This document shows positions 1-64,000 of a stretch of DNA of 64,000 bases, in pieces (within the stretch, counting starts at the first letter, position 1; the number at the start of each line of letters is the position of its first letter). The translations under genes and the position numbers were made by a program. This stretch comes from Fusobacterium varium. GTDB taxonomy: Bacteria > Fusobacteriota > Fusobacteriia > Fusobacteriales > Fusobacteriaceae. Under the pieces are notes generated by a model, which saw only the letters and a program-made list of their open reading frames with translations, did no database searches and was not told the DNA's origin. The stretch covers positions 868,001-932,000 of the forward strand of contig LR134390.1 of the NCBI GenBank assembly GCA_900637705.1, read 5' to 3'.

Positions 1-2
1 TT

Positions 3-50
3 ACTACATTATCGGTAATTGTAGCAGGAGAATTTGTGAAAATGCTTTAA
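3..50 (+). CDS. C-terminal end of a membrane protein (partial)
   Basis: An open frame enters from the left edge and ends at TAA 48-50, giving the tail TTLSVIVAGEFVKML. It is short and hydrophobic, as at the end of a last transmembrane helix, so a transporter is plausible. The family cannot be named from 15 residues. It lies 54 bases before the gamma-glutamyltransferase gene on the same strand and may share its transcript. Confidence 0.45.
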   Translation, partial: TTLSVIVAGEFVKML

Positions 51-104
51 TTTTAAAGAAGAGTTTCAGACATATATATAATATAAACATTAGGGAGGAG
101 TAAA

Positions 105-1712
105 ATGTTAAAATTTGATTCTACTATTTATCCGTATCCATCAAGAAGAAATGTGATGTACGCTAAAAATGGTATGGTAGCAACTGGATCTCCACTTGCT
201 GCACAAGCTGGACTTGAAATACTTAAAAAAGGAGGAAATGCAATAGATGCTGCTATTGCCACTGCTGCTGCTCTTACTGTTGTAGAGCCTACAGGTAATG
301 GTATAGGAGGAGATGGATTTGCTATTCTCAGTGTAAACAATAAAATATATGGACTTAATGCTAGTGGTCCTTCACCAAAACTTCTTGAAGCACAGGATTT
401 ATTGAATAAAGGGTTAAAAGAAATGCCTAAATATGGACTTATTCCTGTAACAGTACCAGGAATACCTAAAGCATGGGCAGAGTTAAGCAAAAAATTTGGT
501 AAGCTTCCTTTGAGTGAAGTTGTAGCTCCAGCAGTAAAATTAGCAAGGGAAGGATATGCTGTTCCTGTGAATGTTGCTAAACTATGGAAAAAAGCTGCTG
601 TTAATTTTGGAAAAGAAAGTGGAGAAGAATTCAAATACTGGTTTGAAACTTTTACTAAAGATGGAAAATGCCCTGAGATAGGAGATGTAGTAAGGCTTCC
701 TGATCATGCAGATACTCTTGAAATGATAGGAGATACATATGCAGATGCTTTTTATAAAGGAGAACTAGCAGATAAAATAGATGCATTCTCTAAAAAATAT
801 AATGGATATATAAGAAAAGATGACTTGGAAGAATTTGAAGCAGAATGGGTAGAACCTATTTCTGTAAAATATCATGGATATGATGTATATGAACTTCCAC
901 CAAATGGTCATGGAATAAGTGCTCTTATGGCGCTTAATATTCTGGATAGATTCCAGTTTGAAGCGAGAGAAACAGTAAGATCATATCATACAATGATAGA
1001 AGCAATGAAACTTGCCTTTGTAGATGTACAAAAATATGTAGCTGATCCTAGATTTATGAAAGTAACAGTTGAGCAGCTGCTGTCTAAAGCATATGCAGAG
1101 GATAGAGCAAAACTTATAGGAAATACAGCTATAATGCCAGAAGCAGGAGATCCATATTGTGGAGGAACAGTATATCTTGCAGCAGCAGATAATGAAGGAA
1201 ATATGATATCATATATCCAAAGCAACTATATGGGATTTGGTTCAGGAATGGTAGTACCAGGAACAGGAATAGCCCTTCATAACAGAGGAAATAACTTTAA
1301 CCTTGATTTAGAAAGTGCAAACTGTGTAGGACCAGGAAAGAAACCATATCATACAATTATTCCAGGATTCCTTGGAAAAGATGGAAAAGCAGTTGGTCCA
1401 TTTGGAGTAATGGGAGGATTTATGCAGCCACAGGGACATGTACAAGTAGTAACAAATACAGTAGATTTTCTAATGAATCCACAGACAGCATTAGATGCAC
1501 CAAGATGGCAGTGGGTAGGAAAGAAAAACATAGAGTTGGAACATGGAGTGCCTGAGCATATAGCATATGAACTTGCAGCAATGGGACATGATATAAAAGT
1601 TCTGCATGATCCATTGATGATGGGAAGAGGAGAAATCATCTGGAGAATGGAAAATGGAGTTCTTGTAGGTGGAACAGAACCTAGGACAGATGGGCATATT
1701 GCTTTATATTAG
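105..1712 (+). CDS. ggt: gamma-glutamyltransferase family protein (YwrD-like)
   Basis: An N-terminal-nucleophile hydrolase of the gamma-glutamyltranspeptidase family, which cleaves or transfers gamma-glutamyl groups of glutathione-like peptides after self-processing at a Thr. The 535-residue chain has the N-terminal GNAIDAAIAT and GNGIGGDGF segments of the family. GGTVYLAAAD puts the predicted catalytic Thr near residue 355, followed by NMISYIQSNYMGFGSG and the C-terminal MGGFMQPQGH block. No signal peptide is visible, so a cytoplasmic, YwrD-like enzyme is more likely than a secreted Ggt. GGGAGGAG sits 6 bases before the ATG. A hairpin terminator follows. Family is firm; the substrate is not. 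Confidence 0.9.
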   Translation: MLKFDSTIYPYPSRRNVMYAKNGMVATGSPLAAQAGLEILKKGGNAIDAAIATAAALTVVEPTGNGIGGDGFAILSVNNKIYGLNASGPSPKLLEAQDLLNKGLKEMPKYGLIPVTVPGIPKAWAELSKKFGKLPLSEVVAPAVKLAREGYAVPVNVAKLWKKAAVNFGKESGEEFKYWFETFTKDGKCPEIGDVVRLPDHADTLEMIGDTYADAFYKGELADKIDAFSKKYNGYIRKDDLEEFEAEWVEPISVKYHGYDVYELPPNGHGISALMALNILDRFQFEARETVRSYHTMIEAMKLAFVDVQKYVADPRFMKVTVEQLLSKAYAEDRAKLIGNTAIMPEAGDPYCGGTVYLAAADNEGNMISYIQSNYMGFGSGMVVPGTGIALHNRGNNFNLDLESANCVGPGKKPYHTIIPGFLGKDGKAVGPFGVMGGFMQPQGHVQVVTNTVDFLMNPQTALDAPRWQWVGKKNIELEHGVPEHIAYELAAMGHDIKVLHDPLMMGRGEIIWRMENGVLVGGTEPRTDGHIALY

Positions 1713-1728
1713 AATAGAAAAATATATC

Positions 1729-1768
1729 AGGGGTATTGTTTGAAAGAACAATACCTCTTTTATATTTT
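1729..1768 (+). terminator. Rho-independent terminator after ggt
   Basis: GGGGTATTGTTT pairs with GAACAATACCTC across a GAAA-type loop and is followed by a T-rich tract. It lies 17 bases past the ggt stop. Confidence 0.8.
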
Positions 1769-1937
1769 TTATGGTATAATATAAAATAAAAAAATATGGC
1801 ATCTAATTTGTAAAAAAAATTAGGTGGAATATAAAGATTAGAGATTATTTATTTTAAAAAACAAAATTTAAAATATGATATAATATAATAAAAAATGCTT
1901 AAAAAAGATAATTATATTTTGAAAGGAGTTGAGTAAT

Positions 1938-2567
1938 ATGAATTACAATAGATTAGAAGAAAAATTTAACTTTATAACTCATTATATAGGGGCAGGAATG
2001 GCAATAGCTGGGTGTGTTTCATTGATAGTTCATGCAGTAAAAACAGAGTATCCAAGCTATATAGTAGGATCTGCTATTTTTGGAGGGGCTCTTATCCTGA
2101 TGTATGTTATGTCGGGAACTTATCATTTGTTAGAAGAAGGAAAGGCGAAAAAAGTATTTAAAATACTTGACCATTCAGCAATATATGTATTGATATCTGC
2201 TTCATATACACCATATCTTCTTACAGTACTAGAGGGAAAAAGTAGATGGATTCTTTTTGCTATACAATGGGGATTGACTTTTTTAGGTATAATATTTAAA
2301 ATATTCTTTGTTGGAAGATTTAAAATTCTTTCTACTCTTTTGTACATAATTATGGGGTGGATAGTTGTATTTGTTTTTAAAGATCTTAAAAATTCTCTGA
2401 GTCCAATCTCTTTAAATCTCCTTGTAATAGGTGGAGTTACATATACAATAGGGACAGTATTTTATGCAATGAAGAAACTTAAATTTGCTCATTCTATATG
2501 GCATATGTTTGTAATAGGTGGAAGTATTCTTAATTATCTTTCTATTTATAATATTATCCATATATAA
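1938..2567 (+). CDS. trhA: hemolysin III / TrhA family membrane protein
   Basis: A member of the hemolysin III family, related to the PAQR (adiponectin receptor) fold: seven-helix membrane proteins linked in bacteria to membrane-fluidity control. Family landmarks are HYIGAGMA near the N terminus, SGTYHLL followed by a conserved LDHSAIY motif, and the C-terminal AHSIWHMFV His motif. These His and Asp residues form the proposed metal site. A TTG nine bases upstream is in frame, but AAAGGAG at 1922-1928 abuts it and is correctly spaced for the ATG at 1938, giving 209 residues. The response regulator follows after 12 bases, so the two are probably co-transcribed. Confidence 0.88.
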   Translation: MNYNRLEEKFNFITHYIGAGMAIAGCVSLIVHAVKTEYPSYIVGSAIFGGALILMYVMSGTYHLLEEGKAKKVFKILDHSAIYVLISASYTPYLLTVLEGKSRWILFAIQWGLTFLGIIFKIFFVGRFKILSTLLYIIMGWIVVFVFKDLKNSLSPISLNLLVIGGVTYTIGTVFYAMKKLKFAHSIWHMFVIGGSILNYLSIYNIIHI

Positions 2568-2579
2568 AAGGTGGAGTAT

Positions 2580-3257
2580 ATGAATATTCTTATAGCACAA
2601 AAAGATATGGAGATAAAAAAATATTTAAAAAAAGGTTTAAAAGAAGCAGGGTATTCTGTAGAGGAGAGTTCTGATTGGGAAGATACTTATTATCATGCTA
2701 TATCAGGAAATTATGAACTTGTAATACTTGATAGTATTATTGAGGATAAATCGGGAATAGAGTTGTGTGGAAAAATAAGAAAGGAAAATACTGAATCAGG
2801 AATAATCTTTATATCTTCAGAGGATAGAGTAGAAAAAAAAGTAGAAGCTTTTGATGCAGGGGCAGATGATTATGTAACTAAGCCTTTTTCTTTTATAGAA
2901 CTTTTAGGAAGAATAAGAGCAATAATAAGAAGAACTATAAAAACTTCTGTTGTAGGAAATAATATAATTACAATAAAAGATTTATCTATAAATTTTCTTA
3001 CTAGAGAGGTTAGAAGAGGGAATAAGATTATTGAACTTACTTATAAGGAATTTTCTTTGCTTGAATATCTAGTAAGAAATAAGAATCTTGTTCTCAGTAG
3101 AACAATGATAAAAGAAAAAATATGGAGTATAAACTTTACAAGCAATACTAATATAGTAGATGTATATATGACGCATCTAAGGAGTAAAATTGATAAGAAT
3201 CATAAGGAGAAATTAATATATACTGTAAGAGGAGTAGGTTATATTCTTAAGGGATAA
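2580..3257 (+). CDS. OmpR/PhoB-family response regulator
   Basis: A DNA-binding two-component response regulator. The N-terminal receiver domain (about 1-115) has the phospho-acceptor Asp in LVILDSIIED and the conserved Lys in DDYVTKPFSF. The C-terminal winged-helix domain ends TNIVDVYMTHLRSKID and YTVRGVGYIL, as in OmpR/PhoB. A GTG at 2571 is in frame, but GGTGGAG upstream of the ATG at 2580 favours that start (225 residues). No histidine kinase gene lies beside it, so it is an orphan here. A 48-codon gene and a lipid-activation gene follow on the same strand, and membrane-lipid homeostasis is a possible role by context only. Confidence 0.9.
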   Translation: MNILIAQKDMEIKKYLKKGLKEAGYSVEESSDWEDTYYHAISGNYELVILDSIIEDKSGIELCGKIRKENTESGIIFISSEDRVEKKVEAFDAGADDYVTKPFSFIELLGRIRAIIRRTIKTSVVGNNIITIKDLSINFLTREVRRGNKIIELTYKEFSLLEYLVRNKNLVLSRTMIKEKIWSINFTSNTNIVDVYMTHLRSKIDKNHKEKLIYTVRGVGYILKG

Positions 3258-3269
3258 AAGGAGATGAGT

Positions 3270-3416
3270 ATGAATTTTTATGTAAAAATGCTTATAAAAG
3301 TTTTAGAAAAAAGCATGAGTGCACAAGAAAGCGAAGTTTTAAAAAAATTAAAATCAGGAATAGATTTGAATAATAAAGACAGAAAACAATTGGAAGAGAT
3401 GATTGATAACTTGTAA
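3270..3416 (+). CDS. small protein, 48 residues, function unknown
   Basis: A short open frame starting MNFYVKMLIKVLEKSM and ending QLEEMIDNL. AAGGAG lies 7 bases before the ATG, and the frame sits 12 bases after the response regulator and 27 bases before the next gene. The product is charged, predicted helical, and has no signal peptide. An in-frame ATG at 3264 is too close to the ribosome site. Spacing and the ribosome site support translation, but I recognise no family. Confidence 0.5.
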   Translation: MNFYVKMLIKVLEKSMSAQESEVLKKLKSGIDLNNKDRKQLEEMIDNL

Positions 3417-3443
3417 AATATCTCTAACCACAGGAGGCAGTAA

Positions 3444-5943
3444 ATGAACTTTTTACATGATAGAGGAAAAGCAGCTATTATATATAAGGATAGAGAGTAT
3501 TCCTATAAAGAACTCATAACAGGTATAAAATATTATTCTACACTATTAAAGATAAAAAAAGATGATAAAGTTGTTGTATATGTAGAAAATAGACCTGAAA
3601 TAATAGAAGCATTGTTCTCAATATGGGATTCAAAAGGAATAGGGGTTGTATTAGATGCAGGTTATACAGCAGAACAACTTCTTTATGTATTTGAAGATGC
3701 AGAACCTCAATATATTTATGCAACAAATAAAAATTATAAAAATGCAATAGAAGCTAAAGAGAAATATGGAAAAGAAATAGAAGTAATAAATATAGATGAA
3801 ATAGTAGTGCCAGAAAACTTTATTCCAGATAATTATGAAGTAAATATAGATAATACAGAGGATGTAGCTTTATTGCTATATACTTCTGGAACAACTGGAA
3901 GTCCCAAGGGTGTAATGCTTACATATGCTAATCTTTTATCTAATATAAATGCTATAAAAGCAATAGAGTTGGTAGATGAAACTGATAGAATACTTGCTAT
4001 ACTTCCATATCATCATATATTTCCATTAAATATAAATTTACTTATGACTATGTATTTTGGAACTTTGGTTGTAATATTAGATGAAATGTCTTCAGAAGCT
4101 TTAAAAAAGGCTCTAAAAGATTATAAAATAACTGTAATAATTGGGGTTCCTAGAGTATGGGAAATGCTTCATAAAGCTATAATGGGACAGATAAATAAAA
4201 GTTGGATAATAAAGAAGCTATTCAAACTATGTCAGAAGATAAACAGCTGTACATTGAGTAGGTTAGTATTTAAAAAAGTCAATGATGAACTAGGTGGCTC
4301 ATTAAGAGTAATGGCATCAGGAGGAGCCAAATTAGATCCTGAGATTGCCAGAGATTATCTTACTCTTGGTCTTCCACTGATGGAAGGATATGGACTTACT
4401 GAAACTTCTCCAATTATTTCATTTAATAATCCTCATAGAATAAAACCTGGAACAGTAGGAGAACTTATACCAGATATAGAAGTAAAAATAGCTGAAGATG
4501 GAGAAGTACTTGTAAAAGGTGCTAATGTAATGAAGGGATACTATAACAATCCTAAAGCAACAGCTGAAGTAATAGATGATGAAGGGTGGTTTCATACAGG
4601 AGATCTTGGTAAGTTGGAAAATAATTATCTCTCAATTATTGGAAGAAAAAAGGAAATGATTGTTCTTTCAAATGGAAAAAATATCAATCCAAGTGATATA
4701 GAGAGTGAAATATTTAAAGGAACGGATCTCATAAAAGAAATAGCTGTTATGGAATATAATAATCATTTAATGGCAGTTGTATATCCTGATTTTGATTTAA
4801 TAAAACATAGAAAAATAACTAATATAAAAGAAACATTGAAATGGGAAATAATAGATAAATATAATGTGACAGCTCCTAAGTATAGAAAAATACTTGAAAT
4901 AAAAATAGTGAAAAATGAACTTCCAAAAACTAAATTAGGAAAAGTAAGAAGATTTATGCTTAATGACTTTCTTAAAGGACAGACTATGGAAGAGGGAAAT
5001 GAAGAGAATTCAACTGTTGAATTAAAAAAGAGATAATAATACCAAATGAATATAAAACTGAGTATGAAACTTTAAAGGATTATATTGAAAAAAATTATAA
5101 TGTAGAAGTTACACCAGATGCTCATTTAGAACTTGATTTAGGATTAGATTCATTAGATATAGTAGAGATATTGTCCTTTATAGAGATGAGTTTTGGAATA
5201 AAAATAACAGAAGAAGAATTTACTGATATAAAAATGTATTGGATATAGCTAAGTTTGTTAAAGAAAAGGGTGGAGAATTTACTGAAAATGAGGTAGATTG
5301 GAAAACGATTCTTAACCAAGAAATAAATATAAAGCTTCCTAGATCAGCATGGGTAGGAAAACTTATGAGATTTATATTAAAACCAATGTTTAGTATTTAT
5401 TTTAGCTTAAAAAAAGAAGGGCAGGATAAAATTCTTTCAGAACCTGCAATATATATTGGAAACCATCAAAGTTTTCTAGATGCCCTTATTTTCAATCAGG
5501 CAATATCATCTTCAAAGATGGAGGATACTTATTACCTTGGAACAATAGTACATTTTGATTCACCTTTAAGAAAATATTTAGCTGATAGAGGAAATGTTCT
5601 TATTATAGATATAAATAAAAATTTGAAAGAAACTTTACAAGTAAGTGCAAAAGTATTGAAAGAGGGAAAAAATCTTGTTATTTTTCCTGAAGGAGCAAGA
5701 ACAAGAGATGGAGAAATACAGGATTTCAAAAAGACTTTTGCTATTCTCTCTAAGGAGTTAAATATACCAATAGTTCCATTTGGAATAAAAGGTGCATACG
5801 AAGCTATGCCTTATGGTCAAAGATTTCCTAGTATGATGCCGATATCTATAAAGTTTTTTGATAAGGTAATTCCAGAAGGATTAACAGTAGAAGAGATAGT
5901 TGAAAAAAGTAAAGATGAAATAGAATTGTGGTTAATAAAATAA
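3444..5943 (+). CDS. three-domain AMP-ligase / acyl carrier / PlsC acyltransferase (copy 1), two frameshifts
   Basis: A fused lipid enzyme resembling Aas. Residues about 1-520 are an acyl-CoA/acyl-ACP synthetase with LLYTSGTTGSPKGVML and the YGLTETSP motif. An acyl-carrier domain follows with the phosphopantetheine Ser in LGLDSLDIVE. The end is a 1-acylglycerol-phosphate acyltransferase with NHQSFLDA (HX4D) and FPEGARTRDG. It should activate a fatty acid, load it on its own carrier and esterify a lysophospholipid at the membrane. Two single-base losses split it: A-run 5024-5029 and A-run 5230-5234. One added A at each gives an 833-residue chain collinear with copy 2 at 7860-10320, which shows the break is in the sequence and not in gene design. 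Confidence 0.87.
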
Positions 5944-6003
5944 TAAAATAATAAAATAATAAAATAATAAAATAATAAAATAATAAAATAATAAAATAAT
6001 AAA
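5934..6003. repeat. 8-bp tandem repeat (AATAAAAT) x ~8.7
   Basis: About 70 bases of perfect AATAAAAT units. The array begins in the last codons of the preceding acyltransferase gene, supplies its TAA stop (5941-5943), and ends at the base of the shared terminator hairpin. Units of eight are prone to slipped-strand length change. Confidence 0.95.
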
Positions 6004-6050
6004 GAGATTAGCTATAAGGGAATTATCCTTTTTAGCTAATCTCTTTTAAT
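6001..6050. terminator. bidirectional terminator between convergent genes
   Basis: A perfect 13-bp stem, AAAGAGATTAGCT (6001-6013) with AGCTAATCTCTTT (6034-6046), with A and T tracts on either side. It can serve the lipid gene on the left and the minus-strand F420-ligase-like gene on the right. Confidence 0.88.
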
Positions 6051-6060
6051 TTTGCAATTA

Positions 6061-7254
6061 TTAATTATCTATGTAGTTGTCAAAATATCCTTGAATTAAA
6101 ATGATAGGAGTTCCTTTATCTCCACTTCCAGAAGTGAGATCACACAATGAACCTATAAGATCTGTAAGTCTTCTAGGAGTAGTTCCTTGAGTTATCATTT
6201 GACCTTTAAGATTAGAATCTTTATTTTTTATAGCTTCAGCAACTGCTTTATCTAATTCTTCACCAGTAAGTCCAGCCAAATCATTATCAGCAAGATATTT
6301 TAATTTTATTTCATTAGGAGTCCCTTCTAAACCAGAAGTATATCCAGGAGAAACTACAGGGTCAGCAAGTTCCCAGATTTTTCCAACTGGATCTTTAAAT
6401 GCTCCATCTCCATATACCATTACTTCAATAGTTTTTCCTGTTTTATCTAAAAACATTTTTTGGATAGTAAGAACAGTTTCTTTACAATCACGAGGGAAAA
6501 GTTTAATAGTATCCTCAGTAGCTTTATTAGAACCTAATAGTCCATAATCTTCATTATAACCACTTCCATTTAGAGATGAAGTTAAAATTTCATCCATACC
6601 AAATACTATTTTAGCACCAGCTTTTTTTAATAATTTTCTAGTTCTGAAACGAGTATGAATATCACAGTTTAAAACACAATCAGTGTAATTTAAAATAGCT
6701 GTAGGATTATTAGCAAATATTACTTCTACCTCTGCTCCTTGCTCTCTAATCAATTCAGAATAGTATTCAATATAATTTACACCAGTAAACTCATGAAGAG
6801 GTTTTCCAAATTTTTCAGTAAATTCAGCTTCACTAAGAATATCACTCCAAGGATTTACTCCTTTCTCATCTAAAAGTTCCATATCTATGAAGTGATTTCC
6901 AACTTCATCAGATGGATAACTAAACATAAGAACAATTTTTTTAGCCCCTTTAGCTATTCCTTTTAAGCATACAGAAAATCTGTTACGACTTAGAATTGGG
7001 AAAATAACACCAATAGTATTATCTCCATATTTATTTTTTACATCTGCTGCAATATCATCAGTAGTAGCATAATTTCCTTGAGCTCTGGCAACTATAGATT
7101 CTGTAACAGCAACAATGTCCTTGTTTCTTAATGTAATACCATCACTTTCAACAGCAGCTAACACTGCATCAACCACGAAATTTTCAATTTTGTCACCTTG
7201 ATGAATAATAGGTGCACGAAGTCCTCTAGAAATAGTTCCAACTAATCTTCCCAT
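6061..7254 (-). CDS. F420-0:glutamate ligase (CofE)-like family protein
   Basis: A 397-residue protein of the CofE-like ligase family (F420_ligase, DUF129 type). The N-terminal GRLVGTISRGLRAPII with HQGDKIENFV, the EDYGLLGSNKA segment and the C-terminal QGTTPRRLTDLIGSLCDL are the recognisable blocks. CofE adds gamma-linked glutamates to coenzyme F420, but I know of no F420 biosynthesis in Fusobacteria, so another acceptor, for example a folate, is likelier; this is inference. The frame can open at GTG 7257, but AAAGGAG is best spaced for ATG at 7254. It stands alone between convergent and divergent neighbours, with its own promoter at 7292-7320. Confidence 0.8.
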   Translation of the reverse strand: MGRLVGTISRGLRAPIIHQGDKIENFVVDAVLAAVESDGITLRNKDIVAVTESIVARAQGNYATTDDIAADVKNKYGDNTIGVIFPILSRNRFSVCLKGIAKGAKKIVLMFSYPSDEVGNHFIDMELLDEKGVNPWSDILSEAEFTEKFGKPLHEFTGVNYIEYYSELIREQGAEVEVIFANNPTAILNYTDCVLNCDIHTRFRTRKLLKKAGAKIVFGMDEILTSSLNGSGYNEDYGLLGSNKATEDTIKLFPRDCKETVLTIQKMFLDKTGKTIEVMVYGDGAFKDPVGKIWELADPVVSPGYTSGLEGTPNEIKLKYLADNDLAGLTGEELDKAVAEAIKNKDSNLKGQMITQGTTPRRLTDLIGSLCDLTSGSGDKGTPIILIQGYFDNYIDN

Positions 7255-7291
7255 CACATTCTCCTTTAAAGTTATAAAGTATTGACAGTTA

Positions 7292-7320
7292 ATTATAATA
7301 TATATTTAGACATATGTAAA
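7292..7320 (-). promoter_or_regulatory. sigma-70-type promoter for the CofE-like gene
   Basis: Read on the minus strand: -35 TTTACA (7320-7315), a 17-base spacer, -10 TATAAT (7297-7292). Transcription would start about 30 bases before the gene. Confidence 0.65.
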
Positions 7321-7404
7321 CCCTTTGTTTGAATAATAAAATTTTATATTTTATTTTATTGAAATTTTATTTTTAAAAAATGTTTTTTATAATAATTCTT
7401 TATA

Positions 7405-7432
7405 TTGAATTAATGTAAAAATATGATAAAAT
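7405..7432 (+). promoter_or_regulatory. probable promoter for the selenoprotein candidate
   Basis: TTGAAT, 16-base spacer, TAAAAT, ending 36 bases before the TTG start. Fit to consensus is moderate and the region is very A/T rich. Confidence 0.4.
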
Positions 7433-7468
7433 TTAAGAAAGTACTAAATTTTAAAAGGAGGAAAAATT

Positions 7469-7771
7469 TTGATAGAAATAAAAGAAAAAGTTTTAAAATA
7501 TATGAAAAAAAATAATTTTAATGGAATAATTTTAAAAAAAGAGATACAAAATTTTGGTTGAGCAGGCTGCCAAGATGTAATTCAGGGTGAATTCGTAAAA
7601 GAAACAGATAATATTTCTCAAAGAGAGGTAAAGTATATTATAAAAGAAATAGAAGGAATAAAAGTGTTTATTCCAGAATATTTAAAAGATATAAAAGAAA
7701 TGAGAATAAGTTCATTATTTAGTGTTTTTAGTAAAATAATGATTTTAAATATTGAAATAACAAATATTTAG
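7469..7771 (+). CDS. HesB/IscA-like small selenoprotein candidate with in-frame TGA
   Basis: A 100-codon frame opening at TTG 7469 behind AAAAGGAGG and closing at TAG 7769-7771, interrupted only by TGA at 7559-7561. Around the TGA it reads NFG-U-AGCQDV, which lines up with the first metal-binding Cys region of A-type iron-sulfur carriers (IscA/HesB). The part after the TGA, with GIKVFIPEYLKD, fits the rest of that fold. HesB-like selenoproteins with Sec at this place are an established bacterial family. A bulged hairpin with an AGGGT loop follows 22 bases after the TGA, as expected for a bacterial SECIS. Because the frame continues unchanged for 69 codons after the TGA, a plain pseudogene is less likely. 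A conventional gene caller would miss it. Function: probably a redox or Fe-S related protein; not certain. Confidence 0.65.
7562..7600 (+). promoter_or_regulatory. bacterial SECIS-like element
   Basis: Inside the coding region just after TGA 7559-7561. Stem ATG (7575-7577) with CGT (7594-7596, one T-G wobble), a single bulged T at 7578, then AATTC (7579-7583) with GAATT (7589-7593), closing on loop AGGGT. The E. coli fdhF SECIS likewise has a bulged U below a short stem and a loop beginning AGGU, 17 bases after its UGA compared with 22 here. Confidence 0.55.
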
Positions 7772-7796
7772 AATGTGTAAGGGGGAACTGTTTTAA

Positions 7797-7825
7797 TTGT
7801 CTAAAATTATAAAATATGCTATAAT
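7797..7825 (+). promoter_or_regulatory. sigma-70-type promoter before lipid gene copy 2
   Basis: TTGTCT (7797-7802), 17 bases, TATAAT (7820-7825). It lies about 35 bases before the TTG start at 7860, so copy 2 has its own promoter after the selenoprotein candidate. Confidence 0.7.
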
Positions 7826-7859
7826 TATGCCAAACAATTAAAATATTTAGGGGGATAAG

Positions 7860-10320
7860 TTGGAATTTGTAAGGGATTATAATAAGACAGCGATAATATA
7901 TGAAGGAAAAATATAAGTTATAAAGAAATGATAACTAAAGCTAAGATTTTTTCTTCACAGGTTTTAATTGAAAAAGAAGATAGAGTTATTATTTACATGG
8001 AAAATAGACCAGAATATTTTTACTCATTTTTAGGAGTCTGGGATAAATCAGGAACATGTGTATGTCTTGATTCAAGTTTATCAGGAGATGAGCTTGCTTA
8101 CTATATAGAAGACTCTGATTCAAAATATATTTATACATCGCAAAATAATTTTTCAAATGTGAAAAAAGCTTTAGAAATAACTGGAAAAAATTTAAAAATA
8201 GTAATTGTAGATGATATTGAAGAATATGAAATAACAGATGAGCTTGTCCTCAATTCACCAGAACCCGAAAATATAGCTCTTATGTTGTATACTTCTGGAA
8301 CTACTGGAAAACCTAAAGGGGTAATGTTAAAATTTGATAATATACTTGTTAATATAGAGGGATTAGATAAATATAATATGTTTATCAAAGAGGATATTGT
8401 ACTAGCACTTCTTCCAATGCATCATATATTTCCATTATTAGGTTCTGGAGTTGTTCCTTTAGCCAAAGGGGCCACTATTATATTTCTTAAAGAAATGTCT
8501 TCACAAGCTATGATAGATGCTTTTCAGAATTATAAAGTGACTATGATGATAGGAGTACCAAGATTATGGGAAATGCTTCATCAAAAGATAATGGAAAAAA
8601 TAAATGAAGGGAAAATAACTAAATTTATTTTTAAATTATGTGAAAAAATAGACAATATATCTTTCAGTAAAAAATATTTAAAAAAGTACATGATAATTTT
8701 GGAGGAAATGTAAGATTTTTTGTATCAGGTGGCTCAAAACTTGATCCAAGAGTTTCAAGAGATTTCCTTACACTTGGATTAAAAGTGTGTGAAGGATATG
8801 GAATGACTGAAACTTCTCCAATGATTTCATTTACACCTCTAAATGAAATAAGACCAGGATCGGCAGGAAGAATACTTCCAGGAATTGAAGCAAAAATAGC
8901 AGATGATGGTGAAATTATTGCTAGGGGTAGAAATGTAATGAAAGGGTATTACAACAAACCAGAGGAAACTGCTGAAACAATTGATAGCGAGGGCTGGATA
9001 CATACAGGAGATTTAGGTGAAATAAAAGACGGGTTTCTTTATGTAACTGGAAGAAAAAAAGAAATGATTGTTTTGTCAAATGGAAAAAATATTAATCCAA
9101 TTGAAATAGAACAACAGATAATGAGCAAAACAAATCTTATTCAAGAAATAGTTATAGCAGAAATAAATTCTGTACTTACAGCAGTTATATATCCTAATTT
9201 TCAAAAAATATATGATGAAAAAGTTACAAATATAAAGGAAACATTAAAATGGGGAGTTATTGATTCATACAATGGGAAGGCTCCTAATTATAGAAAAATA
9301 CTTGATATAAGAATTGTACAGGAAGAAATGCCAAAAACTAAAATAGGTAAAATAAGAAGATTTATGATACCTGATATGTTAAAGGAAAAGGAAACAGAAA
9401 TTACTCAAATAGAAGAGCCAAAATATGAAGAATATACTTTTATAAAAGATTATTTAATGAAAGTTAAGAATAGACCAGTATCTCCAACAGCTCATATAGA
9501 ACTTGATTTAGGAATGGATTCCTTAGATATGGTGGAGCTTTTAACTTATTTAGAGAGTAATTTTGGAGTTAAAGGGGCAGAGAATATAATTCTTGATAAT
9601 CCAACTGTAGAAAAATTAGCTGAATTTGTAAAAGAAAATAGAAGTGATGAAAAAATAGAAGAAATTAATTGGAAAGATTATTTAAATAAAGACATAGAGG
9701 CTAATCTTCCCAAATCAAATATAGTAACAATGATTGGAAAATTTTTTACATGGCTTCCTTTTAGATTATATTTAAGAATACAAAAAAGTGGATTGGAAAA
9801 TTTAACATCAGAGGCAGTTATTTATGCTGGAAATCACCAAAGTCTTTTAGATGCTTTTATATTCAATCATTCGGTTCCATCAGGAATACTTAAAAATATA
9901 TATTATCTTGCAAAAGTAAAGCACTTTTCAAAAGGGTATATGAAAAAACTTGGAGAAAACTCTAATGTTATTCTTGTGGATATTAATAAAAATCTTGGTG
10001 AAGTACTTCAGACAATGGCTAAAGTACTGAGAGATGGAAAAAGTGTTGTTATATTCCCAGAAGGAGCAAGAACAAGAGATGGAAAAATGTTGGAATTTAA
10101 AAAAGCATTTGCTATTTTAGCAAAAGAGATGAATGTACCAGTTATTCCATTTGGTATAAGAGGAGCTTTTGAAGCATTTCCAACTAATAGTAAATTACCT
10201 AAAGCTTCTAAGATAGAAATTAAATTTTTCAATAAAATTTCACCTGAAAAATTAAGTTACGATGAAATAGTAGAAAAAACAAGAGAAAGTCTTGTACAAT
10301 GGGTAGAGAATAAAAAATAA
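7860..10320 (+). CDS. three-domain AMP-ligase / acyl carrier / PlsC acyltransferase (copy 2), two frameshifts
   Basis: Paralogue of the gene at 3444-5943 with the same domain order: adenylate-forming synthetase (LMLYTSGTTGKPKGVML, YGMTETSP), acyl carrier domain (LGMDSLDMVE), PlsC acyltransferase (NHQSLLDAF, FPEGARTRDG). Here the synthetase end, carrier and acyltransferase are fused in one unbroken frame, which proves the fusion. Two single-base losses in A runs interrupt the front: 7907-7911 and 8680-8685. Adding one A at each gives about 820 residues beginning at TTG 7860, five to six bases after GGGGG, and the restored N terminus EFVRDYNKTAIIYEGKN matches copy 1. Likely role: uptake or recycling of fatty acids into phospholipid. 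Confidence 0.87.
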
Positions 10321-10324
10321 ATAA

Positions 10325-10380
10325 AAAACCTGATTCAGCAACTATAGAAATATAGAAATGCTTGAATCAGGTTTTCTTTT
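10325..10380. terminator. bidirectional terminator
   Basis: AAAACCTGATTCA (10325-10337) pairs with TGAATCAGGTTTT (10363-10375), then CTTTTTT. It is shared by the lipid gene and the convergent EAL-like gene. Confidence 0.85.
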
Positions 10381-11052
10381 TTATAATTCAGTTTCATCAA
10401 ATTGTTTATTTTTATTAAAATAATAATAATGACTTATTCCTATTCTTTTTAATTCCTCTTTTGTTAAAGATGAATCAGTGTTTGTATTAAAAATTATTTT
10501 AATATTATCATCTATATATTCCTTTATAAATGTAAAATTTTGAATATCTCTAATTTCAATTAACTCTGGCTTTTCTTGGGCAATTACATTTAAATTTATA
10601 GGAACATTCCTATCTTCTTTATTGAGTTTAAGATATTCAAAGTTGCAGTTTTTAGTTTCTTTGTAAAATTTTTCCCAATCTGTTATTCCTTTTATATCAA
10701 AAATAATATTATTTTCATTAAGTTTGAGAGAGGATACCAATGTATGTATTCTATCAAAGAATATGCTATTGTCTAGGACATAATTCAATCTTAAAGTATA
10801 AAAAAGTTTCTTATCAGTGTAATTATTTTCAATAGCCATTTGAAATGATTTTTCAAGAAGCTTCAAGACAAGAGTTTCAAATGTATCATCTTCGAAAGCC
10901 ATTTGATACATAAGGTCTTTATCATTGAATCCGATTACAGAAAAATCTTTTATAATTTTGTAACCGTAAATAGAATCATCTTCCAAATCAAAAACAGGAA
11001 TGAAATTGAAATTTATTTTTTCAAGGATTCTTTTAAAATAAAATTGAACCAC
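10381..11052 (-). CDS. degenerate EAL-domain-like protein
   Basis: A 223-residue soluble protein with an EAL phosphodiesterase-like outline. FIPVFDLEDDSIYGYKII sits where EAL proteins have QPIVDL...GYEAL. KLFYTLRLNYVL resembles the beta strand that normally carries an essential Asn, and NIIFDIKGITDW resembles the strand normally ending E-I-T-E. The EAL signature itself is replaced by YKII and the metal-binding acidic residues are mostly missing, so cyclic-di-GMP hydrolysis is unlikely; a binding or scaffold role is possible. Starts at GTG 11052 with GGAGGTGG upstream. It follows the GrdX-like gene by 17 bases on the same strand, so the two form an operon. Family call is by eye from pattern only. 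Confidence 0.55.
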   Translation of the reverse strand: MVQFYFKRILEKINFNFIPVFDLEDDSIYGYKIIKDFSVIGFNDKDLMYQMAFEDDTFETLVLKLLEKSFQMAIENNYTDKKLFYTLRLNYVLDNSIFFDRIHTLVSSLKLNENNIIFDIKGITDWEKFYKETKNCNFEYLKLNKEDRNVPINLNVIAQEKPELIEIRDIQNFTFIKEYIDDNIKIIFNTNTDSSLTKEELKRIGISHYYYFNKNKQFDETEL

Positions 11053-11069
11053 AGTCCACCTCCAAATGA

Positions 11070-11453
11070 TTAATAACTAAAAGATTTAGTTCCATCAGTT
11101 AAAAGATTTAAATCAATAAATCTAAATTCTTCTAAAGTGTTCTCTGAGAATTCAGAAAAATTTTTTCTATTTGGAATTTTTTTAGCAATGCTGATTACGC
11201 CATCTATTAATTTCTTTTGAACTCCATCATCTATAAATGTATCTTTAGAAACAGCAATAGATTTATATGGATTTTCAGAATTTTCTAGATTATACATGAT
11301 AGGATCAGAAAGAAGTTTATGTCCTTTATATATTTCTTCTTTTACTATCTCTAAAAGATCTAGGAAATCTTTTTTTTGAAAATAAAAAACATCATTTGTT
11401 TCTTTGTAAAAGTTATAAACTTTATTGTTGTTAGTAATAATTATAAAATCCAT
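11070..11453 (-). CDS. GrdX-like protein
   Basis: A 127-residue protein with the outline of GrdX, a small protein of unknown function found in glycine reductase (selenoprotein) operons. Landmarks: MDFIIITNNNKVYNFY at the start, then KGHKLLSDPIMYNL and NPYKSIAVSKD, matching the family's GHKLLTHPL and PYKSI blocks. Glycine reductase genes are not in this window. Good ribosome site GGGAGGTG. First gene of an operon with the EAL-like gene. The link between a GrdX homologue and an EAL-like partner is not one I know. Confidence 0.65.
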   Translation of the reverse strand: MDFIIITNNNKVYNFYKETNDVFYFQKKDFLDLLEIVKEEIYKGHKLLSDPIMYNLENSENPYKSIAVSKDTFIDDGVQKKLIDGVISIAKKIPNRKNFSEFSENTLEEFRFIDLNLLTDGTKSFSY

Positions 11454-11596
11454 GATGCACCTCCCGCTATTTTATTATCACATAAATGATTAATAGTCAA
11501 TACAAGGAACTAAAAAAATTATATTTTTTTAATATTTTATAAAAATGTATAAAAAAGAGGCAGAAAAAAATTAAAACAGATATTATTAAAAAATTC

Positions 11597-11625
11597 TTGA
11601 CATAATCTGAAAAAATGGATATACT
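11597..11625 (+). promoter_or_regulatory. consensus promoter for the carAB leader
   Basis: Perfect -35 TTGACA (11597-11602), 17-base spacer, -10 TATACT (11620-11625). The expected start is near 11632, giving a leader of about 210 bases before carA. Confidence 0.85.
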
Positions 11626-11654
11626 TTCTTTTAGTAAAAAAGGGAGGGAAAGAA

Positions 11655-11780
11655 ATGGAAAGAATAAAAAAATTATCATTAAAGAAGATAAATGATTCTA
11701 TTTTTAGTTCTTTTACATTTGTTTTTAAATTTTTTATAGGAATATTGTCTTTAAAATTAATTCATATATATTTATCTTAA
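11655..11780 (+). CDS. putative leader peptide of the carAB operon
   Basis: A 41-codon frame (MERIKKLSLKKINDSIF...LKLIHIYLS) with a strong AGGGAGGG ribosome site 6 bases upstream and a consensus promoter just before it. Its middle is exceptionally T rich, with Phe and Ile codons and several runs of four to six T. Its TAA stop overlaps the first bases of a terminator hairpin that precedes carA. The layout matches the E. coli pyrBI leader, where UTP-dependent pausing in U-rich RNA lets the translating ribosome catch up and block the terminator. Function is inferred from layout. Confidence 0.6.
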   Translation: MERIKKLSLKKINDSIFSSFTFVFKFFIGILSLKLIHIYLS

Positions 11781-11813
11781 AAAAGATATAACAAATTGTT
11801 GTATCTTTTTTTT
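11779..11813 (+). terminator. putative transcription attenuator before carA
   Basis: A 15-bp stem (11779-11793 with 11797-11811; one T-G wobble), three-base loop, ending in a run of eight T. It lies after the leader-peptide stop and 30 bases before the carA ATG, inside the operon rather than at its end. Confidence 0.75.
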
Positions 11814-11842
11814 AGGAAAACTTTTAAATTATGGGAGGTCAA

Positions 11843-12895
11843 ATGAAAGGAAAACTTATTCTTGAAAATGGCATGAGTTTTGAAGGAAAGATTTTTGGAG
11901 AGTTAGGGGAAGCTGTTGGAGAACTTGTTTTTAATACAGGAATGACAGGATACCAGGAACTTTTAACAGATCCTTCTTATTGTGGGCAGATTGTAGTAAT
12001 GACATATCCAATGATAGGGAATTATGGAATAAATTTAGAAGATATGGAATCTTCTAAAATACATTTAAAAGGATTTGTTATTAAAGAAGATGCAAAGCTT
12101 CCAAATAATTTCAGATGTGAAATGACTTTAGATGGATTCTTAAGACAAAATAAAGTTGTAGCATTTAAAGGTGTAGATACAAGACAGCTTACAAAAATAA
12201 TAAGAGAAGAAGGAGCTATGAAAGCTATAATTACTTCTAAGGATCTTACTCAAAAAGAAATAGATGAACATTTTGGAAAATTTTGCAATAAAGATGCAGT
12301 AAGTAAAGTAAGTACAAAAGAAATATATGAAATACCAGGAACAGGAAAAAGAATAGGAGTAATGGACTTTGGTATTAAAAGAAATATTCTTAGAAGCTTT
12401 AAAAAAAGAAATTGTCATATGATAGTTTTTCCTTGGAATACAACTGCTGAGGAGATAATGAAATATAATCTTGATGGATTATTTCTTTCAAATGGACCTG
12501 GGGACCCAGCTGATCTCACAGGAGTAATAAATGAAATAAAGAAAATGGTAGGAAAGCTTCCAATAGTTGCTATCTGCTTAGGACATCAGCTTTTATCATG
12601 GGCATTAGGTGGAACAACAACTAAATTAAAGTATGGACACAGAGGATGTAATCACCCTGTTAAGGATTTAGAAAAAAATAAAATATTTATAACATCGCAA
12701 AATCATGGTTATGTTGTAGATAATGTGCCAGAGGCTATGGAAGTAACTCATATAAACCTGAATGATAACTCTATTGAAGGAATGAAAAGTAAAGAATTGA
12801 GAATAATGTGTGTTCAATACCATCCAGAAGCTTGGCCTGGACCATCTGATTCTGATTATTTATTTGATGATTTCTTGCAAATTATAGAAGGTTAA
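11843..12895 (+). CDS. carA: carbamoyl-phosphate synthase small subunit
   Basis: Glutamine amidotransferase subunit that supplies ammonia for carbamoyl phosphate, the first step to pyrimidines and arginine. The N-terminal half has FNTGMTGYQELLTDPSY. The C-terminal class I amidotransferase domain has the nucleophile Cys in AICLGHQLL, with the catalytic His and Glu in QYHPEAWPGP. The frame is open from ATG 11831, but GGGAGG at 11833-11838 serves the ATG at 11843, giving 350 residues. carB follows 24 bases later. Expression is probably controlled by the leader and terminator at 11655-11813. Confidence 0.96.
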   Translation: MKGKLILENGMSFEGKIFGELGEAVGELVFNTGMTGYQELLTDPSYCGQIVVMTYPMIGNYGINLEDMESSKIHLKGFVIKEDAKLPNNFRCEMTLDGFLRQNKVVAFKGVDTRQLTKIIREEGAMKAIITSKDLTQKEIDEHFGKFCNKDAVSKVSTKEIYEIPGTGKRIGVMDFGIKRNILRSFKKRNCHMIVFPWNTTAEEIMKYNLDGLFLSNGPGDPADLTGVINEIKKMVGKLPIVAICLGHQLLSWALGGTTTKLKYGHRGCNHPVKDLEKNKIFITSQNHGYVVDNVPEAMEVTHINLNDNSIEGMKSKELRIMCVQYHPEAWPGPSDSDYLFDDFLQIIEG

Positions 12896-12919
12896 TTTAA
12901 AGTTTGAGGGAGGAATAAA

Positions 12920-15900
12920 ATGTTAGATAAGTCTATAAAAAAGACATTAGTAATAGGTTCGGGGCCAATTATAATAGGACAGGCAGCAGAGTTTGACTAT
13001 TCAGGAACTCAAGCTTGTGAAACATTAAAAAAAGAGGGAATAGAAGTTGTGCTTATCAATTCTAATCCAGCAACAATAATGACAGACAAAGCAGTAGCTG
13101 ATAGAATATATATTGAACCAATTACTGCAGATTTTGTAGAAAAAGTAATAGCTAAAGAAAGACCTGATTCTATTCTTGCAGGAATGGGAGGACAAACAGC
13201 ATTAAATATGGCTGTTGAGTTGTCAGAGAAAGGGATTCTTAAAAAATATGGAGTAAAAGTAATAGGAACACCTATTGAAGCTATAAAAAGAGGAGAAGAT
13301 AGAGAGCTATTCAGAGAAGCTATGGAGAAAATAGGAGAGCCTATTATTCAAAGTAAAATAGTTGAAAATCTTGAAGATGGATTTAAAGTGGCAAGCGAAA
13401 TAGGATATCCAGTAGTTGTAAGACCTGCTTACACACTTGGAGGTACTGGTGGTGGATTCGCATATAATCCAAAAGAACTTGAAGATATTCTTATGAAAGG
13501 ATTGGCTTTATCAAGAGTAGGGCAGGTTCTTATTGAAAAATCTATTTTGGGTTGGAAAGAAATTGAATATGAGGTAATAAGAGATAAAGATGGAAACTGT
13601 ATTACAGTATGTAATATGGAAAATATTGATCCAGTTGGAATTCATACAGGAGATTCAATAGTTGTTGCTCCTTCTCAAACTTTGTCAGATAGAGAGTATC
13701 AAATGCTTAGAACTTCTGCTATAAAAATAGTAAATGAAATAGGAGTTATTGGGGGATGTAATGTACAATTTTCTCTACACCCAAAATCATTTGAATATGC
13801 AATAATAGAAATTAATCCAAGAGTATCAAGATCATCAGCATTGGCTTCTAAGGCAACAGGATATCCAATAGCAAGAGTAGCAACAAGATTATCATTAGGA
13901 TATCTATTGGACGAAGTGAAGAATGAAGTAACAGGAAAAACTTTTGCATGTTTTGAACCTGCTCTTGATTATATAGTTGTAAAAATACCTAAATGGCCAT
14001 TTGATAAATTCAAAAAAGCTGATAAAAAACTAGGAACAAAAATGATGGCAACAGGGGAAGTTATGGCAATAGGAAATAACTTTGAAGCAGCATTTTTAAA
14101 GGGTATTAGATCGTTAGAAATCGGAAGATATAATTTAGAGCATCCAGTAGCTCAAAAAATGACTATGGAAGAATTAAAAGCAACAGTAGTAAAACCAGAT
14201 GATGAAAGAATCTTTATAGTAGCAGAGATGTTAAGAAGAGGATATATCAAAGAGAAGTTACAAAAAATAACAGGAATTGATAAATTTTTCATGGAAAAAA
14301 TAGAGTGGATTGTTAAACAAGAAGAAATTCTAAAAGCTACAGAATTTAAAGATTTAGATGAAACATATTTAAGAAATCTTAAAAAGAAAGGATTTTCAGA
14401 TAAAGGAATTGCTTCTTTAATGGGAGTTACTGAAAAAGATATTGAAAGAAAAAGAAAATATTTCCATATAGAACCAGTATATAAAATGGTAGATACATGT
14501 GCTGGAGAATTTGCTGCAGATTCTTCATATTTTTATTCAACATATGATCAGTATGATGAAGTGGAAGTATCTAACAGAAGAAAAATTGTAGTAATAGGTT
14601 CAGGGCCAATTAGAATAGGACAAGGAATAGAATTTGACTATTGTACAGTTCATGCAGTAAAGACATTGAAAAAATTAGGAATAGAAAGTATAATAATCAA
14701 TAATAATCCAGAAACAGTATCAACAGATTTCTCAACAGCAGATAAGCTATATTTTGAACCATTAGTAACAGAAGATATAATGAATATACTTGAGAAAGAA
14801 AAGCCAGAAGGAGTCATACTTCAATTTGGAGGACAGACAGCAATCAAGTTGGCAAATGATCTTAGTGATAGAGGAATCAAGGTAATAGGAACAAGTGCAG
14901 ATAAGATAGACGAGGCAGAAGATAGAGAAAGATTTGAAGAAATGATGGAGGCTTTAAATATAGCAAGACCAAAAGGAAGAGCAGTATGGGATATATCTCA
15001 TGGAATAGAAATAGCAAATGAGATAAAATATCCAGTATTAGTAAGACCATCATATGTACTAGGAGGGCAGGGAATGGAAATCTGTCACGATGAGTACAAT
15101 TTGGTAAAATATTTAGAAGCATCGTTTGATAGAGATCCTTCAAATCCAGTATTGATAGATAAATATTTAAATGGAATAGAGTTAGAAGTAGATGCTATAT
15201 GTGATGGAGAAGATATACTTATTCCAGGGGTAATGGAACACTTAGAAAGAGCTGGAGTTCATTCAGGGGATTCAATTACTATTTATCCACAACAAAACTT
15301 ATATGAGGGAACTGAAGCTGAACTTTTAGAAATAACTAAAAAAATAGCTAAAGCTCTAGAAGTAAAAGGAATGATGAATATTCAGTTTATTGCATATGAG
15401 CATAAACTTTATGTAATAGAAGTGAATCCAAGATCATCAAGAACAGTTCCATATATATCAAAAGTATCAGGTGTACCAGCTATTGAAATAGCAACAAGAG
15501 TAGCCTTAGGAGAAAAGCTTAAAGATATGGGATATGGAACAGGAATTTATAAAAAACCAAATGTAGTAGCAGTAAAAGTACCAGTATTCTCAACAGAAAA
15601 ATTATCAAAAGTAGAAGTATCATTAGGACCAGAAATGAGATCAACAGGAGAAGTACTGGGAGTAGGAAATAATGTAGACGAGGCTATCTATAAAGGATTA
15701 TTGGGAGCTAATAGAGTTCATCTTATAAAAGATAGAAAAATACTTGTAACAATTAGAGATAAAGATAAAGAAGAATTTCTACCAATAGCTAAGAGCCTGA
15801 TAGCACATGGTTCAACTTTATATGCAACAAAAGGAACACAGAAGTTTCTTGCAGAAAATGGAGTAGATGCAACAGTAGTAAATAAAATAGGAGAACCATC

Positions 15901-16126
15901 ACCAAATATATCAGATATATTAAAAAATAGAGAGGTTGATTTGTTAATAAATACACCAACTAAAGCAAATGATGCTCAAAGAGATGGATTTAAAATGAGA
16001 AGAACAGCAATAGAGTATGGAGTAGATGTATTGACAGCTTTAGATACAATTAATGCGATTCTTAGAATGCAAGATGGACATATTGAAGAAGATAAATTAG
16101 ATGTATTTGATGTAAGTAAGATTTAA
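12920..16126 (+). CDS. carB: carbamoyl-phosphate synthase large subunit
   Basis: A 1068-residue ATP-grasp synthase, full length for the family, with the expected internal duplication. Each half begins with a related [10 protein letters not shown]...EFDYSG/CT segment (near residues 11 and 562). Both have ATP-grasp blocks ([15 protein letters not shown] and [15 protein letters not shown]) and ligand residues [10 protein letters not shown] and EVNPRSSRT. The C-terminal 150 residues form the allosteric MGS-like domain, where UMP or ornithine would act. It forms the CarAB complex with the upstream subunit. A terminator hairpin follows. Confidence 0.97.
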
Positions 16127-16140
16127 TAACTATATAAATG

Positions 16141-16183
16141 GAACAGCGAAAAGTTTTAATAGTTTTGGCTGTTCTTTTTTTAT
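16141..16183 (+). terminator. terminator after carB
   Basis: GAACAGCGAAAA pairs with TTTTGGCTGTTC (one mismatch), followed by seven T. Confidence 0.85.
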
Positions 16184-16297
16184 GACATACTTTATTAAAT
16201 TATTATTTGAAGTTTATTTTTTAGGCATTGACAAATAAATAGAAATAGAGTAATACAGTAGCATAAGAAAAATATTCTGTTCAATGGAGGAAAAAGT

Positions 16298-17422
16298 ATG
16301 GATAAAAAAGAAATAAAAATAGGGCTTGCATTATCTGGTGGAGGTATGAGAGCTACTCTTTTTCATTTAGGAATATTAAAATGGCTGGCTGAAATGGAAC
16401 TTCTAGAAAATATAGAACATATATCAACAGTATCTGGTGGAAGTATTTGTGCAGGATTACTTTATTCATCAAATAATATGAAATGGCCTTCAAGTAAGGA
16501 ATATCTTGAAAAAGTATTGCCAGAAATAAAGAAAAAAATTTTAGATAAGGATGTAACATTTGGAGCTTTTGGAAAGACTCTTGAAGGTTGGGATATAAAG
16601 AAACTATTTGAAAGCAAGGCAGAATCTCTTGCTAAAACTATGAAAAAATACTGGAAAATGGATGGAATAATTAAAGAGTTATCTGAAAGACCAATATGGT
16701 ATATAAATTGTACAACTTTTGAAACTGGAAAATGTTTTCGTTTCAGCCAAAAAAGATGTGGTGACTATAAAATAGGATATTTTGATGATGGAAATTTCCC
16801 TATTGCAGAAGCAGTAGCTGCTTCTGCTGGATTTCCTATATTAATAGGAATGACAGAAATAAAAACTGATAAATATATCTGGAAAAATTATGAAGGAGAA
16901 GAGGTAAAATTGCCAGCAGATAAAATTCATCTTTGGGATGGAGGAGTGTATGATAATCTTGGAATAGAAGCTTTATACAGACCAGATAATGGTGGAGAAT
17001 GTAGAAAGGGAATCAATTTCTGTATTGTAAGTGATGCTTCAGCAGGTACAGAGGAATTTACAAAACCAAGTAAAAATTTACTTGGAAAACTGGCAGATAT
17101 AAAAAGACTAGTGGATATAGATATGGATCAGGTTGCTGGATTGAGATTGAGAAATTTTGTTAATTTTATAATTAATAAAAAATCAGGTATGTGTGTAAAA
17201 ATTGGAAATTCAGCTGAAAAAATAACAACTAGAGGAGTAATAGATGAAAAAATAAAAGATGAACTTTTAAAAGAATGTTTGGGTAAAGAGGAAAGTGAAA
17301 AATTAAAAAATTATCCAACAACTTTATTCAAACCTAGTGAAAAAGATTTTGATTTAATAGTAAGACATGGATATGAAAATGCTAAATGCGTATATTATTC
17401 TTATGAATCAACACTTAAATAA
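16298..17422 (+). CDS. patatin-like phospholipase
   Basis: A patatin-family lipid acyl hydrolase of 374 residues. IGLALSGGGMRATLFHLG is the glycine-rich oxyanion segment, STVSGGSI holds the nucleophile Ser of the G-x-S-x-G type site (first Gly replaced), and WDGGVYDNLGIEAL supplies the catalytic Asp. There is no signal peptide, so it acts in the cytoplasm unless exported by another route. The ATG is preceded by GGAGGAAAAAGT. A decayed, internally deleted relative of this gene lies at 62855-63107. Confidence 0.88.
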   Translation: MDKKEIKIGLALSGGGMRATLFHLGILKWLAEMELLENIEHISTVSGGSICAGLLYSSNNMKWPSSKEYLEKVLPEIKKKILDKDVTFGAFGKTLEGWDIKKLFESKAESLAKTMKKYWKMDGIIKELSERPIWYINCTTFETGKCFRFSQKRCGDYKIGYFDDGNFPIAEAVAASAGFPILIGMTEIKTDKYIWKNYEGEEVKLPADKIHLWDGGVYDNLGIEALYRPDNGGECRKGINFCIVSDASAGTEEFTKPSKNLLGKLADIKRLVDIDMDQVAGLRLRNFVNFIINKKSGMCVKIGNSAEKITTRGVIDEKIKDELLKECLGKEESEKLKNYPTTLFKPSEKDFDLIVRHGYENAKCVYYSYESTLK

Positions 17423-17467
17423 ATTAGTTTTAGAAGAATAAGTTTATATCTATTGTCCTAAAAAATT

Positions 17468-17516
17468 AAGCCCATGTAATTTTAAGAATTAATATTCTAA
17501 AATTCATGGGTTTTTT
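17468..17516 (+). terminator. terminator after the patatin gene
   Basis: AAGCCCATG with CATGGGTTTTTT, plus an inner stem (AATTTTA with TAAAATT), ending in six T. Confidence 0.85.
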
Positions 17517-17555
17517 ATATTAAAAAAGAACAAAAATCAAAAATTATAGTAAAGT

Positions 17556-17772
17556 TAAAATAGTTCGCTTTTATACAATAAACGAAACTTTTTCCTCAAA
17601 TTAGATAAAAGAGAAAATATTCTTTTCATATTTTGTGAAAAGAAATAAAAAATATTAATTTTAAAACGAATCATGCTTTAATCTTAAATTTTTCACGAAA
17701 ACAAAACAGAAAATTACTGCTATTTTCTATTTCAGAAAAGTTCTCTTTATTGTATAAAAGCGAACTTTTATT
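17556..17772. mobile_element. MITE-like element or long inverted-repeat RNA
   Basis: Near-perfect inverted repeats of about 33 bases bound a 217-base AT-rich segment with no open frame. The left arm carries GTTCGCTTTTATACAATAAA (17563-17582); the right arm carries its complement at 17746-17765 within the segment that ends at GCGAACTTTT. Inner parts are also partly self-complementary. This is the structure of a miniature inverted-repeat transposable element, but no target-site duplication is clear, and a long hairpin RNA remains possible. Confidence 0.55.
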
Positions 17773-17948
17773 AGAATAAAAAATCAAGTCTTGTTATATC
17801 TATATTTATCAGGTATAAAGAATACTTTAGTTAAAATTGGAGCAGTGAATATTTATTTTTATACATAAAAATAATGCAGATAGGAATAATAAATTAATAA
17901 ATGCTAGTCTTTAAAAATAAATAAAAATTAAAAAATAAGGGGAAATTG

Positions 17949-18759
17949 ATGAACAAAGATGGAATTGAAGATTTGGAAGAAGAAATTGATATATATGATA
18001 TAGTAGATGTTTTTTTAGAGTGGAAAAAAATATTTTTTTCAATTGTAATTGTAGTATTTATTGCAAGTATAATAGTTTCATATTCTCAGAATAGGAATAA
18101 AAAAGATGAACTAAGGATAGAGTTTCATATAGACAAAGAAAGAGTTTTAAATGATGAGCTGTATCAAAAATCTGGGCTGATGTTTCCATATTTAGATTTG
18201 GAAAGTATATCAAGATATATAAAAAAATCTGCTCTACAGAAAGAAATTCCGATAATACAGAATATAAAACAATATAATTATGGTTCTAATATTATAGAGA
18301 TAAGAAATATAAAAAAGAAAATAATACTATATACTTTCTTGAAAGTAAAGATGGAGAAAAATTATTCGCTGAAAAAGATAAAATATTTTTTGAAATTAAT
18401 AAATATATATCACAAAAAATGGAAGAAATGATTACAGGGGAAGAGAAAAAAGCAACAGGAAATATTGAATATTTTTCTGGAGAGATGCTAAGGAGCACAG
18501 ATACTGTAGTAAAAGAAGAGTTAAGAAAAACAATTGAAATTTATCTAGAGCAAATAAGAATATTGACAGGTTTAAAGCTTCAAAAAGGGTATGAAAATAT
18601 GGTAGTAATAGATAATATATCAATGAATAAAAAAGATAACTTTCTAAAGATACTTGCAGTGATGAATATTTTGGAATAGCAGCAGGAATTTTTGCTGTCA
18701 TGTTGTGTGAATTTTGTAAAAAATATAATCAGAGAAAATTAAAAACAGAAATAAAATAG
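17949..18759 (+). pseudogene. Wzz-like chain-length determinant, frameshifted
   Basis: Polysaccharide co-polymerase outline: acidic N terminus with DIYDIVDVFLEW, membrane helix at about 29-48 (IFFSIVIVVFIASIIVSYS), a long helical periplasmic region, and a second membrane helix near the end (FGIAAGIFAVMLCEF). Two shifts are needed: a lost A in run 18311-18316, and a second near 18645-18650 that is not in a long run. The restored frame is about 270 residues. No polysaccharide genes adjoin it. The second, non-homopolymer break and the isolation suggest that real decay is possible here, unlike the other split genes. Confidence 0.55.
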
Positions 18760-18782
18760 TAAATATAGTTGTACAATACTTG

Positions 18783-18815
18783 GTGTTGATACTAAAAGAG
18801 TATCAGCACTTTTTA
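18783..18815 (+). terminator. terminator after the Wzz-like gene
   Basis: GTGTTGATACT pairs with AGTATCAGCAC across AAAAG, followed by a short T run. Confidence 0.75.
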
Positions 18816-18978
18816 TATTCCTAGAAAAGAAGATTGAATTATAAAAATTAAAAAGCATAATAAAATATAAAAGAAATTGGAAACATTGAAAAGAGATATT
18901 TAGAGAAAATAAATTAGAGTATAAATTAAAAAGTGAACTATTAAAATATGGTTGGGAAATTTATAAAAAAAAGATAAG
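18816..18978. other. non-coding gap, possible gene remnant
   Basis: No intact gene. On the plus strand 18876-18998 keeps a frame reading KEIFRENKLEYK...KYGWEIYKKK without a start codon; its resemblance to the end of a glycosyltransferase is only an impression. It may be a relic of a polysaccharide locus that once accompanied the Wzz-like gene. Confidence 0.2.
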
Positions 18979-19008
18979 TAAAAAGGCTGCCATGTAGACA
19001 GCCCTTTA
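18979..19008 (-). terminator. terminator of the YfcC-type transporter gene
   Basis: Read on the minus strand, AGGGCTGTC and GGCAGCCT form a stem followed by TTTTTAC. It lies 12 bases past the transporter stop. Confidence 0.7.
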
Positions 19009-19019
19009 TATAATAAATA

Positions 19020-20426
19020 TTAAAAAGGTCCATAGTTAATTGTTACTGCTATAACCATAAATATAACTTGTAATAGAAACATAAATATAAATAAAGGAGT
19101 GATAAATCTATACCATTTCTCTATTGGAAGGCTCATCAATCCACACACAGTAGCAGCAGATGTAGGCCAAAACATATTGGAGAAACCATCTCCAAATTGG
19201 AAGGCAAGTACAGCTGTTTGTCTTGTAAGTCCGATAGCATCTGCCAAAGGAGCCATGATAGGCATAGATGTAGCTGCCTGTCCTGAACCAGAAGGAATAA
19301 AGAAATTAATAAAGTTTTGAACAACAACCATTCCTATAGCAGCAATAGTTCTAGGCATAGTTGAAAGTGTATTAGCCATAAAATTAATTATAGTATCAAT
19401 TATATGTCCATTTTCCATTACAATAGTAAGTGATCTTGCTACTCCAACTGCCATTGCTCCAAAAATAACATCAGAAACTGATTCTACAAAGAGAGAAGCT
19501 ATTTGACTAAAATTGTAACCTCCTACTAAACCAGTAATTATCATCATGATAAAAAAAAGTGTCGAAAGTTCATTTAAGTACCAACCAAGCTGGCTTGTAC
19601 CATATACAAGTAAAGCTATAGTTATAATAAAAAGGAACATAATAAGTTTATGTTTTCCATTAAAAGGAAGTTGTTCCATCTCTTCACGATTCATACCATT
19701 TGAAAAATTAAATTTAACATCTCTGACAATTGAGAGCTCAGGATGAAGTTTTACTTTTCTTGCATAAAACATGAGATAAATGATTGCACTTCCTTGAAAG
19801 GCTATAAAACATATAATTCTCAACCCTATTCCAGAACCAATAGGAAGTTCAGCAATTCCTTGAGCAATTCCTATAGTAAATGGATTAAGAGTGGCAGCAG
19901 CAAATCCAGTAGCTGTACCGAGAATAACTGCAGCTCCTCCAACTAAAGCATCATACTCTAAAGCCACGGATATTCCCATAAAGGCTGGAAGCAATCCATA
20001 AGTTTCTTCATAAAGACCAAAAGTAGATCCACAAATACCAAACACTATCATAAAAATAGGAAATATCATAGTTTCTTTACCATTGAATTTTTTAATAAGT
20101 GAACCAAGAGAACCATAAAAAGCTCCTGTTTTTATTAAAAGATATACAAATCCATAGGCAAAGAATATAAAAAATATAATATCAGCAGTAGAAACCAACC
20201 CTTCTACAACTGCCATAAACATATGAAATGGAGATACAGGTGTCTGTTCAATATATTTGAATGAACCTTGAACTACCATAGTTCTATTTAAAACAGGATC
20301 TACAGCTCTTTCATATGTACCCGCTGGTATAATATAAGTTAAAATAGTTAGTATGACAAGAATAATTCCAATTATCACATAAGTATGTGGCATTGTAAAT
20401 TTTTTTCTAGTAGAATTTTCTGACAT
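19020..20426 (-). CDS. YfcC/DcuC-superfamily transporter under a lysine riboswitch
   Basis: A polytopic membrane protein of 468 residues in the YfcC family (C4-dicarboxylate anaerobic carrier superfamily). Landmarks are YIIPAGTYER after the first helix, GSTFGLYEETYGLLP, ATGFAAATLNPFTIGIAQ in the first half, and FIPSGSGQAATSMPIMAPL in the second, the paired hairpin signatures of the superfamily. Start ATG 20426 is chosen over the upstream TTG (20441) because GGGAGG lies between them. Its leader contains a lysine aptamer and a terminator, so expression should fall when lysine is plentiful. This points to lysine, or a lysine-containing compound, as cargo, although annotated YfcC relatives carry no such label. 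The M20 hydrolase upstream may act on related substrates. Confidence 0.88.
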   Translation of the reverse strand: MSENSTRKKFTMPHTYVIIGIILVILTILTYIIPAGTYERAVDPVLNRTMVVQGSFKYIEQTPVSPFHMFMAVVEGLVSTADIIFFIFFAYGFVYLLIKTGAFYGSLGSLIKKFNGKETMIFPIFMIVFGICGSTFGLYEETYGLLPAFMGISVALEYDALVGGAAVILGTATGFAAATLNPFTIGIAQGIAELPIGSGIGLRIICFIAFQGSAIIYLMFYARKVKLHPELSIVRDVKFNFSNGMNREEMEQLPFNGKHKLIMFLFIITIALLVYGTSQLGWYLNELSTLFFIMMIITGLVGGYNFSQIASLFVESVSDVIFGAMAVGVARSLTIVMENGHIIDTIINFMANTLSTMPRTIAAIGMVVVQNFINFFIPSGSGQAATSMPIMAPLADAIGLTRQTAVLAFQFGDGFSNMFWPTSAATVCGLMSLPIEKWYRFITPLFIFMFLLQVIFMVIAVTINYGPF

Positions 20427-20493
20427 TTTTTCCTCCCTCAATATGTTTTATTTAATATATAAAATACGTAGTATTTTAATAAATTTTATAAAA

Positions 20494-20528
20494 TAAAAAA
20501 GCCACAGCTTAGAAGACTAAACTGTGAC
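20494..20528 (-). terminator. riboswitch-controlled terminator
   Basis: On the minus strand CACAGTTTAG and CTAAGCTGTG form a 10-bp stem with a TCTT loop, then GGCTTTTTTA. It sits between the lysine aptamer and the transporter start. Confidence 0.85.
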
Positions 20529-20576
20529 AAAAAAACTTAATTATATGCAATATAAAAATGCACATAGCTCAAAATC

Positions 20577-20746
20577 ACAGATAGCACTCCACTGAAATAA
20601 TCAATGACAGTAGTATAAATATTTTTTATACTACCAACAAAAGAATTTTGGCCTTTTCTTTCATTTCGGCAGAATTCCCTTTTTGATCATCTCAATGTCT
20701 GCCAGACTAAATGATCATACTTATGTTTTCTGCGCCTCTATCTTTC
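20577..20746 (-). promoter_or_regulatory. lysine riboswitch (L box) aptamer
   Basis: The RNA reads AGATAGAGGCGCAG at the 5' side, then AAGTA, a GGGAA/GCCGAAA helix-junction pair, TTGGTAGTAT, CTGTCATTGA and GTGGAGTGCTATCT at the 3' side. These blocks are the lysine riboswitch consensus in the right order and spacing. The first helix is formed by AGATAG with CTATCT. About 170 bases, directly before a terminator, so transcription control in the off-by-lysine sense is expected. Confidence 0.92.
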
Positions 20747-20887
20747 TTTTTATTTTTATAAAGCTGATTATACGTCAACATAGATAAAAAGTAAAATATA
20801 ATAAATAAATTAATTATATATTTTTATAAATATAAAATGTATAAATATAATAAACCAAGAACTATCCTAAAGTATATATAGTGCATA

Positions 20888-22093
20888 TTACTTTCTTTTA
20901 AGTTTTTTAAAATCTTCTTTAACAACTTTTAATAATTCAGGTTCAAGATAAAGTTCAAGAGCAGCTCCAATCATAGCTTTTACAGATTTATGAAGTTTAT
21001 CATAAGCTTCTTCTGAGTTGACATATTTTAAATATGCTTCATCATGAACAAAACATAATTCATCAATATTAAGAGCTAACTCTGTATACATAGTTGGACA
21101 TACCTGACTGACATTTCCTATATCAGAAGAACCACTGGCTCCATGTTTTTCATCAAGAAAATTAGTTATTCCAACTTCTATAAGATTTTTTCTCATTAAA
21201 TCTTGTAGAGATGGAAGATTTAAAAGATTATCAAATGAATTTTCATATTTTTCATATTTTAAAACAGCACCTGTCATAAGCTCTGCACCTTTTGCACAAT
21301 TAATAACTTTCTGAGTAAGGGAATTTAAATATGTTCTATCATTTGCTCTGATATGAAATTTACATTCTGCAAAATCAGGAACAGTATTAGGAGCATCTCC
21401 ACCACTTGTAATAATACCATGAATTCTTGAATCAGAAGTTATGTGCTGCCTTAAGCAATTAATACCACTATACATTAATTGAACAGCATCTAAAGCATTT
21501 ATTCCTTCATCTGGGTGAGCAGCAGCATGAGCAGCTTTACCAGTAAATTGAAACTTGATACAATCAATAGCTAAAGTTTTGCAATTGAGATTATTATTAG
21601 CCTCTAGATGCATTTGAAAAACAATATCGATATCATCAAAAGCATTTTGTTCAACCATATTTACTTTTCCACCTAAAGTTTCTTCAGCTGGAGTTCCAAT
21701 TAAGATTATTTTACCCTTGAAATTATTTTTAAATTTTGATAAAACTAAAGCAGCACCATAAGTTCCAGCAGCTATCCAGTTGTGTCCACAGGCATGTCCA
21801 GGTACTTTGTCAGGACCATATCCAGGAAGAGCATCATATTCAGCTAAAAAAGCTATACTTGGTCCATTATTATCTCCATATTCAGCTCTGAAAGCTGTAG
21901 GAAGACCACAATAATTTTCTTCTACAGAAAAATTATTTTTCTTTAAAAGGTCTATAAGATATTTTGAAGAAAGAAATTCCTTTTCTCCAAGTTCTGGATT
22001 TTTAAAAATATAGTCAGAAACAGCTTCAATATCTTTTTTATAAGTATCTTCAATAGCATAGAGTTCTTTTTTTATACTTTCTAATTTAAACAT
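20888..22093 (-). CDS. M20-family amidohydrolase / peptidase
   Basis: A 401-residue zinc hydrolase of the M20 family (AbgB/aminoacylase-like). Metal-ligand segments are GHACGHNWIAAG, the catalytic acid pair in TPAEETLGG, and FQMHLE; the dimerisation-domain segment AAHAAAHPDEGINALDA is also typical. It would remove an acyl or aminoacyl group from an N-acylated amino acid or dipeptide in the cytoplasm. GGAGGGAAAAATG gives the start. It lies upstream of the lysine-riboswitch transporter on the same strand, so an N-acyl-lysine or lysine-peptide substrate is an attractive guess and no more. Confidence 0.87.
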   Translation of the reverse strand: MFKLESIKKELYAIEDTYKKDIEAVSDYIFKNPELGEKEFLSSKYLIDLLKKNNFSVEENYCGLPTAFRAEYGDNNGPSIAFLAEYDALPGYGPDKVPGHACGHNWIAAGTYGAALVLSKFKNNFKGKIILIGTPAEETLGGKVNMVEQNAFDDIDIVFQMHLEANNNLNCKTLAIDCIKFQFTGKAAHAAAHPDEGINALDAVQLMYSGINCLRQHITSDSRIHGIITSGGDAPNTVPDFAECKFHIRANDRTYLNSLTQKVINCAKGAELMTGAVLKYEKYENSFDNLLNLPSLQDLMRKNLIEVGITNFLDEKHGASGSSDIGNVSQVCPTMYTELALNIDELCFVHDEAYLKYVNSEEAYDKLHKSVKAMIGAALELYLEPELLKVVKEDFKKLKRK

Positions 22094-22404
22094 TTTTCCC
22101 TCCAGAATTACATTGTTTAATTATTTATAAATGTTACATCAAAAAATATAGCATGTCAATTGATTATTTGATATAATTAATTTGAAAAATGTTCTAGGAA
22201 TAATTAGGTTCTAAAACTCCCTAACAAATTAATAGAAAATATTTATAATGTTCTTTAATAAGAATTAATAAGGAAAGAAATAAAAATATAAATATTATTC
22301 AGATAATAAAAAATTATATTTTTGGATATTTAACTATTTTTTTAGTTGTGAATTAATAATTTTTACATCTTTTAAAAGAATTTTATTATCAATAAATACA
22401 TATT
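22094..22404. other. divergent intergenic region
   Basis: AT-rich stretch between the minus-strand M20 gene and the plus-strand SDR gene. No frame or RNA family was recognised. It presumably holds both promoters; a TATAAT at 22446-22451 near the SDR gene is a likely -10. Confidence 0.4.
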
Positions 22405-22421
22405 TTCTTCTAGTAGAAGAA
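22405..22421. promoter_or_regulatory. 17-base palindrome, operator-like
   Basis: TTCTTCTAGTAGAAGAA is a perfect palindrome around a central G, 84 bases before the SDR start and about 25 bases before a TATAAT. It is suited to a dimeric repressor; the regulator is unknown. Confidence 0.4.
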
Positions 22422-22504
22422 GGGGAATTATTAGTAAAATTATGATATAATATTCATAAATATATAATAAATGGGGATTGAAATACTTTAAGGAGATGAT
22501 TTCA

Positions 22505-23278
22505 ATGAAATTGGTAGAACAATATAATTTAAAAGGAAAAGTTGCTATTATAACAGGAGCTGGAGATGGAATAGGAAAAGCTTCTGCCTTGAAATTGGCT
22601 GAAGCTGGAGCTGATGTGGTATGCAGTGACTTAGATATTGAAAAAGCTAGAGAAACAGCTAAAGAAGCTGCTGCATTTGGAATAAAAGCATTAGCTGTAA
22701 AGTGTAATGTAACAATAGAAGAAGATTTAAAAAATCTTGTAGATGAAACTATAAAAAATTTTGGTAAAGTAAATATATTAGTAAATAACGCTGGTGGTGG
22801 AGGTGGAGGAAAAGAAAAACTTGAAGAACTTACACTTGATTATATAACTTTTATATATAAACTTAATGTATTCAGCATTTTTACTCTTATGAAACTTTGT
22901 GCTCCATATATGAGAAAAGACAATTATGGTTCGATAATAAATATAAGTTCAATGGCAAGTAATATGGTAAGCCCAAATATGAGTGTATATGGAAGTTCTA
23001 AGGCTGCAATAAATCAGCTTACAAAATATGCTGCTCTTGATTTAGGACCTGAGATAAGAGTTAACGCAATAGGTCCAGGAGCGATAAGAACAAAGGCATT
23101 AGCATCAGTACTTACACCTGAAATAGAAGAAAAAATGCTAGCTAAAACTCCAATAAAAAGATTGGGAGAAGTGGAGGACATAGCTATGGCAGTATTGTAT
23201 TTTGCAAGTCCAGCTTCAAGCTGGACAAGTGGGCAGATACTTTTTGTAAATGGTGGAGGAATTCAAGAGTTAGATTAA
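22505..23278 (+). CDS. hdhA: 7-alpha-hydroxysteroid dehydrogenase-like SDR
   Basis: A 257-residue classical short-chain dehydrogenase. NAD(P) binding: TGAGDGIG; NNAGGGGG; catalytic Ser in NISSMAS and Tyr-Lys in YGSSKAA. The long run NNAGGGG, the order SMAS-N..-YGSSKAA, and the ending SSWTSGQILFVNGGGIQELD match E. coli 7-alpha-hydroxysteroid dehydrogenase (HdhA) closely, so bile-acid 7-alpha-OH oxidation is the leading hypothesis. Other SDRs of this class reduce different ketones. The frame is open from TTG 22478, but AAGGAG at 22490-22495 with nine bases of spacing selects ATG 22505. Single gene. Confidence 0.8.
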   Translation: MKLVEQYNLKGKVAIITGAGDGIGKASALKLAEAGADVVCSDLDIEKARETAKEAAAFGIKALAVKCNVTIEEDLKNLVDETIKNFGKVNILVNNAGGGGGGKEKLEELTLDYITFIYKLNVFSIFTLMKLCAPYMRKDNYGSIINISSMASNMVSPNMSVYGSSKAAINQLTKYAALDLGPEIRVNAIGPGAIRTKALASVLTPEIEEKMLAKTPIKRLGEVEDIAMAVLYFASPASSWTSGQILFVNGGGIQELD

Positions 23279-23380
23279 AAATATTAAAAAGTTAAAATAT
23301 TAAAAGGATTAAGAAAAACTTATCTAATAATATATACAGAGGTAGCTAAAGAGAAAGCAAAATTATTAGGAGGTTTTACT

Positions 23381-23833
23381 ATGAAAAAGAAACAAGAAGA
23401 ATTAATTTATCAGATGAACAAATTTTTGGCCAATTTACATATTTTTAAAACAATAGTGCATAATTATCACTGGAATTTAAAGGGAGAACATTTTTTTACT
23501 ATACACCCAATGCTTGATGGAGTTATGTCAGAAACAGATGAACATATAGATGAAGTAGCAGAAAGAATACTTATGATAGGAGGAAGACCTTTTGCTTCTC
23601 TTAAAGTGTATTTAGAACATTCTATGCTTCAGGAAATAGAATCAAAACCATATACAGGTATAGAAGCAGTAAAAGGAATACTTGAAAATTTTAAACTTCT
23701 TTTAGATGAAATGAATGTAGCATTAAAAATGGCTGAAGATATTGAAGATCAAGAAACAGCAGATTTATTTACAGGTATAGGAGCAGCTTATCAAAAACAT
23801 ATTTGGATGTATACTGCTTGGTTGACTAAATAA
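23381..23833 (+). CDS. dps: Dps-family ferritin-like protein
   Basis: A 150-residue Dps/ferritin-like protein that oxidises and stores iron and protects DNA from peroxide. The ferroxidase signature is present: HNYHWNLKGEHFF with conserved His, then MSETDEHIDEVAERI with Asp and Glu ligands contributed across the subunit interface. Length and helix pattern are typical. AGGAGG lies before the ATG. It is monocistronic, ended by a bidirectional hairpin. Confidence 0.92.
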   Translation: MKKKQEELIYQMNKFLANLHIFKTIVHNYHWNLKGEHFFTIHPMLDGVMSETDEHIDEVAERILMIGGRPFASLKVYLEHSMLQEIESKPYTGIEAVKGILENFKLLLDEMNVALKMAEDIEDQETADLFTGIGAAYQKHIWMYTAWLTK

Positions 23834-23891
23834 TACTTGCTTGAATAAAATTATTTTACAAAAATGAAACTATAAAATATTTATAAAAAAT

Positions 23892-23927
23892 AAATCGGCT
23901 CAAGATATTTTTATGAGCCGATTTTTA
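23892..23927. terminator. bidirectional terminator
   Basis: AAATCGGCTC (23892-23901) pairs with GAGCCGATTT (23915-23924), with T runs on both sides; shared by dps and the convergent azlD. Confidence 0.85.
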
Positions 23928-23930
23928 TAT

Positions 23931-24263
23931 TTAAAAAACATATTGAATAAGTACCATATAAAGAATAGTTCCTCCTCCAATGGATAAAAGCATATTCTTT
24001 TTCCATTTATGAAGTATTATAATTCCCCCAATAGAGATAAATTCAGGAAGTCCATAGGGAGAAGAAACGATTGAAACTCCTTTTAAACAATAAACAACTA
24101 ACATTCCTATTACAGAAAAAGGAAGGACTTTTCCTAAATATTGTATATATTTTGGGGTAGGTTTATTAGCAGGAAAAATTATAAAAGGAAGAAATCTCGT
24201 AAGAAGAGTTCCAAGTACAACCATAGCCACAGTTATTATTTCTTGTTCTACTGTAAGTCTCAT
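23931..24263 (-). CDS. azlD: AzlD-type branched-chain amino acid exporter subunit
   Basis: A 110-residue protein with about four membrane helices and the AzlD outline ([28 protein letters not shown]). It partners AzlC in a two-component exporter of branched-chain amino acids. Its start overlaps the azlC stop by four bases, so the two are translationally coupled. Confidence 0.88.
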
Positions 24264-24958
24264 TTAATTTCCTCCTTCTCAAGTTTTTTTCTGCTCAATG
24301 TCAGTGAAATAAGTATAGCTATCATTGATGGAATGATAAAATTTCCCATTCCAAATATAATAAGACAAATAACTGAAGCTAAAATTCCAATTACAGCAGG
24401 AAGATGATCTTTTTGAGAATCCCACTGGCTAAGAAATATAACAACAAAAAGAGCAGTCATTACAAAATCTATTCCTTTAGTATTAAAATTTATAAAAGAA
24501 CCTAAAATACCCCCTAAAGTAGCTCCAGATACCCAATAAATATAATTAAGAAGAGTGACAAAAAACATAAACCACCCTTTATCTATTCCTTCTGGAATAT
24601 CAGTAGTACAGTTGATAGAAAATGATTCATCGCACATTCCAAATATTAAATATAATTTCTTTTTTCCAGTTCCTCTATATTTTTCTAACATAGAAACACC
24701 ATAGAAAAGATGCCTTGCATTTACCATTACAGCTAATAAAAAAGCATTTAAAGGATCAAAGACTGATACTAGAAGGTTAGCAGTGATGAATTCCATAGAT
24801 CCAGCAAAAATAGTAAGGCTCATAAGCATTGGGTATATAAAAGAAAAGCCCATTTTATTCATATAAATTCCATAAGCTAATCCAAGAAAGGAAAAACCTG
24901 CACAGATAGGAATTGTGTGAGGAAAAGCAGCTCTGAATGCCTTTGTTTTTGTGTTCAT
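24260..24958 (-). CDS. azlC: AzlC-type branched-chain amino acid exporter subunit
   Basis: A 232-residue AzlC/YgaZ-family membrane protein: [20 protein letters not shown] at the start, [24 protein letters not shown] and FGMCDESF are characteristic blocks. With azlD it should export leucine, isoleucine, valine or analogues. Promoter and GGGGGAA ribosome site lie in the AT-rich gap at 24959-25157, which separates it from the divergent creD. Confidence 0.9.
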
Positions 24959-25157
24959 TTTATTCCCCCTTTTGTATTTAAATTGTAATATTTAAAAATT
25001 AATATATTTTTTTATTATACCTAAATTGTGGATTAAAGACAATACAAAATTTAAAAAAAACTCCCTTATATTTCAAATGAAAAAAGAGTTAGAACAAAAG
25101 TAGTAAATATGATAAACTTAATTTAGATAAGATGTGTGTATTTAGGAGGGGAAAGTA

Positions 25158-26549
25158 ATGAAAAAGAAAGTTAAAACTACAGGAAACCCAATGCTAAAAA
25201 AGGCTTTATTTTTATTTTTTTTCAGCCTTTTATTACAAATTCCTCTTATGTTTGTAAATGGAGTGGTACATGAGCGAAATTATCTGTATGATTCTACCAT
25301 TAAAAATATAGGAAAAGAATGGGGAGAAACACAAACTATAGCAGGACCTGTAATAGTAGTTCCATATACAGAGGAATACTATGAAAGGGAATATACAGTA
25401 GATAAACAAGGGAAAGAAACAGAGGTTGTAAAAAGTAAAAAAAGGAAAAATAGTTTAATAATTCTTCCAGAGAAATTAGATATAAATGTTAATTTAAAAG
25501 AAGAAGTAAGAAAAAGAGGAATATATAAGTCTATGGTATATACTGGAGAGTTAAAGATGAAAGGAAACTTTTCTAAAGTATTATCAAATATTCCGATAAA
25601 TGCAGTGGTAGATTACAATGAAATAAGTATATCTTTAGGAATAACAGATATAAAAGCCCTTCTAAAGATAGATAAATTTAGTTTTAATGGAAATGAAATA
25701 GAATTAGAATCAGGAACTGGATTAGTAAAACCATTTCAGATATCTAAAGGAATTTCAGGGAAATTAAATATGAAAAATGAAGAATTAACAGAAATTCCAT
25801 TTGATATAGAGTTGGTGTTTAGGGGAAGCGAGGGAATAACTCTTTTGCCAATGGGAAAAGAAAATAGTTTCTTCATAAAATCAGCATGGAAAAATCCGAG
25901 TTTTTATGGAATGCTTCCAAGAGAAAGAGTTATAGATGAAAATGGTTTTAGTGCAAATTGGAATATATCACATTTGACTAGAAATTATAAACAATATTTT
26001 TTTGCAAGTGAAAGCAATAAAATAGATTTATCTGAAGCCCAAGCAGGAGTGGCTCTTTACAATGGAATAACTCATTATAGACAGGTAATAAGAGCAGCTA
26101 AATATGGAGTTTTATTTATAATGATGAGTTTGTTGGCTGTATATTTATTTGAAATATCTGGAAAAAAGGAAACTCATTATATTCAATATGGAATTGTAGG
26201 ATTTTCACTGGTTATGTTTTATCTGCTTCTTTTATCATTAGCAGAACATATAAGTTTTATAACTGCTTATGGAATTTCAGCAGCAGCAGTTATAATTCCA
26301 GTATCATTGTATATAGCTAGTGTTACCAAAAATATTAAATATGGAATAGGAATGCTGGTTCTCCTTATAGGAATATATTCAATACTGTTCTCAATTTTAA
26401 AAATGGAGGATTATGCACTTCTAACAGGAACACTTCTTATTATGGGAGTACTTTATCTTCTAATGTATATAACTAAAAATATGGAAATAATAAATAAAAA
26501 AACTCCAGAAATAGAAGATGATGATAATGAGGAACAGGTGAAAAAATGA
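25158..26549 (+). CDS. creD: CreD-like inner-membrane protein
   Basis: A 463-residue CreD family protein. One N-terminal membrane helix (about 14-34) is followed by a large extracytoplasmic domain starting with the family block IGKEWGETQTIAGPVIVVPY, then about five closely spaced helices. The tail is acidic. E. coli CreD belongs to the Cre regulon and affects envelope stress and beta-lactam responses; no CreBC genes are here. The stop overlaps the next gene by four bases (ATGA), so creD and the DUF2339 and DUF3999 genes form one operon. Confidence 0.88.
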   Translation: MKKKVKTTGNPMLKKALFLFFFSLLLQIPLMFVNGVVHERNYLYDSTIKNIGKEWGETQTIAGPVIVVPYTEEYYEREYTVDKQGKETEVVKSKKRKNSLIILPEKLDINVNLKEEVRKRGIYKSMVYTGELKMKGNFSKVLSNIPINAVVDYNEISISLGITDIKALLKIDKFSFNGNEIELESGTGLVKPFQISKGISGKLNMKNEELTEIPFDIELVFRGSEGITLLPMGKENSFFIKSAWKNPSFYGMLPRERVIDENGFSANWNISHLTRNYKQYFFASESNKIDLSEAQAGVALYNGITHYRQVIRAAKYGVLFIMMSLLAVYLFEISGKKETHYIQYGIVGFSLVMFYLLLLSLAEHISFITAYGISAAAVIIPVSLYIASVTKNIKYGIGMLVLLIGIYSILFSILKMEDYALLTGTLLIMGVLYLLMYITKNMEIINKKTPEIEDDDNEEQVKK

Positions 26550-29060
26550 TAGATAAGAAAAAAGAGCTTGAACTTTTAGAAGAAAAGTATAAGGAAATAA
26601 AAAAACTTAATTCAGAAGCTGAATCTATTATATCAGGTATAAAAAATGATGTTGATATAAACAGGGAAACACAACTTTTAGAAGAAAAAGAAAAATTGGA
26701 GAAAATTTTAAGAGAAATAAAAGATGAATTGCAAATTAAAACAAAAGAAATAGAAGATTTAAAAATTCTAATGTGATACTTTTAGAAGAACTAAAGGAAA
26801 GTAAAAGATTAAGAAGAGAAAAAGAGATAAATAAATTTCAAGAAGCAGCTGCTAAAAAAGTAAAGATAGATCTTGAAGATAGAATAATAAGTAGGCTCAG
26901 CAGTTTTAGAAAAGAACTTTATAAAAAAATTAATATTCAGGATAAAGAATTAATGAAAGATATGTCTGAGGAATCTCATGAGTTAAGAAATGAATTAAAA
27001 GCAGTAGCTGAGAAAATAGACATATTTGTAGAAAATTCAAAGAGAAAAGCTTTAGAAGCAGGAATAGCATTAAATGAAGAAAGTTCAGTATTTCATAGTG
27101 AGATACAAAAAGAATATGACTTGAAAGAAGATAAATACCTATTTGAGAAAGAGAAAAAGAATTTTGTATTAGAAAAACTTATTGGGTTAAAGGGATTTAA
27201 TTTTTTAGGAATAATTTCAATTTTTTTAGGAATATTTTTAGTGTTTAAGACACAATTTAGAGATTTCTTTAATAACGATTATATAAAAAGTTCAGGATCG
27301 TATCTTTTAGGGATTATTTTTCTTTTTGCTGGAGAAAAGTTATATCAAAAAAATAAAAAGCATTTCGCTGTAGGACTTATAGGTGGAGGTATAGGAGTAT
27401 TATATATAACCACTCTGTTATCAACAATGTATTTGGGATTATTTTCTATGATGCTTGGACTTTTTATCTCAGTTATTTTAACCGGGCTAGTAGTTATATT
27501 AGCATTAAGGTATAGTTCACAAATTATAGGAATATTAGCTCTTATAGGAGGATATCTTCCATATGGAGCTTATATATATTCTGAAGGTGGAGAAACAAAA
27601 ATATATTATTTAATAGTTTATTCATTAATACTTCAAGGTATAGTTTTAGGAATAGCTTGGAAAAAAGACTGGCTATACAGTAAGATAATTGGTTTTGTAA
27701 TAGGCTCAATAAATATGGCAGGAATTGTATTTTATCTGTCAAATTATATGAACAATAAAATTACTGCATTTTTCTACATTGTAATATTTACAACTGCTTA
27801 CAGTTTTATTTTTCTTAATTCTCATAGAAAGGAGAATAGAGAGAGTAATATAATAGACTATATACTTCTTAGTCTTAATCTTATTGTAAAATTTTCTTTA
27901 ATATACAGCTTGTCAGATGGAACAACACCAAATTGGATAAAAGCTGGATTAGTAGCAGGAGTAGGAATTGTATATGGATTTTTTGGAGATAAACTTAAAG
28001 AAAATAGAGTATCAAAAATTTTCTATGTAATAGCACTAGGTTGTTTTATAGTAATAATTCCTGTAATACTTTCTAAAGAATACATAGTAGTAGCTTGGGG
28101 ATTGGAAGCTGTATTTTTATATTTTATGGCGTCAAAATATAAAAATAGAGAAATAGAGTATGGAGCAGTTTTCATATATTTAATAACTCTTTTAACTAAT
28201 ATTTTTATAAGAGAAGAAAAATACTATTTAGTATATATACAGGATATATTGATAATTTCTCTTTCTTTTGTAGTTTATTTTGTCGTAAAAGAAAAAAATT
28301 ATAATAAAACTATCAGGAGTTTAATGACTCCATTTAAGTATCTTATATTTTTATATTCAATTTTCTTTATTAATAATATAATTTTTATCAATGTAAAAAA
28401 ATACCAGGAAGATATTATACAAAGGAGATGTTTGGAATATTAATATCTATCTTGACTGTAAATATTTTATTGAGAATTATAACTTACAAAGTAAAGGAGC
28501 TTCAGGATAAATTTAGTTTAGTATTTTTGACAATTATTGAAATATTGTCAGTATTAATAATAAATATAATAAATACATTTGCTTATGTTAGATATGAGAG
28601 TGGAAAAGAAAGAGTTTTACTGATAGGATTAATTTTAGCTGCAAATATATATTTATTTTTCTTTGGAAGAAAAGATATACACTTTACTTTTTTTAAGACA
28701 AATGAAAAGAAAGTGCCATGGATAATAGGGGAATCATTATATATAATCATAGTATCTTATATGATAATGAATAATGTATTTTATATAGATGGAGCAAATT
28801 TGATAATAAATATTATTGGACTTCTTATGTGTGGATATCTGGTTTGGAAAGGATTTAAAACACCTAATAGAAGTATAAGAAGAGTAGGACTTGGAATAGG
28901 AATATTTTTTGTTTTGAAGAGTTTCTTTATAGATTTTATATCATTCAGCAGTACTTATAAACTTCTTGCATATTTTAGTATGGGAGTAATATTGATAGGA
29001 ACTTCATATATTTATCAGACAGCTCTTAAGAAACTGGAAAAGGAGGAAAAAGGTGAATAA
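26546..29060 (+). CDS. DUF2339 polytopic membrane protein, two frameshifts
   Basis: A large envelope protein of the DUF2339 family, about 838 residues after correction. Residues 1 to about 200 are a charged coiled coil (KKELELLEEKYKEIKKL). From GLKGFNFLGIISIFLGIFLV on there is an unbroken series of about 20 membrane helices, including GLIGGGIGVLYITTL and IIGILALIGGYLPYG, typical of the family. Single A losses at 26761-26765 and 28395-28401 split it into three open frames; one A at each rejoins them. It overlaps creD upstream and the DUF3999 gene downstream. DUF2339 and DUF3999 genes are commonly neighbours. Function unknown. Confidence 0.82.
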
Positions 29061-30209
29061 AATAATATTAGGACTATTACTTGCATTCTCTATGCAAACT
29101 TTTTCCTATGACTACTTTAAAGAGATAGAAGTAAAAGGCAATAGCAAATATAAAGAATTTTATATAACTGAGGATATTTACTTGAAAAGTAAAAATGATC
29201 TTGGAGATATAAGAATATTGGACAGTGAAGGACAAGAAATACCCTATGTAATCGAGAAGAAAGAGGCAGGATACAATAATATTGAAAAGACAGTTTCAGT
29301 AGGAAGTATAATATCTGAAACAGCCAAAGAAGAAAAAATGGAAACAGTTTTTAAGTTTTCTCCTCAAAATAAGCTGGATGATATATTTGGAAATAGAATA
29401 GAAATAATACCTAAAAGAAATTTTTATTTTGAATATGAACTGTTAGGAAGCAGTAATGGAAAAAACTGGGAATATATAACTTATGGAGAAATTTATAAAA
29501 CTCCTGATAAAGAGAACCTATTAATAGATTTTTCAGCAGAAAAATATACATATTATAAACTTATAACTGATTTGAGTAAGGAGAGTAATTTTAAAGGTGC
29601 AGTTTTAAAATTTTATGGAAGTGAAAAAAAGGAAACTGAAACTATTTTGCTAAAACTACAATATCATTCAGAAGAAAAAGATAAAAACAGTATAATAACT
29701 ATTGAAACTAATAATCTTCCAATAAATAAGATATATTTAAAAGCTGATGGAGAATTTAAAAGAAATTATTCAATTGGAAATAGCTATTATCACAGAACTG
29801 GAACTATTTTTAAAGTAGGCAGTAAAGAAAATATGGAGATAGATATTAGAAAAGCATCAAGAACTGAACAAATGACACTTGAAATAAAAATGGAGATAAT
29901 AAACCTCTAGTAATAAATGAAATACAAGGAGAATATATACCTGCTAAGATAATGTTTAAAATTGAAAAAAATGATAAATATAGAATAATTTTTGGGGATG
30001 AAAATTTATATAAACCCAAATATGACTTAGAGGAATTCAGTGACTTGATAAAGGAAAGAGATTTAGTAGTAACAGGGAAAACAAGCATAGTAGAAAAAGA
30101 AGTAATTCAAGAACCAAAAGATATGAGCATATACTATAATATTTTTATTGGTTTAGTTGTACTTTTCTTAAGTAGTTTTATGATAAAAAAAATAAGCAGA
30201 AAAAAATAA
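29053..30209 (+). CDS. DUF3999-like exported membrane-anchored protein, one frameshift
   Basis: An exported protein with a signal peptide (KIILGLLLAFSMQTFSYDYF), an extracytoplasmic beta-rich domain beginning FKEIEVKG and containing GDIRILDSEGQEIPYVI, and a C-terminal membrane helix (IFIGLVVLFLSSFMI) followed by a basic tail. This is the DUF3999 outline and it follows DUF2339 as usual. A lost A at 29886-29890 breaks the frame; with it restored the protein is 385 residues. It starts at GTG 29053, inside the end of the preceding gene. Function unknown; an envelope role with CreD and DUF2339 is inferred. Confidence 0.78.
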
Positions 30210-30223
30210 TTTATATTTGAAAC

Positions 30224-30262
30224 ATGCTGTTTTTATTGAGAAAACAGCATACTTCATTTTTA
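30224..30262 (+). terminator. terminator of the creD operon
   Basis: ATGCTGTTTT (30224-30233) pairs with AAAACAGCAT (30241-30250); the T tract after it is weak. Confidence 0.65.
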
Positions 30263-30277
30263 GAACAAAAATAAGAC

Positions 30278-30306
30278 TTACAATTTCTTAAAAAGTATAG
30301 TATAAT
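30278..30306 (+). promoter_or_regulatory. probable promoter of the DEAD-box gene
   Basis: A -10 TATAAT at 30301-30306 with a weak TTACAA 17 bases upstream. The start would be near 30313, giving a leader of about 230 bases. Confidence 0.5.
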
Positions 30307-30312
30307 ATTTTC

Positions 30313-30542
30313 TTAGGTAGTAAACATAGGATTCTTTATAAGGTAGATATTTATTTAAATGTATTTTGTTTTATAACACACCGTTAAAAATATCTTTAAA
30401 AAGAACAAGAGGATTCCTATAATGCTACAAAATATTTTTGTTGTAGAACACGAGGGAAAGAAACTCTGATTGATTTTAATGCATATGAGATTTTTTAGTG
30501 TGGTATGATAAAATAAAAATAATTTAAATAAGGACGTGAAGA
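30313..30542 (+). promoter_or_regulatory. structured 5' leader of the DEAD-box helicase gene
   Basis: About 230 untranslated bases form a long rod: GTAG 30317-30320 with CTAC 30425-30428, ATAGGA 30326-30331 with TCCTAT 30415-30420, AGATATTT 30345-30352 with AAATATCT 30388-30395. The same CTACAA (30425-30430) also pairs with TTGTAG (30440-30445), so the two folds exclude each other. Long leaders are common on cold-shock helicase genes. No known riboswitch class was recognised. Confidence 0.5.
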
Positions 30543-32124
30543 ATGGAAAAATTAGAAGAATTCAAAAAATTAGGACTGGGAGAGAAAACTATAAAAGCTC
30601 TTTCAAAAAAGGATATGAAAAACCAACTCCTATACAAGCTTTAACTATACCAGCATTGTTAGATGGAGAAAAAGATATAATAGGGCAGGCACAGACAGGA
30701 ACTGGTAAAACAGCAGCATTCTCTTTGCCAATATTAGAAAGATTTGAACCAGGAAAAGTAGTGCAAGCTATAGTTTTAGCTCCTACTAGAGAACTGGCTA
30801 TTCAAGTTGCTGAAGAAATGAACAGCCTTGCAAATGGTAAAAAAATAAGAATAACTCCTGTATATGGAGGACAGTCAATAGAATTTCAAATCAGACAATT
30901 AAAAAAGGGAACTGATATAATTGTTGGAACTCCTGGAAGAGTAATGGATTTGATGGATAGAAAACTTATAAAATTAGATAATCTTAAGTATTTTATATTA
31001 GATGAAGCTGATGAAATGCTTAATATGGGATTTCTAGAAGATGTAGAAAAAATTCTTGAATCTACAAATGATGATAAAAGAATGCTTTTCTTCTCTGCTA
31101 CAATGCCAAATGAAATATTAAAAGTTGCTAAAAAGCATATGAGAGATTATGAAGTTTTGGCTGTAAAAACTAGAGAACTTACAACTGACTTAACTGATCA
31201 AATTTATTTTGAAGTACATGAAAGAGATAAATTTGAAGCTTTATGTAGAATAATTGATCTTACTAAAGATTTCTATGGAATAGTTTTTTGTAGAACAAAA
31301 AATGATGTAAATGATGTAGTTGGAAAATTAAATGATAGAGGATATGATGCTGAAGGGCTTCATGGAGATATCAGTCAAAATTATAGAGAAGTAACTTTAA
31401 AGAGATTTAAAGCGAAGAAAATAAATGTACTTGTAGCAACAGATGTAGCTGCAAGAGGAATAGATGTTAACGATCTTTCTCATGTAATTAATTATTCTAT
31501 ACCACAAGAAGCTGAGAGCTATGTACATAGAATAGGAAGAACTGGAAGAGCTGGAAAAGAGGGAACTGCAATAACATTTATTACTCCTCAAGAGTATAGA
31601 AGACTTCTTCAAATACAAAAAATTGTAAAAACTGAGATTAGAAAAGAAAAAGTTCCTGGAGTAAAAGATGTAATTCAAGCTAAAAATTCAGATTGGTAGA
31701 AGAATTGAATCATATACTAGCAGAAAATAATTTTGATAATTTTAAAGATCTTTCAAGAGAGCTTTTAAATGGGGAAGATGCAGTGGATATAGTTGCAGCT
31801 TTAATTAAACACTCATATGAAGATGTCCTTGATGAAAGTAATTATAATGAAATAAATAACAGTGCTTCATTAGAAAAAACTGGAAAAGTAAGATTATTTG
31901 TTGCTTTAGGAAGAAAAAATGATATGACTCCTAAAAAATTAGTTGAAATGGTAACTAGCAAGACTAAAGTTGATGAAAGAAAATTAAAGAATGTTGAAGT
32001 ATATGAAAACTTTTCATTTCTATCTGTTCCTTTTAAAGAAGCAGAAGAAATTATTGAAATATTTAAACAAGAGAAAAAAGGAAGAAAACCTTTAATAGAA
32101 AAAGCTAAAGAAAAGAAACAATAA
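30543..32124 (+). CDS. DEAD-box ATP-dependent RNA helicase, two frameshifts
   Basis: A DEAD-box helicase of about 527 residues. Motifs in order: Q motif KGYEKPTPIQ, motif I AQTGTGKTAA, Ia PTRELA, Ib TPGR, II DEAD, III SAT, V ATDVAARGID, VI HRIGRTGRAG. The C-terminal 75 residues (KVRLFVALGRKNDM...) form a DbpA/CsdA-like RNA-binding domain, so ribosome assembly or cold-shock RNA remodelling is likely. The true start is ATG 30543 (MEKLEEFKKLGLGEKTIKAL). A lost A at 30605-30610 throws the N terminus out of frame, and another at 31682-31686 splits off the RNA-binding domain; restoring both yields one frame. Long structured leader upstream. Confidence 0.9.
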
Positions 32125-32135
32125 TAAATAGACAA

Positions 32136-32178
32136 GACGGCTCAAAGACTTATTCAGATTTCTTTTGAGTCGTTTTTA
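32136..32178 (+). terminator. terminator after the DEAD-box gene
   Basis: ACGGCTCAAAGA pairs imperfectly with TCTTTTGAGTCGT, then five T. Confidence 0.7.
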
Positions 32179-32262
32179 TTTTTTATAAAAGAAAGCAACA
32201 AATTCTTGATAGTAGGGAAGATTATGTTATAATATAAGAAAATATAATACAAGGAGTCTGAA

Positions 32263-33218
32263 ATGAAAAGATGGATTTATACTATTGCAGGAATATTTTT
32301 CTTAATTACAGCAATAGCAGTAGTTTTTTTCTACTCTGAAATAAATAAAAAAGTAAATTATCATAAAATAATTGAAATAAAGAGAGGAGTTCCATTAAAA
32401 GCTTCCTTATCAACTCTTCCTATTTCAGATAGTTTTGTTTTCAAAGTTTATTTGAAATATAGAAATGAAGGGAAAGGAATAAAAGCAGGTTATTATGAGT
32501 TAAAAGGGCAAATGTCAATGAAAGAACTCATAGATGTCCTTGAATCAGGGAAAGATAAAGTGTTTAAACTTACTATTCCAGAGGGATACAGTATAGCAGA
32601 AATAGCTGAGCTTTTAGAAAAAAATGGAAGAATAGATAAAGACAAATTTTATAAAGAATTTAATGGAATAGAATTTCCATATCCTACACCTGATGGAAAT
32701 TTTGAAGGATATTTGTATCCCGAAACTTATTATATACCAGAAAATTATAATGAAAGACTTATTATTAGGACATTATTGAGAGAGTTTCTTAAAAAGTTTC
32801 CACCTGAAAAATATGAGGATAAAGATGAGTTTTACCAAAAGCTTATAATGGCGTCAATTTTAGAGAGAGAAGCTAAGCTTGATGAAGAAAAGCCTCTTAT
32901 GGCTTCTGTTTTTTATAATAGGCTAAAGAAGAAAATGACTCTTTCCTCTGATGCAACAGTAAACTTTTTATATGATTATAAAAAAGAAGAATGTATTATA
33001 AAGATTTAGAAATAGATTCGCCATACAATACTTATAAATACAAAGGACTTCCACCAGGACCAATATCTAATCCAAGTGTAGTTTCAGTAGAGGCAGCATA
33101 TAATCCAGCTGATACAGATTACCTATTTTTTGTTGCTACTGGAGATGGAGGGCATTTTTTTAGTAAAACATATAAAGAACATCTAGAATTTCAAAGAAAA
33201 AATAAGGAGAATAAATAG
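32263..33218 (+). CDS. mltG: endolytic murein transglycosylase MltG, one frameshift
   Basis: A YceG/MltG-family lytic transglycosylase that cuts nascent glycan strands at the inner membrane. One N-terminal helix (about 4-24) anchors it. [26 protein letters not shown] is the LysM-like part, and the catalytic Glu is in MASILEREA, followed by [19 protein letters not shown]. The C-terminal [17 protein letters not shown] and [17 protein letters not shown] blocks are diagnostic. A lost A in 32980-32985 splits off the last 75 residues; the corrected length of 318 is normal. The stop overlaps the next start by one base. Confidence 0.92.
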
Positions 33219-34882
33219 TGAATAAAATAGTTCTAGCTGCTATAAATAGCCAGTATGTGCATTTAAATTTAGCAGTGAGATATTTAAAAAAATATGTAGA
33301 AACAAATAGTGATATAAGAGTAGAGATCTATGAAACAAATATTAATAATCAGCTTTTAAATATAATAAAAGATATTTTTGAATTAAAACCAGATAAAATA
33401 ATATTTTCAACATATATTTGGAATAAAGAATATGTCTTTGAAATAGTAAAAGAAATAAAAAAAGTACTTCCAAATGTAGAAGTTATATTGGGGGGACCAG
33501 AGGTATCTTTTGACTGGAAAAAGATAATGGAAGAAAATCCAGAAATAGATAATATTCTTGTAGGAGAAGGGGAAAAAGTTTTTTTAAACTTTTTAATCAA
33601 TGAAAACGACAAAGTAATGGGACTGGTTTATAGAAAAAATGGAGAAGTATATTTTAATGGTCAAGAAAAAATAATAGAAGATTTAGATATAATCCCATTT
33701 CCTTATGAAAACGAGGAATTAGAAGAAAAAACAAAGATATTTTATTATGAAAGTTCAAGAGGATGTCCTTTTAATTGTTCATATTGTATGTCATCAATTG
33801 ATAAAACTGTGAGATACTATTCAATAGAAAGAGTAAAAGAGGATCTAAAAATATTTTTAGATTCTTCAATAAGACTTTTGAAATTTGTTGATAGAACATT
33901 TAATCTGAAAAAAGAGAGATACATGGAGATATGGAAATTTCTTTTAGAAAATTATAGGGAAGGGATAACATTTCATTTTGAAATAAATGCCAACATTTTT
34001 GATGATGAAACTTTAGATTTTCTTGAAACAGTGCCAAAAGGGTATTTTCAATTTGAAATAGGAGTGCAGAGCATAAATTCAGATACTATGAAAAGTATAA
34101 ATAGAAACAATGTATTGGATAAACTGGCTCATAATGTAAGGAGGATAAATAAAAATATTCATCTTCATCTTGATCTTATAGCAGGACTTCCTTATGAAAC
34201 ATATGAAATATTTAAAAAATCTTTTGAATATGTTCATGACTTAAAACCAGAGATGATTCAGCTTGGATTTCTAAAATTATTAAAAGGGACTCAAATGTAT
34301 AACGAGATTGAAAAATATCAGTATAAATATTTTTCTAAACCTCCATATGAAGTTTTTTCAAATAATTTTATATCTTTTGCAGAAATAATAAAACTTAAAA
34401 ATTTTGAAAAAATTTTGGATTATTACTATAATTCAGAAAAATTTAATAAAAGTGTAAATTATATAATAAAGAAGTACTATAATAATACTTTTGACTTTTA
34501 TGAGGAAATAGCAGCTTATTATGACAAAAAAGGATATTTAAAAATAAATCACAAAGAAACAGCACTTTTTAATATATTGCATGATTTTTATAAAGAAAAA
34601 GGATTTGAAGATATAAAAATATTTGAGGAATATTTAAAATTTGATTTTATAATGCTTGGAAAGCCAGGATTTTATCCAATTTGGTTAAACACAAGAAAGG
34701 ATTCTGAACTTCATAACAGTATAATAAAGGAGAAAGGATTTAAAAGTGTAAGAGATGGACATAAAAATAGTGAGCTCGAGCTTTTTTCTTTTAATATATT
34801 TTCTGGAAATAAAGAAGAAATAAACATATTCTTCAATTATAAAACAAAGGATTATGAAGTGATAAAAAATAATAAAATATAG
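33218..34882 (+). CDS. B12-binding radical SAM protein (DUF4080 type)
   Basis: A 554-residue radical SAM enzyme. An N-terminal cobalamin-binding-like domain (about 1-130, with STYIWNKEYVFEIVKEIK and EVILGGPEVSFD) is followed by the radical SAM core with cluster motif SRGCPFNCSYCMSS (C-x3-C-x2-C), FVDRTFNLK and FEIGVQSINSDTM. A C-terminal DUF4080-like part ends the chain. The chemistry is unknown; methyl transfer or sulfur chemistry are usual for the class. GTG start, coupled by a one-base overlap to mltG. Confidence 0.85.
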   Translation: MNKIVLAAINSQYVHLNLAVRYLKKYVETNSDIRVEIYETNINNQLLNIIKDIFELKPDKIIFSTYIWNKEYVFEIVKEIKKVLPNVEVILGGPEVSFDWKKIMEENPEIDNILVGEGEKVFLNFLINENDKVMGLVYRKNGEVYFNGQEKIIEDLDIIPFPYENEELEEKTKIFYYESSRGCPFNCSYCMSSIDKTVRYYSIERVKEDLKIFLDSSIRLLKFVDRTFNLKKERYMEIWKFLLENYREGITFHFEINANIFDDETLDFLETVPKGYFQFEIGVQSINSDTMKSINRNNVLDKLAHNVRRINKNIHLHLDLIAGLPYETYEIFKKSFEYVHDLKPEMIQLGFLKLLKGTQMYNEIEKYQYKYFSKPPYEVFSNNFISFAEIIKLKNFEKILDYYYNSEKFNKSVNYIIKKYYNNTFDFYEEIAAYYDKKGYLKINHKETALFNILHDFYKEKGFEDIKIFEEYLKFDFIMLGKPGFYPIWLNTRKDSELHNSIIKEKGFKSVRDGHKNSELELFSFNIFSGNKEEINIFFNYKTKDYEVIKNNKI

Positions 34883-34947
34883 TTAAATAATTTTGCAAAA
34901 AAACGGTAAGATATGTTATAATTTTATGAAAATGAAATGGAGAATTT

Positions 34948-36281
34948 ATGAGTTTATACAGGGAAATCCTAGAAAAAAACAGAAAAGACAATTTAATAGT
35001 AGAAAACGATAAGATAGTAGTTGGTTTCTCAGGAGGACCTGATTCGGTTTTTTTGGTTGAAATGCTGATGAAACTCAAAAAAAGTATAAATTTTGATATA
35101 GTACTTGTACATATAAATCATTTATTAAGAGGAGAGAACTCTGATGGTGATGAGAAATTTTCATTAGAATATGGAAAGAAAAAAGGATTACAAGTTTTTA
35201 GTAGAAAAATAAATATAACAGTATTAGGAAAAAAATTGGGGCTTACTTTAGAAGAAGCTGGAAGAAAAGCAAGATATGATTTGTTTAAAGAAATATTAAG
35301 GGAAACAGGAGCTAATAAGATTGCTCTAGCCCATAATAAAGATGATCAATTAGAAACATTTATGTTTCGTCTGACAAGAGGAGCTGGTCTTGAAGGTCTT
35401 GAAGGAATAATTGCTAAAAGAGATATGTATATCAGACCAATATCAGAAATTTATAAAAAAGATATTATCAAATATCTAAATGATAATAATATTTCTTATA
35501 GAATAGATGAAACAAATTTTGAAAATGAATTTACAAGAAATAGTATAAGACTGGATCTTATACCTTTTATAGAAAAAAGGTATAATCCTAAATTTAAAGA
35601 TAAACTTTATTCCTTGATTGAAGAAATAAGAGAAGTAAATAGAGTTTTAGAAATAAAGTTTGAAAAATATATGGTTAATAATAAATTAAGTATAGAAAAA
35701 TTGAAACAGTTAGATAAATATCTTCTCAGCAAGGTGCTGATACAATATCTGTATAGTTATGGAATAGAAGTGTCACGAAATAAAATCCAACTGATAGAGG
35801 ATATTTTACATAAAGGAGGTAGTAAAGATATTTCTTTAAATAGGGAATTTATTCTAAAAAAAGATTATGATTTCCTTACAGTAGAAAAGAATATAAAAAA
35901 AGAAAGTCAATGTATAAGAGAAATTGAACTAGAAATACCGGGACATGTGATATTTGGAGAATATGTAATAGAAGCATCTCTCACTGATCAAATATTATAT
36001 GATTCAGAAAACTTTTATACTAACTTAAAAACAGGAGATAAGCTTAAAATTAGAAGTAGACAAGATGGAGACAGAATGATTCCGATAGGAATGATATCAG
36101 AAAAAAAATAAAAGATATCCTTATAAATGAAAAAGTTCCAAAAGAAAAAAGAGATACTATTCCTTTAGTAGTATATAATGGAGAGATAGTATGGATTGCA
36201 GGAATAAAAGGAAATGAAAAATATAAAAATTCTGATTATAAAAACTGTGTAAAATTGAATATAAGGAGGATCAGTAGTTGA
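34948..36281 (+). CDS. tilS: tRNA(Ile)-lysidine synthetase TilS, one frameshift
   Basis: TilS ligates lysine to C34 of tRNA-Ile(CAU) so that it reads AUA, an essential function where AUA is used as heavily as here. The N-terminal PP-loop ATPase has VVGFSGGPDSVFLVEML; HINHLLRG, EAGRKARYDLF and LAHNKDDQLETF are the active-site blocks. The C-terminal TilS domain has LKIRSRQDGDRMIPIG. A lost A in the run 36101-36108 creates an early stop; restoring it adds the normal tail up to TGA 36279-36281 (444 residues). The ftsH TTG start overlaps that stop. Confidence 0.92.
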
Positions 36282-38548
36282 ACAGAGAAGATTTTATAGA
36301 AGAAAAAGTATTTTATATAGAGGAAGAAGAGGTAAAAGATTCTGAGAAAAAAGAAAAGCCTCAAGAAGACGAAAAGAAAACTACTCAGGAGCCAGATAAT
36401 AAAAAACCTCAAGAAGATGAAGAGAAGAAAAATGAGGAAAAAGAAAAAATACATGATGAAATAAAAGAAAGAAAAGAAGAACTCAAGTCAAAATTAAGAG
36501 ATGGATTAAATCAAAGCAGTAATAAATCTGAAGAAGACCGTAATAATAAATTAAAAAGCCTTGGAGGGAAATTTAACTTTAAAGGTTTTGTAATGTTACT
36601 TTTTATAGTAACATTAATAGCTTCTGCTCCAGCTCTTTTATCAACTAACGCAAAAACTCCAAGTAATGAAGTTGGATATAGCGAATTTATAAATCATGTA
36701 AAAAATAAGGAAATAGTTAAAGTTAATGAAAAAGAAGGATATGTATATGGATATTCACCAGAAGATGAAAAGAAAGAAGTAAAATCATATAAAGCAAGAA
36801 TGATAACTGACAGATTGGGAGATGACCCTGTTTTAGTTAAAACAATAGAAGAAAATAATGCTTCTATAAAATCACTTCCACCTCAAGAGTTACCATTTTT
36901 ATTAAATATGCTTGCTTCTTGGTTCCCAATGCTTCTATTAATAGGAGTATGGATATTCATGCTTAACAGAATGAATAAAGGAAGTGGTGGAGGACCTCAA
37001 ATCTTTAATATGGGGAAATCTAAAGCTAAGGATAATGGTGAAGAGATATCTAAAGTAACATTTGATGATGTTGCAGGTATAGCAGAAGCAAAAGTGGAAT
37101 TGGAAGAAGTTGTAAAATTTCTAAAAGAGCCAGAAACATTTAAGAAAATAGGAGCAAGGATTCCTAAAGGAGTACTGTTATTAGGAGGACCAGGAACAGG
37201 TAAGACTCTTCTTGCAAAGGCAGTAGCTGGAGAAGCTAAGGTACCATTTTTCAGTATGTCTGGATCAGAGTTTGTGGAAATGTTTGTAGGGGTAGGAGCT
37301 TCAAGGGTAAGAGATTTATTTAATAAGGCTAGAAAAAGTGCTCCATGTATTATATTTATAGATGAAATAGATGCTGTAGGTAGAAAAAGAGGTTCTGGGC
37401 AAGGTGGAGGAAATGATGAAAGAGAACAAACTCTAAACCAGCTTCTAGTAGAAATGGACGGGTTTGGAACTGATGAAACTATCATAGTTCTTGCTGCAAC
37501 TAATAGACCAGAAATTTTGGATAAAGCGTTAATGAGACCAGGAAGATTTGATAGACAGGTAATTGTTGATAATCCTGATATTAAAGGAAGAGAAGAAATA
37601 CTAAAAGTTCATATCAGAGGTAAGAAGATTGCTAAAGATGTGGATCTATCTATAATAGCTAAGAAAACACCAGGATTTGTAGGAGCAGATTTAGCTAACC
37701 TATTAAATGAGGCTGCAATTCTTGCTGCAAGAGAAGGAAGAGAAGAAATAACTATGGCTGATTTGGAAGAAGCTTCTGAAAAAGTAAGTATAGGACCAGA
37801 AAGAAAGTCAAAGGTTATGATAGAGAAAGAAAGATTAATAACAGCCTACCATGAAGCTGGACATGCTTTGATGCATTATCTTCTGCCTAATACAGATCCA
37901 GTACATAAGATTACAATTGTACCTAGAGGAATGGCTGGAGGATTTACAATGGCCTTACCAGAAGAAGAGAGAAGTTATAAATTCAAAAGTGAATTTTTTG
38001 ATGATATAAGAGTTTTATTTGGAGGAAGAGCAGCTGAACAGATAGTATTTAATGATATAACTACTGGAGCTAGCAATGATATAGAAAGAGCTACTGCAAT
38101 AGCTCATGCAATTGTTACAAGATTTGGAATGACAAATAAGTTTGGACCAATGCTTCTTGATAATACAAAAGAAGGAGATTTGTTCCAGCAGAAGTACTAT
38201 AGTGACACTACTGGAAAAGAAGTAGATGATGAAATAAGAGGAATAATAAGTACAGCTTATACTGAAACTTTAGATATGATTAAGAAAAACTATCAATATT
38301 TAGATAATGTGGCAAAAGCACTTCTTGAAAAAGAAACTTTAGTAAGAGAAGAATTTGAAGCTATTATGCAAGGAAAAACTCTTGCTGATTTAGCTGAATC
38401 TAAAAAAGAAGCAGCAGAAATAAAGGCTGATGAAGCTGTAGAAGAAAAAGAAAAAGAAGATATAGCTGAAAAAATAAAAGCTGATGATGCTGTAAGAGTT
38501 TTAGATGAATTTGAGGAAAAGGAAGAAGAAAAATTTAGTAAAGATTAA
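36278..38548 (+). CDS. ftsH: ATP-dependent zinc metalloprotease FtsH with long acidic N-terminal extension
   Basis: Membrane-bound AAA+ protease that degrades misfolded and regulatory membrane proteins. After two helices (about 103-122 and 210-230) come Walker A GGPGTGKT near residue 303, Walker B IIFIDEIDAVG, the arginine-finger region NRPEILDKALMRPGRFDR, and the zinc site HEAGH near 525. It opens at TTG 36278 with AAGGAGG upstream and overlaps tilS. Most FtsH proteins begin almost directly with the first helix; here about 100 residues rich in Glu, Lys and Gln precede it, including related KPQEDE segments. The tail is also strongly charged. tilS-ftsH order is widespread. Confidence 0.96.
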   Translation: MNREDFIEEKVFYIEEEEVKDSEKKEKPQEDEKKTTQEPDNKKPQEDEEKKNEEKEKIHDEIKERKEELKSKLRDGLNQSSNKSEEDRNNKLKSLGGKFNFKGFVMLLFIVTLIASAPALLSTNAKTPSNEVGYSEFINHVKNKEIVKVNEKEGYVYGYSPEDEKKEVKSYKARMITDRLGDDPVLVKTIEENNASIKSLPPQELPFLLNMLASWFPMLLLIGVWIFMLNRMNKGSGGGPQIFNMGKSKAKDNGEEISKVTFDDVAGIAEAKVELEEVVKFLKEPETFKKIGARIPKGVLLLGGPGTGKTLLAKAVAGEAKVPFFSMSGSEFVEMFVGVGASRVRDLFNKARKSAPCIIFIDEIDAVGRKRGSGQGGGNDEREQTLNQLLVEMDGFGTDETIIVLAATNRPEILDKALMRPGRFDRQVIVDNPDIKGREEILKVHIRGKKIAKDVDLSIIAKKTPGFVGADLANLLNEAAILAAREGREEITMADLEEASEKVSIGPERKSKVMIEKERLITAYHEAGHALMHYLLPNTDPVHKITIVPRGMAGGFTMALPEEERSYKFKSEFFDDIRVLFGGRAAEQIVFNDITTGASNDIERATAIAHAIVTRFGMTNKFGPMLLDNTKEGDLFQQKYYSDTTGKEVDDEIRGIISTAYTETLDMIKKNYQYLDNVAKALLEKETLVREEFEAIMQGKTLADLAESKKEAAEIKADEAVEEKEKEDIAEKIKADDAVRVLDEFEEKEEEKFSKD

Positions 38549-38556
38549 TAAAAGGA

Positions 38557-38585
38557 TTTACATTTTTTAGATAATATGATATGAT
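38557..38585 (+). promoter_or_regulatory. promoter of rpsO
   Basis: TTTACA (38557-38562), 17 bases, TATGAT (38580-38585); about 80 bases before the start codon. Confidence 0.65.
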
Positions 38586-38589
38586 TATT

Positions 38590-38668
38590 TAGTAAATTTG
38601 TGCTCAGTTTTACGATTAGCCCCGTATTACTTGGCTCAAATAATATATAATTTAGGAGGAAACATAAA
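38590..38668 (+). promoter_or_regulatory. rpsO leader, possible S15 autoregulatory site
   Basis: Between promoter and start is a local G/C-richer patch, with TACG pairing CGTA around ATTAGCCC and a following TTGGCTC. S15 represses its own mRNA through varied leader structures in many bacteria; this fold is only a candidate. Confidence 0.3.
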
Positions 38669-38932
38669 ATGGCTATGAGAAGTAAAGCAGAAATAGTAAA
38701 AGAATTTGGAAAATTTGAAGGAGATACAGGATCAACTGAAGTACAAATCGCACTTCTTACTGAAAAGATCAATCACTTAACAGATCATTTAAGAATTCAC
38801 AAAAAAGATTTCCATTCAAGATTAGGATTATTAAAAATGGTAGGACAAAGAAAAAGATTATTGGCTTATCTAACTAAGAAAGATCTTGAAGGATACAGAA
38901 ACTTAATCGCTAGATTAGGAATCAGAAAGTAA
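38669..38932 (+). CDS. rpsO: 30S ribosomal protein S15
   Basis: 87 residues, nearly universal length for S15. Typical blocks are [24 protein letters not shown], then [21 protein letters not shown] and [21 protein letters not shown]. It binds the central domain of 16S rRNA early in 30S assembly. AGGAGG ribosome site; own promoter and terminator; no pnp gene follows. Confidence 0.98.
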
Positions 38933-38942
38933 TTAAATAAAG

Positions 38943-38967
38943 AACGAGGAGATATCCTCGTTTTTTT
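38943..38967 (+). terminator. terminator after rpsO
   Basis: AACGAGGA pairs with TCCTCGTT across GATA and is followed by seven T. Confidence 0.9.
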
Positions 38968-39053
38968 ATAATTTTTTTAAAATAAAAGTTGAATTTTATC
39001 TAGTTTTAAAGTATTCTACTAAGTATAGGAATAAATGATAACAGGAGAGGATT

Positions 39054-40133
39054 ATGAAAAAGTTTTTATTACTAGTGTTGATGATATATTCATTATTTTC
39101 TATGACAGTATATTCTCAAGAAGAATACATAAAAGGAAAAATATTAAAATTAGAAGATTGTCTTTCACCAGAAGAAGAAGTTGAAGAATTAAAGGAGATA
39201 CTTCTTTATGATGTAATTATAATGGAAGGGGATAAAAAAGGAGATAAAATTCTTGTAGAGTTCCCTATTTATAGAGAAGATGCTTTTAATATAAATGTAA
39301 AAGAAGGTGATAATGTAGTTCTTTACCATGATATTGATGAAGAGGGAAATGAGAAGTATTATGTAGCTGATAAAGATAAAAGAAATGACATAATATATCT
39401 AGCAGGGCTTTTTGTAATAATAACATTAGCTTTTTCAAAATTTAAAGGGTTTAAAGCTATGATAGCTCTTCTTCTTGTAGTAGCATTTATTTATAAAGTT
39501 TTTATCCCAGGTATAATAGTTGGATATTCCCCAATTCTATTATCAGTTATAACAGCACTTTTTGCTTCTATTGTAACTATATATCTTATGACAGGATTTA
39601 ATAGTAAAGGTATAATAGCCATATTAGGTGCAATAGGTGGAGTACTAATGGCAGGAGTATTATCTTTTATATTTGTAAATTCAATGAGATTGACAGGATA
39701 TGTAACAACTGAAGCTTTAAATTATGCTTCAATGTTACAGAATATAAAAATAAAAGAAGTGATATCTGCTGGGGTTATATTGGGAAGTATGGGAGCTGTA
39801 ATGGATGTAGCTATGTCTATTTCTTCAGCATTAAATGAAATAAAGGAAAAAAATCAGACTATACACGGAAAAGAACTTTTTCTTTCAGGAATGAGAATAG
39901 GAAGTGATATAATAGGAACAATGATAAATACACTTATTCTTGCCTATATAGGAAGCAGTCTTATGACTACTATCTTTATATATTTACAGAAGAGCCAATA
40001 CCCTCTTATAAGGATATTAAACTTTGAATCAATAGTTGTAGAGATATTAAGAGCTTTTTGTGGAAGTATAGGAATTTTAGTGGCAGTGCCTATAACAGCC
40101 TATGTAGCTTCAAAAATTTATTCAAAAAAATAA
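39054..40133 (+). CDS. YibE/F-family membrane protein
   Basis: A 359-residue protein with a cleavable-looking signal sequence (KFLLLVLMIYSLFSMTVYSQ), an extracytoplasmic domain of about 100 residues (VEFPIYREDAFNINVKEGDNV), and about seven membrane helices. The VILGSMGAVMDVAMSISSAL and GMRIGSDIIGTMINTLILAY blocks are the YibE/F signature. The biochemical role of the family is not established. Single gene with GAGAGG ribosome site. Confidence 0.85.
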   Translation: MKKFLLLVLMIYSLFSMTVYSQEEYIKGKILKLEDCLSPEEEVEELKEILLYDVIIMEGDKKGDKILVEFPIYREDAFNINVKEGDNVVLYHDIDEEGNEKYYVADKDKRNDIIYLAGLFVIITLAFSKFKGFKAMIALLLVVAFIYKVFIPGIIVGYSPILLSVITALFASIVTIYLMTGFNSKGIIAILGAIGGVLMAGVLSFIFVNSMRLTGYVTTEALNYASMLQNIKIKEVISAGVILGSMGAVMDVAMSISSALNEIKEKNQTIHGKELFLSGMRIGSDIIGTMINTLILAYIGSSLMTTIFIYLQKSQYPLIRILNFESIVVEILRAFCGSIGILVAVPITAYVASKIYSKK

Positions 40134-40516
40134 ATTAATTTTTTATTAAATTATTAAAAAAAGTTAATTTTAAGATTGAAAAAATAGTATTTTTGTTCTA
40201 AAAATAGTACAAAAATTCATTATATATAAAATCTATATTTGCTATATAAATTTTATAAATTTGACTTAAAGCCCAATAAATAGTACATTCTTTCTATAAT
40301 TATATTTAAAAAAGACAATGTTTAAGGGCAATAGAAAAAATATTTCTTTACTTATTTTAAAAATGTTGTATCCTTATTATAGAAAGAGTGTTATAATAAA
40401 ATTAAACATTTCAATTATGTACACTCTAAAAAAGTTTTCATTTTGAAGAAAAATAGTGGAAAAAATTTCAAAATGATACAAAAATAAAAAAAAAGTTTTA
40501 GGGAGGAATGTTATCT
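40134..40516 (+). promoter_or_regulatory. regulatory region of the dpp operon
   Basis: About 380 bases without a gene. It contains an inverted repeat AGAGTGT (40385-40391) / ACACTCT (40431-40437), the left arm directly before a TTATAAT that may be the -10. A perfect 9-bp hairpin follows, CATTTTGAA (40439-40447) with TTCAAAATG (40467-40475), in the leader. AGAGTGT recurs before dppB. No known riboswitch was recognised. Confidence 0.4.
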
Positions 40517-42040
40517 ATGAAAAAGAAATTACATCTATTGATCTTAGCACTTCTGTCAGTATTTTTATTTATCTCTTGTGGTGGAAGTAAAGAAACAACA
40601 GGAGTAAAGGATACATTAGTAGTAGCTAATGGAGCAGATGCAAAATCTTTAGACCCACATGCAACAAATGATGCACCATCATCAAAAGTAACAGTTCAAA
40701 TATATGATAGATTAGTTGAACAAGATGATAATATGAATATTATACCTAGTCTTGCTGAATCATGGGAACAACCAGATGATGTAACAACTGTATTTCATTT
40801 AAGAAAAGGAGTAAAATTTCATAATGGAGAACCTTTAACAGCAGCAGATGTTAAGTTTTCTTTAGATAGAATGAAAAACTCTCCACAAGTATCACATATT
40901 ATAGGAACTGTTGATAAGGTGGAAGTAGTAGATGAGAATACTGTTAAAGTAATAACTAAACAACCATTTGGGGCATTATTAAGTCATTTATGTCACCCAA
41001 CAGCAGCAATTCTTAATGAAAAGGCTGTTAAAGATGCAGGAGATTCTTATGGACAACACCCAGTAGGAACAGGACCATATAAATTTGTATCATGGGCATC
41101 TGGAGATAGAATAGTTTTAGAAGCTAATCCAGATTATTTCTTAGGGGAAACTCCTATAAAAAATGTTATTTTCAGAGCAATACCTGAAGCAACTAGTAGA
41201 ACAATAGGATTAGAAACTGGAGAAATTGACATAGCTTATGATATTGAAGGAATGGATAAAGAAAGAATAAGAGAAGATAAGAATCTAGTGTTCTTAGAAG
41301 AGCCATCTCTATCTATTGATTACATAGGATTTAATACTAAAAAAGCACCTTTTAATGATGTTAGAGTAAGACAAGCTATTGCATCTACAATCAATGTAGA
41401 TGATATTATCTCTACAGTATACAAAGGATCAGCAACAAAAGCTAACTCACTTATTGGACCAAAAGTATTTGGACATAGTGATGAGGCAAAAGCTTGGACA
41501 GTTGATATAGACAAAGCTAAGGCTTTATTAGCTGAAGCTGGATATCCAGATGGATTTAAATCAAAAATTTGGATTAATGAAAACCCAGATAGAAGAGATA
41601 TTGCTATAATAGTTCAGGATCAATTAAGAGCTATAGGAGTAGATATAGCTGTTGAAACTCTTGAGTGGGGAGCATTTTTAGATGGAACTTCTAGAGGAGA
41701 TCATGAGATGTTTATATTAGGTTGGGTAAGTGTAACTGGAGATGCTGATTATGGATTATATCCGTTACTTCACTCTTCTTGTTTTGGTGGAGCAGGAAAT
41801 AGAGCATTTTATGACAATCCTAAAGTAGATGAATTATTAACAAAAGCAAGAAATTCAAATGATCAAAATGAAAGAAAAGCATTATATAATGAAGTACAGA
41901 TTATAGCACAAGAAGAAGTTCCATTATATATTACAGCATATAAAGCTCAAAATGTTGGATTACAAAAATATGTGGATAATTTCAAATTGAAAGCAGCAGG
42001 GCATCATAGATTGTATGGTACAAAATTTAAACAAAATTAA
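40517..42040 (+). CDS. dppA: peptide ABC transporter substrate-binding lipoprotein (DppA/OppA type)
   Basis: Family 5 extracellular solute-binding protein, 507 residues. The signal peptide ends in a lipobox (VFLFISCGGSK), so the mature protein is a lipoprotein. Family blocks are LDPHATNDAPS, VTTVFHLRKGVKFHNGEPLTAADV and VGTGPYKFVSW. The last third has FNDVRVRQAIASTINVDDI. It delivers oligopeptides, dipeptides or similar ligands to the permease encoded next. GGGAGG abuts ATG 40508 and is well spaced for ATG 40517, which I use. Confidence 0.93.
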   Translation: MKKKLHLLILALLSVFLFISCGGSKETTGVKDTLVVANGADAKSLDPHATNDAPSSKVTVQIYDRLVEQDDNMNIIPSLAESWEQPDDVTTVFHLRKGVKFHNGEPLTAADVKFSLDRMKNSPQVSHIIGTVDKVEVVDENTVKVITKQPFGALLSHLCHPTAAILNEKAVKDAGDSYGQHPVGTGPYKFVSWASGDRIVLEANPDYFLGETPIKNVIFRAIPEATSRTIGLETGEIDIAYDIEGMDKERIREDKNLVFLEEPSLSIDYIGFNTKKAPFNDVRVRQAIASTINVDDIISTVYKGSATKANSLIGPKVFGHSDEAKAWTVDIDKAKALLAEAGYPDGFKSKIWINENPDRRDIAIIVQDQLRAIGVDIAVETLEWGAFLDGTSRGDHEMFILGWVSVTGDADYGLYPLLHSSCFGGAGNRAFYDNPKVDELLTKARNSNDQNERKALYNEVQIIAQEEVPLYITAYKAQNVGLQKYVDNFKLKAAGHHRLYGTKFKQN

Positions 42041-42079
42041 TTGCAAAAGAAATTAACTTAAAAAATAAATATTTAGAGA

Positions 42080-42120
42080 AGGGCTGCATCTAAAATTTAT
42101 GCTTTAGATCCAGCCCTTTA
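42080..42120 (+). terminator. intercistronic hairpin between dppA and dppB
   Basis: GGGCTGCATCTAAA pairs with TTTAGATCCAGCCC (one mismatch). A strong stem without a clean T run; it may act as partial terminator or as a 3' stabiliser that keeps the binding-protein mRNA abundant. Confidence 0.65.
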
Positions 42121-42214
42121 AAATAAAAAGGGTTTGTAACAAAATTAAAATATATATTAAAAATTTAAAGGAAAGGAGAGAGCACTTTAAAAAGTTAGAG
42201 TGTCGTACTAAAAG

Positions 42215-43141
42215 ATGCACAAATACGTATTAAGAAGACTTTTATTACTTATTCCTGTATTATTAGGAGTATCGCTTTTAGTTTTTACTATCATGTCACT
42301 AACTCCTGGAGATCCAGCACAGTTAATTTTAGGTGAAAATGCACCTAAAGAGGCAATCTTGAAATTGAGAGAAGAGATGGGACTTAATGATCCATTCTTA
42401 GTTCAATATTTTAGATATGTAGGAAAAGCTGTTCTTGGTGATTTTGGAAGATCTTACACTACTGGAAGAGAGGTTTTTGGAGAAATATTTTCAAGATTCC
42501 CTAATACCCTTATATTAGCTGTTATTGGAATAATAATTTCAGTTTGTATAGGTATACCAGTAGGTATTATTTCAGCTACAAGACAATATTCATTCTTAGA
42601 TAGTTTCAGTATGATATTAGCATTATTAGGAGTATCTATGCCAGTATTTTGGTTAGGACTTATGCTTATACTTACTTTTTCTGTTAAACTAGGATTATTA
42701 CCTTCAGGAGGATTTGATGGATTAAAAAGTTTGATACTACCATCAATAACTTTAGGAGTAGGATCTGCTGCTATCATAACAAGAATGACACGTTCTTCCA
42801 TGCTGGAAGTTATAAGACAGGATTATATTAGAACTGCAAGAGCTAAAGGAGTTGCAGAAAAAGTTGTAATCAATAAACATGCTCTTAAAAATGCGCTAAT
42901 CCCAATAATAACAGTAGTTGGATTGCAATTTGGTGGTCTTTTAGGAGGAGCTGTTCTTACAGAATCAGTTTATTCGTGGCCTGGGGTAGGAAGACTTATG
43001 GTTGATGCTATCAGACAAAAAGATACTCCTACAGTTCTAGCAGCTGTTATATTCCTAGCTGCAACATTTAGTGTTGTAAATCTATTGGTAGATATATTGT
43101 ATGCTTATGTTGATCCTAGAATCAAATCACAATATAAGTAG
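42215..43141 (+). CDS. dppB: peptide ABC transporter permease (DppB type)
   Basis: 308-residue inner-membrane permease, six helices. LRRLLLLIPVLLGVSLLVF begins it, the SLTPGDPAQLILGENA loop is typical of DppB/OppB, and the EAA loop (ARAKGVAEKVVINKHALKNALIP) couples to the ATPases. The start codon ATG 42215 has no good ribosome site just before it; AAAGGAGAG is 33 bases upstream across a short possible hairpin, which is unusual for this region. Confidence 0.93.
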   Translation: MHKYVLRRLLLLIPVLLGVSLLVFTIMSLTPGDPAQLILGENAPKEAILKLREEMGLNDPFLVQYFRYVGKAVLGDFGRSYTTGREVFGEIFSRFPNTLILAVIGIIISVCIGIPVGIISATRQYSFLDSFSMILALLGVSMPVFWLGLMLILTFSVKLGLLPSGGFDGLKSLILPSITLGVGSAAIITRMTRSSMLEVIRQDYIRTARAKGVAEKVVINKHALKNALIPIITVVGLQFGGLLGGAVLTESVYSWPGVGRLMVDAIRQKDTPTVLAAVIFLAATFSVVNLLVDILYAYVDPRIKSQYK

Positions 43142-43155
43142 TAAGGGGGATTAAA

Positions 43156-44040
43156 ATGTCATCTAAAGAAAATACAAAACAAGTTAATAAAAAAAGAAGC
43201 CAATGGAGAGAAGTATGGAGAATGCTAAAAAAGAATAAAATGGCTCTTTTAGGACTTGTTATTTTATGTATATTAGTTTTATTAGCATTGTTTGCTGATG
43301 TTATAGCAAATTATGATACAGTAGTAATCAAACAAAATTTAGGAAGTAGATTACAGGGACCAAGTGCAGCTCATTGGCTTGGAACTGATGAATTTGGTAG
43401 AGATATATTTGCAAGACTTATCCATGGAGCAAGAGTATCATTAAAAGTTGGAATCATAGCAGTTGGAATTTCAATTGTATGTGGAGGAACTTTGGGAGCT
43501 TTAGCTGGATATTATGGTGGAAAATTAGATAACATAATTATGAGAATAATGGATATATTCTTAGCTGTACCAAGTATTCTTTTGGCTATTGCTATTGTTT
43601 CAGCATTAGGACCAAGTATAATTAACTTGATGGTAGCAATCAGTGTATCTAATATACCTAGATATGCAAGAATAGTTAGAGCCTCAGTTCTTTCTATAAG
43701 AGATCAAGAGTTTGTTGAGGCTGCAAAGGCTATTGGAGCAAGCAATGCAAGAATAATATTCAGACATATAATACCTAACTCTTTAGCACCTGTAATTGTA
43801 CAGGGAACTCTAGGAGTTGCAAGTGCAATCTTGTCAACAGCAGGATTGAGCTTTATTGGACTTGGAATACAGCCTCCAGCTCCAGAATGGGGATCTATGT
43901 TATCTGGAGGTAGACAGTACCTTAGATATGCATGGTGGGTAACTACATTTCCAGGAGTAGCTATAATGATAACTATTTTATCATTAAACCTTTTAGGAGA
44001 TGGACTTAGAGATGCATTGGATCCAAGATTAAAACAATAA
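43156..44040 (+). CDS. dppC: peptide ABC transporter permease (DppC type)
   Basis: 294-residue partner permease. It starts with a basic cytoplasmic segment (REVWRMLKKNKMALLGL), then the HWLGTDEFGRDIFARLIHGARVSL block diagnostic of DppC/OppC. The EAA loop is FVEAAKAIGASNARIIFRHIIPNSL. It forms the channel with DppB. Fourteen bases after dppB, with GGGGGATT as ribosome site. Confidence 0.94.
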   Translation: MSSKENTKQVNKKRSQWREVWRMLKKNKMALLGLVILCILVLLALFADVIANYDTVVIKQNLGSRLQGPSAAHWLGTDEFGRDIFARLIHGARVSLKVGIIAVGISIVCGGTLGALAGYYGGKLDNIIMRIMDIFLAVPSILLAIAIVSALGPSIINLMVAISVSNIPRYARIVRASVLSIRDQEFVEAAKAIGASNARIIFRHIIPNSLAPVIVQGTLGVASAILSTAGLSFIGLGIQPPAPEWGSMLSGGRQYLRYAWWVTTFPGVAIMITILSLNLLGDGLRDALDPRLKQ

Positions 44041-44062
44041 TAGAGTTAGGGGGAATTATAAA

Positions 44063-45064
44063 ATGAGCGAAAAATTATTGGACATAAAAGATTTAACTAT
44101 TCAATATGTTACAGAAAGCGAAACAGTATCTGCTGTTAATGGACTTGATATAGAACTTAGTGAGGGAGAAACTATAGGTCTTGTTGGAGAAACTGGAGCT
44201 GGGAAAACAACTTCTGCTCTAGGTATTATGGGACTTGTTCCAAATCCTCCAGGTAAAGTAGTAAAGGGATCTATTAAATTCTTTGGAAAAGATCTTTTAC
44301 AAGAAAGTGAAGAAGGAATGAGAAAAATCAGAGGAAGTCAAATATCTATGATATTCCAAGATCCTATGACTTCTCTTAATCCTGTTATGACTGTTGGAGA
44401 ACAAATAGCAGAGGTTATAGATATTCATGAACAAATAGGACCAGCTGCTGCTTTAGAAAAAGCTAAAGATATGCTTGAACTTGTTGGAATTCCAGGGGCC
44501 AGAGTAAATGATTATCCACATCAATTCTCTGGAGGAATGAAACAAAGAGTTGTTATAGCTATAGCTCTTGCATGTAATCCAAAACTTTTAATAGCAGATG
44601 AACCTACAACTGCATTAGATGTTACTATTCAAGCTCAGGTTCTTGATTTAATGAATGACCTTAAAGAAAAATTTAAAACTGCAATGATTCTTATAACACA
44701 TGACCTTGGGGTAGTTGCTCAAGTATGTGATAAAGTAGCAATAATGTATGCAGGTGAGATAATAGAAGCAGGAACATTAATAGATGTTTTTGAAAATCCA
44801 AAGCATCCATATACACATGGACTTTTTGGATCTATACCTAGTTTAGATGAAGAAGCTACTAGATTGAAACCTATTCAGGGGTTAATGCCTGACCCTACAG
44901 ATCTACCAAAAGGGTGTAAATTTCACCCTAGATGCCCTCATGCAACTGAGCTTTGTTCAAAGAAAGAGCCAAATGTTGTAGAAGTAAGTAAAGGACACAA
45001 AGTAAGATGCCTTATTTGTGAAGGATTGGTAGAATTTAAAGAGGAACAGGAGGATAAAAAATAA
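44063..45064 (+). CDS. dppD: peptide ABC transporter ATPase (DppD type)
   Basis: 333-residue ABC ATPase. Walker A GETGAGKTTSAL, Q-loop MIFQDPMTSLNPVMTV, signature FSGGMKQRVVIA, Walker B LLIADEPTTALDVTIQ. The oligopeptide-transporter C-terminal extension carries four Cys (KGCKFHPRCPHATELCSKK...RCLIC), the usual site of an iron-sulfur or structural cluster in Dpp/Opp ATPases. Its stop overlaps the next start by one base. Confidence 0.94.
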   Translation: MSEKLLDIKDLTIQYVTESETVSAVNGLDIELSEGETIGLVGETGAGKTTSALGIMGLVPNPPGKVVKGSIKFFGKDLLQESEEGMRKIRGSQISMIFQDPMTSLNPVMTVGEQIAEVIDIHEQIGPAAALEKAKDMLELVGIPGARVNDYPHQFSGGMKQRVVIAIALACNPKLLIADEPTTALDVTIQAQVLDLMNDLKEKFKTAMILITHDLGVVAQVCDKVAIMYAGEIIEAGTLIDVFENPKHPYTHGLFGSIPSLDEEATRLKPIQGLMPDPTDLPKGCKFHPRCPHATELCSKKEPNVVEVSKGHKVRCLICEGLVEFKEEQEDKK

Positions 45065-46065
45065 TGGAAGATAGCAAAGTTTTACTTGAAGTAAAAAATC
45101 TAAAAAAATATTTTAATACTCCAAAAGGATTGCTTCATGCAGTAGATGATGTAAATTTTTCAATTCGTGAAGGAAAAACACTGGGAGTGGTTGGAGAATC
45201 AGGTTGTGGAAAATCAACTACTGGAAGAGTTATTTTAAGACTTTTAGAAGCTACAGATGGAGAAATTTTATTTGAAGGAAAAAATATTAGAAATTATACA
45301 AAAGAGCAAATGATAGAAATTAGACAGAAAATGCAGATTATTTTCCAAGATCCATTTGCATCATTAAATCCTAGAATGACTGTAAGTGAAATCATTGCTG
45401 AACCTCTTATTATTCACAAAATCTATAAAAATAAGGAAGATCGTGATAAAAGAGTAATGGAACTTATGGAAACAGTTGGATTAAGTGAAAGACTTATAAA
45501 TACTTATCCTCACGAACTTGATGGAGGAAGAAGACAAAGAATTGGTATAGCCAGAGCACTTGCTTTGAATCCTAAATTTATAGTATGTGATGAACCAGTA
45601 TCTGCTCTTGATGTGTCTATTCAGGCTCAAGTATTGAACTTAATGCAGGATCTTCAAGAGGAATTCGGATTGACATATATGTTTATAACACATGATTTAT
45701 CAGTTGTAAAACATTTCTCTGATGATATTGCAGTTATGTATTTGGGACAATTAGTTGAAAAAGCTCCTTCTAAAGATTTATTTAGAAATCCTATTCATCC
45801 ATATACAAAAGCATTGTTATCTGCTATACCAGTGGCTAGCGTAACAAAGAAAATGGAAAGAATAAGACTACAAGGAGAAATTACTTCTCCTATTAATCCT
45901 GCAAAAGGATGTAGATTTGCTAAAAGATGTGTTTATGCAAAAGAGATATGCAGACAAGAAGATCCAAAACTTCAAGAAGTTGGAGAAGGACATTTCTATG
46001 CTTGTCATTTAGCTAGAGAGCTTGGATTCGTAGATGAAAAAATAGCACTATTAGAAAATGAATAA
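45064..46065 (+). CDS. dppF: peptide ABC transporter ATPase (DppF type)
   Basis: 333-residue second ATPase. Walker A GESGCGKSTTGR, Walker B FIVCDEPVSALDVSIQ, and the C-terminal Cys segment CRFAKRCVYAKEICRQ. The ABC signature reads LDGGRRQR rather than LSGGQRQR, so the usual Ser is Asp; I believe such variants occur in some DppF relatives, and the rest of the site is intact. It completes a five-gene importer. Confidence 0.93.
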   Translation: MEDSKVLLEVKNLKKYFNTPKGLLHAVDDVNFSIREGKTLGVVGESGCGKSTTGRVILRLLEATDGEILFEGKNIRNYTKEQMIEIRQKMQIIFQDPFASLNPRMTVSEIIAEPLIIHKIYKNKEDRDKRVMELMETVGLSERLINTYPHELDGGRRQRIGIARALALNPKFIVCDEPVSALDVSIQAQVLNLMQDLQEEFGLTYMFITHDLSVVKHFSDDIAVMYLGQLVEKAPSKDLFRNPIHPYTKALLSAIPVASVTKKMERIRLQGEITSPINPAKGCRFAKRCVYAKEICRQEDPKLQEVGEGHFYACHLARELGFVDEKIALLENE

Positions 46066-46080
46066 AATAGTAAAATAATA

Positions 46081-46116
46081 AAAACCCAGTTGATAGAAAG
46101 TCAGCTGGGTTTTTTA
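46081..46116 (+). terminator. terminator of the dpp operon
   Basis: AAACCCAG (46082-46089) pairs with CTGGGTTT (46104-46111), with a TGA/TCA inner extension and six T. Confidence 0.9.
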
Positions 46117-46304
46117 TATGTAAAATTATTTTTATACATAAAATATGAATTATATTTTTTAAAATATTCTATATTTATATAAATCATTTGATAAAAATAT
46201 GAACAAATAAATATTTATTTTGTTTAATAGAAAAATCTATAGAATTTGATAGAATATAATACAGAATAGATGATATGAATGAAAACATTTAGGAGGAAAA
46301 AAGA

Positions 46305-46901
46305 ATGATTAATGGAATTTGGTGTGGAATGATAATTATTGGAGTGATTGTATCTATATTTACAGGAAAGATACAGGCAGTAACAGATTCAGCGATATCT
46401 TCAGCAGGAACAGCAGTAGAGATATCAATAGGATTGGTAGGGGTAATGGCATTGTGGCTTGGACTTATGAAAATAGCAGAGGAAGCAGGATTGGTAAAAG
46501 CAATGGGAAAAGCAATGAAACCTTTAATGATAAAGTTGTTCCCAGAAGTACCAGCAGATCACCCAGCAATGGGAAGTATGGTTGCAAATATGGCAGCAAA
46601 CTTTTTTGGACTTGGAAATGCAGCAACACCTCTTGGAATAAAAGCAATGCAGGAATTACAGGAACTGAATCCAAATAAAGATGAGGCATCAAATGCAATG
46701 GTAATGTTTTTAGCGATAAATACATCATCTGTAACTCTTATATCTTCAAGTGTAATAGCATACAGAACAGCAGCAGGTTCACTAAATGCAGCAGAAGTTA
46801 TAGCGCCAACAATAATAGCAACATTGGTATCAACAACAGTTGGAATAATAGCATGTAAAGTTTTACAGAAACTACCAGCATTTAAAAGAGAAGAAATTTA
46901 A
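46305..46901 (+). CDS. spmA: SpmA-like nucleoside-recognition (Gate) domain membrane protein
   Basis: 198 residues, about five helices, of the spore maturation protein A family (Gate domain). Typical blocks are AVEISIGLVGVMALWLGLMKIAEEAG, MVANMAANFFGLGNAATPLG and FLAINTSSVTLI. In Bacillus SpmA and SpmB act in spore-core dehydration, but homologues are widespread in non-sporulating bacteria, where they probably move a solute. AGGAGG ribosome site. Followed by spmB after 30 bases. Confidence 0.9.
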   Translation: MINGIWCGMIIIGVIVSIFTGKIQAVTDSAISSAGTAVEISIGLVGVMALWLGLMKIAEEAGLVKAMGKAMKPLMIKLFPEVPADHPAMGSMVANMAANFFGLGNAATPLGIKAMQELQELNPNKDEASNAMVMFLAINTSSVTLISSSVIAYRTAAGSLNAAEVIAPTIIATLVSTTVGIIACKVLQKLPAFKREEI

Positions 46902-46931
46902 GAAATAAAACAGATGAGGGAGGAATAAAAA

Positions 46932-47471
46932 ATGTTTGTAATAATAATGAATCAGATATCGTTATATGCAATACCAATGATAATATTTATAATAGTAGGA
47001 TATGCATTTTTGGTAAAAAAAGTAAAAGTATATGAAGTATTTTGTGAAGGAGCAAAGGAAGGCTTTACAACAGCGATAAGAATAATACCATTTTTAGTGG
47101 CAATGCTTGTGGCGATAGGAATATTTAGAAGTTCAGGCTGTATAGATATAATGATGAGAGTATTGGATCCAGTATTTTCAGCTATAGGAATGCCAGGGGA
47201 AGTATTACCAATGGCAATAATGAGACCATTGTCAGGGGGAGGAGCAACAGGAATAATGAATGACCTTATGCTCACATATGGGCCAGATTCGTTAATAGGA
47301 AGAATAGCATCAACAATGATGGGATCAACAGAAACAACATTCTATGTACTTGCAGTATATTTTGGAGCAGTAAGCATAAGAAAGACAAGACATGCAGTAG
47401 CAGCAGGACTTTTAGCAGATGTTGCTGGCTTGTTGACATCAGTATGGATTTGTAATTTAGTATTTAGATAA
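46932..47471 (+). CDS. spmB: SpmB-like nucleoside-recognition (Gate) domain membrane protein
   Basis: 179-residue partner of SpmA with the SpmB blocks EGAKEGFTTAIRIIPFLVAML, MAIMRPLSGGGATGIMNDL and MMGSTETTFYVLAVYFGAV. The pair probably forms one membrane complex. GGGAGGAA ribosome site. The long hairpin at 47486-47587 ends the transcript. Confidence 0.9.
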   Translation: MFVIIMNQISLYAIPMIIFIIVGYAFLVKKVKVYEVFCEGAKEGFTTAIRIIPFLVAMLVAIGIFRSSGCIDIMMRVLDPVFSAIGMPGEVLPMAIMRPLSGGGATGIMNDLMLTYGPDSLIGRIASTMMGSTETTFYVLAVYFGAVSIRKTRHAVAAGLLADVAGLLTSVWICNLVFR

Positions 47472-47485
47472 AATAAAAAGTAGTT

Positions 47486-47587
47486 GAGAATGAAAAGTAT
47501 TGAATTAAATTTTAGAAATTTTAAAAAGCATTTATAGTTGAAATTTCTAAAATTATATTTTTGATATATCTGTCATTCTCTTTTTTA
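47486..47587 (+). terminator. long nested terminator after spmB
   Basis: Outer stem GAGAATGA (47486-47493) with TCATTCTC (47573-47580); inner stem AATTTTAGAAATTT (47508-47521) with AAATTTCTAAAATT (47541-47554); then six T. Confidence 0.75.
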
Positions 47588-47696
47588 TTTAAAAGACAGA
47601 AAATTTAAAAAATATCTGGTATAATATGAATAGGTCTTTAATAATCTTAGATAGAATAATTAAAAACTTAAAATATGAAAAAATGAGGTGTTTTTT

Positions 47697-49160
47697 ATGG
47701 CAATATTTGATTCTAGAAAGTACGCAGTAACATTAAAACTTATTTTTCTAAAAGCAGTATATGAGATTTTTCCGGATATTGAAGTAGAGATAGAACATTC
47801 TTTGAATAATGGAACATATGGGACAGTAACAAAAGGAGAAAAGATAACTGAAGAAGGTATTAAAAAAATAGATAAAAAAATGAAAGAAATTATAGAAAAA
47901 GGGTATCCAATAACATTAGTATGTCGAGATAATGAAACTTTGAAAGGTAAAAGTAGCAGTATACCAAGGAAAGATATAAGAACATTACTTGATAATTCTG
48001 GTTGGTCTGAAATAATGGAGTACGAAATAGATGGATATTTTGATTATGTTTATGAGGAACCATATTCTTCTACAAAAGATGTAAAATTATATGAAATATC
48101 TTTATATAATGGAGGCTTTTTAATAAAGTATCCAACAAAAAATCCTAATGAGCTTCCACCATATATAGATAATCCAAAAATGGCAAAAGTATTTCAAGAA
48201 ACAGGACGTTGGAATAGCATTTTAGATGTATCTACTATCGGAAGTCTGAATGAAAAAGTATTAAAAGGTGAAATTCCAGAGTTAATAAGAATAAATGAAG
48301 CTCTTCATCATAAAAATATTAGTAAAATAGCTGATCAGATAGCAGCAAATAAAGATATAAAACTGGTAACTATTGCTGGTCCTTCTTCTTCTGGAAAAAC
48401 AACATTCAGCAAAAGATTATATCTTCACTTAAGAGCTAATGAAATAACTCCAATAGTTATATCTTTAGATGATTATTATATTGGAAGAAAAAATGTTCCT
48501 CTTGATGAAAATGGAAATAAAGATTATGAAACTATTGATGCTCTAGATTTGAAATTACTAAATGAAAATTTAAAAGAACTTATAGCTGGAAAAGAAGTAG
48601 AAATCCCAGAGTATAATTTTATCAGTGGAGAAAGAGAGAAAAAAGGAAAAATGATGAAAGTTCCAGAAAATGGGCTTATAATCATTGAAGGGATACATGG
48701 ACTTAATGAAAAATTAACTGTATCTATACCTAAGAAAAATAAATTTAAAATATATGTAAGCTGCTTGACACAATTAAATATAGATAGACATAATAGGATA
48801 GCAACAAGTGATGTAAGAGAAATTAGGCGTCTTGTAAGGGATAGTATGGCTAGAGATACATTTGTTGAGGAAACTATTGCTATGTGGGATTCTGTAAGGA
48901 AAGGGGAAGAAAAATATATTTTTCCATTTCAAGAAGATGCAGATGTAATGTTCAATTCTAATTTAGTATATGAATTAGGAGTATTGAAAAGATATGCTAT
49001 AAGAGAATTGATAAAGGTAAAAATAGATAGTCCTTATTACAAAGAAGCCAAAAGACTTATGAAATTTTTATATTGTTTTGTTGATATAGACTCTAAGTAT
49101 ATTCCAGATGATTCGATACTTAAAGAATTTATTGGAGATAGCATTTTTTATAAATATTAA
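47697..49160 (+). CDS. uridine kinase-like nucleoside kinase with SAD-like N-terminal domain
   Basis: 487 residues. The C-terminal half is a phosphoribulokinase/uridine kinase domain with P-loop TIAGPSSSGKTTFSKRL, SLDDYYIGR and GIHGLNEKLT. The N-terminal half resembles the second additional domain of threonyl-tRNA synthetases (IEHSLNNGTYGTV), an architecture known for TM0751-like nucleoside kinases; the usual TGS domain before it is not present. It should phosphorylate uridine/cytidine or a related nucleoside. GTG 47688 is in frame, but GAGG spacing favours ATG 47697. Confidence 0.87.
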   Translation: MAIFDSRKYAVTLKLIFLKAVYEIFPDIEVEIEHSLNNGTYGTVTKGEKITEEGIKKIDKKMKEIIEKGYPITLVCRDNETLKGKSSSIPRKDIRTLLDNSGWSEIMEYEIDGYFDYVYEEPYSSTKDVKLYEISLYNGGFLIKYPTKNPNELPPYIDNPKMAKVFQETGRWNSILDVSTIGSLNEKVLKGEIPELIRINEALHHKNISKIADQIAANKDIKLVTIAGPSSSGKTTFSKRLYLHLRANEITPIVISLDDYYIGRKNVPLDENGNKDYETIDALDLKLLNENLKELIAGKEVEIPEYNFISGEREKKGKMMKVPENGLIIIEGIHGLNEKLTVSIPKKNKFKIYVSCLTQLNIDRHNRIATSDVREIRRLVRDSMARDTFVEETIAMWDSVRKGEEKYIFPFQEDADVMFNSNLVYELGVLKRYAIRELIKVKIDSPYYKEAKRLMKFLYCFVDIDSKYIPDDSILKEFIGDSIFYKY

Positions 49161-49188
49161 TTAAAAAGAATAGTCTAGTATTATTACT

Positions 49189-49256
49189 AAAAAAGGAGTT
49201 GTTACAAATTGATGATTTTTAATCACTTATTTGAACAATTCCTTTTTCTTTTCAGC
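49189..49256 (+). terminator. terminator after the nucleoside kinase gene
   Basis: AAAAAGGAGTTGTT pairs with AACAATTCCTTTTT (one G-T pair), a wide hairpin ending in T runs. Confidence 0.7.
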
Positions 49257-49319
49257 ATTTTTATTTTGAGCTCAGTAACTTCTTTTTTTATTAAAATAAA
49301 AATTAACAGAAGTCTATAA
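49212..49319 (+). CDS. possible small hydrophobic peptide (35 residues)
   Basis: Frame MIFNHLFEQFLFLFSIFIL...FFIKIKINRSL: one predicted membrane helix then a basic tail. AAGGAG lies 13 bases before the ATG (10 before an alternative TTG). The start lies inside the loop of the preceding terminator, so expression is doubtful. Size and form resemble type I toxin peptides, but no antitoxin RNA was seen. Confidence 0.25.
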   Translation: MIFNHLFEQFLFLFSIFILSSVTSFFIKIKINRSL

Positions 49320-49425
49320 AATAATTTCTATTTTTTATATAAAAAAACTGCATAATCAATAAAATAAATTATATTTTGTAACATTCTCTTTTAAAATCAT
49401 CTTTTTTATTTTTATAAATAATAAA

Positions 49426-49460
49426 AATCCTGCTAATATTTTTATAAAAGCAGGATAATT
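49426..49460 (-). terminator. terminator of the ABC-F gene
   Basis: On the minus strand ATCCTGCTT...AGCAGGATTTTTATT: an 8-bp stem followed by T runs, eight bases past the stop. Confidence 0.8.
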
Positions 49461-49466
49461 ATTAAT

Positions 49467-51092
49467 TTATTCAGCATATAGTTCTTCTAATCTTTGCTGT
49501 ACATTTTCATCTTCAAGGTATTCATCATAAGTCATCATTTTATCAAGGATTCCATTAGGAGTTATTTCAATGATTCTGTTTGCAACTGTTTGAATAAATT
49601 CATGGTCATGAGCTCCGAAAAGAATAGTTCCTTTAAAATTGATAAGAGCCTTATTCAATGATGTAATAGATTCTAGATCTAAATGGTCATTAGGATTATC
49701 AAACATAAGAACATTAGCATTTGTAAGCATCATTCTAGAAAGCATACATCTTACCTTTTCTCCTCCTGAAAGAACTGTACAGCTTTTCATTGCATCTTCA
49801 CCTGTAAAAAGCATTCTTCCTAGGAATCCTCTTACAAAAACATCATGCTGATCAGGAGAATAAGGTCTTAGCCAATCAATAAGGTTAAGATCTTTATTTT
49901 CAAAGAATTTACTATTATCTTTAGGCATATAGGCTTGAGTTGTAGTTACACCCCAAGTATATGAACCAGAATCAGGTTCCATTTCTCCAGCAAGTATAGA
50001 TAATAGAGTTGTTTTAACAATATCGTTTTTAGCAAGGAAAACAACTTTATCTCCTGTATTGATAGTAAATGTAAGATTGTCAAGTATTTTAATTCCATCA
50101 ATAGTTTTAGTCAGATTTTCAACTTTAAGAAGGTTATTTCCTGCCTCTCTTTCCTGTTTGAATTCAATAAATGGATATTTTCTATTTGATACCTGCATAT
50201 CCTCTAATTGAAGTTTATCAAGAAGTTTCTTTCTTGAAGTAGCTTGTCTAGATTTTGAAGCATTGGCACTGAATCTAGCAATAAACTCCTGTAGTTCTTG
50301 TCTTTTTTGTTCAATCTTCTTATTTTTTGAAGAAAGAAGTTTTACCATAAGTTCATTTGACTCATACCAGAAATCATAGTTTCCTACATACATCTTAACT
50401 TTTCCATAGTCAATATCAGTAATATGAGTACAAACTTTATTTAAAAAGTGTCTGTCATGTGACACTACTATAACAGTAGTATTGTCTAGGTCCATAAGGA
50501 AGTTTTCAAGCCAAGATATAGCTTTGATGTCAAGTCCGTTAGTAGGCTCATCTAAAAGAAGTACATCTGGTTGTCCAAATAAAGCTTGTGCTAGGAGTAT
50601 CTTAACTTTTTCAGGCTCAGTAAGTTCTTTCATAAGCTTATGATGAGATTCAATCCCTATCCCTAATCCCATCAAAAGAGTTTCAGCTTCTGTTTCAGCT
50701 TCCCAACCATTTAGTTCAGCAAATTCTCCTTCTAATTCAGCAGCTCTTAAACCATCTTCATCAGTAAATTCACTTTTTGCATATATGGCATTTTTTTCTA
50801 CAATGATATCCCAAAGTTTTTTATGTCCCATAAGAACAACATTAAGCACTTCATCTTCTTCATGGGCAAAGTGATCCTGCTTCAATACAGCCATTCTCTT
50901 ATTTTTTTTATCAAAAATTATTTCTCCTTCTGTCGGATCAAGATCTCCAGAAAGTATTTTAACAAATGTAGATTTTCCAGCACCATTTGCTCCTATAAGA
51001 CCATAACAGTTTCCAGGAGTAAATTTAAGATTAACATCTTCAAATAGTTTTCTTCCAGAAAATCTCATTCCAAGATTACTAGTAGCTATCAT
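49467..51092 (-). CDS. ABC-F family ATPase (YkpA/YbiT-like)
   Basis: Cytosolic twin-ABC protein of 541 residues without membrane helices, of the ABC-F class that acts on ribosomes. The first site is complete: GANGAGKSTFV, a signature near LTEPEKVKILLAQAL, Walker B LLLDEPTNGLD. The second site is degenerate: AKNDIVKTTLL in place of a canonical Walker A, LSGGEKVRCMLS intact, and MFDNPNDHLD, where the catalytic Glu is Asn. The linker (SSKNKKIEQKRQELQEF) is present. Divergent from the flavin oxidoreductase gene. Antibiotic resistance is not implied. Confidence 0.88.
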   Translation of the reverse strand: MIATSNLGMRFSGRKLFEDVNLKFTPGNCYGLIGANGAGKSTFVKILSGDLDPTEGEIIFDKKNKRMAVLKQDHFAHEEDEVLNVVLMGHKKLWDIIVEKNAIYAKSEFTDEDGLRAAELEGEFAELNGWEAETEAETLLMGLGIGIESHHKLMKELTEPEKVKILLAQALFGQPDVLLLDEPTNGLDIKAISWLENFLMDLDNTTVIVVSHDRHFLNKVCTHITDIDYGKVKMYVGNYDFWYESNELMVKLLSSKNKKIEQKRQELQEFIARFSANASKSRQATSRKKLLDKLQLEDMQVSNRKYPFIEFKQEREAGNNLLKVENLTKTIDGIKILDNLTFTINTGDKVVFLAKNDIVKTTLLSILAGEMEPDSGSYTWGVTTTQAYMPKDNSKFFENKDLNLIDWLRPYSPDQHDVFVRGFLGRMLFTGEDAMKSCTVLSGGEKVRCMLSRMMLTNANVLMFDNPNDHLDLESITSLNKALINFKGTILFGAHDHEFIQTVANRIIEITPNGILDKMMTYDEYLEDENVQQRLEELYAE

Positions 51093-51313
51093 TTAATATA
51101 TATCCTCCTATAAATTTTACTTTTATACGTATTCAAAAAATCATTATATTATACCATAGTTATTGACAATTTAGCAATAGAAGTTTAGTTTATATTAAAA
51201 ATTATTTATTTATTTTTTTTTAAACTTTATCTCTAAAAATCAAAAAAATTTGAATGAGATTATAAAAAGTATGATATAATATTACATCAAAGTAAAATTT
51301 CAGTGAGGGAAAA

Positions 51314-52273
51314 ATGCCAAAATTATTTGATAGTATAAAAATAAAAAATATAAAAATAAAAAATAGAATAGTTCTTCCACCATTAGTAAGATTTTCAATG
51401 GTAGGAAAAGATGGCTTTGTCACAGATAGAGTAGTTGAATGGTATAGAGATGTTTGTGCTGGTGGAATTGGTATGGTTATAGTGGAAGCTTCTGCTGTGG
51501 CAGAAGATGGAAAGTTGAGAGATAATCAGTTGGGAATATGGAATGATAAATTTATAGCTGGACTTAAAAGAATAGCTGGTGTATGTCATGAGTATGCTGT
51601 TCCTGCTCTTATTCAACTTCATCATGCAGGGTTCAAAGAAGGAATAAAAGATGTTCCTGAACATATTTTAGATGAAATATTAGAAAATTTTAAAATGGCT
51701 TTTAATAGAGCGAAAAAAGCAGGATTCGATGGAATAGAAATTCATGGAGCTCATACTTATCTTATATCGCAATTAAATTCTAGATTATGGAATTTAAGAG
51801 AAGATAAATATGGAGGAACTTTTGAAAAAAGAATGTATTTCTCAAAAAAGCTTATAGAAGAAACAAGGATGATTTTTAATGATGATTTTATTTTAGGATA
51901 TAGAATGGGTGGAAATGAACCAGAACTAAAAGATGGGATAGCAATAGCAAAATATCTTGAGAAACTTGGAGTAGATATACTTCATGTATCAAGTGGAGTT
52001 CCAGATCCTATATTTAAACAGGAAAGAAAAATAGAAATGCCAGAAGAATTTCCTTTGGACTGGGTAATATATATGGGAACGGAAATTAAAAAACATGTAA
52101 ATATACCAGTGATTGGAGTAAGGAAAATAAAAAAAGAGATAGAAGCAAGCTGGCTTATAGAAAATGAACTTTTAGATTTTGTAGCAGTGGGAAGAGCAAT
52201 GATAGCAAGACCTAACTGGGCAGAAGCAGCAAAAAAGGAGTATGAAAAAAGAAATGGAATTGAAGAGTCTTGA
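51314..52273 (+). CDS. Old Yellow Enzyme-family NADH:flavin oxidoreductase
   Basis: 319-residue FMN TIM-barrel enzyme of the OYE family. KNRIVLPPLVRF begins it, EIHGAHTYLISQLNSRLWNLREDKYGG is the diagnostic long block with the substrate-binding His, and FVAVGRAMIARPNW ends the FMN site. There is no C-terminal iron-sulfur/FAD extension, so it is a simple ene-reductase type. Its end overlaps the start of earP by 32 bases. Confidence 0.9.
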   Translation: MPKLFDSIKIKNIKIKNRIVLPPLVRFSMVGKDGFVTDRVVEWYRDVCAGGIGMVIVEASAVAEDGKLRDNQLGIWNDKFIAGLKRIAGVCHEYAVPALIQLHHAGFKEGIKDVPEHILDEILENFKMAFNRAKKAGFDGIEIHGAHTYLISQLNSRLWNLREDKYGGTFEKRMYFSKKLIEETRMIFNDDFILGYRMGGNEPELKDGIAIAKYLEKLGVDILHVSSGVPDPIFKQERKIEMPEEFPLDWVIYMGTEIKKHVNIPVIGVRKIKKEIEASWLIENELLDFVAVGRAMIARPNWAEAAKKEYEKRNGIEES

Positions 52274-53420
52274 CATATTTTGTGAAATAATAGATAATTT
52301 TGGAGATATTGGGGTAGTTTATAGATTGGGAAAGGAATTTAGAGAACTATTTGGAAAGAATGTGCAAATAAGAGTGATACTTAATAGACTTGATGAATTT
52401 ATCAATATAAATTCAAATGTAAAAAATATTCCAAATCAAGAAATAGATGGAATTCAGTATGTTACATATGAATATGTTAAGAAAAATATGTGTACTTTTT
52501 TTACTGCAAATGTTATAATAGAAGCCTTTGGGTGTACAATACCTGAGGAGTATATGAAAGAAGCTTATGAGCATTCAGAACTCTTGATAAATCTGGAATA
52601 TCTTTCAGCAGAAGATTGGATAGAGAGTTGTCATTTACAAGAGTCACCAAGTGGAAAAGGAAAATTGAAAAAAATATTTTTTATGCCTGGATTTACTGAA
52701 AAAAGTGGTGGAGTTATAGCTGATTCACTTTATCTCAAAAGAATAAAAAAAGTGATTGAAAATAAAGAATATTATCAGAAAAAATATTTTTCAGAAATAG
52801 GAAATATAGATAATAAAATCATAGGAACAGTATTTTCATATGAAAAAAACTTTGCTCCATTACTTAGAGATTTAAAGTCATTAGATAAAGAAGTATTAAT
52901 TTTAGCTATGGGAGAAAAGACTCAGAAAGGTTTTGAAAATTTTTTTGAGAAAAATTTTATAGAAAAGCTTGGAAATATTTATAAATATGGTAAAATAGAA
53001 GTACAGTTCTATAAATTTTTGAGTCAGGAAGATTATGAAGAATTGATAAATCTGACAGATTTTAATTTTGTAAGGGGTGAAGACTCTTTTATAAGGGCAG
53101 TACTTACAGGAAAACCGTATCTATGGCATATTTACTGTCAGGAAGATTATGCACATATGGATAAAATAGAAGGATTTTTGGATAAATATGAAAAATACCT
53201 AAAAGGGAAAACTTCAGAAAAATATTTATCTGAATATAGGAAGCTTTTTAAAGATTACAATTTTAGAAGAGAAAATTCTTTAGACGAAGGAAAAGAAGAA
53301 TATTTATTTTTCTTCAATAATCTAAAGGAGATAGAAAGATGTAATTCTCTATTTAGAGATTTTCTTATCTCAAACTGTAATCTTATAAATAAAATAAAAG
53401 ATTTTATAGAGAAATTTTAG
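52242..53420 (+). CDS. earP: EF-P arginine rhamnosyltransferase EarP
   Basis: Glycosyltransferase that attaches rhamnose from dTDP-rhamnose to Arg32 of elongation factor P. Conserved blocks: DIFCEIIDNFGDIGVVYRLG, VIIEAFGCTIPEEYM, LINLEYLSAEDWIESCH, FFMPGFTEKSGG, and the active-site segment FVRGEDSFIRAVLTGKPYLWHIY. 392 residues, normal for the family. AAAGGAG lies two bases before ATG 52242; ATG 52254 is an alternative start. The next gene, 12 bases on, is efp, its substrate, whose residue 32 is Arg. Confidence 0.93.
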   Translation: MKKEMELKSLDIFCEIIDNFGDIGVVYRLGKEFRELFGKNVQIRVILNRLDEFININSNVKNIPNQEIDGIQYVTYEYVKKNMCTFFTANVIIEAFGCTIPEEYMKEAYEHSELLINLEYLSAEDWIESCHLQESPSGKGKLKKIFFMPGFTEKSGGVIADSLYLKRIKKVIENKEYYQKKYFSEIGNIDNKIIGTVFSYEKNFAPLLRDLKSLDKEVLILAMGEKTQKGFENFFEKNFIEKLGNIYKYGKIEVQFYKFLSQEDYEELINLTDFNFVRGEDSFIRAVLTGKPYLWHIYCQEDYAHMDKIEGFLDKYEKYLKGKTSEKYLSEYRKLFKDYNFRRENSLDEGKEEYLFFFNNLKEIERCNSLFRDFLISNCNLINKIKDFIEKF

Positions 53421-53431
53421 GAGGTCAAAAA

Positions 53432-53995
53432 ATGAAAATAGCTCAAGAGTTAAGAGCAGGAAGTACAATTAAGATTGGGAATGATCCATTTGTAGTTTTA
53501 AAATCAGAGTACAACAAATCAGGAAGAAATGCTGCAGTGGTAAAGTTCAAAATGAAAAATTTATTAAATGGTAATATTTCAGATGCTGTTTATAAAGCAG
53601 ATGAAAAGATGGACGATATCAGACTTGATAAAGTTAAAACAGTTTACTCTTATAATGATGGAAGTTTCTATGTATTCTCAAATCCAGAAACTTGGGATCA
53701 AGTAGAACTTAAAGAAGAAGATTTAGGAGATGCTATTAATTATCTAGAAGAAGGAATGGAATTAGATGTAATATACTACGAATCTACTCCAGTTGCTGTA
53801 GAATTGCCAACTTTCCTTGAAAGACAAATTGAATATACTGAACCAGGACTAAGAGGAGATACTACTGGAAAAGTAATGAAACCAGCTAGAATCAACACTG
53901 GATTTGAAGTTCAAGTTCCTCTATTTGTTGAGCAAGGTGAATGGATTAAAATTGATACTAGAACAAATGAGTATGTAGAAAGAATCAAAAAATAA
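53432..53995 (+). CDS. efp: translation elongation factor P (Arg32 type)
   Basis: 187 residues, full length, three beta-barrel domains; it binds between P and E sites and rescues polyproline stalling. The tip of domain I reads EYNKSGRNAA with Arg at exactly residue 32, the residue rhamnosylated by EarP, not the Lys used by EpmA. YLEEGMELDVIYYESTPVAVELP and the C-terminal signature GLRGDTTGKVMKPARINTG follow. AGGAGG ribosome site; downstream of earP in the same transcript. Confidence 0.97.
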   Translation: MKIAQELRAGSTIKIGNDPFVVLKSEYNKSGRNAAVVKFKMKNLLNGNISDAVYKADEKMDDIRLDKVKTVYSYNDGSFYVFSNPETWDQVELKEEDLGDAINYLEEGMELDVIYYESTPVAVELPTFLERQIEYTEPGLRGDTTGKVMKPARINTGFEVQVPLFVEQGEWIKIDTRTNEYVERIKK

Positions 53996-54005
53996 TTTTT
54001 TAAAT

Positions 54006-54039
54006 AAAAGCTGATCGAATGACTTGGGTCAGCTTTTTA
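54006..54039 (+). terminator. terminator after efp
   Basis: AAAAGCTGA pairs with TCAGCTTTT, followed by T. Confidence 0.8.
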
Positions 54040-54064
54040 ATTATATTAATTAAGTGGGGTCAGT

Positions 54065-54802
54065 ATGGGTAAGAATAAATTTGATGCTATTTTAGAAAAA
54101 GTAATGAAAATTCGTGGAGTGAAAATAAATAGAGAAAACTTCTTAAATAAAGAATTATCTAACTATTTTTCTGAGGATATAGTAAAAAAAGCTGTTCAAG
54201 ATAATCCAGCTATTGCAGGAATAGAAGTTGCTGAAATAAATAAAATAGCAGATAAAGTAATTGCGTATGAAATAAGACAATCTACTTTTATTTCGACAAT
54301 TATAGGAATTCCAGGAGGAATAGCTGTTGCAGGAACTATTGCTATTGACATTACTCAATATTTAGGACATATAATTAGAATAACTCAAAAGTTAGCTTAT
54401 CTTTATGGCTGGAAGGATATGTTTGATGAAAATGAGGAATTAAGCAAGGATACCATTGAGCGTATGACTTTGCTTATGGGTGTAATGTTTGGAGTGGATT
54501 TAGCAGATAATGCTGTAGTTAAGCTTGCTCAAAGTGCTGCTTTAAATATAGAAAAGAAAATATTACAGAAAGCATTGACAAGAAGTGCTGTATATCCAAT
54601 AATTAAGAAAGCAGCTTCTATATTGGGAATAAGAATCAGTCAGCAGAGTTTTTCCATAGGAGTAAGTAAGTCTATTCCTTACATAGGAGGAATAATATCA
54701 GGGATAGTTACTTATATAACAATGAAGCCACTTGCTCTTAATCTACAGGAGGCTTTATCAGAACTTCCTTTGGCAGATATAAGTTTTTATAAAAATAAAT
54801 AA
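54065..54802 (+). CDS. EcsC-like protein
   Basis: 245 residues with the EcsC-family outline: a hydrophobic hairpin GIPGGIAVAGTIAIDITQYLG followed by KLAYLYGWKDMF, and a second hydrophobic segment SIPYIGGIISGIVTYITM near the end. EcsC in Bacillus is the third product of the ecs ABC locus, but lone homologues of unknown role are common. It starts at ATG 54065 after GTGGGG. Probably peripheral to the membrane. Confidence 0.7.
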   Translation: MGKNKFDAILEKVMKIRGVKINRENFLNKELSNYFSEDIVKKAVQDNPAIAGIEVAEINKIADKVIAYEIRQSTFISTIIGIPGGIAVAGTIAIDITQYLGHIIRITQKLAYLYGWKDMFDENEELSKDTIERMTLLMGVMFGVDLADNAVVKLAQSAALNIEKKILQKALTRSAVYPIIKKAASILGIRISQQSFSIGVSKSIPYIGGIISGIVTYITMKPLALNLQEALSELPLADISFYKNK

Positions 54803-54808
54803 TTAAGT

Positions 54809-54870
54809 AAGGATGATTTTCAAATAGAAAAGTTATAAATTTTTATTTGAGTGAATCATCCTTTTATTTT
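54809..54870 (+). terminator. terminator after the EcsC-like gene
   Basis: AAGGATGATT pairs with AATCATCCTT around an inner CAAATA/TATTTG stem, then T runs. Confidence 0.75.
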
Positions 54871-54883
54871 TAGCAATAAATAT

Positions 54884-55407
54884 TTAGATGCTGTATTCTT
54901 CCTCATCTTCACTGTCTTCATCATCATCTGTATCTTCATATTTTTCAGGATTTAGATAGACATGCTTATATGAGAGTTTTTTGAAAAGTTGGTATAAAAA
55001 TGAATTTATAAACATTCCAATAATTCCTCGGACAATAAGAATGAGCATAATTGAATATTCTAATTTAAAATTAAAATTATTATAGGAATTCAAATATTGT
55101 GCTGGTAAAATTAAAATGAGAGAAACTATAACTGATAAAACAGCAGAAGTAACCCAAGCTGAAGCTAGAAAACCTAAAAAATATGAAACTTTATAATATT
55201 TGTCTATTTTAAAATATATGATATATGCAATTAAAAACAGAAAACCAAGAATGATTCCCACTATATTAGTATTGTGGTAAAGCATAAAGCTAAGCCAGAA
55301 TGTTGCTGCTGTAATAAGCAGATAAACTGCTGATATTCCAAGAATAAAATAATCAAAATATTTCTCTTTCTCTCTTTCGTAACACTCTCTTATATTTTTT
55401 TCATCAT
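54884..55407 (-). CDS. small polytopic membrane protein, one frameshift
   Basis: Unrecognised protein of about 174 residues after correction, with four or five hydrophobic helices and a very acidic C terminus (EDTDDDEDSEDEE). The open part starts at 55285, but the same frame continues upstream through a first helix (FILGISAVYLLITAATFWL). At 55395-55401 a T7 run (A7 in the gene) must gain one base to reach an ATG at 55407 that has GGAGG seven bases before it. Function unknown. Confidence 0.6.
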
Positions 55408-55485
55408 TTATTTTCCTCCAATTACTTTTTATTCTAAATTATACCATTTTATTTATAAAAATAAATCAATTTTGGTATTAGAAAT

Positions 55486-55515
55486 GAAAAAAGACCAGAT
55501 AGACTGATCTTTTAT
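55486..55515 (-). terminator. terminator of the metal ATPase gene
   Basis: On the minus strand AAAAGATCAG...CTGGTCTTTTTTTC, a short stem followed by T runs. Confidence 0.7.
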
Positions 55516-55524
55516 TCTTTAAAT

Positions 55525-57890
55525 TTAATTTCTTTTTATTCCTTGTGAAGCATTTAAAACAGCTAATAGAGATACTCCAACATCTGAAAATATTGCCATC
55601 CACATATTTGCTATACCAAATACTCCAAGTATCATAACTATAACTTTTATTCCAAGAGCCATAATTATATTCTGCATAACAACTTTTTTATTCTGTTTTG
55701 CTATTTTTAATAATTCTAATATTTTAGAGGGCTCATCTTTCATTATAACAACATCAGCAGCTTCTATGGCAATATCACTACCTACTCCACCCATAGCGAT
55801 TCCTACATCAGCTAAAGATAATACAGGAGCATCATTGACACCATCACCTACAAATACAATACCTTTATTATTTTTAGATTTAATTTCTTCAAGTTTATTG
55901 ACTTTATCTTGAGGGAGAAGTTGAGAATAGATATTTTCAGAATTTAGTCCAAGCTTTTCTCCAACAACAGTCCCTATTTTATTGCTATCTCCAGTAAGCA
56001 TATAGCTTTGAATACCAGATTTTCTTAATCCTTCTATAGTCAATGGGGAATCTTCTTTTATTTCATCAGAAATATATATATATCCTAAAAATACATTATC
56101 TTGAGCTACATAAAGGACAGTACCAGCATAATTTTTTTCTTCTGCCTCTATTTTATATTCTTTCATAAGTTTATAATTACCTATAAGTATCATTTTACCT
56201 TCATAGTAAGAAAGTACTCCAAATCCAGAAAGTTCTTTGTAACCTTCTATATATTCTTCATTTATATCTATACTTCCATAACTTACAATGGCTTTTCCTA
56301 TTGGGTGGTTAGAATAAAATTCACCTATTTTAGCTGTTTTTAAAAGTTCATCTTCATTTCCATTTTGAGCTTCAAGTCTGTCTATTTTGAATTTTCCCTT
56401 AGTAAGAGTACCAGTCTTGTCAAATACAACAGCACTTATATTAGTAAGAGCTTCAAGATAATTTCCCCCTTTGATAAGGATACCACTTTTAGAAGCTTTT
56501 CCTATACTACTGAAAAAAGTAAGAGGTACAGATAACACCAAAGCACATGGACAAGATATAACAAGAAATATTAGTGCTCTTCCAAACCACATATTGAAAT
56601 TACCAAATAGAAGAGGAAATCCAATTCCAACTATCAAAGCTGTTATTACAACTATTGGTGTATAATATCTGGCAAATTTTGTAATGAATTTTTCTGATTC
56701 AGCTTTTTTGTTACTTGCATTTTCTACCATTTCTATTATTTTATTAATAGTAGAATCACTGAAAAGTTTTGTGACTTTTACTTCAAGAACTCCAGCTCCA
56801 TTCAAGCTTCCACTTAAAACCTCACTATTTACAGTAACATCTGCAGGAATAGATTCTCCAGTTAAAGCAGCAGTGTTCAAATCGCTTTCACCTTTTACAA
56901 CTATTCCATCTACTGGAACTTTTTCACCAGATTTTATAATAATGATATCTCCAATTTTTAATTTTTTTGGAGAAATTTTTATTACTTCACCATTATTATC
57001 TCTTATATTGGCATAATCAGGTCTGATATCCAAAAGTTTTTCAATAGATTTTCTTGAATTTCTTACAGCTGATTCTTGGAAGTATTCCCCTACCTTGTAG
57101 AAAAGCATTACTCCAACAGCTTCAGTTGTTTCTCCAAGATAAAAAGCACCAAATGTAGCAATAGTCATTAAGAAATTTTCGTCCAAAAAGTTTCCTTTAG
57201 TAATATTTTTAAATGATTTAAGAACTACATCACCACCTAAAATAATATATGCTATTATTGATACAGCTAATTTTATCATAGGAAAAGGTTTAAGAAAAAC
57301 AGAAATAATGAATAGAGCAGCTCCAATAATTAAAAGAAATTTCTCTTTTTTTCTTCAGCTTTTTCTAATGCTAATTCTTTTTCTCTTTTAGCTCTTGCCT
57401 CATCATTATCATCTTCATCTTCATTTTCAGCTTTATATATCAGAGTTCCAGGTTCTAATTTATCAGCTATAGTATTTATCTGTTCAAGAAAACTTTCTTC
57501 ATCAAAAGATGAATCAGTTTCAACAGTTATATTTTTTTTATAAAGATCAAGATTACTGTTGATAATTCCTTTTAATTTAGAACTTTCATGCTGTATTTTA
57601 GCAGCACAGCCAGCACAGTCTAAGTTTTCAACAACATATTCTCTTGTTCTGATTTTATCATTTTCTTTTTTATATATTTTAGTTCCAGGTTCAAGTTTAT
57701 CTGCAATTTTATTGATATCAGACAAAAACTGTTTTTCATTAAAACTATCATCAGTTTCAACTATCATTTTTTTCTTGTAAAGGTCAAGATTGCTGTTTAA
57801 TATACCAGACATTTTAGAGCCTTCATGCTGTATTTTAGCAGCACAGCCGGCACAGCCAAGGTTATCTACTGCATATTCTCTTATTTTCAT
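55525..57890 (-). CDS. zntA: P1B-type heavy-metal ATPase with two HMA domains, one frameshift
   Basis: Metal-exporting ATPase, about 788 residues. Two tandem, closely related HMA domains (residues 1-75 and 80-155) each carry GCAGCAAKIQ, with the two metal-binding Cys. After an acidic linker come the helices, ALTGESIPADV, the metal-transport motif ISCPCALVLS, the phosphorylation site DKTGTLTKGKF, HPIGKAI and GDGVNDAPVL. The CPC motif and sequence flavour suit Zn/Cd/Pb export rather than copper, but this is not certain. A lost A in the run complementary to 57346-57352 splits HMA domains from the pump; one base rejoins them. An operator-like repeat lies upstream. Confidence 0.88.
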
Positions 57891-57933
57891 ATCTATCCTC
57901 CATAATATTATTAATTATTTAATTTGTTTGTAC

Positions 57934-57969
57934 AGGATATAGTATATACCCCCATATCCTATATATAAA
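57934..57969 (-). promoter_or_regulatory. promoter with operator-like inverted repeat for the metal ATPase
   Basis: On the minus strand: -35 TTTATA (57969-57964), 17 bases, -10 TATACT (57946-57941). AGGATAT (57960-57954) and ATATCCT (57940-57934) form an inverted repeat enclosing GGGGGTATATACT. The G run beside an AT palindrome recalls CsoR-type operators; the regulator is unknown. Confidence 0.45.
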
Positions 57970-58201
57970 ATATCATATTTATAATTCTTTGTCAATTAGA
58001 TAATAAAAGATATTATTATTTTCTATTTTTTTAGATATATAACTTTAATTTAAATATCTTTTTAATTTTCTTTAAATTTATAAAAAAGCAGAATATGTAT
58101 GTATTTTGAATGAAACTAAGCTTATAACTTTAAAGAAGTGGACATTATTTCTATCATATGATAAGATTGAAGTACAATGTCAAGGTAAAGGGGTGGTAGA
58201 A

Positions 58202-59413
58202 ATGAAAGTAAATAAGGAATATGTAGAAAATTTATTCTCTGATATTATAGATAAAAATATTTTCATTAAAGGAATCTTTTCAAATCCTTTAGACAAAGAA
58301 TATCCATATTCAAAAATAAATATAAAGCCATTAAAAATAAAAAATGAAATACTTATACAATTTGAACAGTTTAAAGATAATAAAGCTTTTCATGAAAATG
58401 TATGTATTGATTCTTCAAAAGTAAAGTTTTCTGAAATATTAGATAATTTTAAACAGATACTGATATCTGTAAATGGAAATGACTATCAGATATTAAAGGG
58501 AAAGAATGATTTTAATTTGAAAAAATCTGAGAATTTAAAGACATTAAAGACATTAGAACATAATAAAAAGAAAAATTATATACTTGAAGAGGGAACTCCA
58601 ATACCTTTTCTTATAAAATTAGGAGTAATGGGAGAAAAGGGAGAAGTTTTTAAACAAAGTTATGATAAGTTCAGACAGATAAATAAATATCTTGAGTTTA
58701 TAGATGATACAATAAAGGAGCTTCAAAATAAAAAACTTATTGGTTCTCATATTAAATTTATAGATTTTGGGTGTGGAAAATCATATCTTACTTTTGCACT
58801 TCATTATTATTTAAGAAATATTAAAAACTTTACTTTTGAGATAATCGGATTGGATTTAAAGAAAGATGTAATGAAGAAATGTAATGATATAGCTAGAGAG
58901 CTAAAGTGTGAAAATCTGGAATTTTTAACTGGGGATATCAAGGATTTTAATAAGCTTCAGAATGTAGATATAATATTTTCCCTTCATGCTTGTAACAATG
59001 CTACAGATTATGCATTGCTAAAAGGACTGGAATTAAATGCAAAGGCTATTCTTGCAGTTCCATGCTGTCAGCATGAATTTAATGATAAAATAAGTGCTAG
59101 CAAGAAAAGTGATTTTTTTACATTCCAGCTTCCTATTGGAAAACATGGAATACTTTTGGAAAAATATGCAACTATTGCCACAGATGCTTTTAGAGCACAG
59201 GCATTAGAGCTATGTGGATATAGAACTCAAGTGATGGAATTTATAGATATGGAGCATACTCCTAAAAATACACTCATTAGAGGAATAAAAGAAAAAATAA
59301 CTACAGAATCTTTAAAGAAAAAATTTGAAGAATATGGAAAATTTAAAGATTTTTTAGGTATTGAACCATTATTAGACAGTCTGCTTTCACCATATTTTTT
59401 AATAAAACTGTAA
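58202..59413 (+). CDS. SAM-dependent methyltransferase (Methyltransf_32 type)
   Basis: 403-residue class I methyltransferase. The SAM motif is KFIDFGCGKSYLTFALHY, followed by EIIGLDLKKDV, LTGDIKDF and IFSLHACNNATDYAL, then AVPCCQHEF, a pattern of the Methyltransf_32 family, some members of which modify RNA. The N-terminal 170 residues are a poorly conserved extra domain. The frame is open from TTG 58106, but AAGGGGTGG before ATG 58202 and the unusual composition before it favour the shorter start. The target is unknown. Confidence 0.8.
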   Translation: MKVNKEYVENLFSDIIDKNIFIKGIFSNPLDKEYPYSKINIKPLKIKNEILIQFEQFKDNKAFHENVCIDSSKVKFSEILDNFKQILISVNGNDYQILKGKNDFNLKKSENLKTLKTLEHNKKKNYILEEGTPIPFLIKLGVMGEKGEVFKQSYDKFRQINKYLEFIDDTIKELQNKKLIGSHIKFIDFGCGKSYLTFALHYYLRNIKNFTFEIIGLDLKKDVMKKCNDIARELKCENLEFLTGDIKDFNKLQNVDIIFSLHACNNATDYALLKGLELNAKAILAVPCCQHEFNDKISASKKSDFFTFQLPIGKHGILLEKYATIATDAFRAQALELCGYRTQVMEFIDMEHTPKNTLIRGIKEKITTESLKKKFEEYGKFKDFLGIEPLLDSLLSPYFLIKL

Positions 59414-59424
59414 TAACTGCAATA

Positions 59425-59468
59425 AAAAAACAGATGACCAAAAAACTTTTTAGTCATCTGTTTTTAAT
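59425..59468. terminator. bidirectional terminator
   Basis: AAAACAGATGAC (59427-59438) pairs with GTCATCTGTTTT (59453-59464), flanked by A and T runs; lies between convergent genes. Confidence 0.85.
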
Positions 59469-59471
59469 TTT

Positions 59472-59804
59472 TTACCACCATCTATGATGTCTTCCTATTC
59501 TATATCCACCATAGCCTATTCCACCTATCAAAACAGTGTTTACAAGATTATCTCTTCTCTGTTCTCTTTTTTCTCTCTCAATAGCTATCTGTTTATCAAA
59601 CTCCTGTTTTTCTCTCATAAGTTGTATTTCTATTTCTTCCTTGCTAGGAGTATTTCTTGCTATTTCTTTTTCACGATTTGAATCAACTAATTTTTTATAT
59701 TCGTTAAATTGTTTTATTCTCATTTCAACACTATCTTTAGATGCAGGTGCTGCAAAAACAAGATTGCTTATAATGATATATAAAAATAATGATTTTTTCA
59801 ACAT
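59472..59804 (-). CDS. small exported protein with basic Gly/Tyr C terminus
   Basis: 110 residues: signal peptide (MLKKSLFLYIIISNLVFAAP), a charged, predicted coiled-coil middle (KEEIEIQLMREKQEFDKQ), and a short hydrophobic Gly-rich tail ending YGGYRIGRHHRWW. The frame opens earlier, but AGAGAGG is best spaced for ATG at 59804. No family recognised. The tail resembles ends of small outer-membrane or surface proteins only in composition. Confidence 0.6.
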   Translation of the reverse strand: MLKKSLFLYIIISNLVFAAPASKDSVEMRIKQFNEYKKLVDSNREKEIARNTPSKEEIEIQLMREKQEFDKQIAIEREKREQRRDNLVNTVLIGGIGYGGYRIGRHHRWW

Positions 59805-59844
59805 TGTCATCACCTCTCTTATGATAATTATATCATAATTAAAT

Positions 59845-59876
59845 AAAAAAAGAAGCTGGTTTTTTACCAGCTTCTC
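59845..59876 (-). terminator. terminator of the thiolase operon
   Basis: On the minus strand GAAGCTGGT and ACCAGCTTC form a 9-bp stem, followed by seven T. Confidence 0.85.
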
Positions 59877-59893
59877 AGTTATAAATATTTTAA

Positions 59894-61101
59894 TTAGTCA
59901 ACATTTTTAAGAATTACAGCAGTTCCCATTCCTCCACCAATACATAGAGAAGCAAGTCCATAAGTTAATCCTCTTTTCTTCATTTCATATATCAAAGTAA
60001 CCATAATTCTGTTACCAGATGCTCCAACTGGGTGTCCTAAAGCTATAGCTCCACCATTAACATTAGTTTTATCGTTGAACCATTCTCTTTCTACACCATG
60101 TTGTGCACATAACTCTTTCATAACTCCTAAAGATTGAGAAGCAAAAGCTTCATTTAATTCAATAAGTTCCATATCCTGAAGTTTCATTCCAGCTTTTTTA
60201 AGAGCGTTTCCAATAGCAGGAACAGGTCCCATTCCCATTATTTGAGGATCTACACCACCTATACCAGTAGCAACTATTTCAACTAAAGGTTTTAGATTAT
60301 ATTTAGCAACTGCTTCTTCAGAAGCAAGTATCATCATAGAAGCACCATCATTTAATCCAGAAGCATTTCCAGCTGTAACAGTTCCATCTTTTTAAAAGAA
60401 GGTCTTAATTTAGCTAATTTTTCTAAATCAGTTTTTCTATTTGGATATTCGTCTGTATCAACAATAACATCACCTTTTTTAGTACTGATAGTAACAGGAA
60501 CTATTTCATCTTTGAATCTTCCAGAATCAACAGCAGCTATTGCTTTTTGCTGAGAACCAAATGAGAACACATCTTGCTCTTCTCTTGTAATTCCATATTT
60601 AGCAGCTATATTTTCAGCAGTTATTCCCATGTGTACATTTGTGAATGCATCTGTAAGAGCATCAAATACCATATGGTCTTTCATAGTAAGGTCAGCCATT
60701 TTATGCCCACCTCTTACTTTTCCTGGAAGAATGAATCCAGCATTAGACATTGATTCAGTTCCTCCAGCAAGGATAAGGTTTGCTTCTCCAGCTTTAATGT
60801 TAGCATAAGATGAAATGATAGTTTTCATTCCACTTCCACATATAATATTCAGTGTATAGCCAGGAACTTCCTGAGGTACACCAGCTTTTATGGCTACCTG
60901 TCTTCCTACACCTTGTGCTTGGCCTGCTTGTAATACATTTCCGATAACTACTTCGTCCAGATTAGCTGGGTCGATTTTTGCATCTTCAATAACTTGTTTT
61001 GCAATTGCAGCTCCAAGATCACTAGATGATAAAGGGGCTAAACTTCCTAAAAAACTTCCTATAGCAGATCTTTTTGCTGCCACGATGTACACTTTACTCA
61101 T
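59894..61101 (-). CDS. thlA: acetyl-CoA acetyltransferase (thiolase), one frameshift
   Basis: Biosynthetic-type thiolase joining two acetyl-CoA to acetoacetyl-CoA (or the reverse), about 402 residues. The acyl-enzyme Cys is in LNIICGSGMKTI, the catalytic His in NEAFASQSL and in GGAIALGHPVGASG, and the second Cys in GLASLCIGGGMGTA. A lost A (T-run 60388-60392 on the plus strand) breaks the frame; adding it gives [23 protein letters not shown], a standard thiolase segment, so the two halves are one gene. It follows the FabG-like gene by 41 bases; together they suit acetoacetyl-CoA formation and reduction in butyrate-type metabolism. Confidence 0.93.
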
Positions 61102-61142
61102 TAAATCCTCCTATACCTAAATTTTATTTTATTTGTGAAAAA

Positions 61143-61865
61143 TTAAATAACTAGTCCTCCAGTAACTGGTAAAACTTGTCCTGTGATATATGAAGCTTCA
61201 TCACTTGCTAAGAATAAAATAGCATTAGCTACATCATCAGCAGTTCCAAATCTTGCTAATGGAGTTCTTTCCATCATTCCAGCAACTACTTTTTCTGATA
61301 GTACTTCAGTCATTGGGCTCTCAATGAATCCAGGTGCTACACAGTTTGCTCTGATAGCTCCTCTTCTTGCTAACTCTTTTGCCCAAGTTTTAGTCATAGC
61401 AATAACTCCACCTTTTGTAGCTGAGTAGTTAGTTTGAGCTAAGTTACCATATAATCCAACTACAGATGAAAGAGTAACTATTGATCCTGATTTATTTTTT
61501 GACATAATAGGAGCAACAGCTTGAGTCATATTAAATACTCCTTTTAAATTGACATTTATAACTGCGTCCCATTGTTCTTCAGTCATTCTTTGTAAAAGGG
61601 CATCTTTAGTAATACCAGCGTTATTTATTAATATATCTATTCTTCCATATTCAGCAGCTATTTTTGCAACAAATTCTTTTATAGCAGGTCTGTCAGTAAC
61701 ATTTAATATTTCATGTCTTACATTTGGCTGGTCATATACAGCTTCTCCCATGTCACAAGATATAACCATTTCTGCACCTTCAGCAGCGAATTTTTCAACA
61801 ACAGCTCTTCCTATTCCCCTAGCACTTCCAGTAACTAAAGCGATTTTTCCTTTTAATCTATCCAT
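61143..61865 (-). CDS. fabG: FabG-like 3-oxoacyl-ACP / acetoacetyl-CoA reductase
   Basis: 240-residue short-chain dehydrogenase. TGSARGIGRAV binds the cofactor; NNAGITKDALLQRMTEEQWDAV is a strong FabG/PhaB block; SSVVGLYGNLAQTNYSATKGG carries the Ser-Tyr-Lys site; the chain ends ASYITGQVLPVTGGLVI. It lacks fatty-acid synthesis neighbours and heads an operon with thiolase, so acetoacetyl-CoA reduction is as likely as fatty-acid elongation. AAGGAGG ribosome site. Confidence 0.88.
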   Translation of the reverse strand: MDRLKGKIALVTGSARGIGRAVVEKFAAEGAEMVISCDMGEAVYDQPNVRHEILNVTDRPAIKEFVAKIAAEYGRIDILINNAGITKDALLQRMTEEQWDAVINVNLKGVFNMTQAVAPIMSKNKSGSIVTLSSVVGLYGNLAQTNYSATKGGVIAMTKTWAKELARRGAIRANCVAPGFIESPMTEVLSEKVVAGMMERTPLARFGTADDVANAILFLASDEASYITGQVLPVTGGLVI

Positions 61866-61921
61866 TATTTTCCTCCTTAAATTTTCAGCATAAATTTGAG
61901 CTAAACATTTTTATTTTAAAC

Positions 61922-61934
61922 ACTTATGATAAGT
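61922..61934. promoter_or_regulatory. 13-base palindrome at the fabG-thiolase promoter
   Basis: ACTTATGATAAGT is a perfect palindrome about a central G. It overlaps the end of the -10 box and the expected start point, where a bound repressor would block transcription. Confidence 0.45.
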
Positions 61935-61960
61935 ATAATTTTTTTTTCATTAAAAGTCAA
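61932..61960 (-). promoter_or_regulatory. promoter of the fabG-thiolase operon
   Basis: On the minus strand: TTGACT (61960-61955), 17 bases, TATACT (61937-61932), about 60 bases before the start codon. Confidence 0.75.
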
Positions 61961-62073
61961 TAAGAACATTATTCAGAATACATTATAGGATGATTATTAA
62001 GATAATTTATTACAGAACAATGCTGATATCATATTTTTTTAAATTACAACAAATTTATTTCTAGAAGAAAGAA

Positions 62074-62104
62074 TATAATTGTTGAATAGTGACTATAATT
62101 GTTG
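62074..62104 (+). promoter_or_regulatory. direct repeats in the MORN lipoprotein promoter
   Basis: TATAATTGTTG occurs at 62074-62084 and again at 62094-62104, a 20-base period (two helical turns). Either TATAAT can be a -10; the repeats may be binding sites for one regulator. Confidence 0.35.
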
Positions 62105-62144
62105 TAAAATAAAAAGTAAAGAATGAACAACTGGAGGCTCAACT

Positions 62145-62825
62145 ATGAAGTATATTATTCTGATCATCACTTTTTTGATGATAGGATGTACAAATATAAA
62201 AAATAATATTTCCTCTTTTTCTAAAGAAACTATAAAAACTTACTATGAAAATGGAACTGTAGAATCTAAAATAATGTATGTTGATAATAAGAAAAATGGA
62301 AAGATGACAAGTTATTTTGAAAATGGAAAAATTGCTGTAAAAGGATTTTTTAAAGATGATAAAAGAGATAAAAAGTGGATATTTTACAATGAAAATAATG
62401 GAAAGATATCTAGTATTGAAAGGTACATAGATGGTCAGCTTAATGGAGAACAAGTATATTATCATGAAAACGGAAAAATAAAAGTAAAAGGAAACTATAC
62501 TAATGGGAAAAGAAGTGGCTTTTGGGAAATGTTTGATGAAGAAGGCAAATTAGAAGTACAAAATATATTTATTGATGGAGAAAATATTATAAGTGTAGGA
62601 ATATATCAAAAAAATGGAAAACTTCTATGCAATGGAAATGTTGTAAATCAATTAAGGCAGGGAGAATGGAAATATTTTGATGAAGAAGGAAATATAGCTT
62701 ATATTGTAAATTATGAAAGAGGAATAAGAAATGGAAAATGGCAGGCATTTGATAAAAATGGAAGTCTTCTAATGAATGGGATTTATAGAAATGGAAGAAT
62801 AGTGGGAATTGATGTAGAAGAATAA
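62145..62825 (+). CDS. MORN-repeat (YwqK-like) lipoprotein
   Basis: 226 residues. A lipoprotein signal ends in FLMIGCTN. The rest is a ladder of MORN_2-type repeats of about 23 residues, with the recurring pattern YYENG-x-ESKIMY, YFENGKIAVKG, YHENGKIKVKG, FDEEGKLEVQ, NGKLLCNG, FDEEGNIAY and FDKNGSLLMNG. Such YwqK-like proteins are sometimes labelled antitoxins, but surface or membrane-associated roles in Fusobacteria are more plausible. Function unknown; GGAGG ribosome site. Confidence 0.82.
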   Translation: MKYIILIITFLMIGCTNIKNNISSFSKETIKTYYENGTVESKIMYVDNKKNGKMTSYFENGKIAVKGFFKDDKRDKKWIFYNENNGKISSIERYIDGQLNGEQVYYHENGKIKVKGNYTNGKRSGFWEMFDEEGKLEVQNIFIDGENIISVGIYQKNGKLLCNGNVVNQLRQGEWKYFDEEGNIAYIVNYERGIRNGKWQAFDKNGSLLMNGIYRNGRIVGIDVEE

Positions 62826-62854
62826 AATATAAATTTCTATTGTGGAAAAGGTAT

Positions 62855-63107
62855 AATAAAAATTGGAGTTGCTTTATTCAATGGTGGAATAAGAGCAACT
62901 ATATTTTTAAATGATTGGCAAAAAATGAACTTTCTGCTTATCCAGCATGGGTAGTTAATTGTATTAATTACTAAAAAGATAATCATAAAGAAGAAGTAAA
63001 AACTTGCAAAACTAATCTGAATAAATCTAGTGAAGAAGATTAAGAAAGATATGGATATGAAAATATAAAGTATTTTTATTATTCATAAGACTCTATTTTA
63101 AATATGA
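62855..63107 (+). pseudogene. decayed patatin-like gene remnant
   Basis: Three fragments, in order and shifted in frame, match the patatin at 16298-17422. KIGVALFNGGIRATIF matches KIGLALSGGGMRATLF; ELSAYPAWVVNCINY matches ELSERPIWYINCTTF; TNLNKSSEED*ERYGYENIKYFYYS*DSI matches TLFKPSEKD...RHGYENAKCVYYSYEST. Two large internal pieces are missing and stops are present. Unlike the A-run frameshifts elsewhere, this is true decay. Confidence 0.8.
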
Positions 63108-63117
63108 AATAATTAAT

Positions 63118-63178
63118 TGAGAAAGTTTGAAAAAATTATTTGTTAAAAATTAAAATTTAAAGAGCTTTCTCATTTTTT
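63118..63178 (+). terminator. terminator after the patatin remnant
   Basis: TGAGAAAG (63118-63125) pairs with CTTTCTCA (63165-63172), followed by six T. It may end the MORN lipoprotein transcript. Confidence 0.65.
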
Positions 63179-63323
63179 AGTGAAAATAAAAATTTTAAAA
63201 GAGTGATAAATCTGATATAGTAAAAACAGAAAAAGTTTTTTAAAGGGAGAAAATATTTGATATAAGTATAGATATTATTAATTTTATTTGAAATTTAATT
63301 TTGAATAGATAAAGGAGAAATTA

Positions 63324-64000
63324 ATGCCATTTACATTTTCGCATCCTGCAATCATATTGCCATTAAAAAAATTACCTAAAAAATATATATCAATGACAGG
63401 GCTTATTGTAGGAAGCATAACTCCAGACTTTGAATATTTTTTAAGAATGAAAAGTAAATACAGTCATACTATAAGTGGTATTTTATGGTATGATTTACCT
63501 ATGGGAATTTTTTTGGCTTTTATATTTCATAATTTAATTAAGGAAGCTTTAATTAATAATATGCCTCTTTTTTTTAAATCACGTTTTATAAATCTTAGAG
63601 ATTTTAATTGGAATAGCTATTTTAAAAAGAATTGGTATATTGTTATAATTTCTATCATAATAGGTATATGTTCTCATATATTATGGGACGGATTTACTCA
63701 TAGAACAGGACATTTTGTAAAGATATTTCCAGTATTGAAGTCCTCTATAAGACTTTTTGGAACAAAGATACCAGTATATAGAATATTACAGCATATAAGT
63801 ACTTTTTTAGGAGGAATAGCAGTAATTAAAGCTGTTATTGATTTGCCAGCAGATAAAAGCTGTACAACTCAAAAGGGAAAATATAAATATTGGATTCTAT
63901 TAATTACTGCAACACCAATAATAATGTTTTATGGCCTTTCAAAGAGAATTCCATATTACTCTTTCTGGAATTTGATAGTTAATTTTATTACAGCTTTTCT
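63324..64000 (+). CDS. DUF4184-like membrane protein (partial, runs off the window)
   Basis: An open frame from ATG 63324 (AAAGGAG nine bases upstream) to the window end, 225 codons without a stop. It begins MPFTFSHPAIILPLKKLPKK and contains GLIVGSITPDFEYFLRMKSKYSHT and CSHILWDGFTHRTGHFV, which are the DUF4184 landmarks: conserved His and Asp residues between membrane helices, reminiscent of metal-dependent membrane hydrolases. At least four helices are visible. The 3' end is not in view. Confidence 0.8.
   Translation, partial: MPFTFSHPAIILPLKKLPKKYISMTGLIVGSITPDFEYFLRMKSKYSHTISGILWYDLPMGIFLAFIFHNLIKEALINNMPLFFKSRFINLRDFNWNSYFKKNWYIVIISIIIGICSHILWDGFTHRTGHFVKIFPVLKSSIRLFGTKIPVYRILQHISTFLGGIAVIKAVIDLPADKSCTTQKGKYKYWILLITATPIIMFYGLSKRIPYYSFWNLIVNFITAF

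Follow-up and report, generated by a model that had tools for sequence, protein, structure and literature searches.

The TGA at codon 31 of a 100-codon frame in Fusobacterium varium very probably encodes selenocysteine (Sec), as judged from sequence comparison, and the protein is best called a distant HesB/IscA-like selenoprotein of a family outside the current models. The window, i.e. the whole stretch of DNA analysed, is 64 kb long with a GC content of 28.7%, and the features proposed in it are given below with the respective evidence.

7469..7771, forward strand: putative selenoprotein gene, 100 codons followed by TAG (frame, homologues, dN/dS)
7456..7461, forward strand: Shine-Dalgarno AGGAGG, 7 nt upstream of the TTG start (from the sequence)
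7559..7561, forward strand: TGA codon 31, the probable selenocysteine codon, in FG-U-AGC (UxxC) (TGA in 29 Fusobacteriota genomes, Cys in six)
7575..7596, forward strand: SECIS-like hairpin with 3 lower pairs, bulged U7578, 6 upper pairs and a GGG loop (compensatory changes, Ile codon always ATT)

Reading frame and its selection

The frame consists of 30 codons, the single in-frame TGA, 69 more codons and TAG. It is translated as LIEIKEKVLKYMKKNNFNGIILKKEIQNFG-U-AGCQDVIQGEF...NI*, and the protein sequence spanning position 31 is EIQNFG-Sec-AGCQDVIQGEFVK. The first-pass annotation of this DNA, which was made from the letters and their open reading frames, had described a 100-codon frame with a good ribosome site, one TGA in NFG-U-AGC and 69 codons after it, and this description was accurate. 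A purine-rich site like AGGAGG was also present upstream of the start in many relatives. Pairwise dN/dS between family members was below 1 before as well as after the TGA, with values of about 0.2-0.6 downstream, and therefore the part downstream of the TGA appears to be translated and under selection.

The chance level for a TGA followed by a hairpin was estimated within the window, where 216 of 2247 TGA trinucleotides (about 10%) are followed by a stem of 6 bp or more at a bSECIS-like spacing and three frames contain a TGA with 30 or more codons before it and 60 or more after it. Since comparable hairpins follow about a tenth of the TGAs in the window, the combination of TGA and hairpin alone is weak and not significant, and its significance is taken to come from conservation across relatives.

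Conservation of the TGA and its exchange with cysteine

Among 61 related genomes, including the window's own genome, 17 homologues were found, 15 with exactly one TGA and two without TGA, which carry Cys instead. The TGA was located at the same column in homologues down to about 31-33% identity to the query. By a profile search of 98 Fusobacteriota genomes, TGA was detected in the same motif position in 29 genomes, distributed as 11 of g1 (the window's genus), 7 of g8, 7 of g13 and 4 of g4, and Cys was detected in six (G016, G028, G071, G024, G035 and G078). The Sec motifs were FGUAGC, GCGUAGP, GGUCAG/GGUCSG and SKUCPV and the Cys motifs were SKCCPV, VGCSCVG and KGCCTP. Most members of the Fusobacterium clade carry U-A-G-C, which is a UxxC motif. 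Besides the start, the Sec/Cys column was the sole invariant column in the family alignment, and two nearby cysteines could fill it in g14 (KGCCTP) and in g6 (VGCSCVG). No sense codon other than Cys was seen at the codon-31 column among the relatives, and thus the column that the first-pass annotation had singled out for comparison holds TGA or Cys throughout, in close relatives as in other homologues.

The g4 loci L078-L081 carry SKUCPV with TGA, versus SKCCPV in G071, and represent an additional branch of the family. A scan of the wider genome contigs with only two short patterns, which may overlook relatives in other phyla, gave one Fusobacterium locus (L077) after closer alignment.

An in-frame TGA might also mark a pseudogene or a sequencing error, i.e. 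a formerly intact gene broken by a stop, and at least six one-base frameshifts in the neighbouring and sel genes of this assembly speak for such an explanation. These frameshifts, however, are one-base deletions at A-runs and not substitutions to TGA, the frames of the family are otherwise intact, and dN/dS stays below 1 after the stop. The sequencing error that the first-pass annotation had also considered is contradicted by the same TGA in 28 other genomes. A pseudogene was therefore rejected, and a broken or misread gene is regarded as extremely improbable.

Selenium machinery

All four genes named for a search in the first-pass annotation (selA, selB, selC and selD) were found in the host genome, where selD, selA, selB, a yedF-like gene and the tRNA-Sec gene (selC) lie in one cluster (G000:C1, 614-619 kb). 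The host selD itself contains a TGA, with the Sec motif GGUASKIGP; folding gave no clear fdhF-like hairpin as the SECIS of selD, and thus selD serves as a control for Sec coding only. In the 61-genome set, tRNA-Sec exceeded the Rfam cut-off in 26 genomes, including every one of the 15 with TGA, and fell short of it in the Cys genomes G016 and G028 (Fisher p 1e-7 for TGA versus tRNA-Sec, uncorrected for kinship). Of the 98 genomes of the phylum, 52 have selB, as do 28 of the 29 TGA genomes (Fisher p 4e-9 for TGA versus selB, shared ancestry ignored). Both Fisher values overstate independence because they ignore shared ancestry. The single TGA genome without a selB match was G082, which is 76% complete; among the Cys genomes, G016, G028 and G071 are without selB and G024, G035 and G078 are with it.

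In this assembly, selA and selB each have a one-base frameshift versus relatives. One-base deletions versus G002, in or beside A-runs, are located at 5030, 5235, 7909 and 8670 of the window and at about 2791 and 4759 of L107, and break two acyl-ligase/acyltransferase genes together with selA and selB. The deletions, including those in selA and selB, are likely assembly errors, since the selA and selB frameshifts lie at A-runs as do the four others near the gene. If the selA and selB frameshifts were genuine, Sec insertion might be beyond the capacity of this strain, though not of the family.

A further explanation, without selenium, is decoding of the UGA as a different amino acid (Trp) or leaky readthrough, and a weak hairpin is by itself no proof of SelB binding. 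On the other side, UGA terminates 3 of the 41 long ORFs in the window and is therefore an ordinary stop here, the column exchanges with Cys and not with Trp, and the TGA form is limited to selB genomes, save one incomplete genome. On these grounds, reading as Trp or leaky readthrough was rejected and is considered most unlikely, and insertion of Sec is preferred.

SECIS-like hairpin

In the hairpin, AUG (7575-7577) is paired with CGU (7594-7596) and AAUUCA (7579-7584) with UGAAUU (7588-7593), and the spacing from the TGA to the GGG loop is 23 nt. The hairpin with a single bulged T and the loop AGGGT reported previously for this DNA is the same hairpin, with the closing A-U pair left open in that reading. 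The bSECIS model comprises a loop of 3-9 nt, an upper stem of 4-16 bp, a G in the first two loop positions, a distance of 16-37 nt from the UGA and a minimum free energy of at most -7.5 kcal/mol (PMC13188914). The geometry here agrees with this model (3-nt GGG loop, 6-bp upper stem, 23 nt from UGA to loop). With respect to the energy limit of -7.5 kcal/mol, a 63-nt fold starting before the UGA gave -8.8 kcal/mol (z -0.14) and a 30-nt fold, as the representative of the hairpin alone, gave -3.5 kcal/mol (z -1.8). The hairpin alone is thus thermodynamically weak and single-sequence folding is not significant; in longer folds, other structures win in several family members.

The hairpin alignment was gapless from the TGA and comprised 24 distinct members. 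All 24 aligned members and one g4 member have the start of the loop element 22 nt after the TGA; the element is AGG or a close variant (GAGG, GGGG), or UAGUU in L019 and L021 with the stem position unchanged. Just below the bulge, G-C, A-U and G-U pairs occur; the loop is closed by A-U or G-C, and the middle stem pair is A-U in g1 and g8 and C-G in g13. For the 24 sequences, 88.9% of the cells were paired and 21 cells were changed on both sides versus 7.5 in shuffles, a level reached by 0 of 500 shuffles; for the 17 nearer sequences, the values were 94.1% paired and 8 doubly changed cells, levels that 5 and 2 of 500 shuffles, respectively, attained. The stem Ile codon was ATT in 17 of 17 genes versus 102 of 240 Ile codons elsewhere in the same genes (p 1e-6), where ATA is the commonest Ile codon. 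The conservation of the hairpin region is partly due to coding (the IQGEF stretch). As the bulge base is C or A in three members, the bulged U is usual and not strict.

According to the proposed mechanism, SelB with Sec-tRNA(Sec) would recognise the hairpin just 3' of UGA codon 31, and Sec would be inserted there in place of a translation stop. The product would have 100 residues and a distant relationship to HesB/IscA, with Sec replacing the first Cys ligand of A-type carriers and Cys34 following three residues later (U-A-G-C). The real Sec insertion proposed at first pass is supported by the conserved UGA, the Sec/Cys exchange, the conserved hairpin and the Sec machinery, and Sec would presumably be made in the cell.

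Protein family and fold

The window protein gave no match in Pfam, and TIGR01911 gave no match in the host genome at E 0.001 (cut-off 66.35 bits). The score of the window protein for NF041239 was 14.3 bits versus a cut-off of 40 bits; NF041239 was the best curated match of most members tested, with 32.6 bits in g13 and 28.8 bits in g14, all below 40 bits. The family is thus related to TIGR01911 and NF041239 and a member of neither by their cut-offs. PF01521 gave no match in any of the 61 relatives, including the host genome, with one family member reaching E 0.018, and no canonical A-type Fe-S carrier of this type was found in these genomes of the Fusobacteriaceae and its order.

Structure prediction was run on the window and L077 proteins, and the model was of low confidence (mean pLDDT 63.5, pTM 0.57). 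The first five Foldseek matches among 350,542 PDB chains were IscA, SufA and AQ_1857 (IscA/SufA-type), with E from 0.003 to 0.2, and the first six by VIA-align were IscA, SufA, DsrR and a putative Fe-S biosynthesis protein, with Z from 5.1 to 3.8. A profile alignment with four IscA-type proteins placed the Sec on IscA Cys35 with a score of 26.5 versus a maximum of 19.2 in 100 column-shuffled decoys; the E. coli IscA query, with which these IscA-type proteins were retrieved, matched PDB 1s98 at full length. A PDB sequence search with the family profile gave chance matches only. Of the three IscA ligands (Cys35, Cys99 and Cys101), the first is Sec here and the C-terminal Cys-x-Cys is absent.

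Given the mean pLDDT of the model, the HesB/IscA fold is supported and not proven. The placing of the TGA at the first Cys of A-type Fe-S carriers agrees with the alignment on Cys35. The description as HesB/IscA-like holds at the level of fold or superfamily; it does not hold by the curated HesB-type cut-offs, all of which the protein falls below, or by the C-terminal ligand cysteines, which it lacks. By its sequence, the protein is not a canonical A-type carrier, since it is below the TIGR01911, NF041239 and PF01521 cut-offs and has no C-terminal Cys-x-Cys.

Gene neighbourhood and possible role

The genomes closest to the window have the gene flanked by two long acyl-ligase/acyltransferase genes (AMP-binding, PP-binding and Acyltransferase domains), with an F420_ligase-family gene adjacent; in g13 its neighbours are lon and an NAD(P)H-hydrate dehydratase gene. 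In g6, a genus with no tRNA-Sec and no selB, the Cys form is located directly 3' of nrdA-nrdB (L100 4949-5252, with a counterpart in L101). The nrdAB product has a di-iron cofactor in known class I enzymes, and the position of the Cys form next to these genes is a hint of iron handling. The gene context differs between genera, and the function is not fixed by it. Between the acyltransferase and F420_ligase genes, the window has a AATAAAAT-type short tandem repeat (about 5950-6010), which is much shorter or absent in G002. A lysine riboswitch (123 bits) is located at 20574-20748 on the reverse strand of the window.

The selenolate and Cys34 may do metal or Fe-S binding or thiol/selenol redox work. 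Metal or Fe-S binding is given about an even chance as the role, and the narrower proposal that the Fusobacteriaceae use the Sec family as an iron or Fe-S handling HesB protein, with the selenolate as a metal ligand, is unlikely. Somewhat tentatively, the protein may be a real selenoprotein for thiol/selenol redox work by UxxC and not for metal or Fe-S binding, with the HesB fold as a remote resemblance. The UxxC motif, common to most Fusobacterium-clade members, and the absence of the C-terminal Cys-x-Cys of IscA point in this direction, and the evidence for HesB comes from a low-confidence fold and profile matching. Against a redox role, the second thiol is not kept, with UAGP in one member and U-C in g13 and g4, and the g6 Cys homologue adjoins nrdA-nrdB.

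Significance and comparison with known systems

The present family adds to Fusobacteriota a putative selenoprotein family that is not named by Pfam or NCBIfam models as they now stand. The gene is unannotated, and standard gene calling would end it at the TGA. The motifs UAGC, UAGP, UCAG, UCPV, CCPV and CSCVG form a natural Sec/Cys series in one family, which can be compared against the presence or absence of the Sec machinery, and the short covarying hairpin is a test case for SelB recognition in an AT-rich genome. No paper naming the protein in Fusobacterium was found in a literature search that had most subscription papers outside its scope; the protein could be among the 90 HesB-like selenoproteins of PMC5029168.

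The protein is like the TIGR01911 family in being a HesB-like selenoprotein, and the UAGP member L017 of the present family fits the TIGR01911 motif UxGP (PMC13188914), whereas most members of the present family carry UAGC. NF041239, the best curated match here, is a CC/Se motif family selenoprotein predicted in Moorella thermoacetica, and its motif is CxxU (PMC13188914), in contrast to U-A-G-C or U-C in the present family. With IscA/SufA/ErpA (PF01521), the protein shares the fold matches, the Sec on IscA Cys35 and GIKVFI aligned with GVKVVVD; it differs by the lack of a Pfam match and of the C-terminal Cys-x-Cys. In the TIGR01911 family, Sec occupies the first conserved Cys position of the HesB domain. 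The SECIS of E. coli fdhF has a bulged-U stem and a small G-rich loop. The present hairpin is like it in having a stem with a bulged U and a small G-rich loop, here 23 nt after the UGA, and unlike it in having a weak A/U-rich stem and a bulge six pairs from the loop.
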